A DNA stretch of 64,000 bases from Amphirosellinia nigrospora (Eukaryota; Ascomycota; Sordariomycetes; Xylariales; Xylariaceae). Location of the stretch: the NCBI GenBank assembly GCA_004123355.1, contig SCHM01000008.1, positions 739,501-803,500 on the forward strand, given 5' to 3'. The translations under genes were made by a program, and so were the position numbers. A model generated the notes under the pieces. The model was not told where the DNA came from and ran no database searches. It saw only the letters and a program-made list of their open reading frames with translations. Shown piece by piece: positions 1 through 64,000 of this stretch. Position 1 is the stretch's first letter. The number at the start of each line of letters is the position of its first letter.

Positions 1-851
1 TAGGTATTGGGCATTGCCAATTCCGAACACACTGTCAAGGCTCGACCGCTTGTCGAACTTAAGGCTCAACTCTGCAGGGCCAACCTATGACCAGAAGACT
101 GTGTCATTTCCAACATGGATAGGGCTTGTTACCGACTCTCCGTTTGGGCCCCCTTCCAAGTTTACTGGACGGCTTAATGGCGATAGTTTTGTTGGCAACC
201 CTGGTCAAGCCACGTATAATGCGTCTTATGACCACACCGCATCAGTCGAGTTCTTTGAAGAATTCATCGAAAACACCTCCCGCAGCTGCTGTTCGAACAG
301 AATAAGACTTAAAGGCATATCATTAGGTCTTGTGTCTCGCGTTTCATCTCGGATCATTGGCGGCGTTGTCCCCGATGAATGTCTTGTTATGGCAGGCTGG
401 AATTGGAACGAAGATCTCAACGACATTCCTGACCGATTATGGAGGACGTCAAGGACAAAGGGCTCCAAGATGGTACAGACGATCGTGCATGTATAGCCTT
501 AGGATGGTGAGCTATGATGGAGATCTCGACACGACCCAGCTCATCTTTAATGAATCTGTACCAAACACTGTTCGGGAATTTCTCAAAAGGGTGCAAGCCG
601 TGGTGTGGAATAGGAAGTTTCTTGTCTGTGAATCAAACTTGTTTGGTTTAGGACCAAGACATATAAGACAGAACGATATTGTTTGTCTTATTTTTGGATG
701 CTCAGTTCCTGTAGCATTACGACACTTGGAAGGGAGCAACTATGCATTGGTTGGGGAGTGCTATATTCACGGGTGCATGGATGGCGAGTTATTGGCTACC
801 ATGCCCAAAGAAGATATCAACAGTAAAGCAGAGTTGTTCGGAATCATCTGA
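1..851 (+). pseudogene. C-terminal part of a HET-family (heterokaryon incompatibility) protein, frameshifted
   Basis: The gene enters from the left edge, so the N-terminal HET domain is outside the window. The first part reads in the frame of positions 2-4 and includes the stretch RLKGISLGLVSRVSSRIIGG and then DRLWRT near 433-450. The second part reads in the frame of position 330 and runs to a TGA at 849-851. It contains APRWYRRSCMYSL, then FGLGPRHIRQNDIVCLIFGC, SVPVALR and YALVGECYIHGCMDGE. The order RLWRT, then PxWYRRACMY, then GLGP...GDxVCxLFGCxxPxVLR, then YxLIGECYVHGxMDGE is the usual C-terminal arrangement of fungal HET proteins (family knowledge). The frame changes around 445-460, between DRLWRT and the APRWYRR segment. 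A residue or two of the family spacing seems missing there, so a small indel is likelier than an intron. HET proteins act in nonself recognition. The second half carries no stop, so the break may be recent or a sequence error. Confidence 0.62.
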
Positions 852-1312
852 AGTCTGCATCTTATATTACTACGAGCGCAAATACAAAAACCTCGAGGTT
901 GAATATACTCACAGGAAACAATACTTGACAAATCTAGGAGGACGGCGCAGGCGGGAGCAATGGACTTGAAGGGGAGAATTTCTGATACGTTACGATAGCC
1001 ATAAAATAACGATAATCACCTGGGATAGCATGGTCTATCTCCTGCAGGTTATTTGCCATTGGGCTTGATGTTGTATGTGACTGCTTCCAACACTGACACT
1101 TTGCGGTGGCAGTTTCCTATGTTGGGTGGACTTGGTGTTGTATGCGACTACTTCCGATGCTGATTCTTTTGCTGGCTTTTACGGCACCGTTGAGAGCATT
1201 TTATCGCCGATATTGGTAAGCCATCATGAGTAACTCGTATGTAAGAGTCCTTCGCTAATCGGATCTGCGCTTTCATCACGTAAAAAACGAGTGATTGGTC
1301 GCCAAGTCATCT

Positions 1313-1740
1313 ATGGGCACATGTTGGCGATCGTCGATGCGACAGGCTACAGTAGAGCGGATGAAGAACGCTAATATGTCCACATTGTATTCACAGGGCG
1401 AGGTAGGTATATATCTCAATTGGGGCCTGCCGGGATCGCGTCATCGGTTTTCACCTCGGTCCAACATTCCGATGTGCTGGCCCGATGATATTCGTGGGAA
1501 ATACACGGTGGCAGTACTTGCGCCAAAGGGACTTTATAGACGGGTGAGTTATCACGGGTGGGTTTTGACAGGCTAAGGCAATATACCTCCGATGCTGACA
1601 ATTTGCTAACTGCCTATCAGAGGTGGGTGTGTAGGGCATTCCCGTTGTCGGGTTTACAGCTCGGTAAGCCTTTTGTAAAGGTCGATAGTTTGCTGATCCG
1701 TGATGTTAAGTTGTTTCCTGAGAACACACGAAAAATATAA
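1313..1740 (+). CDS. Possible small two-exon gene of unknown function
   Basis: This is a weak candidate. An open frame from an ATG at 1313 runs to 1543. There a GTGAGT donor starts a 77-nt stretch (1544-1620) that contains GCTAAC and ends in TATCAG, which is an excellent fungal intron pattern. Splicing is phase 0 and joins to an open frame 1621-1740 ending in TAA, giving about 116 residues. The second exon starts RWVCRAFPLSGLQLGK. I do not recognise the protein and see no signal peptide, membrane segment or known motif. The reading frame also extends upstream of the ATG to 1295. Support comes only from the intron-like signals and the continuous frame across them, which could be chance or the remnant of a larger gene whose 5' part lies around 1000-1300. 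Confidence 0.22.
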
Positions 1741-2709
1741 GGGTCGGCAAGAAGTGTGGGGGTATGATCAGTGATAATGCACAGCTCAACTGTCGAAGCG
1801 GGTGTGTAAGAGCTGATGATTGTTGTTTAGCAGGTGTGGTATAATAACACTTGCCGCCTAAGGCAGCTTGATCTTCGGATACTAGACTGATCCGATCAAG
1901 AGTAATCACACAAGATTGAAAAGGTACATCTGACAAAATCTGCCAAGAACACCAAGGCGTAAGCAGATTACTTTGCTAGCTAGCAGTAAAGGCCATGCGC
2001 TGTATATCGTTTCGACGTCCAAAGCCAAATATGTCCGCCAGTGGTTGATCGATAAAGGGGTCGAGAATCTTGATGATCAATGGAGGCTTGGGTATTGACA
2101 AAGTTTTGCTGTCTCCACTGTCCTATCTGAGTATTGCATGATCGTTCCACTAACAAGAATCTGGTTAGGAACTACCAGGATTGAAAAGGGTATACTTACT
2201 CGGGCTAGGATGTATTCTTGGACTTGCTATTGGCGGCACCACACTTTGCTGTTGATATGGAGTGTTAGGGAACGAGATAGTTCAATTGCACTAAACTCCT
2301 CGACTCAAGGTGGACGTAGCCGGCTCTAACTATCCTCCAAGTACATGCATATGACATATATCGATAGCAGCCGAAGCGCTTCAACATTAAATCTCATCCC
2401 AAATTAAGCTTTAATATCTCATGCTTGGGATACCTGATCTTCTACCTAATCCTTAATGCCGTGACACTTGACTCGGCTAGTGCGCGATTGGGCACGCTAA
2501 TTATCATATTAGCCAATCGGCATGAATCCGCCATGACAGGCATGTCACAGCTTTTGGCCGTCCAATCATTCCCCAGACTATTTCTTAAATTGGCAATAAG
2601 TTCGGGACACCTGAACCCTAATTCTCTAAGTTCTCTAAAACGATGTTGATTGCCCATCTACACCCTCACACAGGTTGGCACACAGGTTGGTTGAACGCGT
2701 ATATTGGGA

Positions 2710-2814
2710 GGGTATGAGCCTCTAGTCGAGCCTAACTAGGTGCGCTTTCTTCGCCGACGCAGTCGTAGCACAGACCACCTAACTAGGCTCGAATAGCTGC
2801 CCAAACTCATACCC
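2710..2814. repeat. Interrupted palindrome with 9-bp and 17-bp perfect arms
   Basis: The inner arms are TCGAGCCTAACTAGGTG at 2726-2742 and its exact reverse complement at 2776-2792. The outer arms are GGGTATGAG at 2710-2718 and CTCATACCC at 2806-2814. The loop is 33 nt. Two smaller hairpin-like stretches follow at about 2909-2930 (CCACCCCC, TTCG loop, GGGAGGTGG) and 2937-2962. The patch could be a small inverted-repeat element (MITE-like) or the tip of one. I could not define target-site duplications. Confidence 0.7.
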
Positions 2815-3462
2815 AAATTGTGTTCGAGTTTGTTTGGTAAGGGGGGAAACAGAACCTCGTACAGAGTACAAGTGGGTGGGGGGATAAAAAAACCTCCAAC
2901 CTGAAAAACCACCCCCTTCGTGGGAGGTGGAAAATAGGTGAGGAGGGAAAACTCCCTCACGCGAATCCGAGCGCGAAAGCTAGGGGAGTAGAACCCACCA
3001 TTAACTGCCAGGACATTAAGCCTAATTCTGCATGCCACTAGCCAATCCTCCATTTCCATCCATTATCATGGACAGATCGTGGATCATAACACCTGGTTTT
3101 CTCTTTTGATGCTTCCTTTCCTTTCCGCAGGTGCCTGAGAAAAGGTTTAAGTCAGGCTGGCCGTCGTTTCTGGTTATCTATGTGTTAAGGACCTTAATAT
3201 CAGGATTGTACAGTGATTGGACAGAGTAACCATTTCTGATAAGGAAAAGAGTTGGCACCAACACGAATTCAAAGTAGAGGATAGATGTATTTTAACACCA
3301 TTACTAGACACAATTAGAAGGGGCATGCTGATTTTAGTGCATGAAAGATAATGCCCATTCTTTATTCTGCTGCTACCGCTGAAGGTCGCGATAAGCAGCA
3401 AGTCAGTGCCCCTGTCAGCCTTCGTGTGGGTTATACTCGGCGCCTTGGTCCGAACGCACCCC

Positions 3463-5405
3463 CTACGCCGGCCGCCTCAACCCGAAGGCCATAACACCCA
3501 TAACCCCGAAGATGAACTATCGCACAGAAAAAGTTAGACTTATTAGTTATCACATCGAGTTTGCTTTTTTTTTTTTCAATATTTCATACCGAAGACGCAA
3601 GAAAGGAATACCCCGCTGATGGGGTGTTCTCGGTCCGACCAAGCGACATAAGTGCCGACATGAGAGGTCCGCCAGTGATGTCTCCCAGCAAACTCAGGGA
3701 GTAGGCGACCCCGAAGGGCGCTGACAGCCTCTGGGATCTGGACGCGACTGACAAGAGGCTCTGCAGCGCGGGTTCGAGACCCTCGCAGAGACCGGCCGCA
3801 AACATTGCTGCCGTCTAATGATCAGCACATAGCAAGCTTGCTTGAGATAATCCACAACCCCGAAGAAGGAACATCACCGTACAAAAGATGAAAAATATGC
3901 CGGATCCTGTGCTCCACGCCGCGAGAAAACTTGCCGTGAGTAGCAATAGAGACGCTCGCACAATTAGGAGACTGATGCCTGCTGCAGCCATGCCTTTCCC
4001 CTTGAGGTAGTTACTCAGATACGGACCCAGACCCAAAGTAGCACATACCGCGCCCGAAGAAAGCGCGAACCGCACGACAGTCGTGTTTCGAAGATCCCAG
4101 TGGAATTTCTCGGCTAAGTATTGCGCCCCGAAGGCTTCGCTGGCCATCGCATTACTTTTCAGAAAGAAAGCCGCGTAGCAGAACGTGGGAAACGCATTCT
4201 TGTCGACATATGCATGGCCTTGCCTGATTATATGTTGTATAAGGTGAAGCCCGAAGCGATAATTCATAGTTGCGTCTGTCCCATCTCCGGGACTAGGCTG
4301 ATTATTTAGAGGCGGAGAGTAAACTGGTGAATTCCCCTCGCGGGAAGCGTCTAGATCGTCGTTGATTGCGTCTCTCAACAGTGGCTCCTCTGCAGCTGTC
4401 CGATCGGCGTCAGTTTCTTGAGGGCGAATTCGGGGGTTGTAGACAGCTTGTAGGAATGCCATGCAGCTGATTACGATGATGGCGGATACTAGCGAGGGTA
4501 TGAATAAGCCTTTGCTCATCAGGCCGGTGGCAATAGGCGAGGCGATGAGCTTTCCAGAGTGTGGCATCGCCGCCAAAAACATCAGAGATGCTGTTCTGTG
4601 ATTATGGCGGGTTAACAAGAGACTCCATATGGGTGATGAGGGAAACGTCTTTTTAGTAGCTAGACCTTCACCATGTCTGCCTACCTAAACGAGGGGCTCA
4701 CGCAGTCGGCGATCAGAGCAACGGTTATTGCAGCGAATACAAGTTGCCCACCACCGATGAGCAAGAATGCAGATGAGGCTAGAACGGCATTGACAGGGAT
4801 CACTTTGTTGAAATAACCTGGCCGTGGTGCGTCAGCAGAGTGCAGACTTCGGGAACGTCGACCTAATAACTTAGCAAGGGTAGAATCATTACATATCATC
4901 GTCAACCACAGCAGAGAACACAAATAACCGAGGCAGCAAAGAGTTAACACTACCCGGGGACCGAATCTGTCGGTCATCCAACTGTAGCCCATAATCGATA
5001 GAAGGCCTGTGAGCAACCGTAAGGTTGAATTAGTACAGCGAACCCTCACAACCGCCGCGGAAAGAAGTGAAAGAAGGCTAGCAAACCTGCCAATGCATCC
5101 AGCGACAGCTTCCATCCCACAATCGTGGAAATCTGTCCCTGTACAGAGGCCACATCGCACAGATGTTGGTTGTCACGGCCGTAAACAGAGGCGCTCAGTG
5201 TTTGGTTTAGCTCCGCTTTGCATGCAGCATACTCGACCATGCGCAAGGTAGGAACCTCCAATAGAAAATGAGAAAAGCGAAACAAGAGATATGAGAGGTA
5301 TAGAAACCCTAAAGAAGAGTTGCGCAGAGTCTGGACGTGACTGAGGAGAGTGTGCAACATTGGGAAGAAATTGAGTGAACCCGAGAAGCTAGGTACCCAC
5401 CCCAT
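3463..5405 (-). CDS. Major facilitator superfamily (MFS) transporter, five exons
   Basis: This is an integral membrane transporter of about 545 residues; the substrate cannot be told from sequence. The exons on the minus strand are 5405-5087, 5006-4685, 4595-3878, 3814-3590 and 3516-3463, summing to 1638 nt (546 codons). The introns (80, 89, 63 and 73 nt) are all GT-AG. Intron 3 contains the only apparent in-frame stop plus a CTGAT branch site. Intron 4 has GTATGA, ACTAATAAG and GATAG. The start is the ATG at 5405-5403, just ahead of the first membrane segment (about residues 32-55). The MFS motif A region, GYSWMTDRFGPR, lies at about 113-124. A hydrophilic Pro/Asp-rich central loop (about 255-310) separates the two six-helix halves. 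The last exon encodes FIFGVMGVMAFGLRR, completing helix 12. A first-pass reading that ends at the TGA at 3584-3586 would lose that helix. Distant MFS families with this N-terminal pattern are common in fungi and often broad or uncharacterised. Neighbours give no pathway. Confidence 0.85.
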
Positions 5406-5600
5406 GAGCTTTCTGGATTAAAGTTTAGTTGTGCTATACCCCTCATAAGGACGTGACTAAGCATATCGCTACGCAATAACTTGCCCCACTCTGATTAAAT
5501 ATATACTGAACCTGTGTGTGTTGGATTCTTGGCTTAAGAGGGCAGAAAATGTGATATGGATTGGATAGAGAACTAGCTAAATCTGCAGGTGGGCAAAGCC
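5406..5600 (-). promoter_or_regulatory. Upstream region of the MFS gene
   Basis: This is about 200 bp of normal composition between the MFS start codon and the start of the AT-rich block. Read on the minus strand it has a TATA-like GGGTATAGC about 40 nt before the ATG and a TTAGTCAC element further up. These are weak matches that could be chance. The main point is that the gene's promoter sits directly against RIP-affected DNA, so its expression may be influenced by heterochromatin spreading (inference). Confidence 0.25.
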
Positions 5601-5619
5601 CATATAGCCTATTTATTTA

Positions 5620-6349
5620 GGTAAGGTACGTAGGCCTTTAGCTATATAGCCATATTATTACGCTATATATTGCTAAGTGCTTAAAAAAATATAAATGCTT
5701 TTATTTGCTAATTAGTTTTTTAATAAGGCTAATTACGTTTAGTATGCTTAAGCAATAATATATAAATAGCTATAAAGTAAAAAATTATTTAAAGTTAAAT
5801 ATATAATTAGCTATTTTTTTTTATATTTGTTTATAAGCTTAATATATTATTTAATAAATTTAATATTTAATAATTATATTTTATTATTTTTAGCTTTAAT
5901 ATTTTAATTAAAAGAACTTTTATTTTATTTATTAATATAGCTTTAAAAATAATAAGTTATAAAAGCTAAAAATAATAAAGCTTTATTTAATTAATATAAA
6001 CTTTAACTATTAAACAACGGGGTTTATTTAATAGGATAATCGATTATAATAACTTAAATATTTATAATATTAGCTTTTACGGATTTATTTATATAGGCGC
6101 TAATTTATAAAAAATTTTATTTAGCTTAAACTTGCTAAGTTAAGTTTAATATTATTAAATATAGTTTTTTTTTTTTAGTTTTTAGCTTTAATGCTTTAAA
6201 AAAATAAACTTTATATTTTTATCGAGGATTTTAAATATATATTAATTTTTAGCTAGCTGCTTAATTTTGCTTAAGTTTTATAAAAGAGGTACGACTAAGT
6301 AAAAGGAAGGTTTTCTTGTCGATAAAAAATTTTTTTGTTTCTTATATCC
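5620..6349. other. AT-rich stretch without recognisable content
   Basis: This is the first 700 bp of the RIP block. It has many AGCTTTAA/TTAAAGCT-type words and a short less-mutated word at 6020-6040 (ACAACGGGGTTTATTT). No domain, terminal repeat or target-site duplication could be seen, so the left end of the transposon cluster is not defined. Confidence 0.6.
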
Positions 6350-6520
6350 TGTCACAGCCCCACTCTTTTGACCCACTTATCTAGGGCTGTGGCTGCACTG
6401 TGGCTGCCCACAGGGAATGTGTGGCAGTACTGGGCTAGGCGGTGTGAGGCGGTAGTACTGGGCGGTGTAGGGCACATACCTATAAATATTTATTACTTCT
6501 TGCAGGTTAATGTATTAATA
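6350..6520 (+). mobile_element. RIP-free island, possibly an LTR fragment
   Basis: About 160 bp of normal composition lie inside RIPped DNA. The island begins TGTCACAGCCCC, which fits an LTR-type TG start, and a TATAAATA box lies downstream at about 6481. CACAGCCC (6353-6360) pairs with GGGCTGTG (6384-6391) with a 23-nt loop. CTGTGGCTGC occurs twice in tandem (6387-6408), and AGTACTGGGC occurs twice (6426-6435 and 6454-6463). It ends near a run of T at about 6521-6540. No CA end or target-site duplication was found, so calling it an LTR is inference. It lies upstream of, and could belong to, the gypsy relic. Confidence 0.4.
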
Positions 6521-8739
6521 CTTTTTTTTTTTTTTTTTTTAAATAGAATATTAGCTTCTAATATAAAGTAAATTAGGTGTTTAAACTTTTTGCTTGTGTT
6601 ATATTTATTATAATATTTTATTTTGATTATATTATTATTTAAAAAAACAATAAATTTTTATAAAACAAAAAAAAACTAAATCGGTTAAGTTTAGCTAACT
6701 ATACGATAAAATATTTAAAAAAACCTTTAATAAAAAAATAATCGCTATAGCTAAGCGATCAGTATAGTTTAATATAAATTATATAACTAAAAAATATTCG
6801 TATAAAGTAAGCTTTATTAATAATAGTACGTTTAAGCACGATTTATTAAATAAGTTTTATTAATTTGCTTATTAAAAAGCAAATAAAATAATTAATTAAG
6901 AATATATTATAATTAAAAGCCGCGAAAAAAATAATAATAATTAATTAAACTTAGAACTTATATATTAGTATAATAAATATAATATTTTATTAAACAATAA
7001 AGCTATAAAATATTATAAACGATTTATTATTTTAATTATAAAAAAACAAATTTATACGTATAAACTATTTAAAATAAAAAAAAATATAAAAACAAAAATT
7101 AAAACGTTTGTTAAATATTTTATAATAAATAAAAAAGCTATAGTTTTTTTTATTACTATTATTATACTAAGATAAAAAATATAGCTTATTTTTAATTCGG
7201 TTATAACGGTTATTTAATTTGCTAAAATATTTAAAAAAAACTTTAATATTTTTTTTAACAAATATAAAGTTAAGTTTTTTTTATTTATTATAAATAATAA
7301 TATTACTAAAAATTTATATAATATTATAAAAATTATAAGCGTTATTATATAAAATATAAAATATTATTTCGATAAAATAGCTTGCTATTTTATTTAAGTC
7401 GAAAAAAAACTATAATTCGAACAAAGCTAAATTTTAGCGGATAAAGCTATAATATATAATGCTACTTTAAAAAAAATAACCAAACTATTTTGCGCTAAAA
7501 TATAAAAAAATAAAAAAACTATTAATATATTTAAAAATAAAATAATCCGATTAGCTGCTTTTATAAAATTTATAAAAGTTAAACTTATTATTAAATAATT
7601 TATAGCTGCTTTTATTATAATATATTTTAAATGTAAAAATATTCTAGTAATTATTTATATTAAAATAACCTATATAATAAAAACGTTTATAACTAATAAA
7701 AACTAATTTATTAAAGTTAAATATTTTTTTATTTTTATTTTTAATAAGTTTATAAATAATAAACTTAAAATTAAGTTTAAATATTAGTTTATACTTTTAA
7801 AAAAAAAGCTTAAAAAAAATACTAATTATTAATTAAGCAAAAAAAAACAAATTAACTATATTATTAATTATATAAAAAAAATTATATTTAAAAATTTAAT
7901 GCTATTTATTTAAAGCTATAATTTTAATAGCTTATTTATATTAATAATTTAAAATAAAATCTTAAAATATTTATATAATTAATATTATAATTTTAATAAA
8001 TATAAAAAAGCATATTTATAGTATAAATATTTTATAATAAAAGCTTTTAATAAGTTTTTTAAATTTAAAATTTAATTTATTCGATAAATTAGCTTAATAT
8101 AAATTAATAAAGCTAAATATAAACGTAATATATACGATATATTACTTTAACGTTTAAATAAGCTTTATATTATTAAATTTAATAACTTAATTATGTTTTT
8201 TTTAAAATATTATAATTATATTATTATATATAACTATTAATAATAAAAGAACTTTTTAAAACAATAATAAAATAAAAAAAAAAAAAATAAAATTATTAAT
8301 AAAATAAAAAAAAACGTTATAACTAGTATAATACTCCGGACTTACTTTTAAAATAATAGCTATTAAAAATTATACTTTAAATATTATAGTATTATTTAAA
8401 TAAAAACTATTAATAATAAATAAAAAGTATACGTTAAGCTTAATTTTAAATAAATAAAATTATTAATAATAAAAAGTTAATATTTTATTTATTATAAATA
8501 AAATTATTATAATAATATTTATTTTATAAAAGTTAACTAAAAGTAATTAAATATTATTTACGTTAATAAAATTGTTATAAAAGTTATAAAAAATATTTAT
8601 TTAAATAAGTAGCTAAAAAATAATATTTAAAATAATTAGTTTTTTTTTTTAAAATAACTAGAATATCGGCGTTAAAAATAAAAAAATATAAGAAAATTCT
8701 GTATAATTTTTTAAAAAAGCTTTTAAAAAAAAACTTTTT

Positions 8740-9110
8740 ATTTATAAAATATATAATAATAAATAATAAATTTATATTATTTATACTAGCTTTATTTAAT
8801 ATAAAAATAAATATATATTTATTAATAAACGTAAATTTTATAGTATAAATTATAAAATATTTAAAGCTAAAAAAAATAATAAAGTTTTAGTTTAATATAA
8901 TTGCTAAATATAATAAAAAAATAACTTAAACTATAAACCTAGCTTTTCGATTATATTTCCGGGTTTAAAAATATATTATATTTAATATGTTATTTTTAAT
9001 AATAAATATAAAATATAATATAATTATCGGAAAAAAGTTTTTCGATTATTATAATATATTAATAAATAGCTACCGAAAAAGATTATTGTTTTTTTTTAAT
9101 TAAAAGTTTA
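8740..9110 (+). pseudogene. Gypsy aspartic protease remnant
   Basis: Read in the frame of 9014, the clearest part is YNIIIGKKFFDYYNILINS followed by YRKRLLFF. This resembles the C-terminal flap of retroelement proteases, YDxIxGxxWFxxxDIxIDxxRxRLxxP (family knowledge). The upstream 250 bp show a consistent hydrophobic pattern expected of the fold. The catalytic D-S/T-G is not preserved recognisably, as expected after RIP. It is in the same frame as the RT remnant downstream. Confidence 0.6.
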
Positions 9111-9710
9111 AATATTATTTAAAAAATATATTTATAAACGAAGCGGAAAACTTAATCCGGAATTCTAGCTATTAATAAAATATAAATTATTAAGAACAAA
9201 TAATAAAGTTTAAAAATAAACGTTGTTATAATAGTTGTTTAAATTAAAAATATTATATATAAAAAATTACTAATATTATTTTAAAACTATAGCTATTATT
9301 ATTAATTATTAAAAATAAACTTAAAAAAAATATTTTATAAACTAGTAAAACGGAATAAAAACTTATTATAAATATATTTTTAAAGGTTAAAAAACTAAAA
9401 AAATACGTAAAATTTATATTTAAAATAATAGTATAGTTACGTAATAAAATTATAAAATTAAAACAAAAAGCTAAAAAATTTTCGGAAAAGCTTTTATTAA
9501 AAGCTTATTATTTTAAAATATTTATTATAATTTTACGATTTTTATAAGCTAACTTTAATTTAAAAAGCGATTATATATAATAAAAAGTTAATTGTATAAT
9601 AAAAGCTTTAAATAAAAATAATTATAAACTATTTATATAAAGCTTATTTTATATAAAAATTGCGGATAAACTAATTAAAAAAGTTATTAAAAACAAATAT
9701 AGATTATTAA

Positions 9711-9935
9711 TATGGTGAAGTATGGGTAGAATTGGTATATTGAAAGAGATGGAGACGAAGTTTCTATAATCTCTGGGAATTCTACAGATCTAGATAATAT
9801 ATGTGTGCGTGTGTGTGTGTGTGTGGCGAAGCCACACGCACAGACCAGGCACTAGCCACGCAGTGGCTAGTGCGCGCCCGCCAGGGCGCTGTGTGCGCCT
9901 ACGCGCACACACCCCTTGCCCGCGCGTATCAATTA
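9711..9935. mobile_element. GC-rich RIP-free island with four consecutive hairpins (candidate solo LTR or structured element)
   Basis: About 220 bp of normal composition sit inside the gypsy relic. A (GT)n tract (about 9801-9825) leads into four perfect stem-loops. Stem 1 is GTGTGGC/GCCACAC with loop GAA (9821-9837). Stem 2 is GCACTAGCCAC/GTGGCTAGTGC with loop GCA (9849-9873). Stem 3 is GCGCCC/GGGCGC with loop GCCA (9874-9889). Stem 4 is TGTGTGCGC/GCGCACACA with loop CTAC (9890-9911). A weaker stem, AGAGAT...ATCTCT enclosing GAGAC-GAA-GTTTC, lies at about 9747-9775. The piece can be bounded as TG (9713) to CA (9931), 219 bp, which would suit a solo LTR, but I found no target-site duplication. 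It inserted after RIP or is too short or unique to be RIPped (inference). Confidence 0.65.
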
Positions 9936-10099
9936 TATATTATAAAAAAAAACGTTATTAGTTAATATAAATAAAAGCTAATATAAATTATTATTATTAG
10001 CGCGTTTATTTTTATAATAACTTTATATTAGGATAATATAATAGCGTATAGTATTATATTTTTATATAAAATCGAAAAAATAATTAATTAAAAAAAAAA

Positions 10100-11110
10100 A
10101 AAATTATTGCTTAAAAATAAAGCAGAATTACGTAAAAAAGCTTATCGCGAAATATTTAAACAATATTATAAATATTTAAACGTTTTTAATAAAGTAGTTT
10201 TAAATAAATTTTTTTTTTAGCGATTAAAAGTAGACTATAAAATTATTATTAAAAAAAAACTAAAATTTTTAAGCTATAATATATTATATAAAATATTATT
10301 AAATAAAACCGAAATATATCGGAAATATATATAAAAAAACTTATTTAAAAATTTTATAAAACTAATAAACGTACTATAAGCTATATTTATATTATTCGCT
10401 ATAAAAAACGATAAATCGTTATAATTTTATATAAATTATTAAAAATTAAACAGTATAATTTAAAAAAATTAATATTTTTTTTATTAATAAAAAAAACGTT
10501 ATTTTAATTAACTAAAGCTAAAATTTATACTAAAATTAATATATATTAAGCTTTTTATTATATTTATATTATTAAAAGTAATAAATAACTAATAGTTTTT
10601 TATACTTAATATAGTATTTATTAGTTTAAAATATTATTATTCGGACTTATTAACGGCCCGTTTATATTTTAGCGTTTTATTAATAATATATTAAAAGAAT
10701 ACTTAAATATTTTTTATATAGTATATATTAATAATATTTTAATTTATTTTAATAATAAACTAAAGCATAAAATATACGTAAATAAAATATTAACTTATTT
10801 TTAAAAAACCGGACTATAAACTAACCTAAAAAAATATAAATTTTTAGTTATTCGAACAAAATTCCTAAGCTTTATTATAAATACTATAAATATTAAAATT
10901 AACTAAAATAAAATTAAAATTATCTAATACTAATAACCGCTAATTAAAAACAATAAAGCTATACTAAAAAAAGTTCGATTTTTTTTTAAATTTTATAACT
11001 TTTATAAACGCTTTATTAAAAAATATAAATAAATCGCTAAGCTATTAAATAAATTAATTATAATAAAAACAAACTTAATATAAACAAAAAAATATTAATA
11101 GGTTTTTAAC
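10100..11110 (+). pseudogene. Gypsy reverse transcriptase remnant
   Basis: The best segment is 10,640-10,741. It reads FGLINGPFIF, a stop where Gln is expected, RFINNILKEYLNIFYIVY and then INNILIY. In Ty3/gypsy RT this is the FGLxNAPxTFQxxxNxxLxxxLDxFxxVYxDDILIYS block. The catalytic Asp-Asp at 10,730-10,735 reads AAT AAT (Asn-Asn), exactly what G-to-A RIP does to GAT GAT. Downstream follow KFLSFIINT (about 10,860-10,885) and FYNFYKRFI, matching the KFLGxxI and FANFYRRFI segments of the connection region. The domain is clearly inactive. Confidence 0.85.
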
Positions 11111-11169
11111 GCGTTAAAAAAAGCGCTAACTTTTACTTTTATTTTTTAATACTTTTTATATAAATTTAA

Positions 11170-11560
11170 AACCTAAATAAAAACTAATTTATTAAATAAT
11201 ATTGCTATAAATATATTATTATAATATAATAGGCCTAATAACTTTTAAAAACTAGTAGCTTTTTATTTAAAAACGCTATAAAATAAAAAATTAAATTATA
11301 ATATATTTAATAAAAAACTACTAATAATAATTAAAAGCTTTTTATATTAAAAAGCTAAGCTTATAAAACTTTAAAAATAAAAACTTTTTATTATAATTAT
11401 TAATTACGCTATATTAAAATACTTTAGTATAAAAAAAGTTTTAAGCTTAAAATAAACTAAATAAGCAAAACTAATTATATAATATAATTTTATAATTATT
11501 TATTAGCTAAGCTTAAAAAATATTATAGCTAATATCTTATTTTAACTTTATAAAAACATA
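11170..11560 (+). pseudogene. Gypsy RNase H remnant
   Basis: In one frame with several RIP stops the text follows the Ty3/gypsy RNase H plan. An INILL segment with the following stop stands for GVLSQ, and KLVAFYLKTL for PVAFxSKxL. LNYNIFNKKLLIII stands for CNYEIYDKELLAI, and INYAILKYFSIKKVLSLK for TDHxxLEYFxxxxxLSRRQ. ANILF with a following stop stands for ADALSR. Asp residues read as Asn and Gln as stops throughout. It follows the RT directly as expected. Confidence 0.75.
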
Positions 11561-11879
11561 AAAATATAAAAATAAATATAAAATAAATAACAAATAATAG
11601 CTATTTTTAAGCTTATTATAAATATATAACTATTAAAAAACATAATAATTTACGTTTTTAAAAATTTCGAACTAATATTACTATTAAAAATAATACTAAC
11701 TAATATTATTTTAGCCGCTAATCGTATAAATATTAGTTTTAACAAATATTAGCTTTAAGTTTATATTAATATATATTTTAATTAAATAATATTAAACAAT
11801 TTATTTTTATATAAAAATAAGCTTATAGTTCTAAAAACCGATAACTTAAAAATATATATTATTAAAAAAATATATAACT

Positions 11880-12067
11880 AATTAATAATAGCGCACCTAA
11901 ATAAAAATAAAACATATTATATAATATTATAAAAATATTAATAATTAAAGCTATATAGTAATATTAAATATTATATTATAAACTATTATTATTAGTTATT
12001 TAAAATATTATACGATAAAACTTTTAAAAAGCTAATATTATTAAAAGTTTTAAAATATTTTTAATAA
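11880..12067 (+). pseudogene. Start of gypsy integrase, truncated by element E
   Basis: The reading IIAHLNKNKTYYIIL at about 11,885-11,935 resembles the zinc-binding start of gypsy integrases (AHPGxxKTxxLI). Only about 180 bp remain before 12,068, where the sequence changes to element E. No catalytic core (D,D-35-E) was found in the window in this orientation. The match is short, so this rests mainly on its position after RNase H. Confidence 0.45.
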
Positions 12068-12317
12068 TATAGCAATAAAAATTATTTCTAACTAATATTT
12101 ACTTTAAATAGTTGGTTATAATATAAGAATTTTTTTTTTTAATCTTTTTTATTTTTATTATATATAATATAATATTAAAAATTTATTTTAGTTTTAATAT
12201 TATTATTATTATTATTTATTATATTTGCTATTTAACGAAACTTTAATATATAATTATTTATATAGCGTAATTTTATATAAAAGCAAAAATATAATATTAA
12301 TTAAAAAAGCTACTTAA

Positions 12318-12865
12318 AGAATCGTTAGAAAATTTATTTTAAAAGTTGTTTTAAAAGTTATTAAAAAAGTTGCTAAAAAAATCGCTAAAAAATTTATTTT
12401 AAAAGTTATTTTAAAAATTATTAAAAAAATTACTAAAAAAGTTGCTAAAAAACTTATTTTAAAAGTTGCTTTAAAAGTTATTAAAAAAATTACTAAAAAA
12501 TTTATCCTAAAAGTTGCTTTAAAAGTTATTAAAAAAATTGCTAAAAAATTTATTTTAAAAATTATTTTAAAAGTTATTAAAAAAATTATTAAAAAATTTA
12601 TTTTAAAAATTGCTTTAAAAGTTATTAAAAAAATCGCTAAAAAATTTATCCTAAAAATTACTTTAAAAGTTATTAAAAAAATTATTAAAAAAGTTACTAA
12701 AAGATTTATTTTAAAAGTTGCTAAAAAATTTATCCTAAAAGTTATCCTAAAAGTTACTAAAAAATTTATCCCGAAAATTATTTTAAAAATTATTTTAAAA
12801 GTCGCTAAAAAAGTTATTTTAAAAGTTATTAAAAAAGTTATTTTAAGATTTATTATAAAAATCGG
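12318..12865 (+). repeat. 12-bp tandem repeat coding a four-residue lysine motif
   Basis: There are about 45 units of 12 bp of the form AAA-GTT-ATT-AAA, AAA-GTT-GCT-AAA, AAA-TTT-ATT-TTA and close variants. In the frame starting at about 12,318 there is no stop for roughly 180 codons, which is rare in this RIP block. The translation is K-[VIF]-[AIT]-[KL] repeated. The openness is explained by the repeat unit lacking TAA in that frame rather than by selection, though the in-frame period suggests it once lay in a coding region. The inverted copy is at about 58,300-58,860. Confidence 0.8.
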
Positions 12866-13599
12866 TCGAAAAAGCTCTATATTTTAAATTAAAATAATAA
12901 TCGAAACAATTATCGAAATAATAACTAAAAAAAGTTTATTATTTAAAATTATATCTAATTATTATAGTTATATAAAAAACGATATAAATATAAAAATAAA
13001 AATATAATAAATATTACCGGCAATATTAATAAAAATATTAATAATAATATTAATAATAGCTTTAGCGATACTTTTAATAATAGCTTTAAAGATATTTTTA
13101 ATAGTAGTTTTAATAATATTTTTAATAGTAGCTTTAGTAATAGCTTTAGCTATAGCCTTAATAATAGCTTTAATAAAAATATTAATAAAAATAGTATAAT
13201 ATATTTATATTATTAAAAAATAATATTAATATATTATACGTACTTTAGTTATATATATTTAATTTATAATAAGTACTATATAATATATTTTAAATTATAT
13301 TTATTAGAAAAATTTATTTTTTATAATCTTAGTATTATTTAAAGCTTTTAAAAGCTAGTAAAAAATTAAACCTTTAAAGCTTGTTAGGACAATAATAGTT
13401 TTTAAAGCGGTAGTTAGAACAATAATAGTTTTTAAAGCGGTAGCTAAAATAATATAAGCTTTAATAAGCCTAACGGTCCTAATATTAATAATATTAGCTA
13501 TTATAGCTATTATAAGCCTAAAAGCTTTAATTTTTAAAGCATTAGTTTTTATAAGCTTAAAAGCTATTATAGCTTTAAATTTTTTAATAATTTAAAAAA

Positions 13600-13995
13600 C
13601 GATTTTAATAATTTAACTTATATTTAAGTTAATTTAAATAACGAAAATTTTAAAAAATATAAACCGGATAATTTTTTCGAAAACTTTATTATATTAGTTA
13701 ATTTAATAGTTTAAAAAGCTATATTAACTATAATAATAAATTTTATATCGAAATTTAATAAATAATAGCAATAATATTATATTAATAAGTTTTAGGGCAA
13801 ATTATTATTATTAGATTTTTAGATTAATTTAAAACGTTATAAATAAAAAAGGACCTTTTAATTATAAAGTTTTTACAATAAATAACGTTTTTAAGATTTA
13901 AAAAAAAAAAATTAGTTTAATATAGCAATTAAAAATACGCTTAAAAAAATATAAAAACTATTTTATAACAATAGAAAAAATAAACTAAACATATT
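13600..13995 (+). pseudogene. Degraded coding relic in element E (unknown, gag-like by position only)
   Basis: A consistent frame with stops mainly at expected Gln codons includes KPDNFFENFI (about 13,660-13,690) and later the segment KNQFNIAIKNTLKKI. The same residues recur in the inverted copy (about 57,000-57,200), which supports an ancestral protein. No domain is recognised. A Gag-type role is only a guess based on the lack of enzymatic motifs and the transposon context. It ends at a solo LTR insertion (14,000). Confidence 0.35.
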
Positions 13996-13999
13996 TAAT

Positions 14000-14149
14000 T
14001 ACTAAAGTAATACTAGGTTAAAAAGTTACTATAAATATTATATAAAAGCATAAGTATTTATTATATATATAAACAAGTTATCCTACCTACTTTATTATAT
14101 AGTTAAATAAATAGCTAAATAGTACGTTTGTATACTTTTTATTTTAGTA
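14000..14149 (+). mobile_element. 150-bp solo LTR (family B) with TTAAT target-site duplication
   Basis: The ends are TACTAAAGTAAT and TATTTTAGTA, RIP forms of a TG...CA pair with inverted ends (TGCTAAAAT and ATTTTAGCA are seen intact in the inverted copy). It is flanked on both sides by TTAAT (13,995-13,999 and 14,150-14,154), the 5-bp duplication typical of LTR-element integration. Related copies are at 41,083-41,225, 56,692-56,841 (same insertion, ATTAA duplication) and 60,665-60,808. Confidence 0.85.
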
Positions 14150-14250
14150 TTAATAATTTAAATATATTTTTATAAGTTTTTTAAAATAAGTTAAATATTT
14201 ACTTTTTTATGCTTTTATAAATATATATTATTATTAGCTTTTAGCTGTTT

Positions 14251-14443
14251 ATTTTTTTAAATAGCGTTTTAATACTATTTATAATATATAAAAAATAAAA
14301 AAGCAAGATTAAATAAATAACTAAATAAGCAAATCGGACTTTTATTTAAATAAATATACTTAATTTAATTTGTTTATTTAGCTATTTGTTTAGTTTTTTT
14401 GTTTATTTTTTATATATTAGTATTAAAACGCTATTTAAAAAAA
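14251..14443. mobile_element. 193-bp palindromic MITE-like element
   Basis: This is a near-palindrome. TTTAAATAGCGTTTTAATAC on the left mirrors GTATTAAAACGCTATTTAAA on the right, and pairing continues inward through ATATATAAAAAATAAA...TTTATTTTTTATATA to a central AT-rich loop. It also occurs at the equivalent place in the inverted copy of E (56,398-56,590), so it was present before E was duplicated. A non-autonomous DNA element or foldback element is likely. Confidence 0.7.
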
Positions 14444-16324
14444 TAAATATTTAATATTTTTTTATTTATATAAATTTAATATTTTTTTAATAAAAATAAT
14501 TTTAATTATAATATTTTATAATATTTACGTTAAATTATATTTTTAATTTATTTTTTTACGGCTAACTTTTTAATTTTTACTTTAAAGCTTTAAATATTAT
14601 TTATATAAACTTTACGTTTTTCGAACTAATTACGATTATTTATATAGTAATTAAATCGCTTAATTTATCGATTAGGCGCTACTTTTAAAAAAAATAATTA
14701 AATATTAAATAAAAATTAAAGCTTATTAATAATATAATATAAATAATTAATTATTTAAGCCTAGCTACTAATAAAAGTTATTAAAATAATAAATATAAAC
14801 TAAAAAGTTAAAAAACCGTTAAAATATTAATTATAAATAGTTCTAGTTTTATTATTAACGAAAAAAAATACTTTTTTTGCTAAAACAAGCTTATTTAATA
14901 TTTATAATACGTTTACTAAAATTATAAAATTTATTTTTGTTTTAATTATATATTTTAGCTATATTTTTAACGTAGCTATTTTTAGTTGCTATAAAAACAA
15001 CTTAAATTTTATTCGGTTAATAAATTATAATAATAATATTTTTTTTAAAGCTTTTTTTAATATTTATAATATTATATTTATTATTTCTATTATTTTTTTT
15101 AAAACTTAATATAAAGCTATTTTAAATTATATATTAAACGTTATTTTTTATTAAAAATATAAAAAACTAATTTATAAGCTATAATATATATATTAAGTAT
15201 GCTTAGATGCTTTTTATATAATATACGTCCGTTTTTACTAATATTAAATAGCTAAAAAAAAATAAAAAGCTAAAAGATAAATAAAAATAATAATAATAAT
15301 AATAGCAATAAAAATAATAATAATAAAACTAATAATAATAATAATAGCGAAAATAGCGTAATATTTAATATATTTATAAATAATAAAATTAATAGAAAAA
15401 ATTATAAGTATTAATATCGGTTTTAAGTTTTATATTAATAATAAATTTTTTGTTTAAAAAAAATAAAATTACAAATTATTTAAAACAAGTTATAATAAGC
15501 TTATATAATATATTTATAATATAGTAGCTAATTATAAAAACAATATAATAAATAATTATTAAAATAATATAAAAAAAATTAATTTTATTAGTTTATAGCT
15601 ATTATTTTAAAATTTAAAAAGTTTGTTTTTTTTAGTTTTTATTTAATTTATTATAATAGCTAAAAATATAATAAGCTATATTAAATAGTTTATTTATTAA
15701 GCTTAAAATTTTATATTAAGCGTTAATAATAGCTAAAAATAAAATTATATAATATTAAATAGCTAAATAATAATAAAAAGCAAAAATATTAATATTATAC
15801 GCGTTATTTTTAAAAATTTCATATTTATTACTAAATAAAAAAAAAAAAAAGTATTTAATAGCTTAATAAATATAATAATATTATAAGTAATAATAGCGCC
15901 GATAATAAATTTAATAATTCGATAAATATTTAATAGTATAAAAAAAAATAAAAATAAAAAAATAAAATATAAAATAGCTTTAATAAAAATATATTTTTAT
16001 TATATTTAAACTTTATATATAACTTTTATATAAATTATAAGCTTTATTTTATTTTATAAAATAATTTTATAAAATAAATATTTTATTTTATTATTATTTT
16101 TTATTAATTATAAATATATTTTATTAAAATGTTTATTTAAGTTAGTTTTATTATAAAAATTTAAGCATAAATTATTAAAAACTAGTTTTATTAGCAATAT
16201 TATAAATATTTTTATAATATAAATAAAATATTTATAAACGTTTTTGCTTTTATTTATATTTTATATAAATATTAATTTTATTAAATTTTTTGCTTAGTTT
16301 TTATTACTATTTTTATTTATATTT

Positions 16325-16325
16325 T

Positions 16326-16370
<45 letters not shown>

Positions 16371-16392
16371 NTTTTTCTTTTTTTCTTTGTTT
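16325..16392. repeat. Long poly-T tract with an assembly N
   Basis: A T run interrupted by one N (16,371) and a few C. The same tract lies at 24,543-24,597 in the third unit. It may be the A-tail of a minus-strand retroposed element or simple slippage. Confidence 0.8.
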
Positions 16393-17385
16393 TTTTTATT
16401 ATTTTTAGTATATAATAAAAAAAATTATTAAAAATTAATTAACTTAACTATTAAAAGTTCTTAGATTTTATAATAAATAATTAAAATATTAATTATATAA
16501 GTTTTAATATTTATATTAATTAAGCTATTATTTAGCTATAATATAACTATATTAAATATTTATTAATATAAAAATCTTATTAAAAAAAAATTATAAAAAT
16601 GCTTTTTTTTTAGCGTAAAAAAATCTACGCTATTAACGATTTATTATTTAATATTTTTAACTAATTATAATTTAATTTATTTAAACCGAACTTATTTTAA
16701 AGCTAAAGCTTTTAATTTTATATATAAATTAACGTATACTAAAATAATAGCTAAATATTTTAAAAAGTTTAAAAATAGGTTTTTTTATTACTATATTAAA
16801 TATTTATATTTTAAATATTTATTAATAATAGCTAATTTTTATATAAAAATAAAACTAATTAATTATTATATTTTTTTAAAATAGCTATAGTTAAAAACTT
16901 ATTAAATTAAAATATTTTAAAATTGTTTGTTTTTATAAATAGCTTAAAAATTAGCTATTATATTTTAATTAAAATAATATTTTTAAAAAATATTTAAATT
17001 TAAAGCGTAATTTATAATTAAGTTTTAAAATAAATCGTTAATATTTATTATATTAAATTAGTACTATTTATTAAAATATAAATAATTATTTATATTATTT
17101 TAATTTAAGTTATTTTTTATTATATATTAAAAATTATAATATATTATATTATTTTTAAATTTTAAAAACGTTTTAATTATTTAAACTTATTAAGCTATTA
17201 TATTATAAAGAAATTATTATTTAAATAATTTATAGTTTAAAAAAGTTTTTATAAGTTTTCGAAAAATATATTTTATTATAAATTTTTTTTTTAAGTTTAA
17301 AAATAATTTATAATTTTTTAAATAAACCTAAAAATTATATAAAATATAAAGTTTATTATTAAAAAAATCGAATAAAAAAATATAA

Positions 17386-17451
17386 NNNNNNNNNNNNNNN
17401 NNNNNNNNNNNNNNNNNNNNNNNNNNNNNNNNNNNNNNNNNNNNNNNNNNN
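17386..17451. other. Assembly gap (66 N)
   Basis: The about 50 bp before the gap (from about 17,334) and those just after it are nearly identical (AAATTATATAAAATATAAAG then GTTTATTATTAAAAAAAT). The two contig ends therefore overlap, and the true gap is probably zero or negative. Confidence 0.95.
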
Positions 17452-18570
17452 TAAAAATTATATAAAATATAAAGTTTATTATTAAAAAAATTAAATAAAA
17501 AAATATAATATTTAAATAAAATAGCTAAAAAAAATATATATAAACTAAAAAAAAAGCTTAAATTATAAATAATTTTAAAAATATAAAAATATTTATTATA
17601 TAATTATTAATTAAATATTAAATTATATAAAAAAAAATATTTATATTATTTTAAGCTTTAAATATTATTTTATATAAAATATATTAAATTTAATAATAAA
17701 TTTTAAAAAATTTTTAAAGTTTATTAAATTTTATATAAAAAATAATTAAAAGTTATTAAATTTTAGCTTAAAAATTAATATTAATTAAACGCCCTATAAT
17801 GTTAGTAATAATAAAAATAAAACTATTAAAATATAAAGTTTTTTAAGCTTAAAAGATTTTTTTATAGTTTATAATATTATTATAAATTAGTTTTTAAAGT
17901 TTTATAAAATTATTAAATAGTTTTTTTATATATTATAATTAAGCTTATATTTTATATTAAATTTAACAATTATTTAAATATATTAACTTTAATAAAATTA
18001 ATAATAAAAATAATATATATTAACAACTTTTTTATAGTTAATAATTTAGTTAATTTTAATACTATATTTTTTTTAAAAAACAAGCCGAAATATATATTAA
18101 AAAATTATTAGCGACGTTTTTTTTAAAGTACGCTTTTTTTATTTATTTTTTTTGCTAATAGTTTAATTAAAATGCTAATAAAAAAAGTTATATAAAATCT
18201 CGAAAATAATATTAAAATATTTTTTTTTTTTATTTTTTTTTTATAAAATATTATTATAAAACTTAATAGCGTTAATATTTCGTTATTTTTTTATATTTAT
18301 TTTTAGCTTACTAAAACTATATATTTTTTATATTATTAATATTTATTACTATTTTAAATAAATATTATTTTTAGTTAAAATTATTTAAGTTTAAATTTAG
18401 TATTTTTTAATAATAATATTTAAGTAGTTATAAATTATTATTATATAATATATCGTTTAAAATAATATTTTTTATTTGTTTAATTTGCTGTTTTATTATT
18501 TTAAGCTAGTTTTTTTTCGTTTTATTAATTTTATTATTAATAGTTTTATTATTGTTATTATTAATAATTT

Positions 18571-18645
18571 TATTTTTATTGTTTGTATTTTTATCGTTTA
18601 TATTTTCGTTGTTTGTATTTTTATCGTTTATATTTTTATTATTTA
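18571..18645. repeat. 15-bp tandem repeat, five units
   Basis: The units are TATTTTTATCGTTTA and TATTTTTATTGTTTG types, in phase five times. The array recurs at about 21,405-21,475 and 26,610-26,695. The period is a multiple of three, so on the minus strand it would code a five-residue Asn-rich repeat, now degraded. Confidence 0.75.
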
Positions 18646-18924
18646 TATTTAAATTATTATTTTGCGGATTATAATTAAAATTTTTAGTATATTTTAAATT
18701 TAATAATAAAACTTTTAAATTAAAATCTTTTAATAAGCTTAAAATAACCGACCGTTTAATAAGTATATTATTTAGCTAAGTTTTAGGTTTAAATATTATA
18801 GTTTTAAAAATATAAGTCGGGCAAAAACAATAAGCGGAAAATAATAATAGTAAAAAAAAAAAATACACAGAAATAATATTACCTAAATAGTAATAAAAAA
18901 TAATATTTAAAATAATAATACTTT

Positions 18925-19300
18925 AATAGCGATATTTAAATAGTAATTAAAAATAATAATTAAAATAGCAATATTTAAATAGTAATTAAAAATAGTAATT
19001 TTAATAGCAATATTTAAATAATAATTAAAAATAATAATTAAAATAGTAATATTTAAATAATAATTAAAAATAGTAATTAAAACAATAATATTTAAATAAT
19101 AATTAAAAATAATAATCTTAATAGCGATATTTAAACAGTAATTAAAAATAACAATCTTAATAGCAATATTTAAATAATAATTAAAAATAGTAATTAAAAC
19201 AGCAATATTTAAATAGTAATTAAAGACAATAATTAAAATAATAATATTTAAATAGTAATCGAAAATAATAACGTTTAAATAATAATCGAAAATAGTATAT
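18925..19300. repeat. 39-bp minisatellite, first array
   Basis: About ten units of the form AGCAATATTTAAATAGTAAT followed by TAAAAATAGTAATTTTAAT, measured at 39 bp between successive AGCAATATTT words (18,967 and 19,006). It recurs at about 21,750-22,115 and 26,975-27,385. On the minus strand the period keeps one frame open (13-residue repeat), which makes an artificial 137-residue open frame in the third array. Confidence 0.85.
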
Positions 19301-19719
19301 AAAAATAAATAACAATAATAAATTGTTTAAGTAAGCTATTTAATAAGTTCTTAAAATTAATAATAAAATAATATATAAACGTTATATAATTTTTAACTAC
19401 GATATTTAAGTTTTAGATTATTTTAAATATAATTAAAGTATTTATTTGTTTAACTTTTAATAATATATTATAGCGTTAATAATATAAACTTAATGTTTAG
19501 CTTAGTTTTATAATAGTAATATTTAAAGGATTTTTGTTTTTTTATTTAAAGTTTTTTTTATATAAATTAAGTTTTAAATATAAAAGTTTTATAAAAACTA
19601 TTTATTAGCTAGTTTATTATTTTATAATTTATTTAAATTAATATAGTAATATTTAATAGCTACTAGGGCTTATAAATAGCTATACTATATAGTTCGAATT
19701 ATAATAAATAGTTAAAGTT

Positions 19720-20000
19720 TATCCGTTAAAATATCCTAATTATTTTTATACGTGCTAAAAATAAAGATTAAAGATTAATTAAATAAAAAAACTTTTTATA
19801 TATAGCTATATAGTTATATAAAGCTTACGGAGATAATTTTACTGGTTTTTTATACAATAATAAATGTTTATACTTTATTTTTACGTAGATTATAATAGTG
19901 CGTTAAAATATTCTAATTATTTTCGTACGTTAAAATATCCTAATTATTTTTATATATTAAGATATTTTAATAACTTTTATTTATTTTGCTGTTTTAATTA
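19720..20000. repeat. Tandem repeat of about 27 bp
   Basis: Units of the type CGTTAAAATATCCTAATTAT followed by TTTTATA are scattered as a degenerate array. The equivalent arrays are at about 22,520-22,770 and 27,800-28,170, the last being the longest and most degenerate. No coding potential is visible. Confidence 0.65.
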
Positions 20001-20380
20001 AGTTTAGCTATTAAAATATTTTTATTATTTTTATCCGTTAAATAATGCTTAATAACTAGTTAGTTTAAATTATATATAGCTATATATTAAAAAAAATATA
20101 TGCGGTATAAAGTTAAAAGCTTTTAATTTATTTTATATTATAATATATATATTTTTAATTTTAAGCTTAATTATTAATTATTTATTTATTAAACTAATTA
20201 ATAATTAAATTAAATATTTAAATAATAGGTTAATTATATATACGAGCTATTTTTATAGTATTTTATATAGCGCGATATATTATAATAAATATTAAATAAT
20301 TATTAAGCAAGTATGTTTTTATACTATAATTTGTTTTATAATTAAGTATATAAATATATAGCTATTAAACATAAAGCATT

Positions 20381-21332
20381 AAAACTTTTTGTTTATAAAA
20401 TTTATTTTTATTTTAATTATATATTTTAATTATATTTTTAGCGTAATTATTTTTAATCGTTATAAAAATAACCTAAATTTTATTTGGTCGATAAATTATA
20501 ATAATAATATTTTTTTTAAAGCTTTTTTTAATACTTATAATATTATATTTATTATTTTTATTATTTTTCCCGAAACTTAATATAAAGTTATTTTAAATTA
20601 TATATTAAATATTATTTTTTATTAAAAATATAAAAAACTAATTCGTAAGTTATAATATATATATTAAATATGTTTAGATATTTTTTATATAATATACGTC
20701 CGTTTTTATTAGTATTAAATAGCTAAAAAAAAACAAAAAGCTAAAAAATAAACAAAAATAATAGCAATAATAATAATAATAAAAATAATAATAGTAAAAC
20801 CGATAATAATAATAATAATAAAAATAATATAATATTTAATATATTTATAAATAGTAAAATTAATAAAAAAAATTATAAATATTAATATTAGTTTTAAGTT
20901 TTATATTAATAATAAATTTTTTGCTCGGAAAAAATAAAATCGCGAATTATTTAAAGCAAATTATAATAAGTTTATATAATATATTTATAATATAATAGCT
21001 AATTATAAAAATAATATAATAAATAATTATTAAAATAATATAAAAAAAATTAATTTTATTAGTTTATAGTTATTATTTTAAAATTTAAAAAGTTTATTTT
21101 TTTTAGCTTTTATTTAATTTATTATAATAGCTAAAAATATAATAAACTATATTAAATAGTTTATTTATTAAGTTTAAAATTTTATATTAAACGTTAATAA
21201 TAGCTAAAAATAAAATTATATAATATTAAATAACTAAATAATAATAAAAAACAAAAATATCGATATTACGTACGTTATTTTTAAAAACTTTATACTTACT
21301 ATTAAATAAAAAAAAAAAAAAGTATTTAATAG
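20381..21332. repeat. 5.4-kb unit, copy 2, broken at a contig junction
   Basis: This is the start of a second unit, near-identical to 23,188-24,103 and clearly more diverged from 14,930-15,850. It stops at a single N (21,333). It is probably the same DNA as the left end of the 23,188 copy, entered twice. Confidence 0.65.
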
Positions 21333-21333
21333 N
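21333..21333. other. Single-N contig join
   Basis: Right of the N the sequence jumps back to a near-exact copy of 18,505 onward, within the same unit. This is a join between overlapping contigs rather than a biological boundary. Confidence 0.85.
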
Positions 21334-24103
21334 AAGCTAGTTTTTTTTTCGTTTTATTAATTTTATTATTAATAGTTTTATTATTGTTATATTAATAATT
21401 TTATTTTATTGTTTGTATTTTTATCGTTTATATTTTCGTTGTTTGTATTTTTATCGTTTATATTTTTATTATTTATATTTAATTATTATTTTGCGGATTA
21501 TAATTAAAATTTTAGTATATTTTAAATTTAATAATAAAACTTTAAATTAAAATCTTTTAATAAGCTTAAAATAACCGACCGTTTAATAAGTATTTATTTA
21601 GCTAAGTTTTAGGTTTAAATATTATAGTTTTAAAAATATAAGTCGGGCAAAAACAATAAGCGGAAAATAATAATAGTAAAAAAAAAAAATACACAGAAAT
21701 AATATTACCTAAATAGTAATAAAAAATAATATTTAAAATAATAATACTTTAATAGCGATATTTAAATAGTAATTAAAAATAATAATTAAAATAGCAATAT
21801 TTAAATAGTAATTAAAAATAGTAATTTTAATAGCAATATTTAAATAATAATTAAAAATAATAATTAAAATAGTAATATTTAAATAATAATTAAAAATAGT
21901 AATTAAAACAATAATATAAATAATAATTAAAAATAATAATCTTAATAGCGATATTTAAACAGTAATTAAAAATAACAATCTTAATAGCAATATTTAAATA
22001 AAATTAAAAATAGTAATTAAAACAGCAATATTTAAATAGTAATTAAAGACAATAATTAAAATAATAATATTTAAATAGTAATCGAAAATAATAACGTTTA
22101 AATAATAATCGAAATAGTATATAAAATAAATAACAATAATAAATTGTTTAAGTAAGCTATTTAATAAGTTCTTAAAATTAATAATAAATAATATATAAAC
22201 GTTATATAATTTTAACTACGATATTTAAGTTTTAGATTATTTAAATATATTAAAGTATTTTATTTGTTTAACTTTTTAATAATTATATAGCGTTAATATA
22301 AAACTTAATGTTTAGCTTAGTTTTATATAGTAATATTTAAAGGATTTTTGTTTTTTATTTAAAGTTTTTTTATATAAATTAAGTTTTAAATATAAAAGTT
22401 TTATAAAAACTATTATTAGCTAGTTTATTATTTTATAATTTATTTAAATTAATATAGTAATATTTAATAGCTACTAGGGCTTATAAATAGCTATACTATA
22501 TAGTTCGAATTATAATAAATAGTTAAAGTTTATCCGTTAAAATATCCTAATTATTTTTATACGTGCTAAAAATAAAGATTAAAGATTAATTAAATAAAAA
22601 AACTTTTTATATATAGCTATATAGTTAATAAAGCTTACGGAGATTTACTGGTTTTTTATACAATAATAAAGTTTATACTTTATTTTTACGTAGATTATAA
22701 TAGTGCGTTAAAATATTCTAATTATTTTCGTACGTTAAAATATCCTAATTATTTTTATATATTAAGATATTTTAATAACTTTTATTTATTTTGCTGTTTT
22801 AATTAAGTTTAGCTATTAAAATATTTTTATTATTTTTATCCGTTAAATAATGCTTAATAACTAGTTAGTTTAAATTATATATAGCTATATATTAAAAAAA
22901 ATATATGCGGTATAAAGTTAAAAGCTTTTAATTTATTTTATATTATAATATATATATTTTTAATTTTAAGCTTAATTATTAATTATTTATTTATTAAACT
23001 AATTAATAATTAAATTAAATATTTAAATAATAGGTTAATTATATATACGAGCTATTTTTATAGTATTTTATATAGCGCGATATATTATAATAAATATTAA
23101 ATAATTATTAAGCAAGTATGTTTTTATACTATAATTTTTTTAATTAAGTATATAAATATATAGCTATTAAACATAAAGCATTAAAAACTTTTTGTTTATA
23201 AATTTATTTTTATTTTAATTATATATTTTTAATTATTTTTTAGCGTAATTATTTTAATCGTTATAAAAATAACCTAAATTTTATTTGGTCGATAAATTAT
23301 AATAATAATATTTTTTTTAAAGCTTTTTTTAATACTTATAATATTATATTTATTATTTTTTTATTTTTCCCGAAACTTAATATAAAGTTATTTTAAATTA
23401 TATATTAAATATTATTTTTTATTAAAAATATAAAAAACTAATTCGTAAGTTATAATATATATATTAAATATTTTAGATATTTTTTATATAATATACGTCC
23501 GTTATATAAATTAAATAGAAAAAAAAAAAAAAAAATAAAAAAAAAAAATAAAATATAATAAAAAATATAATAATAAAAATAAAAGTAATAATATAATAAT
23601 AATAAAAATAATATAATATTTAATATATAAATAGTAAAATTAATAAAAAAAATTATAAATATAATATTAGTTTTAAATTTATATTAATAATAAATTTTTT
23701 GCTCGGAAAAAATAAAATCGCGAATTATTTAAAGCAAATTATAATAAGTTTATATAATTATTTAATATAATAGCTAATTATAAAATAATATAATAAATAA
23801 TTATTAAAATAATATAAAAAAAATTAATTTTATTAGTTTATAGTTATTATTTTAAAATTTAAAAAGTTTATTTTTTTTAGCTTTTATTTAATTTATTATA
23901 ATAGCTAAAAATATAATAAACTATATTAAATAGTTTATTTATTAAGTTTAAAATTTTATATTAAACGTTAATAATAGCTAAAAATAAAATAATTATTAAA
24001 TAACTAAATAATAATAAAAAACAAAAATATCGATATTACGTACGTTATTTTTAAAACTTTATACTTACTATTAAATAAAAAAAAAAAAAGTATTTAATAG
24101 TTT
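21334..24103. repeat. Near-identical duplicate of 18,505-21,332, probable assembly redundancy
   Basis: It follows 18,505-21,332 base for base, with differences mostly limited to single-base losses in homopolymer runs and short repeats. An example is ATTGTTATTATTAATAATTTT, which lost bases in the second copy. The RIP substitutions are shared. Independent tandem copies under RIP should differ by many C/T and G/A changes, as copies 1 and 3 do. The same stretch read twice at low quality is the simpler explanation. Confidence 0.7.
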
Positions 24104-24542
24104 AATAAATATAATAATACTATAAATAGTAGTAGCGCTAATATAAATTTAATAATTTAATAAATATTTAATAGCATAAAAAAATAAAAATAAAAAAACA
24201 AAATATAAAATAATTTTAAAAAATATATTTTATTATATTTAAACTTTATATATAATTTTATATAAATTATAAGCTTTATTTATTTATAAAATAATTTTAT
24301 AAAATAAATATTTTATTTTATTATTATTTTTTATTAGTTATAAAAATATTTTATTAAAATGTTTATTAAGCTAGCTTTATTATAAAAATTTAAATATAAA
24401 TATTAAAAGCTAGCTTTATTAGCGGTATTATAAATGTTTTTATAATATAAATAAAGCATTTGCGAACGTTTTATTTTGTTTATATTTTGTACGGATATTA
24501 ATTTTATTAAATTTTTGCTTAGTTTTTATTATTGTTTTTATT

Positions 24543-24581
<39 letters not shown>

Positions 24582-27500
24582 CTTTTTTTTTTTCTTATTG
24601 TTTTTAGTATACAATAAAAAAAATCGTTAAAAATCGATTAATTTAACTATTAAAAATTCTTAAACTTATAATAAATAATTAAAACGTTAATTATATAAAT
24701 TTTAATATTTAATAGTTAAGCTATTATTTAGCTATAATATAATTATATATAAATATTTATTAGTATAAAAGTTTTATTAAAAAAAATTAATAAAAATATT
24801 TTTTTTTAGCGTAAAAAAGTTTACGCTATTAATAATTTATCGTTTAATATTTTTAATTAATTATAATTTAGTTTATTTAAACTAAATTTGTTTTAAAGCT
24901 AAAATTTTTAGTTTTATATATAAATTAACGCATATTAAAATAATAGCTGGACGTTTAAAAAGCCTAAAAATAAGCTTTTTTGTTGCTATATTAAACGTTT
25001 ATATTTTAGATATTTATTAATAATACTAACTTTTATATAAAAATAAAACTAATTAGTTATTATATTTTTTTAAAATAGCTATAGCTAAAAATTTATTAAA
25101 TTAAAATATTTTAAAACTATTTATTTTTATAAATAGCCTAAAATCGGCTATTATATTTCGATTAAAATAATATTTTTAAAAAATATTTAAGTTCGGGGCG
25201 TAGTTTATAATTAAGTTTAAAATAAATTATTAATATTTATTATATTAAATTAATACTATTTATTAAAAAATAAATAATTATTTATATTATTTAATTTAGG
25301 TTATTTTTTATTATATACTAAAACTAAATATTATTATATTATTTTTAAACTTTAAAAACGTTCCGATTATCCGAACTTATTAAATTATTATATTATAAAA
25401 AATTATTGCTCGGATAATTTATAGCTTAAAAAAGTTTTTATAAGTTTTCGAAAAACATATTTATTATAAATTTTTTTTTAAGTTTAAAAATAATTTATAA
25501 TTTTTTAAATAAACTTAAAAATTATATAAAATATAAAGTTTATTATTAAAAAAATCGAATAAAAAATATAATATTTAAATAAAATAGCTAAAAAAAATAT
25601 ATACGGACTAAAAAAAAAAGCTTAAGTTATAAATAATTTTAAAAATATAAAAATATTTACTAATAATTATTAATTAAATATTAGGTTATATAAAAAAAAA
25701 TATTTATGTTATTTTAAGCTTTAAATATTATTTTATATAAAATATATTAAATTTAATAATAAACTTTAAAAAACTTTTAAAGTTTATTAAATTTTATATA
25801 AAAAATAATTAAAAATTATTAAATTTTAGCTTAAAAATTAATATTAATCGAATATTTTATAACGTTAGTAATAATAAAAATAAAACTACTAAAATATAAA
25901 GTTTTTTAAACTTAAAAAACTTTTTTATAATTTATAATATTATTATAAATTAATGTTAAAATGTTATAAAATTATCGAATAGTTTTTTTATATATTATAA
26001 TCGAGCTTATATTTTATATTAAATTTAGTAATTATTTAAATATATTAACTTTATAAAATTAGTAATAAAAATATATATTAGCAATTTTTCGTAATTAATA
26101 ACTTAGTTATTTTAATACCGTGTTTTTAAAAAGCGAGCTAAAATATATATTAAAAGTTATTAATATTGTTTTTTCGAAATATATTTTTTTTTATTTTTTT
26201 TTACTTTACTAATTTAATTAAAATATTAGTAAAAAAAATTATATAAAATCTTAAAAATAATATTAAAGTATTTTTTTTTCTTGTTTTTTTTTATAAAATA
26301 TTATAAAACTTAATAATATTAATATTTCGTTATTTTTTATATTTATTTTTAGCTTATTAAAACTATATATTTTTATAATTATTAATATTTATTACCGTTT
26401 TAAATAAATATTATTTTTAATTAAAATTGTTTAAATTTAAGTTTAATATTCTTTAATAATAATTTAAATAGCTATAAATTGTTATTATATAATATATCGT
26501 TTAAAATAATATTTTTATTTATTTAATTTATTATTTTATTATTTTAAGCTAGTTTCTTGTTTTATTAATTTTATCGTTAATAGTTTTATTATTATTACTA
26601 TTAATAATTTATTTTTATTGTTTTTTATCGTTTGTATTTTTATTGTTTATATTTTTATCGTTTATATTTTTATTGTTATATTTTCGTTATTTATATTTAA
26701 ATTATTATTTTATAGATTATAATTAAAATCTTTAATATATTTTAAATTTAATAACGAAACTTTTAAATTAAAATCTTTTAGTAAGCTTAAAATAATTAAC
26801 TGTTTAATAAATATATTATTTAACTAAGTTTTAAGTTTAAATATTATAGTTTTAAAAATATAAATTAAATAAAGCAATAAGCAAAAAGCGATAATAATAA
26901 AAAAGAAAAATATATATAAAAATAATACTACTTAAATAGTAATAAAAAATAGTGTTTAAAATAATAACGCTTTAATAGCAATATTTAAATAATAATTAAA
27001 AATAATAATTAAAATAGCAATATTTAAATAGTAATTAAAAATAGTAATTTTAATAGCAATATTTAAATAGTAATTAAAAATAATAATTAAAATAGCAATA
27101 TTTAAATAATAATTAAAAATAGTAATTAAAATAGTAATATTTAAATAATAATTAAAAATAATAATTTTAATAGCAATATTTAAACAATAATTAAAAATAA
27201 TAATTTTAATAACAATATTTAAATAATAATTAAAAATAATAATCTTAATAGCAATATTTAAACAATAATTAAAAATAATAATTAAAATAACGATATTTAA
27301 ATAATAATTAAAAATAATAATTAAAACAATAATATTTAAACAATAATCGAAATAGTAACGTTTAAACAATAATTAAAAATAATATATAAAATAATAATAA
27401 TAATAAATTATTTAAGTAAACTATTTAATAAGTTCTAAATTAATAAGTAAAATATATATAAACGTTATATAATTTTTAGCTACAATATTTAAATTTTAAA

Positions 27501-28580
27501 TTATTTTAAATATAGTTAAAATATTATTTACCGACTTTATTAATATATTATAACGTTAATAATATAACCTAATATTTAGCTTAGTTTTATAGCAGTAGTA
27601 CTTAAAGGACTTTTGTTTTTTATCCGAAGTTTTTTTTGTATAAATTAAGTCTTAAGTATAAAAGTTTTATAAAAGCTATTTATTAGCCGGTTTGCCGTTC
27701 TATAATTTATTTAAATTAATATAGTAATATTTAATAGCTGCTAGGGCTTATAAATAGCCGTACTATATAGTTCGAATTATAATAAATAGCTAAAATCCGT
27801 TTATTAAAATATTTTAATTATTTTCGTACGTTAAATATTTAATTATTTTATATATTAAAATATTTTAATTATTTTCGTACGTACTAAAAATAAAAATTAA
27901 AAATTAGTTAATAAAAAAACTTTTCGTATATAGCTATATAGTTATATAAAGCTTATAAAAATAATTTTACTAGTTTTTTATATAATAATAAATATTTATA
28001 CTTTATTTTACGTAAATTATAATAATACGTTAAAATATCCTAATTATTTTTATACGTTAAAATTTTAATTATTTCGTATATTAAAATATCTTAATTATTT
28101 TATATTAAGATTTTAATTATTTTTATATAAAATGTTTTAATTTTTTATATATTAAAATATTCTAATAATTTCTATTTATTTTATTATTTTAATTAAGTTT
28201 AACTATTAAAATATTTTTATTATTTTTGTCCGTTAAGTAATACTTAATAACTAATTAGTTTAAATTATATATAGCTATATATTAAAAAAAATATATATAA
28301 TAAAAACTAAAAACTTTTAATTTATTTTTATTATAATATATATATTTTTAACTTTAAGCTTAATTATTAATTATTTATTTACTAAACTAATTAATAATTA
28401 GGTTAAATATTTAAATAATAAATTAGCTATATATACGAACTATCTTTATAATATTTTATATAGCGCAATATATTATAATAAATATTAAATAGTTATTAAG
28501 CAAATATATTTTTATACTATAATTTATTTTATAATTAAGTATATAAATATATAGCTATTAAATATAAAGTATTAGAACTT
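23188..28580. repeat. 5.4-kb tandem unit, last full copy
   Basis: It has the same landmark order as copy 1 (T tract 24,543-24,597, 15-bp repeat about 26,610, 39-bp repeat about 26,975, 27-bp repeat about 27,800) with numerous C/T and G/A differences from copy 1. It ends AGAACTTTTTATTTATA before a different sequence. If the 21,334-24,103 redundancy is removed, the locus has two head-to-tail copies of about 5.4 kb. The element type is unknown. Confidence 0.7.
26975..27385. repeat. 39-bp minisatellite, third array
   Basis: Ten to eleven 39-bp units. They explain the 137-residue open frame on the minus strand (27,369-26,956, a repeat of NIAIKIIIFNYYL type), which is not a gene: it is a repeat translation with only Ile/Asn/Tyr/Leu/Lys-rich content, as AT-rich DNA dictates. 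Confidence 0.85.
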
Positions 28581-28589
28581 TTTATTTAT

Positions 28590-31500
28590 AATATAATATT
28601 ATACCTAGTATATAATATTATATAACTTAGAATATAAATACGCGATTAATTATATAATCTTAACTTAAAATAAATATATTAAACTTTTAGTATTTAGTTT
28701 TATTATATAGTACTAGCAGCAATAAACTTTAAAACTTTTATACTATTTTTATTTATTATATTAAAGCTAGCTCGAATATTTTAGTATTTAAGTTTAGCTC
28801 GGTATTTATTTTTAAAACTATATTTTTATATTAAATCTTTAAGCGGCAATAAGCTTTTAAAACTTTTATATTATTTTTTATTCTATTATATTAAAGCTAG
28901 CTTAAATATTTTAGTATTTAAGTTTAGTTTAGTATTTATTTTTAAAATTTTATAATAATTTATATAATTATTTTAACTTTATAAAGTAATATTTCGCGAG
29001 CTTTATATATATGATTTTATATAGCACTTATTGCGCACTAACTAATAAAATATAACTTTTAATAATATATTAGTTATTAAGCTATATAGCATATATAAAC
29101 ATTAGCTACGAATTAATAAAATATTATAATACTAAATATTTATATTTTTAAACAAATATTTAAATATAATAAATAATAATTACTTTATTATTTAGTTAAG
29201 TTACGCTAATTAGTTTTAAAAGTTTAGGTTATATCCGGTAAAATAAATAAAATATTTAATAATAAATATAAATATATAAAACGTTTTTACGCTTATAATA
29301 TTTTAAAATATTTAATATAGCTAAAAATAATAATTAAATAATAATAGTAGCTATTAGCTTTTTATATATAATATGTTTTATTTTTTCTTTTTAAAATTTA
29401 GCCGAAATTATATTTTAAGCTTTATTATAATAGTAATTTAGCTTAATATAAAAAAACCGTTAATTTAAATAATTAGTTTTTATAGCTATCCGATTAAATA
29501 ATACTATAATATTATTATTTGCTAAATAATAGCTAAATTTTTTAAATTAAAATTTATATTAAAACGTAATAATACTTTTTATACGTTTAAATAAATATAA
29601 ATAAAATTTAGCTTTATATTTTAACTAGCGATTTACTATTAAGCTTATAATATTTAGTAATATTTTTATATTTATAATTTTAATTTAAATAAATTAAATT
29701 TTTATAAATAATTTAGCTATATAAAAAATTCTATAAGCAATAAAATACTTAGTATAATAATTGCTTTATTTTTATAATATTATATTTATAATAAAAAAAA
29801 ATTAATTTAATATTTAAAATTTTTAGTTTTAAATTATTTTTAAGCTTATATTCTAAAAGTTTAATAAGTTATAATAGTTTTATAGCTAATAGTTTATATT
29901 TTAAATATTTTATTATTTAAATAATATTAATTATGTTTTAATAATAAAAACGTATTATAAGCGCGTATAAATTATAATATATTAGCTTAAAATAATAGTT
30001 TTTTTTTTTTGCTTTTAGCTTAAAATTTTTATTTATTAACCCAAAAGTTAAAAATTATAGCTAAAATATTAAAAAAAAATATAAATATATTATATAACTA
30101 TAATAATAATAAATATATATATAACGAACTATTAATTGCTTATATATATTAAATAGCTTTTAATTAATAATAAATTATTTATACGCGATAATATTTATAA
30201 AATTAAATATTTATATATAAAAACTAACTAGTAATTTTTTAGCTATATATTATTTTTAATAAATTAGAAAATAACGAATAATTTAATTATAGCTTTTTTA
30301 TTATTTTTTTAACCCGTTTTTATATTTTATTAGCTTAAGCTTTTTTTTATAAAAAATATATTATTTTTATTATTATATATCGCTGTTATAAATAAGCTGC
30401 TAATAATTAATATTTAAGCTTTAGTTAATAAATTAACGTAAAGATTTTGTATATAATTTAAATAGCTAAAATTTAAATAAAATAACTTAATAATATTATT
30501 TGCTATAAATATTAGCTATATTTAATAATTATTTATTATTTTATATAATATAAATACGTTTTAATATTATAATATTAAACTATTAATAATAAATTATAAC
30601 ATTAATTATACAATTTAAGTTTTATATAGTTATTATATTATAAAACTTAAATAATATATAATATTAATATAAATAATATAAAGCTAATTATATTATATTT
30701 AAAAGCTATTAAACTATAACTAATAATATAATATATTAAGTTTTATTAAATTAAAATCTAGTTAAGTTTTACTATAAAATAGCTATATATAATAATATAA
30801 TTTTTAATAAATATTTTAAAAATAGTTATTTATACTAAAATTAATATAAATAGTAATAAAATTAAAAACTAATCCTATTTTAAAATAATAAAAAAAATTA
30901 TTTTTATTATTATTGTTTTTTTTATTTTTATTATAATAATTATTGTTTTATATTTAAATATAATTATTTTTATATTATTAAAATTTATTTTTATTTTTTT
31001 TTGTTTTTTAATTTATTTATAAGTTTTTTTTTAGTTTTTTTAATAACGATAAACTTATTATAATTAAAATAACTTTTGTTATTTTTAATAATAATAATAA
31101 AAAATAATATTTTAAAAATAATTAAAATAAAATAGCTATAAATATAAGCTTTTAAATATAAATAAAAAAATAAATTAAATATTAAAACTAATATAATAAA
31201 AAAATATAATATACGAATTATTTAATATATTAATAAATATATAAAAAAAGTTATTATTATTGCTTAAAAAATATTATTAAAAATATTTATTTAAATAAAA
31301 ATAAAATAAAGCTGCTTAAAAATATATTTAAAGTATATATTAAATTAAATTATTATTATTTTTTAGTATTAATATATTTTAACTATTAATATTATAAAAA
31401 ATATATTATTAAATTTTAAAAAACAAAAAATATATAATTATTTTATTTAAAATAACTTTAAACTTTATAAAATAAAAACGTTTAGCGAAAAGTTTGCTTA

Positions 31501-34500
31501 AAGTATATTTAATAATAATATTAACGAAAAGATTTTTAACTAAAATAATAAAAATAATAAAAAAATAATAAAAAAAATTATTTACTACTAATAAATAGAT
31601 TTATTAGCTTTACGGCTAAATAATTAAATATATTAAATAGTTTTTCCGAGATATTAATATATTTATTAATTTTTAGCTATTTTATATAGTTAATAAAATT
31701 AATAAAATTATTAAAATAAATAATTATAAGCATTAAAAATAATTATATTATATTAAGTTTTATAGCTAAACTTATTTTTTTTTTAGTATATATAATAAAA
31801 ATTATTATAAGCTTCGAAACTAAGCTGTTTTAATATTATAAAAGTAATAAAAAATATTATAGCTCTAGGAATATTTTATAAAAACGTGCTAAAAAAGGTT
31901 TTATAAATAGCTAATAGCTTAGGTTAATTTGCTTTTATAGCTTTTATATTAAAAGCTATATATTTTTAAAATATTAAAAAGTAGCTAATTATATTAAATA
32001 TTAATTTAAATAATAATATTAATATAAAAAATATAAAAAATAAAAAGCATTTATTATTAAACAATTAATAAACTTTTATATTTTAAGTTTATAAACGATA
32101 AAGATTTTATTTTAAAATATTTTTAATTTAGCGCCGAATTATAGCAAAAAACATTATTATTTTTAATTTTAAGTTTTTTATTAAAATCGATAATATTAAC
32201 TTAATTAGAATCGCTTTAAATATTAAAGTTAAAATATAGCTATATTAGTATATTATATTTTTTAAAGAATAATAATATTTATAACTATACTATAAAATAT
32301 ATTATAATAGAATTTATTAATTTTATCGAAATTTTTAGTATTATATAAGTATTAAAGAACGTTATTATAAGTCGATTATTAATTATTTATATTTAGGTTA
32401 AAATATTTATATTTTTTAATAGGTTTATTTATAATAAAAACAACTTTTTATTAATAGCTAAAGATTAAAATAGCTGATTAATATATTAATTTTTAGTTCG
32501 TTATTAAAAGTATTATTCCCGAATAAACGGTTTTTAAGCCGGTAAATAATTTTATATAGTAACTTATATATTTTTACTAAAAATAATCTATTAATTATAT
32601 TTTAAAGCTATATATATTAATAAGCAGGCTAATATTTTTTAATAAAAGTTAAATAAAATTATTAAGTAAAAGGTTAATTAGCTTGTTAAATTAGTAGTTA
32701 AGGGGCAAAAAAAAGCATAAAAAAATCGAAAGCTAAAAAAAAAGTTATATATAAATTTTTTTTTTTTTTTGCTTTTAATTCGGAAGTTTAATTTATAGCT
32801 TATTTTTTTAGCGCTACTAACGCCTAATAATAAAAAATATTTTAATAAATATAATAATATATTATTAAAGTTTAAACTATTTATTTAGATTTTATTTATT
32901 AGCTATTTAAAATAATTATATAACGAATTATAAATATATATTTATTTATATTTATGTTTTAAAACTAACTTTTTAATAAATAAAAAAGGTATTATAACTA
33001 ATTTAATAAAAAAAAACTAAATATATAAAATATAATAATAGTTATAATAAATATACTATATAATTAAATCTTAATATAACTATTAATAAAATACTAAGCT
33101 TTTATTTTAATATTTTATATTTTTTTTATAAAAAGTTAGTATAACTATATAATAGCTAAAAATTAATTATAATAATAATTTAAAAGAAAATATATATAAT
33201 AGCTTAATAAATAGCTTATTATATTTTTATAACGTTAAATATTATTAATTAAAGCTTTAATATAATATATATACTAGTATATTTTGCTTTAAAAAAAAAA
33301 GCGTTTTGTTTTATTTTTATTATTTTTTAATAATATATTTTTAATAATTATTTTTTGCTTTATTAATAATATATAATAAATATAATATAATTTACTATAT
33401 TTTTTATATTAATTTTTAACTATTTTATTATATAGGCCTTTTTTATTATAATAATAACGGCAGCTTTTTATAAACGTTTGTTTAATATATATTAAACCGG
33501 GCTTATTATTATAAATTTAAAGCTATTAATATTTTTTTTTACTATATTTATTTAATTATTAATTTTTATTTATTTAAATAACTTTTTTATTTTAGTTAAA
33601 TATTAATATAATTTTTATATTTTTATTATAAATTTAAAAAATATTTTATAGCTATAAAAAACATTATAATATATATAGCTAAAATAAAAAACTTAAAAAA
33701 AAAAAAAAAATATAATATAATTAATATATTAAAGTTAAAAATATTAATAATTAATATATTAAAGTTAAAAATATTAGTAATTTTAAAATATTAAATTAAA
33801 AATTAAAGCAAAAATTAACTATTAAAATTATTAACTTAGATTTTTTAATATTAATTTTAAACTATATCGAATTAGCGTTTATAAAAATATTATTATTTTA
33901 AGTTTTATTAAATTTTTTTAAATTTATAACTAAGTAATAAATTATAGCGTTTCGATATTTATATAAAAATTATTTTTTAAAAATATAGCAAGATTTTTTT
34001 ATTAAACGTTATATTAAAATTTAAAATATATTTTTTAAACTAAAAATATAAAAACTATTAAAAAAAATATAAAATATATATTTTAAATTTTATTGCTTAA
34101 TATAGTTTTTTTTTAAAAGTAATATATTCGATTATTATTTAAATAATATTAATATATTTATTAAAGGTTTATAATTATTTAGTAATATATAAAAAATTCT
34201 ATTATTTTTTAAAAAGCTTAAAAATATTATAAATAAAATATCTGCTTAAACTATATATATTATATTTTAATTTAAGCTTTTTTGTTTATATTTCGCGAAA
34301 AAATTAAAAAATATATTTTTATTATATATAGGCGCATATATTGTTTATATTTTATAATTAAATTTAAAAAACTTTTATAAAAATTTAATTTAGCTATTAA
34401 TTAAGTTATTATATTAAGCATAATATTATATAATCGCTAGTTTTTAAAGCAAAAATATTTAAAATTAAAAATAATGCTATTTAGTTAAACGAAAAAAAAT

Positions 34501-36870
34501 TTTAATTATAATATATATATTATAATATTAATAAAACTAAAATATTAAATATAGTATACTATACTAAAAGCTTTTAATAAATAGGATAATTATATAATAA
34601 TATAAATAAAAATAAAGAATTATTATATTAATAATAACATTAAGCTTTTATTTATTATTTTAAATAATATTTATTATTAAGGATTAATTATATATATTTA
34701 GTTTATATTAATAATATATTTTATTTTAAAAAATAATAATAGTAAGCTTTTATAAATTTTAAAAATAATAAATAATAATGTTTAATTTTTATTAATTAGA
34801 AAACTTTATTATATATTATATTAGTTATAGCTACTAAAACGTATAAATTATATTTAATTAATAAGTTATTAAATAATATTTAAACTTTAAAGTTTTCGAA
34901 TTATTTTAAGTTTTATTTTATAACCGGGTATTTTGCTTTTTTTAATTTTTTAGGCTTTTATTTTTCGTAAAATATTTTAAAATAACGTTATTATAAGCGA
35001 CTATTTTAGTTATACTTTTATTTTTATTTTTTAAAAATTTTATACTTTTTATGCTTATTTTTATTACGTTTGTTTATATACGCTAGGCTAAAAAAGTTAT
35101 AAAAGCTATTTTTACGGTTTTTTTTAAACTTATAAAAAGTAGTACTAGTTTTAATAATAATTTTATGTAGCGGCTATTATACTTAAAAGTCTATAAACTA
35201 TATACGCGCGTAATAACGCTACTAATAATATAAACTTTTTTAATAAAAATATAATACGTAAGTTTAGTAATTATTAGTATTTTCGCTCGCGCTTTAGATT
35301 TAAAGCGTGTACCCCCGGAAAATCTATTAGTTCGTTTTAATTAAACTATTTAATTTTAGATAATTCCGATTAAACTATAGTTAATAGTAAAAATTAGAAC
35401 TTATTTTTTAAAAAAAAAAAATCGGCAGCTTTAAAGTTTTTTTATAACTTATAGATAATTTTCTTTTAAGCTTATTAACGTTTTTAACTTTTAGGTTTTT
35501 TTTTATAACTTATTAAATTATATATTTATTTTTTTTAATAGCTATATTTATTATTATTAGTTAGTTAATTAAATATAAAATAAAAAGCTATTATATTATA
35601 AAAGCTATTTTTAAAAAAAATAAAAAATAAGCTATTTATATTATTTTAAATATATTTTTAAACTTTTTAAAAACCGGACTATAGTTAATTTTTTATAAAA
35701 AAAGTTATATTAAAACAAAATAAACTTTTAATAAAGTTGTTTTTTTAAATATAATTCGGCTAATTAAATTATTTTTTTTTTTAAGCTAGTTAAACAAAAC
35801 TTTTTATTTTTTAGCTTTAAACTATTCCGACTTTTTTTTAGTCGATTATTATTATTTAGTATATTAACTATTAAAATTTTTATAATTTATATATATATAA
35901 AAAAATATTTTATGTTATATATAGCAAAATATATATTTTAGGGCTTTAAATAATACGTTAATTATTATAGCTTATATTTTGCTTTAAATTTTATATACTT
36001 TATTTATTTTATTATTAAAAATAATAAAATTTTAAAGCGTTTAAACTTATTATATAAGCTTTAAACTTTAAAGATAACTTTAATATAATAAATACTAAAG
36101 TTTTTATTATTATTTTTTTTACCGCTTTTAAACTTTTCTGCTAAATAAAAAATTATTTATAACGCGTAAAAAAAGTAGCGCTATTTATAACCTCGTTAGC
36201 GACCTTTCTAGTAATTAAATCTTTTTATTACTAAAAACGTGTATTTTATAGCTTTTTTTTAACTATTATTAGCTAGCTTTTAGCCGCTTTTTATAGTATA
36301 GCTTTATAATATATAATTAGCCCGCCTAGACTACGTTTAATAGTTTAGCTAGGACTTTTTTTGTTTAGGCTTATATTATAAAAGAAAAATTATTTTTTTT
36401 TTCTTTTAAGCTATACTAAAAGGCCTATTTTTAGTTAGTTCTTAAAAAATAATAACTTTTAATCGGACTAACCGCCTTTTTACCGCTAATAAAAAAACGG
36501 CTAAAAAGCTTTTATAATTATTTAAGCGTAAATATAACGGTTGTTTTTTATATATAATATTTTATTTTATTTAATAAATAAAAAACAAATAAATATAGTT
36601 TTAGTTTAAAAACTTTAAATATATTTTATTAATATATATATATATAAAAGTTATAAATTATAATAATATTTTTTTCCTAGGGGTAATTAAAAAAAAAACC
36701 CCCCGGGGTTATAATATACGTTAGCAAAAAAAATAAAAATAAACTTATTTTTTTATTAACTCGACCTATTTTTATATTATTAGTACCTAAGTATATAAGC
36801 TTTATATAATATATACTGTTTTTTTAAACGCTTTTTTAATAACTTTATTATAAATTTATTAAAAGCTTTT
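28590..36870. other. RIP-degraded DNA of unassigned origin
   Basis: This is an 8-kb stretch with no domain I can defend on either strand. It contains a direct duplication of about 127 bp (about 28,716-28,842 and 28,843-28,960; CAATAAACTTTAAAACTTTT and CAATAAGCTTTTAAAACTTT). It also has a few less-mutated words: CGCGCTTTAGATTTAAAGCG then TGTACCCCCGG (about 35,290-35,320) and a CCTAGGGG...CCCCCCGGGG patch (36,676-36,705). The right part (about 33,500-36,870) may hold the first ORF of the LINE relic that follows. Confidence 0.55.
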
Positions 36871-36879
36871 TTATGCCCG

Positions 36880-38820
36880 GAGGATTTTTTATAGCGGGCG
36901 ATTTTAACGTTACTTATTATAGCTAAGCTCCGGAAATTCGTAACTATTATAACTATACGCTTAGGGATAAAATTTTTAATTTATAACTAATAATAAACTA
37001 GTTTAATATATAATTAATATATTTATTTATAAGCTCGGCTTGGTTTTTAATCTAGTTATATATAGTTTTTTAAAAATTGTTATTTAAGTTAACGATAAAC
37101 TATATATTAGCTTAGATATTATATTATTTGTTTAGTAATTTTTTTTTAGACTTTTAGCCCCGGTTTTAGCTTTTTTTTTTATAAAATTTTCGAAAAAAAT
37201 ATAAGCTTTTAAACCGCTTTAATAAAATAGCAAGCTAAAACCTTTAAAACTTTAGTTAAAGTTAATAATGTTTAAACTATCGAAAAACTATATAATAATA
37301 TTTATAAAATTTTTAATAAAGCTTATAAAATAGCTTTTACTTTTATAGCTATAGCTATAAAAATATACTATAGTAAAAACTAAAATTTTAGCCTATTATT
37401 ACCGTTTTTTAAAAAATCGGCTCGATAAATAAAATATTAAAAACTAATAAAAAAGCTTAATATATAATTTATTAGCTAAATAAAACTATTAAACTTTTAT
37501 AGTTAAAAATATTAATATTATTTTTAAGCTTTTTATTATTATTAAATAATAAAAGCTATTAAATACACTAAAAGCCTTTCTTTTTTTGCTATAATAACAA
37601 GGTTTATATTACTTTTTCCGAAAAGTCTAGCCTTTTTATTACTTAAATCTTTTTTATTTAGGCAGCAAGCGATAATATCCTAGACTTTTTCAACCGCTTT
37701 AAACTAAGCTAATATTGCTAGCGCTTTAATATCGAGCACTTAGTATCAAAAAAAAAAGCTTAAATATTTACGTTAGGGTTAAATCTATTGCCTTAAATAT
37801 CGATAAACTAAGCATCTTTTTACTATAACTAGCCTAGCTTTTATAAGCTTAGCTATAATTCGTTTTATAAAGCTTACTTTTATTTAAGCTATTATTTAAA
37901 CTATTTTATAAAACAAAAATCGTTTTTTTTTTAAACTAAATAAGCTTAACTATATAATTAAAGCTTAACGCTTTATATTTTTTTTTATTTAAATAAAAAG
38001 CTTAAACAATTTTTAGTTAAACAAATAATAATTATTTTATTTTTAATAATATTATTTTAAAATAATTTAAAGCTTTTTTAACCGGTTAGCTTTTAACTTT
38101 GTTTTTATTTTAGTATATTATATCGAAAAAAATATTTTACTAAAAAAAAAATTTTTTTTTTTTTTACTTTTAATATCGCTAGTACTTTTAATATAATTTT
38201 TAAAAACTACTTTATAGCTAAAATTTCGAATAAAAATAAAACCTACATATTATTCGCTAAATATAGTTTTTTATAATAAAACGGACCGTAATAATTTATT
38301 TAAAGTTAAAAAAATTATTATTTTAATATTTAAAGTATAAACTTTTATAAAAATTTTTTATTTTTTTATTTTGTTTATATATTTTATTTTGCTTTTTTTT
38401 ATATAAAAATCTTAAAAAATATTTTTAATATATAAATAATATAGCTTTAATAAATATAGCTATAATTTACGAATTAACGCTATTATTTTTATTTTATACG
38501 CTTTTAAAATTATTTAATAAAATTAAAACAATATATTATATTTAAACTTAATAAATACGAATATTATATTTTAATAATAATAATATAGCTTTTAAAAACT
38601 TAATAGTTATTTTAAATATAGCTATTAATTTTTTAAAAAACTTATATATTAGCTAGGAAATATTAAATAAACGTTTTTATTTTAAATATATATAATATAT
38701 AAACGGGCAAAATATCCCGAGTTAGCGTTTTTTTCCGCTCTTTTAATAATATTAAAAAAAATATACCGATTTATATCTTTTTCGCGGCCGCCCGCTATAA
38801 TAGTTTTTATTACTATTTAT
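36880..38820 (+). mobile_element. Non-LTR (LINE) retrotransposon relic
   Basis: At 36,885-36,941 the plus strand reads FFIAGDFNVTYYS, then a RIP stop where Trp is expected, then APEIRN. This is the GDFN-x-H-x-x-W motif of the endonuclease of non-LTR elements (GDFN codons 36,897-36,908), typical of fungal Tad/I-type LINEs. A reverse transcriptase should follow. The region to 38,800 has a consistent open-like frame with Gln stops, but I could not find the Tyr-Ala-Asp-Asp box, so the RT call is inference. The boundaries are not defined, and the downstream part merges with element E2. Confidence 0.5.
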
Positions 38821-41082
38821 AGCAGCTTAATATAATACTTAAGCATTTAAAGCTATTTTTTTAAAAATAATAGCAAACTTTATTTTATTAATAGCTAAAA
38901 TATATAATACTTTAAGTATTATTACTAAAACAGTTGTTTTTATTTAACGTACTATTTTTTACGTTATAGCTATCCGTAAAATAAACTTTTTTAAAGCAAA
39001 CATTTATTAAAATCGTATAATTTAATTATTTTTAGCTTATAGCTATATAAATTACTAATATTTTTAGCAAACGTTTTTTTATTTAATAAAAATTACTTTT
39101 TTATTTTAAAACTTTATAAACTATTTTTATACGCTTTTTTTTTTTTTAACGGACGTTACTTTTCGATAAAAAGCTAAAATTTAAAAAATATATAGTTTAA
39201 ATTAAATTTATTTTTTATAAATAAAAACAAAATAACTTTATTTTATTTGTTTTTTAATAGTTTTAAAAACGTTTTTATTTTTTAAAGCTTTATAATATAT
39301 ATAAATAAAGTTATTTTATACTAAAATAATAAATAGCTTTATAAAAATAAAATTTTTAACGCTAAATATTTTAGCGTTTTAAAAATATTTTAATAGTTTT
39401 ATAATAAATATTTTTAGCTTATTTTTTCGTTTATATATATATGTTTTAATAATATTTCGGTTTTTATTTTTTATTTAATAAAACTTTATATAGTTTTAAT
39501 TATTATTTTATAAAATTTAAAAAGCTTGCTGCTATATTTTTTAAGCAAGTATATATTTTTAGTTTTTTAGCTATAAAAGTATTTTAGGCAATAAGCTAGC
39601 CGATTAAATAGCCGGTTAATTATTTTTTTAATTTTTGTTTTAAAGCTATTTTTTAAAAAATAACCGACTTAAATATATTTATATTAAATAATAAAATAAA
39701 AAAAGTTAAATAAATAAAAATATATAATAATATTTTATAAGCTAGATTTATATATTAATTAAATATTAATTAGCTTTATAAGCTTAAAAATTTTAAAAAA
39801 TACTATTTTTTAAAAAAATATTAATTAATTTTATAGCAAAAAAAATAAATATAAAAATTTCGCCGGATATTATAAAAAGCTACTTAAAAAAACGAATCGA
39901 GTTTTATAGCTACAAAAAAAAAAAAAACTAAAGTTATATTTTTAAATGCCCGGACTAAAATAACGCATATTTTTTTAGCTTTTTATAACTATAAAAAAAA
40001 AATATAAAAAGCTTTTAAATATAAACGCTATAAAAAAGCATAAATTTTTTAACGTAATTTATAATATTAAATATATAGTTTTTAAATATTTTAAGCTATA
40101 TTTTTTATAAATAGTACTAGGGCAAAGCTTGCTAGCTTTACTTTATTTATTATTTATTTTTTTTATTAAGCAAATATAAGTAGCTGCTATTTATTTAAAC
40201 ATAAATTAAAAACGGTTACGTAAAAACAGCTATAAAGCTAGCGCCTAAAAACTTCGCGGCTATAGTTGAACTTTTAGTAGTTCGTTATAGTTAGCTTAAA
40301 ATAAACGTTAATAAACTTTTTTTTTTTTTTTTTTTTTTTGGAAAAAACTTCGTAAAGTTAGTAGTATTTATAAATTATTAAACCGACTACTTAAGTAGTT
40401 TTAGATATACGTTATACTTTTTAAAAATGCTTATTAATTAATAAAGTATTAATAGTTATATAAAAAAACCCGGCAAAAGAATAATTATAAAAAAATAAAG
40501 CTAATATTAATATATTATAAAAAAAATCAAAATAACAGCTTAATTACCTTTAATAACGCTAATTACAATCATAAAACTAAAAACTAATTATAAAGTGCAT
40601 ACTTTACTAAAAAAATCATCGTAAAACTTAAAAAGATTCGTTAACCTATATACCAAGCTAACTAGCAAGGCAAAAAGGATAATAAAAGCTATAGCGTCCT
40701 TACTTATATACGCGAAAACTTAATATACGTAATTTTAATAACTTTATAACTACTTAATCCAATAACTATAAGAGCTACCGTTTTTCTCACTGCTTAAAAC
40801 AAAAAAAGAAATTACATTAAACATTAAAAAACTATATTTTATATTTAATAGTAATATTAATAAAAATAAACAATAAAGTTTGAAAATATTTAATTAATAA
40901 AACAAATAACTTAATTATAATTAATATAACTAATTAATATAAAAACTATAAAAAACTATGAATATAAAAACTATAAAAATCTTTTATTTTTAAAAATTCG
41001 TAACTTATAATATAAATCTTCGGTTAATTAATTAATAAAAACAAATAAATTATTTAAACTTATAATATCTTTTTAAACAAAA

Positions 41083-41225
41083 ACTAAAATAATATTAAGT
41101 TAAAAAATCACTACAAATATTATATAAAAGCATAAATATTTATTATATATATAAATAAGTTATTTTACTCACTTTATTATAGTTAAATAGCTAAATAGTA
41201 CGTTCGTATACCTTTTATTTTAACA
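41083..41225 (+). mobile_element. Family-B LTR within E2
   Basis: ACTAAAATAATATTAAGTTA at the left and CTTTTATTTTAACA at the right match the 150-bp LTR at 14,000. No target-site duplication is seen. The right end leads directly into GTTGGAAACCCG, which is conserved (RIPped) in the inverted E2 copy at about 60,664. This copy may therefore be the end of a longer element rather than a solo insertion. Confidence 0.6.
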
Positions 41226-41585
41226 GTTGGAAACCCGTTATAACCGCGGGGCTTTTTTTATCCAGTTATTATATGCTCGAAGGTCGGGCTACCTTAAAAA
41301 GAGGTTAGTGGTATTAAGCGCTATGGCTATAGTGGACTTAGTGGGCGCGGGCAAACTTACCCTAAAGGACTTACCTTAAAGGACCTACCCTATAAAGATA
41401 TTAGTAGGGTTAAGCGCTATAGCTATAATAGACTTAGTAAGCGTGGACAAACTTACCCGGAGGACTTACCTTAAAAGACCTACCTTAAAAGACTTACCCT
41501 AGAAGACTTACCCTAAAAGACTTACCTTAGAGGACCTACCCTCGGTTAGCACCACTATTTAACATCCCAAACTACAACCCAAATA
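41226..41585. repeat. Partly RIP-spared patch with a 14-15-bp minisatellite
   Basis: This patch is visibly richer in G and C than its surroundings (for example ACCCGTTATAACCGCGGGGC at about 41,232). It carries repeats of GACTTACCCTAAAA / GACCTACCTTAAAG type, about ten units, in two blocks split by a direct repeat (TTAAGCGCTATGGCTATAGT and TTAAGCGCTATAGCTATAAT). The inverted copy (about 60,300-60,600) is strongly RIPped to GGTAAGTTTTTTAA units, so the two copies differ in mutation load. Confidence 0.7.
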
Positions 41586-42249
41586 ACTCCGCGAAAAAAA
41601 AGCTAAAATATATTTTAGTACTATTTAATAGCTACTTAAAAAGCGCATTAAACAAGCCCGAGTATACTAATATACAACAAATATTCGTTAAAAAAACTAG
41701 GTTATAAGATTAACTTTTTTATATAAAGCTAAAACCCCCTTAAAAATACTAAACTTTGTAAAAAAACCCTTTATATAAATTTTAGTATTAAATAGTTTTT
41801 AAAGGTTAATAGGTTTTAATAGTAGCTTAATATATAAATAAGGTAGCTTAATGAATATGTTATTTATATAAAAAAATAAAATAGAAATTTTTTTTAAATT
41901 AAATTTTTAATTTTTTTAAAACTTACGAAAATATAGGTTTTATAAGTTATATTAATTTATTTATTATATAAATTTTTTTCGGAAATAGTTTAGCTAAATA
42001 AAAAACTTTTACCTTATGTTTTAAAGCTAAATAAAGTTAATAAATATATAAAAAAACTAACCGTTTAAACTAAATAAATCTAATAATAAAGCTGCCCTAA
42101 TAAGTTTTAAAATATATTAAAGCTATTTTAAATAGTTTTTTTAGTTTAACTTATTAAACTTTATATTATTATAAAGTTTATATACGTTAACTTTTATTAT
42201 TTTTTATTACTATTTCTATTAAATCCGTTTAATTAAATTATACGCTATA

Positions 42250-42650
42250 TATTATAGCTTACTAGTAATTATTACTAATATTAAATTATACGCTACTAAG
42301 CTTATAAGCTTAATTATACTTTATAAACTTACTTTTATATAGCTTATTATAATAAATATTTTTATACTATACGTATTAGCCCGTTAATAGTTATTGCTAG
42401 CTTTAAGTTATATGTTACCGGCTTATAAGCTTAATTATACTTTATAAACTTATTTTTATATAGCTTGTTATAATAATATATCTTTATATACTACGTGTTA
42501 TAGCCCGCTAATAGTTTTTGCTAGCTTTAGGTTATACGTTATAAGGTTTATAGGCTTAACTATACTTTTTTTAATATATACTAGTGCTCGCTAATAGTTT
42601 TTACTAGTTTTAAGTAGCGCGTTATTAAGCTTATAAGCTTAATTATATTT
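42250..42650. repeat. 121-bp tandem array in E2
   Basis: About three and a half units containing AAGCTTATAAGCTTAATTAT then ACTTTATAAACTTA and TAGCCCGCTAATAGTT. Successive copies of the AAGCTTATAAGCTTAA word lie at about 42,299 and 42,420. The inverted copy at 59,150-59,610 has four units at the same spacing. Confidence 0.75.
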
Positions 42651-42689
42651 TTGCTAAAAGTATTTTATTAATTATAAATAAAAATAAAA

Positions 42690-43215
42690 TATTATAAATA
42701 ATAAATATAGTGTTAAAACTTAAATTAAGTTAAAAATAGCTAGTATTTAGTTTATAGTAAGTATTATATACCGTTTTAGCTAAGATAAAAAGGCTGCCGT
42801 TTTTTTTTTTAAGCTGCTTTAAAGGCTAGTAAGCTATTAAAAACTAGTAAACTTTCTAGAAATATTATCCGGCTTTTACTTTAATATAGTTAAAGCTATT
42901 TAAGCTATTATAGCTTTTTATTTTATAGTTAAATATTAATATATTATTAATTATATATTATATAAAAAATTCGAAAGTATAAATATTTTATAGTAAAAAG
43001 TAATACTTAATAATTTATTAAATATTAATTAATATAATAATATTTGTTAAAAATATTTTTATTAATTACGGATAAAATAATATATTATAAGTAATAAATA
43101 TAATATTAAAACTTAATTTAGGTTTAAAAAACGGCTAATATTCGGCTTATATAGCGGGTGTCCTACTATTATAGCCGGGGTAAAAAAGCTACTGTTTTTT
43201 TTTCCTAAGCTATAT
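42690..43215. repeat. Direct repeat about 390 bp apart
   Basis: AATAAATATAGTGTTAAAAC (about 42,700) and AATAAATATAATATTAAAAC (about 43,090) each lead into about 120 bp of similar sequence ending in a T run (about 42,798 and 43,195). The second copy is less mutated (GCGGGTGTCCTACTATTATA then GCCGGGG). The space between looks unrelated. These could be the two ends of a small element or a duplicated promoter-like module. Confidence 0.5.
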
Positions 43216-43530
43216 TTCTAAATATAATCTAGGTTTTTATAAACGCCTCGTTATAGTATTTAAGTTTTTTATTCTTTAAATTTATAATTACTTATTAGTT
43301 TTGCCTATTTTTTATAGGCGAATTTCAGCGCATTTATTATTAGTTTAGCTTAGCAAATAATGTTCCCTTTTAGCCGCGCTTTAGGGCTAATTTTTTATAA
43401 CTATTATTTAAAAAAAGTTGTTTGCTTTAAAGCAAACAATTAGTTAATAAGTATTAGTATTATTATAAATAAAAAAAAGATTAAAATATAAAATACTAAA
43501 AACTTTTTTTTATTAGTTTTAAACTGCTTA

Positions 43531-43726
43531 TATTAGATTACGTACTAACTAATGATTTATTTAATATTATTAAATAGATCACCTGGTTATTACTTATATA
43601 TATAGTAATGCGCTAGGGCTTAATTATGCTAGTGTTTTTGTTAAATACCTTGTATTAAAAATGCTTTAATTAAGCTTAGTAGCGATAAATAGATAAATTA
43701 ATATATATATATTACTAAATTTAATA
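43531..43726 (+). mobile_element. 5' LTR of the family-A element
   Basis: A 196-bp repeat sharing the core TAATGCGCTAGGGCTTAATT, CTTGTATTAAAAATG and TTAATTAAGCTTAG with the 3' LTR. The body begins directly after AAATTTAATA; no clear tRNA primer-binding site survives RIP. Confidence 0.8.
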
Positions 43727-46700
43727 ATTAAAAGTTTTATTATAATCTTTATATTTTATTGAAAACAAAGCTATAAAACGTACTAAAAAATTACTACTAT
43801 TATATTAACTATTATAACTTTTAATTCGCCAAAAAACTTTTTACTATAAAAATAAGATTTATAGCGTTATAATTTTAAAAAATCTTTAAAAATACTTATA
43901 ACCAAAAAAAACGCGATTTTTTAGCTTATAAAACCAAGCGTACTAAATATATTTAATTTTTTATATTTACGAAATCGATCTAGCGATTATTATACCGATA
44001 AATCTAACAATAAACGGACGAACTTTATATATAATATTTAATAACGCTATAATATTACTTTAAAATAATATAATATTACCGAAGTAAAATTACTAAATTT
44101 TTAAATAAATATAAAAAACAGTAAATTTAAACTATAAGTTAACTTATATAAAAGCTTATTAAACTTTTAATTAATAGTATAATAATTTAAAAAAACTTAG
44201 CGAAATAACAAGCCAAGTTTTTAAATATAAATATTATAGTAAATATAAAGCGTTTATTAGTTTTATAGTAAAAAAACCTATTAAAACCTTATTAAATAAA
44301 CTAATAAATAATTAAATAAAGTTATTAAAACAAATATTAAAAAATCAAATATTATTAAATCGTTTAAGTTATAATTAACCTAAAAAAAGCTTTATATAAT
44401 ATTAATCTATTTTAAGCTATATTATTAAAAAAAACTTATAATAATAAAATTTTAAACAATATTTTAAATTATTAAATAAGCTATTAAGCTTTAATATAAA
44501 GTTTTTATCTAAAATAATATAAATATTTATAAAATCGTTAAAAAAAAAGCTTTTATTATTTATAAAACTAATAAATAAAAAAAATATAAAATTATTTAGT
44601 TTATTTTAATAAAAATTAACTTAAGCAAATTTATTAAAACGAAAAATATATTTTTAAATAGCTTAAAACTAACTAAATAGTAATATAATAATTTTAAAAA
44701 AAACTCCCTAAATATTTTATAAATGCCTTAAAATAAATACGCGAACTAAAACTAAAAAAAAAACTTTAATATAACGAACTATATAGTTTATTATAAAAAT
44801 ACTTAATTATAAACTATTAGTTTATTTTTCTAAAGCTTTATTTTAAAAATTTTAAAACTAGTATTTATTTTAAATATATTATTTATATAAATAACTATTA
44901 AAAATAGCGTTAAAAAAACAATAAACATATTAAAAACTAGCAGAAAAAAAACGCGTTAAATTTAATAATTAACCTACAAGTTAATATAAAAATTAATTTA
45001 ATATATAGCCGTTAATAATATATATTATAAGCTTTTTTATAATTAATAAAAGTTTATTAAGTATATATATTATATAATTACGCTATAATAAACTTTAAGT
45101 TTAATATATATATTTTAATTAAATAAGTTTTTTAAACTTTAAAAATATTAACTTAAAAAATATAGTACTAGCTAATAATAGCGCGATTAAAATATATAGC
45201 TATAAAAAAATCAATATTAAAATATAAAAACTAAAAAAACTTATAGTTTATAAGCTTTATAATATAGTTTTTATTTTAATATAATTATTTTATTTTATTA
45301 TAAGTTTTTAATTAAAAATATTTACTAAAAAAATAAATTTAATTTAAATTTTTAAAATATAATAAAAAAGCTTTTATGCTTATTAATTAAATATATAATA
45401 ATTTATTATAAAGCACTTCTTAGTACGCTAATAAAATATATTTTTTATACCAAAAAACTTTTTAAACTTTTATATAAAACGTTTTAGTTATAAGCTAATA
45501 TATATAATAATATTAATACTTAAAATATATAAGTTTTAAACTATTAAAATAATTATTAATATATACTAAAAAAATAATAATTATTTTTTAAAAAAATAAT
45601 AAAATTAAAACTATAAAATATATTAACTATAGTTTTAAAAAGCTTACTAAAAAATAATATAAAAAGCTTAATCTAAAGTTTTTAAAGCTAATACCGGCTA
45701 ATAATCGATTTTTATAAATTTAACAACTTTAATATAAAAAATAATCGCTTATAAAAAATAATATTAATTATTAATAAATATTTAAAATATATATAAAATT
45801 ATTATATAATAATAAGCGTATAATACTATATAAATAGCTTTTAAAAACTATATATACTATATTTAGCTTTATTATAAAAATAATATAACTATAATAAAAT
45901 ATAATAATAACTAATAAATATTATAAATAAAACTATTTAATAATAAAACTTATATAAAATATTTATAATATTAAATTTGCGATTTTTTATTATATATTTA
46001 AAATTTTAATAAAAAACAAAATAAGTTAAAGCTACTATTAAATAATAAACGAGCTTAATAAAAAATAAATATAAACTTTTATTTTTTTATAGCTTAAAAT
46101 AGTTCGTACTATAATATATTTATATAACCGAACTTTTTACTATTAATAATTAAAAAACTTTTTATAAAAAGTTTATTTATATTTTAATAATTTATAAAAC
46201 TATAAGTTTAAATAAACCCCGAATATTTTATATTTAATAGTATTAAATATATAGCTTTTGCTATAATTATAATAAAACGTAAAAAAAAAAAGCATAAAAA
46301 GCTTAATTTTAAAGCTTAATAAAATATTTAATAAAATATTAGTTTTTTAATATTTATTAAATTTAATTATTATATAAAAAAAATAATCGTTATAAATATT
46401 ATTTTTAATAAAATTTTTTAATAGTAATAAAAATAATTTAAAAATAATTTTTTAAAAATAAACCGGAAAATTATAAAAAACTTATTAACTAGATTAATTA
46501 TTAAAATATAGCTAAAATAACAATAATATTTTTATAAAAAAAATAATAAACTAAAAATTTATTACTAAAAAACTTATTAAATTATTAAATTAAACTAAAC
46601 AAAAGCTAATTTAAGCAATAATAATTTATAAAAATAACTCAAAAAATTATACGCTAAAAAATTACCCGTATATTAATTTAAAATTTTTTTAATATATTTA

Positions 46701-49099
46701 TATATTAAAATTACTAAAAGCTATATTATTTAGTTTAGCTATAATATAATTAAAACTTATTAATTTAAATATAAATTATAATTAACTAGCTATTTATATT
46801 AAAATTAAAATAAACTATATTTTTAAATTAATTTATTAAACTATAAGCTATATATTTTAATAATTTAATTATATAAGTTATTTATTATAAAAAAATAACT
46901 ATTAAAATATAAAAGCTAAACTAAAAAGCTTTTAAATATTATAATATTTAAATTTAAATATTAAATATAAAAAAAAAATATTAACTATAAAAAATATTTA
47001 TAAAAGCTTATAATTTATTATTTATTTAATTATAATATTAAATATTAATAAAAGCTTAAATAAAACAAAAAAAAATACTTTTATAAAAGCTTATTATTTA
47101 TTATTTACCCGATCGTAAATATTAATATTAATAAAAGCTTTAAGTAAAACAAAAAAAAAATACTTTTATAAAAGCTTATTATTTTTATTTACCCGATTAT
47201 AAATATTAAATATTAATAAAAGCTTTAAATAAAAAAAAAAATACTTTATAAAAGCTTACGAACTAAATAAAAAAAGTTTTTTAAACTAATAATAAATTAT
47301 TTAAAGCTTATTTATAAAAATATTATTTTAAAAAAAGCGTATATATTATTAAAATTTACTTTTTTTTAAAATAGTATAAAAAGCTCGATTATATTTATTA
47401 AAAAATTATTTTAAGCAAGCAAAATATATTTACTTATAAAGCTACTAAAAAATAAAAACTTAAAAAAAAATACTTAAAAATTTAACTTTAAATAAACTAG
47501 TTTCATTATATATAAATATATATATATAAATTTAATAAATATAAATATTAAATAAATATAAACTAGCTAATAATATAGAAATTAAAAACTAAGCTATAAT
47601 AAAAAAATATTTATATAAATATTTTAATAAAAAATTGTTTAAAACTTTAATAATAATTACCTAAATTTAATTCGAATTAATAAATAATAAATATATAAAT
47701 ATTTTTATTAACGCAAAACTTATTAAAAAAGTTTATATATATACTTTTTAGCTATAAAAAAGTAAACATTATAATTAAACTATTATAAATTTTTATATAC
47801 TTATAAAATTTTTTATTATAGCAAAAAAAGCTTTTAAATTATTAAACAAATTAGTTTTAAATTAATATTTTATAAACTTTACTATTTTTAAAAAATAAAA
47901 TATTTATTTTCGTATATTAAAATATATATAGTTATATATATTTTAAAAGCTTTAAATTAGTTAATATAATAATTATTATATTAAAATCTTAGTAAATTAA
48001 CTAAAAAAAATTTATAATAGTTTTAAAAAAAAAAATAATTAAAATAATAAAAATAATTATTATAATTATTTTAAGCTTTTTATATTAAAAAATCGCTAAG
48101 CTTTAAAATATAAATATTATAATATATATTACTTTATAAAACAAATAAACTATTTATATAAAAAATAGCTTTATTTTTAAATATATAATAATATTAATAA
48201 AAAATAAGTTCGATTTATATATAACTATTATTATACGCTTAAATATAATATTCGTATTTTTAAGCTATTATAGTTTAATTATAACTTTTTTTTAAACATT
48301 ATAAAGCTATAAATAAAATATTTATTATTATTATATAATATATACTATAATTAACAATAAAATAACTTTATAATAGCTAATAATATATTTTTAATAATAT
48401 TATTAATAAAAAAAGCTTTTAAGCTTATATTTAAAGCTTTTTAATAAAACTATAAACTAAAAAACTAATAAATAAAATATAGTTATAACGTTTATATAGC
48501 TAAATTAAACGCTAGCTTAAGCTATTAAAAAACTATATATATTAATAAGCTTATTATTAAGCTTAATAAACTTTATATTTATAATATATTTAAATTTAAT
48601 ATAATAATAATAAACTATAAAATTAATTATTAAAAATTAGCTTTTTATATATTAAGCTATAATATATATATTATAACTATTAGTTACGCTAAAAAGTTAA
48701 AAATAAAACTTTAATAATAATATATATTATAATAAAATAATTACTAATAGCTTTATTAAAACTTATTTATTTAATAATAAATAACGTTTTTTAATAATTA
48801 AAGTTAGCTAAGCTATTTATTAAGCTAATAATATACTAATTATTTATATTAAAAAAATAAAAACTAACTAATAAACGGAAAATAAGCTAATAAACTATTA
48901 ATTAATTATATTTTATTTTTATTTATTAAATATTAAGATTTAAATTATAATGTTTATAATATAAATAAAAAAATTAATTAATTTTATTTAAAGCTTTAAA
49001 AGCTATTATATATAATTTAAAAAAAAAAAAAAAAAACAACTGCTTAAAAAGCTGCGATTTTACTACTTAAATAGCTAGAGCTTAATTTTAACTAGCTTA

Positions 49100-49102
<3 letters not shown>

Positions 49103-49146
<44 letters not shown>
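49103..49146. repeat. Poly-T tract
   Basis: A run of 44 T followed by TTGCCGCTCCAG. It may mark the A-tail of a minus-strand retroposed insertion (about 49,147 to 49,900) inside the family-A element; the sequence to its right has more G and C than the body to its left. Confidence 0.7.
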
Positions 49147-49148
<2 letters not shown>

Positions 49149-50450
49149 CGCTCCAGAAAACTTTAATAAAATATATACTAATACGTAAAGCAGCAAACCA
49201 GCATATAAGCTCGGCAAAAAAACATATAGCAAAAATAGCAGCAATAATAATAGCGCGCTTAATTAAAATATTAATAAAGCGCGAAAAATTTGTTTAATAT
49301 TTTTAAAGCTAATTATTATTAAATAAACTATTAATTACTAAAATAAAAATTATTTATAGTTTTTATAAACGTATTTAAAAATATAATATTAATAATACGT
49401 TTTATTATTAATTGTTTTATATAGTTATTATTAAAATAATTTATAAAAACGTTTTAATATATTAAAAGTATAAAATTTTATAGCGAACTAATAAACGTTT
49501 TAGCTAAAAATAAAAAATATATAATAACTTATATTATTTTTATAACTATATAAACAATAAACCGGGCTAATAATAATAAAAAAAACAACCGTAAAATAAT
49601 AATAGCAATAATAATAAACGAACGCTTTAATAAAGCTAAAATAAAAACTAATATTATTTAGATTATTTATTTAGCCGAATTAATAAAAATACTAAAAAAG
49701 CTTAATATTAAACTAATAACCTTAAAAATAATAGTTATAATAGCAGCAGCTAAAGCTCGGCGAATAAATATACAAAAAATAATAATAGCAAAGCTTTATA
49801 AGCGCTATATACTTAGTATAACCTAGATCGGCCGGTTAAAACGAGCTAAAAGTAGCAAAAAATAATAAACAAGAAATTTTTTTGCCCGAAAATAAAAATA
49901 AAAACAAAAAATAAAAAAACTATTAAACTATTTAATAATAAATTATATAATATATAAACAATATTTATAAAAAAAATAATATAATATAAGTTTTTATTAT
50001 ATATATTAATAATTAATATATATTAATATTAAACTTAATAACTATTAACGTTATATATACTATTAAAAAATTTAAAATATATAAAAACTTATAATTATTT
50101 AATTAAACTATATATAAATTAATATTAATTTTAGCTATTTAAAAAGTATACGTATATAAATACGTGTAATTATTTATTATAAGTTTCGAAACTATAATAG
50201 TTAAAAAATAAAAAAAAAAGAAAAAAAATAGCTAATATTTATATAAATAAATTAACTATTATTATTTATATAATTTATATTTACTTAGTTATATAATAAT
50301 AACTAGCTTTATAATATTTATATTAAATATAGGTTATAAAGTATTATTATTATAGCATGTTAATAAACGATTTATTATTATATTTTATATAAATTATCGC
50401 TTATTAACTAAAACCTAAAAAAAGCAACTAAATTTGCTTTCCTTAAAAAA

Positions 50451-50643
50451 TATTAAATTATATACTAATTAATAATCTATTTATATTACTAAATAAATTA
50501 CTAGGTTGTTTACTTAATTATAGTAGTGCGCCGGGGCTTAACTAATAGCTAGTATTCCTATTAAGTACCTTGTATTAAAAACTTAATTAAGCTTGGCAAT
50601 AATAAACAAATAGATTAATACACATATATTATTAAATCTAATA
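50451..50643 (+). mobile_element. 3' LTR of the family-A element
   Basis: A 193-bp repeat with core GTAGTGCGCCGGGGCTTAAC and ACCTTGTATTAAAAACTTAA. It is less mutated than the 5' LTR, consistent with uneven RIP. The sequence to its right changes to GC-richer DNA (CTTCGGTAAGGAAAGGCCGG). Confidence 0.8.
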
Positions 50644-52056
50644 CTTCGGTAAGGAAAGGCCGGACTTTTAAAGGGTTATTTTCTAGCTATTACGTAAATC
50701 TTTTTTGTTAAAGTTATAAACGGTATAAAATTAGCTTTGTTTAACGCTTAGTTAATGTAAGTAATTATTAAAGCTAGGACCTTGTTATAAACTTAAGCGG
50801 GGGGTTATTATAAAGCTTTTTAGCTTTGTTTAGTTAAAGTTAGTTTAATTTTTTTGCAAAAATAGTTGTTAGGTTTATTATTTTAATACGGGTTGCTAGT
50901 AATAAAAACCCTTAATTATATAATAAATACTATTATAAAATATACTAATATAATAAGAGGCTATGTAATTATATTGTGGTATATGGGAGGTATAAAAAAA
51001 TCTTACCTTTTTTCTTTTTTTTTTTTTTTCCCTTTTTTTTTTTTTTTTTTTTTTCCCTTTTTTAAAAACGTTTTTATTTTTTATTTTTAAAGCTAGCTTA
51101 ACTGCTTTTACTAAAAAAAAAATTTTACCTAGAATTTTTTTCTATTAAAGGTTAAAAATTATATTAAATTAAAATAATTAAAAAAATAATATAAATTAAG
51201 GCAAAGGTTATTTTATAATAATGCTTAAGATTTATTATAAGGTAAGTATTATAAGGTAAGCGTAGCGAAGTTAGCCTAGCTAATAAACGTTAATTATATT
51301 GTGATTATAAGTATTAATAAATAAGTTATATATTGGTTAAAAAGTATTTAGCTACTAGAATTATTAGCCCTTTAATTTTAATAATAAACTATAATTAACT
51401 TTTTATATAATATATTTAAGTAAAAATATAACGATAGTTTAATATATATAAATAAAAATATAAGCTTAAAAGTATAGAAAATAATAATAAATGAGGACTA
51501 TATTACGTATTTAAATTTAAATAAGAAAAATATTACGTTATATTATTAATGTTATTAAATTTTAGTAAAAGGATTTATATAATTTCTTAGTATATATTTT
51601 AAAAAGTATTATAATATTAGTATAAAGGATTTTAACGTTTATTATTTTAAATAGTTGTTAGCTAGGATTAAAATTAATATAGTTTTTATATTTTTAAAAG
51701 ATTTTATTACGTTAATTATAAGCTCGGCGATTTTTCGGCGAAAAAAAATAGAATAATAATAGTTACGGACTTAGGTAGGTTGCGCGTTGTTATATTTCTT
51801 TGTTTTTTAATTTATAGCTTTAAAAATGCGTAGCTTATGTAAATATTGCTTTTAAATCGGCGGCGTTATTTAATATATAGAATTATTTAATAAGTAGCGA
51901 TATATATAAGCTTACAATAATTATTAATTGTAAAACGATTTAAAATAAACTTATAAGCTTGTAAGTTTTTTTATGTTTAATATATTAGTTATATTTAGTA
52001 GTAGCCCTATTAGAAAAATATTCGCAACTTAAAAAGGGCCGCTTTTTATTTAGCTT
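50644..52056. other. Partly RIP-spared DNA between LTRs
   Basis: Composition is intermediate, with words such as AAAGGCCGGACTTTTAAAGG (about 50,658) and GCGGGGGGTTATTATAAAGC. It also contains a C/T-rich tract at about 51,004-51,062. A 65-residue open frame (50,893-51,090) overlaps that tract and is not a credible gene. The region may be host sequence trapped between transposons or a younger insertion with fewer RIP cycles. Confidence 0.45.
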
Positions 52057-52258
52057 TGTTAGATTTAATAATATGTATATATTGATCTATTTATATATTG
52101 TTACCAAGCTTAATTAAGGTATTTTTAGTATAAAGTACTTAATGGGAACATAGCCACTAATTAAGCCTTAACGCACTGCCATATATATTAAATAAGTAAC
52201 CTGTGGTGATTTATTTAGTGATATATAGCTAGATTATTAGTTAATGCGTAATCTAATA
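52057..52258 (-). mobile_element. Solo LTR of family A, inverted, with target-site duplication
   Basis: This 202-bp piece begins TGTTAGATTTAATAATATG and ends AATCTAATA on the plus strand, so it is inverted relative to the pair at 43.5/50.5 kb. It is flanked by AGCTT (52,052-52,056) and AGCCT (52,259-52,263), a 5-bp duplication with one C/T difference. It is the least mutated of the three LTRs and gives the best view of the family's ends. Confidence 0.85.
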
Positions 52259-52597
52259 AGCCTTGCCTTTGCGGTAATACTTAATAGTTTATGTTTGTAA
52301 ATAATAAAAACAAAAATTTTTACTGGCTAAGACTAGAGTATATACTAGTATTATCGAAAATAAAAAAGAAGTAAGAAAAAAATAATATGTAACGTTTAAT
52401 TAAAAAATTTAAAAATCTAGTAATTAAGGCGGAAAACTATAAAAACGCGGGTAAAAATAGTAAATATTAATAGCGTAAAGCTAAGGATAATTTATATCGA
52501 TATTAAAACTTTTGTTTTAATAATTAATAAAAAGATTTTTTTTAATTTTATAAAGAATTTTATATAATGTTTAAAGTATTAATAATAAAAAAATATA

Positions 52598-52755
52598 ATA
52601 TTTTATATTTGTTAGTTTTATTTTAAGCGCTATAAAGAAAAAAATTTTTTTTTAAAATATTTTATGTTTGCTAGTTTTATTTTAAGCGCTATAAGGAAAA
52701 AAGTTTTTTTAAAAATATTTTATATTTGCTAGTTTTATTTTAAGCGCCGGACTTT
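52598..52755. repeat. 60-bp tandem repeat, three units
   Basis: ATATTTTATATTTGTTAGTT then TTATTTTAAGCGC occurs three times at about 60-bp spacing (GTTAG / GCTAG words near 52,611, 52,670 and 52,728). The units are linked by AAGGAAAAAAGTTTTTT-like spacers. No function is suggested. Confidence 0.7.
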
Positions 52756-52759
52756 TATT

Positions 52760-55700
52760 AAGAATATTAGGTTTAACTAGGCTATAATATTAGCTTATAT
52801 ATATATATATTTCTGTTTATTTTTTAATCTAGATTTTTTTTTCTTTTAAGCTTTAGTTTTATATAATATTTATTATTAATAATATTATTATTATATTTAA
52901 CCTAAATATTAGTTTTTTTATAATAACTTTATATAAAAATATAAATATTAATTATATTTTTTAATTTTATTATTTAATTATTTTTTTTTATTTATAATTA
53001 ATATTATAATAGTAAATATTAAAAATGTTTTTTTTAATTAATTTTTATTAAAGCTTAAATTTATTATATTTGCTAACTAATTGTTATTTTTATATATTTA
53101 AAGTATATTAAGCTAAAAAAGTTTTTAATAAAGTAATATTTAAGCTTTATAATTATAATTAGTTTATAACGTTTATATTAATTATTATTATTTAAAATAA
53201 TATATAAAATAAAATAATAAAAAAGTTTTATTTTTTTTTGTAGGATTTTATATTTTAAAGCTTATAAAAAGTTTTAAGTATATATAATAATTAAATAATA
53301 ATTTATTTTTATATATACGAACAAAAGTATAGTTTTTTATTATTAGGTAATAAAATATGTTAAAATAGCTTTTAGTAAGTTTAAACGTTAAATAAATAAA
53401 AATAAAATAAACTTAGCAAAAAGTATGCGATGTTTTAGAAAAAATAAGTTAGCTAAGAAAAAGCTTATTAAAAAAGCGTTAGGCTTATATTTTTTAATAG
53501 TTTTTATAGCTGTTTTAATTATTAATTATTTTAACCCGATTATAAAATTTCGTTTATAGATTAAGCGTTTTAAAGTTAATTAATAATTTAGCCGTGGGGT
53601 AATTTAAACGTTTATTAAAGGTTTTAAAAAAAGTGTTAATAATAATATTTATTTATTTTTTATATATAGCAAAAAAAACAAAAAAATTTAAAAAGCTAAA
53701 GTTATATTATTTATAGATTATAATTAGTTTTTCGGTAAGGATTTTTTACGCTATAAATAAAATATTTGGCTATATTTGCTTAAAATTTTATTTAGGTAAA
53801 TTATTTTTTTAACCGAAAAGCTATTTATATAAAAAATAAAAACAAAAAAGTTTCGATAATATATTAAACGTTTATAAGATTTTTAATAAAATATTATATA
53901 TTTATTTAAGCTTTAAAAATAGTATAGCTAATATACTAGCGATATAAAACGCTAAAAAAACGTTTATTATAATAAAACTAATATTTTAGTTTTAAAAATA
54001 TTTTATAAAAAAGTTATTTTTTAAAGCATAAAAGTTTAATTAATCGGTTAGCTTTAAAAGGCTAATTTTTTATTATAGATTTAATATATTTATTAAAAAA
54101 CCGAATCGATTTAGTTATAAGTTATTAAAATTAAATAATAATATAGTTTTTATTTAATAAAAGTTTTATAGCTTTTATTAGTTATATATAAGCTATTAAA
54201 ATTAAATAAACGGATATATAATAGTTAAAATTGCGGAAAATAATATATAGTAAATAAAATAAAATATTTTAGAAGTATAATTAGTTTTTATTAACTTTTT
54301 TTAATTCGTTTTATATGTTAAAGTTAATCGAAAGTTTAAAAAATTTATTAAAAAAGTATTGCTAGATCTACGAAATATTGCCGAAAAAGCTTTATCGAAA
54401 TAATTATTTATTTTAAGCGTTTTTATATAAAAAGTTAGGTTTTTTAATTATTAAAAAATATTATTTATTATTAAGGTTTTATATATTTTAATAATTATTT
54501 AAAGCTATTATATATAAACTAAAATAAAGTTTAATTTTAGCTTAATAAATATTAATAAACTAAGCTTTTTAATAAAAAAACTATCGATATATTAAACTTA
54601 TTATTTAGTAAATCTACGTTTTATTAATATTAAGGTTTTTTTTTTAAGTTTTAATAAAATAATAAAAATCCGTATTTTTTTAAAATATAAGCTTAAAATT
54701 AAAGTTATTAAACATAGCTAGTTTAAATAAACTAATATTATTAGTAGCTATTTTAAACGTTTTAGTATATTTTATATTATTAAAATTAAGTATAGTAGCT
54801 TTTATAAATTGCTAAAAAACTTAAACCGGTTAAAGTTACGACTTTTTTAATATTAACTAATTTAGTATCGATATTAGTTAAATTAGTTAAAGCTAAGACT
54901 TTTTTGGTTTTATTTAATTTAGCATTAGTATTTTGAAGTATTATGTTTAGTTTTAAAATAATATAAGAAAAAAGGCCTAAAAATAAAATAAATCGGTTTG
55001 TAAAAAAATTATACTATTTTATTAAACGGGCCAGTAATTTATTAACCAAGGGGTAAATAAAAGTTTTTAAGTTTAATATTTAAATAAAATTACTAAAAAA
55101 ATCTAAACTTTTAAGCTAAATATAAAGTTTAAAATAAACTAATTTAAAAAAAAAATAAAAAATACTAGTAAAATTATTTATAAGTTAAAAAAAAGTAAAA
55201 TAGCTAAAATAATTTAGCAAATAATAATAAAATTCCTAAATATAGCTAATAAAATAATTATTAAAATAAAAAAAATATACTTATTATTATTAAACGTTTT
55301 TTAAAAGAATTATAATAAAAGTAGCTTTAAACACTAAAGATATTTTATATAATACGATCTAAATATAAACGGATTAAATTTTAGCGATTATTAGCCCTTT
55401 TAAAATTAAGCTATTATTAGGTTAAAACAGCTATTTCGTGCAATATATCGTACTACCCGGCTATAAATAACATAAATACAAGTTAATGCTTTTAAAAGTA
55501 GCTTAGCTTTATATTTATATACTAAAAGATCTTGATTAAAAAATAATAAAAAATAAAGGCGCGTTAGCAAACGTTTTAATAACGTTTTTTTAAATAAACA
55601 AAGATTATATTATTATTATATTAAATTATATATATATAAATATATAATAAGTTATTTAGTTAAATTATATTAAATTAATTAAACGACCGATTAATAATAA

Positions 55701-55915
55701 CGGTTGTTTAGTTTATTATTTATTGTTTGTTATTTATTATTTATTATTTATTATTTATTGTTTGTTATTTATTATTTGTTATTTATAAGTAGCTTAAAGG
55801 GATAAAAGCATATAGATTAAATTATTTGTATTATATAAAAGTTAAAAATAAAAAATATTTTAAAAAAATAAGATTTTAGCATAAAACTAATATTATTTAA
55901 TAAAGTAAAGTTAGA
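52760..55915. other. RIP-degraded DNA of unassigned origin
   Basis: Frames with Gln-type stops around 53,300-55,000 on the plus strand suggest an old coding region, but I recognise no domain. A heptamer-like microsatellite (TTATTTA/TTGTTTA/TTGTTAT words) spans about 55,715-55,790. Confidence 0.5.
55715..55790. repeat. 7-bp-type microsatellite
   Basis: Repeated TTATTTA, TTGTTTA and TTGTTAT words, about ten units, ending in TTATTTATAAGTAGC. Confidence 0.75.
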
Positions 55916-56397
55916 AATAATAATATAATTTTAATAAATATATTATAAATATAAATAAGCTTATTTTAGTAAAAAAAATATTTTTTTTTATTAATAATAA
56001 AACTAAAACTACTTATAATTATCGTTTTAATAGTTTTTTAACTTTTTAGTTTATATTTATTGCTTTAATAACTTTTATTAATAGCTAGGTTCGAACGATT
56101 AATCGTTTATACTATATTATTAATAAGTTTTAATTTTTATTTAATATTTAATTGTTTTTTTAAAAATAACGTTCGATTAATAGGTTAAACGATTTAATTA
56201 CTATATAAATAATTATAGTTAGTTTAAAAAAACATAAAATTTATATAAATAGTATTTAAAGCTTTAAAGTAAAAATTAAAAAGTTAGCTATAAAAAAATA
56301 AATTAAAAATATTAATATAAATATTATAAATATTATAATTAAAGTTATTTTTATTAAAAAATATTAAGTTTATAAATAAAAAAAATATTAAATATTT

Positions 56398-56590
56398 ATT
56401 TTTTTAAATAACGTTTTAATATTAATATATAAAAAATAAATAAAAAAGCTAAGCAAATAGCTAAATAAACGAATTAAATTAAATATACTTATTTAAATAA
56501 AAATCCGATTTGTTTATTTAGTTATTTATTTAGTTTGTTTTTTTACTTTTTATATACTATAAGTAGTACTAAAATGCTATTTAAAAAAAT
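56398..56590. mobile_element. Palindromic MITE-like element, second copy
   Basis: TTTTTAAATAACGTTTTAAT on the left pairs with ACTAAAATGCTATTTAAAAA on the right. It sits at the same place in E as the copy at 14,251-14,443, so the insertion predates the duplication of E. Confidence 0.65.
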
Positions 56591-56691
56591 AAACGGCTAA
56601 AAGCTAATAATAATATATATTTATAAAAGCGTAAAAAAATAAATATTTAACTTATTTTAAAAAACTTATAAAAATATATATAAATTATTAA

Positions 56692-56841
56692 TGCTAAAAT
56701 AAAAAATATATAAACGTACTATTAACTATTTATTTACTATTTATATTAAAATAATAAAATAATTTTATTTATATATACAATAAATATTTATACTTTTATA
56801 TAATATTTATAATAACTTTTTAACTTAATATTATTTTAGCA
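56692..56841 (-). mobile_element. Solo LTR family B in inverted E, with ATTAA duplication
   Basis: It begins TGCTAAAATAAAAAATATAT and ends TTAATATTATTTTAGCA (150 bp), keeping the TG and CA ends. It is flanked by ATTAA at 56,687-56,691 and 56,842-56,846, the complement of the TTAAT flanks of the 14,000 copy. This is one insertion inherited by both copies of E. Confidence 0.85.
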
Positions 56842-57284
56842 ATTAAATATATTTAGTTTATTTTTTTTATTATTATAAAATAGTTTTTATATTTTTTTTA
56901 AGCGTATTTTTAATTGCTATATTAAACTAATTTTTTTTTTTTAAATCCTAAAAATATTATTTATTATAAAAACTTTATAGTTAAAAAGTCCTTTTTTATT
57001 TATAATATTTTATATTAATCTAAAAGTTTAATAATAATAATTTGCCCTAAAACTTATTAATAAATTTGCTATATTTTTAAGTTTTAATATAAAACTTATT
57101 ATTATAATTAATATAGCTTTTTTAACTATTAAATTAACTAATATATAAAAATTTTCGAAAAAATTATCCGGTTTTATAAAATCTTTATTATTTAAATTAA
57201 CTTAAATATAAGTTAAATCGTTAAAATTATTTTTTTTTTAAAAAATTTAAAACTATAATAGCTTTTAAGCTTATAAAAGCTAAT

Positions 57285-57860
57285 ACTTTAAAAATTAAAG
57301 CTTTTAAGTTTATAATAGCTATAATAGCTAATACTATTAATATTAGAACCGTTAAGCTTATTAAAACCTATATTGTTCTAGCTACTACTTTAAAAACTAT
57401 TATTATTTTAATAAGCTTTAAAAGTTTAATTTTCTACCGGCTTTTAAAAACCAATGCTTTAAAAATTAAAGCTTCCGGGTTTATAATAGTTATAATAACT
57501 AATACTATTAATATTAAAACTATTAAGCTTATTAAAGCTTATATTGTTTTAGCTATTGCTTTAAAAATTACTATTATTTTAGCTATTGTTTTAAAGACTA
57601 CTATTGTTTTAATAAGCTTTAAAGGTTTAATTTTCTACTAGCTTTTAAAAGCTAATGCTTTAAAAATTAAAGCTTTTAAGCTTACGATAGCTATAATAGT
57701 TAATACTATTAATACTAGGACTGTTAGGCTTATTAAGCTTATATTATTTTAATTACTGCTTTAAAAACTATTATTATTTTAGCTACCGCTTTAAAAACTA
57801 CTATTATTTTAATAAGCTTTAAAAGTTTAATTTTTTACTAGCTTTTAAAAGCTTTAAATA
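57285..57860. repeat. Tandem triplication of a 170-200-bp module
   Basis: Three units each contain TTTAAAAATTAAAG (about 57,287, 57,458 and 57,659), an AATACTATTAATATTA stretch, and AATAAGCTTTAAAAGTTTAA before a TTCTACTAGC-like end. The other E copy has one unit (about 13,335-13,560). This is either an expansion here or a contraction there. Confidence 0.75.
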
Positions 57861-58299
57861 ATTTAAAATTATAAAAAAATATTTTTTTAATAAATATAAT
57901 TTAAAATATATTATATAGTACTTATTATAAATTAAATATATATAACTAAAATACTTATAATATACTAGTACTATTTTTAATAATATAAATATATTATACT
58001 ATTTTTATTAATATTTTTATTAAAACTATTATTAAAGCTATAGCTAAAGCTATTATTAAAGCTACTATTAAAAATATTATTAAAACTATTATTAAAAATA
58101 TCGCTAAAGCTACTATTAATACTATTATTAATGTTTTTATTAATATTATTAGCAGTATTTATTATATTTTTATTTTTATATTTATATTATTTTTATATAA
58201 TTATAATAGTTAAATATAATTTTAAATAACGAATTTTTTAGTTATTATTTCGATAGTTGTTTTAATTATTATTTTAATTTAAAATATAAAGCTTTTTCG

Positions 58300-58865
58300 A
58301 CCGATTTTTATAATAAGTTTTAGGACGATTTTTTTAGCGATTTTTAAAACAACTTTTTTAGCGACTTTTAAAATAACTTTTAAGATAATTTTTAAGATAG
58401 GTTTTTTAGCAATTTTTAGGATAATTTTCGGGATAAGTTTTTTAGCGACTTTTAAAATAAATTTTTTAGCGATTTTTTTAGTAATTTTTTTAATAACTTT
58501 TAAAGTAACTTTTAAGATAAGTTTTTTAGTAATTTTTTAATAATTTTTAAAGCAATTTTTAAGATAAGTTTTTTAATAAGTTTTTTAATAACTTTTAAAG
58601 CGATTTTTAAAATAAATTTTTTAGCAACTTTTTTAATAACTTTTAAAGCGATTTTTAAAATAAATTTTTTAATAACTTTTTAGCAATTTTTTTAATAATT
58701 TTTAGAATAATTTTTAAATAAATTTTTTAGCAACTTTTTTAATAATTTTTAAAGCAACTTTTAAAATAAGTTTTTTAGCAACTTTTTTAATAACTTTTTA
58801 ATAATTTTAAAATAACTTTTAAAATAAATTTTCTAGTAATTTTTTAAGCGGCTTTTTTAATTAAT
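58300..58865 (-). repeat. 12-bp tandem repeat, inverted copy
   Basis: This is the reverse complement of the 12,318-12,865 array (AACTTTTTTAATAACTTTTA-like words), with a few single-base losses that break the 12-bp phase. It therefore does not keep one frame open as the first copy does. Confidence 0.75.
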
Positions 58866-59099
58866 ATTATATTTTTGCTTTTATATAAAATTACGCTATA
58901 TAAATAATTATATATTAAAGTTTTATTAAATAGTAATATAATAAATAATAATAATAATAATACTAAAACTAGAATAAATTTTTAATATTATATTATATAT
59001 AATAAAATAAAAAAAATTAAAAAAAAAATTCTTATATTATAACTAACTATTTAAAGTAAATATTAGTTAGAAATAATTTTTATTGCTATAAATTTAATA

Positions 59100-61543
59100 G
59101 CGTATTATTTAAAGCTAGTAAAAATTATTACCGGGCAATAATATATACTAAAAAAATATAATTAAGCTTATAAACTTTATAATATATAATTTAAAACTAA
59201 TAAAAACTATTAATAAATTATAATATATAGCGCATAAAATATATTATTATAATAAGCTATATAAAAATAAGTTTATAAAGTATAATTAAGCTTATAAGCT
59301 TAGTAATATATAATTTAAAGCTAATAATAATTATTAGCGGGCTATAATATATAGCGTATAAAGATATATTATTATAATAAGCTATATAAAAATAAGTTTA
59401 TAAAATATAATTAAGCTTATAAGCTTAATAACATATAATTTAAAGCTAATAATAATTACTAGTAAGTTATAATATATAATATATAAAAATATATTATTAT
59501 AATAAACTATATAAAATAAGTTTATAAAGTATAATTAAGTTTATAAGCTTAATAACGTATAATTTAATATTAATAATAACTATTAATAAGTTATAATATA
59601 TAGTATATATATTTAATTAAATAAATTTAATAAAAATAGTAATAAAAAATAGTAAAAATTAATATATATAAACTTTATAATAATATAAGTTTAATAAGCT
59701 AAATTAAAAAAAACTATTTAAAATAATTTTAATATATTTTAAAACTTATTAAAGTAGTTTTATTATTAAATTTATTTAGTTTAAACAGTTAGTTTTTTTA
59801 TATATTTATTAACTTTATTTAGTTTTAAAATATAAAATAAAAGTTTTTTATTTAGTTAAACTATTTCTAAAAAAAATTTATATAGTAAATAAATTAATAT
59901 AATTTATAAAACTTATATTTTTGCGAGTTTTTTAAAAATTTAATTTAAAAAAATTTTTATTTTATTTTTTATATAAAATAACGTATTTATTAAGCTATTT
60001 TTATTTATATATTAAGCTATTATTAAAACTTATTAAACTTTTAAAAACTATTTAATATTAAAATTTATATAAAGGGTTTTTTTATAAAATTTAATATTTT
60101 TAAAAAAGTTTTAGCTTTATATAAAAAGGTTAATTTTATAACTTAGTTTTTTTAACGAATATTTATTATATATTAGTATACCCGGGCTTGTTCGATATAT
60201 TTTTTAAATAGTTATTAAATAATATTAAATATACGATTTTAGTTTTTTTTTTTGCGGAGTTATTTAGGTTATAGTTTAAAATATTAAATAATAGTGCTAA
60301 CTAAAGGGTAAATCTTTTAAGGTAGGTTTTCTAGGGTAAGTTTTTTAAGGTAAGTTTTTTAAGGTAAGTTTTTTAAAGTAAGTTTTTTAAGGTAAGTTTT
60401 TTAAGGTAAGTTTTTTAAGGTAAGTTTTTTAAAGTAAGTTTATTTACGTTTATTAAGTTTATTATAGCTATAGCGCTTAATTTTATTAATATTTTTATAA
60501 AGTAAGTTTTTTAAAGTAAATTTTTTAAAATAAGTTTGCTTGTGCTTATTAAGTTTATTATAGCTATAGCGTTTAATATTATTAACTTTTTTTTAGGGTA
60601 GCTTAATTTTTAAGTATATAATAACTAGATAAAAAAAGCTTTATAATTATAATAAGTTTTTAACTGCTAAAATAAAAAGTATATAAGCATATTATTTAGC
60701 TATTTAACTATATAATAAAATAAATAAAATAATTTATTTATATATAATAAATGTTTATATTTTTATATAATATTTGTAGTAATTTTTTAATTTAGTATTA
60801 TTTTAGTATTTTTGCTTAAAAAAATATTATAAATTTAAATAATTTATTTGTTTTTATTAATTAATTAACTAAAAAATTTATATTATAAGTTATAAATTTT
60901 TAAAAGTAAAAGATTTTTATAGTTTTTATATTCGTAGTTTTTATAGTTTTTATATTAGTTAGTTATATTAATTATAATTAAATTATTTGTTTTATTAATT
61001 AAATATTTTAAAACTTTATTGTTTATTTTTATTAATATTATTATTAAATATAAATATAGTTTTTTAATATTTAATATAATTTTTTTTTTGTTTTAAGTAA
61101 TAAAAAAAATAGTAGCTTTTATAATTGTTAGATTAAATAGTTATAAAGTTATTAAAATTATATATATTAAGTTTTTATATATATAAATAAAAATGTTATA
61201 GCTTTTATTGTTTTTTTTATTTTATTAGTTAATTTAATATATAAGTTAATAAATTTTTTTAAATTTTATAATAATTTTTTTAATAAAATATATATTTTAT
61301 AATTTAGTTTTAGTTTTAATTATAATTAGCGTTATTAAAAATAGTTAAGCTATTATTTTAATTTTTTTTATAATATATTAATATTAGCTTTATTTTTTAT
61401 AATTTGTTTTTTTGCCGGGTTTTTTTATATAATTATTAATATTTTTATTAATTAATAAATATATTTTAAAAAGGTATAGCGTATGTTTAAAGCTATTTAA
61501 GTAGTTAGTTTAATAGTTTATAAATATTATTAATTTTACGAAG

Positions 61544-61575
<32 letters not shown>

Positions 61576-63040
61576 TTTATTAACGTTTATTTTAAGCTAA
61601 TTATAACTAACTACCGAAAGTTTAACTATAACTATAAAGCTTTTAAGCGGCTAGCTTTATAGCCGTTTTTATATAATTATTTTTAATTTATATTTAAATA
61701 AATAATAGCTATTTATATTTATTTAATAAAAAAAATAAATAATAAATAAAATAAAACTAATAAGCTTTATTTTAGTATTATTTATAAAAAATATAGCTTA
61801 AAATATTTAAAAGCTATATTAAATTATTATTATATTAAAAAAATTTATACTTTTTTATAGCGTTTATATTTAAAAGTTTTTATGTTTTTTTTTTATAGTT
61901 ATAAAAAGCAAAAAAAATATATTTTAGTCCGAGCATTAAAATATAGTTTTAGTTTTTTTTTTTTTTGTAGTTATAAATTCGATCATTTTTTTAAATAGTT
62001 TTATAATATTTAGCAAAATTTTAATTTTATTTTTTTACTATAAAGTTAATAATATTTTTTAAAAAAATAATATTTTTTAAAATTTTAAACTTATAAAACT
62101 AGTTAATATTTTAGCTAATATAATAAATCCGGCCTATAAAAATATATTATATATTATTTTTTGTCCGATTTTTTTTATTTTATTATTTAATATAAGCGTA
62201 TTTTAAATCGGTTGTTTTTTAAAAAATAGCTTTAAAGCAAAAGTTAAAAAATAATTAGCTAGCTATTTAGTTGGCCAGCTTATTACTTAAAATATTTATA
62301 GCTAAAAATTAATAAATATTATTATTTAAAGAACGTAATAATAAGCTTTTAAATTTTATAAAATAATAACTAAAACTATATAAAGTTTTATTAAATAAAA
62401 AATAAAAATTAAATATATTTAAAATATATATATATAAATAAAAAAATAAGCTAAAATATATTATAAAAACTACTAAAATATTTTTAAAACGCTAAAATAT
62501 TTAGCATTAAAAATTTTATTTTTATAAATTATTTATTATTTTAATATAAAATAACTTTATTTATATATATTATAAGCTTTAAAAAATAAAAACGTTTTTA
62601 AAATTATTAAAATAAACAAATAAAATAAAGTTGCTTTATTTTTATTTATAAAAAATAAATTCGGCTTAAGCTATATATTTTTTAAACTTTAGTTTTTTAT
62701 TAAAAACAACGTTCGCAAAAAGAAAAAAAAATATAAAAAATAGTTTATAAAGCTTTAAATAAAAAAAGCAATTTTTTATAAAATAAAAAACATTTAAAAA
62801 TATTAACAATTTATATAGCTATAAGCTAAAAATAATTAAATTATACGATTTTAATAACGCTTGCTTATAAAAAAGCTTATTTTATAAATAGCCGTAGCGT
62901 AAAAAATAGTACGCTAAATAAAGGCGACCGCTTTAGTAATAATATTTAAAGCGCTATATATTTTAGCTACTAGCGAAGTAAAGCTTGCTATTGCTTTAAA
63001 AAAGTGGCGTTAAATACCTAGGTATTATACTATAATTTAG
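59100..63040 (-). mobile_element. Element E2, copy 2, inverted
   Basis: This is the reverse complement of 38,820-42,650. It contains the 121-bp array (59,150-59,610), the minisatellite (60,300-60,600, heavily RIPped here), the family-B LTR (60,665-60,808), an A/T tract (about 61,550-61,570) and the coding relic to about 63,040. Similarity fades near AATACCTAGGTATTATAC (about 63,015-63,035). Mutation load differs along the element from that of copy 1. Confidence 0.7.
60665..60808 (-). mobile_element. Family-B LTR in inverted E2
   Basis: TGCTAAAATAAAAAGTATAT to TATTATTTTAGTA, 144 bp. No target-site duplication. It is positionally equivalent to the LTR at 41,083-41,225. Confidence 0.65.
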
Positions 63041-63059
63041 TAGGGCTAGTAACTATAAA

Positions 63060-63420
63060 TAAACTATTAATTAATAGTTAAAAATGTTTAACGTATTAAC
63101 TAAAATAAATATTAAGCGACTATTTGCGAAAATAAACAGTTTAATATATTAAACGTTAATGCGCGCGTAAATATTAAAGATTTTAAGCGTTAAAATTATT
63201 AGCGTTAAAATAATTTTACGTTAATAAATTTTAACGTTTAAAATTATTAACGTTAATAATTAATTTAACGTTATAACGGTTTAGCGTTAAAAATTATTAG
63301 CGTTAAAAAATAAGTTAACATTAAGTTATTTAATTATTAATAAAAGTTAACATTAACGTTAATTAAACGTTAATTAAACGTTAAAAATATTAAACGTTAA
63401 AAACTATTAAATATTAATAT
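63060..63420. repeat. Cluster of AACGTT / TTAACGTTAA words
   Basis: About 360 bp in which TTAACGTTAA, AACGTTAA, TTAGCGTTAAAA and TTAACATTAA words recur roughly every 10-25 bp on both strands. Most cytosines here lie in CG or AACGTT context. The spacing is irregular, so it is not a simple tandem array. It begins near GCGACTATTTGCG (63,116) and ends at AAACGTTAAAAACTATTAAA. Function unknown. Confidence 0.65.
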
Positions 63421-63449
63421 TTATTATAATGCTTTATAATTATAACGTT

Positions 63450-64000
63450 TTTAGTTTAAGCTAATTTTATTTATAATTATAAACTAAAGTTATAAGATTT
63501 TAAATCTAGATTTAATTTATTAATTATATATAATTAAGGGTAAATTAATTAATTAATTAATTAAATTTATTTTAAATTTAATTTAAATTTAAACTAATAA
63601 TAAATAGCTATTATATATTAATATTATATTAATCGTTACAAAAATATTTAACTAATTATAATATTAATTATAATATAATTATTATATTAATCATTATTAA
63701 TAAATATATAATAATATATAAATAAATATATAGCTAATAGCTATATAAAATAAGTATATAAAGAAAAAAGTATAAAAAATATATATAAAAAAAGTATATA
63801 TAAATAAGTATTTAAAATTAGTTTTTAAAAAAGCTTTATATTTTATTTTTATGCTAATAATTGTTTTTAGTTAAAAACTATTACTATATAAACCTAATAT
63901 TTTAATTTATAAAAATATTTAGCAGTTTTTAATAGCGGGGCTAAAAATATAGCTTTAATTTTTTCCGAATTTTTATAAAAAAGTACTATATATTAAACTA
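63450..64000. other. AT-rich tail without recognisable content
   Basis: Low-complexity words (a run of ATTAATTAATT near 63,545 and repeated AATTTAAATTTAA) and no domain, repeat boundary or gene. A few less-mutated words (AAGGGTAAATTAATT; AATAGCGGGGCTAAAAATAT at about 63,931) may be the edge of another element that continues outside the window. Confidence 0.55.

Follow-up and report, generated by a model that had tools for sequence, protein, structure and literature searches.

The four adjacent perfect hairpins at 9821–9911 of the window, by which we mean the whole 64-kb stretch of DNA analysed here, are part of a solo LTR of a fungal LTR retrotransposon, a reading to which we give a probability of about 0.95. 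Our results point to an ordinary solo LTR of a gypsy-like family degraded by RIP, whose U3 hairpins may be maintained by template switching more than by selection acting on RNA. The LTR (224 bp, minus strand) occupies 9708–9931, with its U3 end at 9931 and its U5 end at 9708; these limits follow from an exact 5-bp target-site duplication, ATTAT, with its first copy at 9703–9707 and its second at 9932–9936. The preliminary description had named as one option a solo LTR reaching from TG at 9713 to CA at 9931. Its identity as an LTR and the CA at 9930–9931 hold, while the true start lies at 9708, and the target duplication, pairs of this LTR around internal regions and a primer-binding site all bear the option out.

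The solo LTR and its family

On its 9708 side the window copy starts with TAATATGG and most lightly mutated copies with TGATATGG, and the terminal dinucleotide there is TA in the window copy and TG in most of the lightly mutated ones. The TG...CA ends belong to a short inverted repeat, TGATA...TATCA in most lightly mutated copies and TAATA...TATCA in the window copy. With 52.2% GC, the 224-bp LTR stands between 2-kb flanks of 10.4% and 12.7% GC. An earlier impression of a RIP-free island was right in that the piece is GC-rich between AT-rich flanks, and went too far in that the piece is lightly mutated: seven substitutions separate the window LTR from its nearest copy, and four of the seven are C>T or G>A. 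The AT-rich block begins within 5000–7000, where GC drops from about 0.5 to about 0.1, and fills the remaining window. The host of the LTR insertion is an older gypsy element, of which a reverse-transcriptase remnant with eight stops is found at 10457–10879 (plus strand); RIP-mutated gypsy reverse-transcriptase and downstream coding remnants of the element holding the LTR extend over 10125–11452 on the same strand. No sequence link was found between the remnant at 10457–10879 and the LTR's own family.

Copy number and flanking LTRs, on which the preliminary description had let the matter turn, speak for a dispersed family with seven pairs of LTRs around full-length elements. When used as a query against its own 48.1-Mb genome, the window LTR gave at least 41 matches at 40 places, and a second query added four further places; the family is present about forty times or more, and our alignment comprises 43 LTR copies, one 54-bp fragment being left out. 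The seven pairs, each on the same strand, flank internal regions of 7.3–7.8 kb with 8–15% GC, and the 5-bp duplications of these elements are exact in six of seven cases and off by one C/T in the seventh. Unpaired copies number 27 in total. With fixed ends, an exact 5-bp duplication was present in 15 of 18 unpaired copies versus 6 of 306 mismatched flank pairs, and 16 of 23 had a 5-bp duplication in an earlier scan, which chose the best among several candidate ends. At C5:2700200–2703300, two LTRs of the family are separated by about 1.8 kb and show the inner flanks typical of it, and this pair is probably an internally deleted element. Another LTR copy (C9:1040525–1041272) is devoid of hairpins A to C, apparently through a deletion between GT/GC-rich stretches.

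Element sense, primer and superfamily

Read in the minus sense, the lightly mutated copy at C4:9318851 runs ...TATCA-AA-TGGTGCCTCCAC; it is the only lightly mutated copy showing that flank, and the mutated elements agree with its inner flank once C>T and G>A are allowed. The primer-binding site, TGGTGCCTCCA, lies 2 nt from the LTR and is unmutated in one copy. Mature tRNAs bear a CCA tail at the 3' end. ARAGORN calls a tRNA-Thr gene (L079) whose 3' end, with this tail, pairs over 11 nt with TGGTGCCTCCAC; the end given by ARAGORN lies 3 nt beyond the one used for pairing. Pairing extends over 12 nt with a tRNA-Thr-like gene (L075) that was read by eye and not called by ARAGORN. A first tRNA pattern search yielded two chance matches only.

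The proteins encoded by the elements were approached through a 255-aa frame that lies downstream of the reverse transcriptase in the gypsy element L070 and that we take, from its motif, to be an integrase. This frame matches three of the seven elements, always in minus frames and about 1 kb inside the elements (best E 2.9e-5); at E up to 1 there were five hits, all from the 255-aa query and none (0 of 5) from reversed queries. Pfam matched no family to the frame, which is also absent among the listed matches of the rve search. The primer-binding site and the minus-frame protein matches together make the window minus strand the element sense. This sense, in turn, puts the hairpins at the U3 end, upstream of a putative TATA-like stretch at 9795–9802 (minus strand), which we take to be such by eye from its motif and which lies between the U3 hairpins and the remaining LTR. 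A plus-strand sense was considered and rejected: its inner flank, GGTGCCGGC, does not have the TGG start of a primer-binding site, and the protein hits are all in minus frames.

Genome searches with RVT_1, rve and RVT_2 placed none inside the seven elements among the matches listed, and a further search for the reverse transcriptase of the family recovered only hits with E 0.4 or worse, mixed with chance hits on both strands. Nor was a polypurine tract found within 100 nt ahead of the 3' LTR in any of the seven elements, where the longest purine run is 5–6 nt and none adjoins the LTR. Because the reverse transcriptase was not recovered and no polypurine tract was found, we call the family gypsy-like; from its sequence it would be primed by tRNA-Thr, and its placement in the Ty3/gypsy superfamily is tentative, the seven internal copies all being degraded by RIP. 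Its TG...CA ends, 5-bp duplication, LTR pairs and tRNA primer-binding site are those of Ty3/gypsy solo LTRs in RIP-active ascomycetes, from which it differs in its dense perfect U3 hairpins and in that no polypurine tract was seen. The same genome also contains, at C9:584000–602000 (L069 and L070), a gypsy element whose 1339-aa open frame lies between two 118-bp direct repeats, 99% identical to each other, and 13 of the 21 stop-free RVT_1 matches lie on the small contigs C9 and C11.

Origin and upkeep of the U3 hairpins

Hairpins A (9821–9837, 7 bp, loop GAA), B (9849–9873, 11 bp, loop GCA), C (9874–9889, 6 bp, loop GCCA) and D (9890–9911, 9 bp, loop CTAC) are where the preliminary description had put them and make up four of the six perfect stems in the 64 kb (6 bp or longer, GC of 50% or more, loop of 3–4 nt). 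The cluster is not due to chance: dinucleotide shuffles of 9821–9911 gave four such hairpins in 0 of 5000 cases and three in 1 of 5000. How unusual such hairpins are for an LTR was gauged on a single control repeat, the 118-bp direct repeat of the gypsy element on C9, which has one 6-bp perfect hairpin. Two further features of the same description were found again, namely a (GT)n tract of variable length ahead of the hairpins, which extends over about 9802–9825 and runs into hairpin A, and a weaker fifth stem, hairpin E (9751–9765), which is decayed in the window copy and forms a clean 6-bp stem, GGAGAC/GTCTCC, in most of the 17 lightly mutated copies. Folding of 9711–9935 gave z scores of −6.8 as RNA and −6.25 as DNA, and none of 200 shuffles did as well in either case.

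The account that we find most likely, though at somewhat under even odds, is that these near-perfect stems are kept largely by template switching through the hairpin during copying, perhaps beside a constraint from 3'-UTR structure or promoter sites. The clearest trace is in hairpin B, the loop of which is GCA in one subfamily and its reverse complement, TGC, in the sister subfamily. Reverse-complementing hairpin B of a GCA copy over its loop and 3' arm yields the exact 25 nt found in three of the four TGC copies; the predicted 25 nt include a stem correction, and the fourth TGC copy shows C>T changes. Applied to one GTA copy and to one GCG copy, this procedure gave no match. Loop inversion together with stem correction in one event is the pattern described for template-switch mutations that make or mend hairpins, in the part of that work available to us (PMC8794818), and suggests that the TGC form of hairpin B is the trace of one template switch. 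The cases described there are in RNA genes, whereas that of the window family is in an LTR, where reverse transcription is possible as well; the inversion could have come about in reverse transcription or in DNA replication. A branch sets apart each of the GCA and TGC groups (96/91 and 97/90); with the hairpin-B columns omitted, support is a weak 63/85 and 59/63 (TGC), and the joint group has 99/95. The drop lowers the odds of the bolder proposal that template switching during retrotransposon copying both generated and re-perfected the U3 hairpin array, which we regard as doubtful. Only this one loop inversion is convincing, and we infer its direction. Weaker hints are a hairpin A loop that reads CTC in C7:584817 and GAG in C11:36850, and a hairpin D loop that reads GTAG in C4:9318851 and CTAC in the window copy, the latter difference being explicable by single substitutions.

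A different explanation would be selection on the U3 hairpins as an RNA structure, placed close to the 3' end of the element's RNA and serving packaging, stability, priming or 3' processing. The stems are indeed kept in most copies. Hairpins E, A, B and C supplied the 30 pairs counted, hairpin D being excluded since the alignment shifts its arms; in the 17 lightly mutated copies, Watson-Crick pairing is seen in 458 of 491 ungapped cells, and all 17 copies outfold their shuffles on both strands (z −3.8 to −9.9; 60 shuffles each). The remaining cells, read on the plus strand, are 22 G-T, 7 C-A and 4 other, and a plus-strand G-T corresponds to a C.A mismatch in RNA of the element sense, which speaks against selection for pairing. 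Transversion cells are likewise more frequent in loops (8 of 216) than in stems (4 of 990), as selection on an RNA would have it, but six of the eight loop cells come from the one inversion. Furthermore, the stems are no better conserved than the neighbouring spacer (0 of 186) and LTR end (1 of 332), the other half of the LTR having 21 of 1244. Plant Sire elements are described as having inverted repeats where U3 begins, at its 5' end and near the polypurine tract (PMC3601003, as far as the available part goes); those repeats pair with sequence upstream of the polypurine tract, while the hairpins of the window family are self-contained.

The covariation analysis also argues against a selected RNA. 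In the 17 lightly mutated copies, only 1 of the 30 pairs, 9853/9869, changes both of its bases between Watson-Crick states (C-G and T-A, via T-G). We rejected this pair as covariation: the T-A state, which makes the 11-bp stem of the window copy perfect, occurs in 2 of the 17 copies and lies in a CpA context. Across all 43 copies, 13 of the 30 pairs are two-sided, and of the 12 two-sided pairs besides 9853/9869, 11 change from G-C to A-T, the direction of RIP. In the 26 mutated copies, partners co-change no more than non-partners (mean r 0.103 for 16 testable pairs versus 0.105 for 713 pairs), and 2499 of 5000 random sets were as high as the partner mean. The two-sided stem changes are RIP acting on both arms, and covariation beyond RIP was not found in the stems across the 43 copies, with hairpin D not counted. 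An idea that the hairpin half is poor in CpA proved wrong, the U3 end having 17 CpA/TpG per 94 nt and the remainder 8 per 92 nt. Altogether, we regard selection on an RNA structure as unlikely. According to the preliminary description, the piece would be just a solo LTR if full-length elements carried it as ordinary LTR and its stems varied without compensation, and this is in substance what we find: full elements carry the LTR, and the stems vary without covariation beyond that caused by RIP.

The palindromes might instead be candidate dyad DNA-binding sites upstream of the LTR promoter. In agreement with this, the hairpins are upstream of the TATA-like stretch in the element sense, as judged by eye, and hairpin D forms a perfect 20-bp palindrome centred on GTAC in 15 of the 43 copies and in 10 of the 17 lightly mutated ones; binding sites, however, need not be adjacent hairpins with short loops, and we think this explanation improbable. 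It is very improbable that the piece is a structured non-coding RNA gene, as had been proposed earlier on: the folding z score of −6.8 would suit such a gene, but the piece is a dispersed repeat with flanking target duplications, its stems have no covariation beyond RIP, and no Rfam match came near its gathering score (the best E-value, 0.0044, came with 20.9 bits where the cut-off is 65; the top score was 23.6 bits where it is 90). A GC-cluster-like or double-hairpin element mobile on its own, the remaining earlier proposal, has next to no chance and we take it as refuted in this genome: although GC-rich hairpins within AT-rich DNA recall the adjacent hairpins of fungal mitochondrial double-hairpin elements, which are potentially mobile alone (PMC10085805, in part), the block 9845–9935, a query made up of hairpins B–D and the LTR end with hairpin A outside it, matches 34 places, and 34 of 34 are inside copies of the LTR.

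Insertion history and the meaning of LTR hairpins

A tRNA-Thr-primed gypsy-like LTR retrotransposon inserted into the older, RIP-mutated gypsy element and duplicated 5 bp, as the duplication, the single LTR and the LTR pairs elsewhere show. In our model, recombination between its two LTRs would then have left one. Because LTRs throughout this family end in these hairpins on the U3 side, the hairpins came in with the element when it was copied and did not originate at 9821–9911. The solo LTR may have kept its GC by being too short for RIP, by which the full-length copies would have been destroyed. In Neurospora, RIP requires repeats of more than about 400 bp, and a 275-bp repeat was hit by RIP in another fungus, according to the part of the source available (PMC2621366); a 220-bp solo LTR would mostly escape.

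A conserved hairpin at the edge of a Pezizomycotina LTR is described in the available part of a study of GalEa Copia elements as the Conserved Hairpin Site (PMC5445492); it lies just after the 5' LTR and replaces the primer-binding site, while in the window family the hairpins are inside U3 and the primer-binding site is present. No report of a hairpin array in the U3 of a fungal gypsy LTR was found in the open-access literature, as far as the available parts of these sources go.

The most distinctive structure of the window is thus settled as the LTR of a retrotransposon. In an LTR, RIP and perhaps template switching can give rise to perfect stems and to what look like two-sided changes. If the template-switching proposal is true, LTR hairpins would record switching by reverse transcriptase or during replication and would look like the product of compensatory evolution although no selection on RNA was at work. 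With its subfamilies and its solo copies that escaped most RIP, the family would offer a test system for the origin of LTR hairpins.
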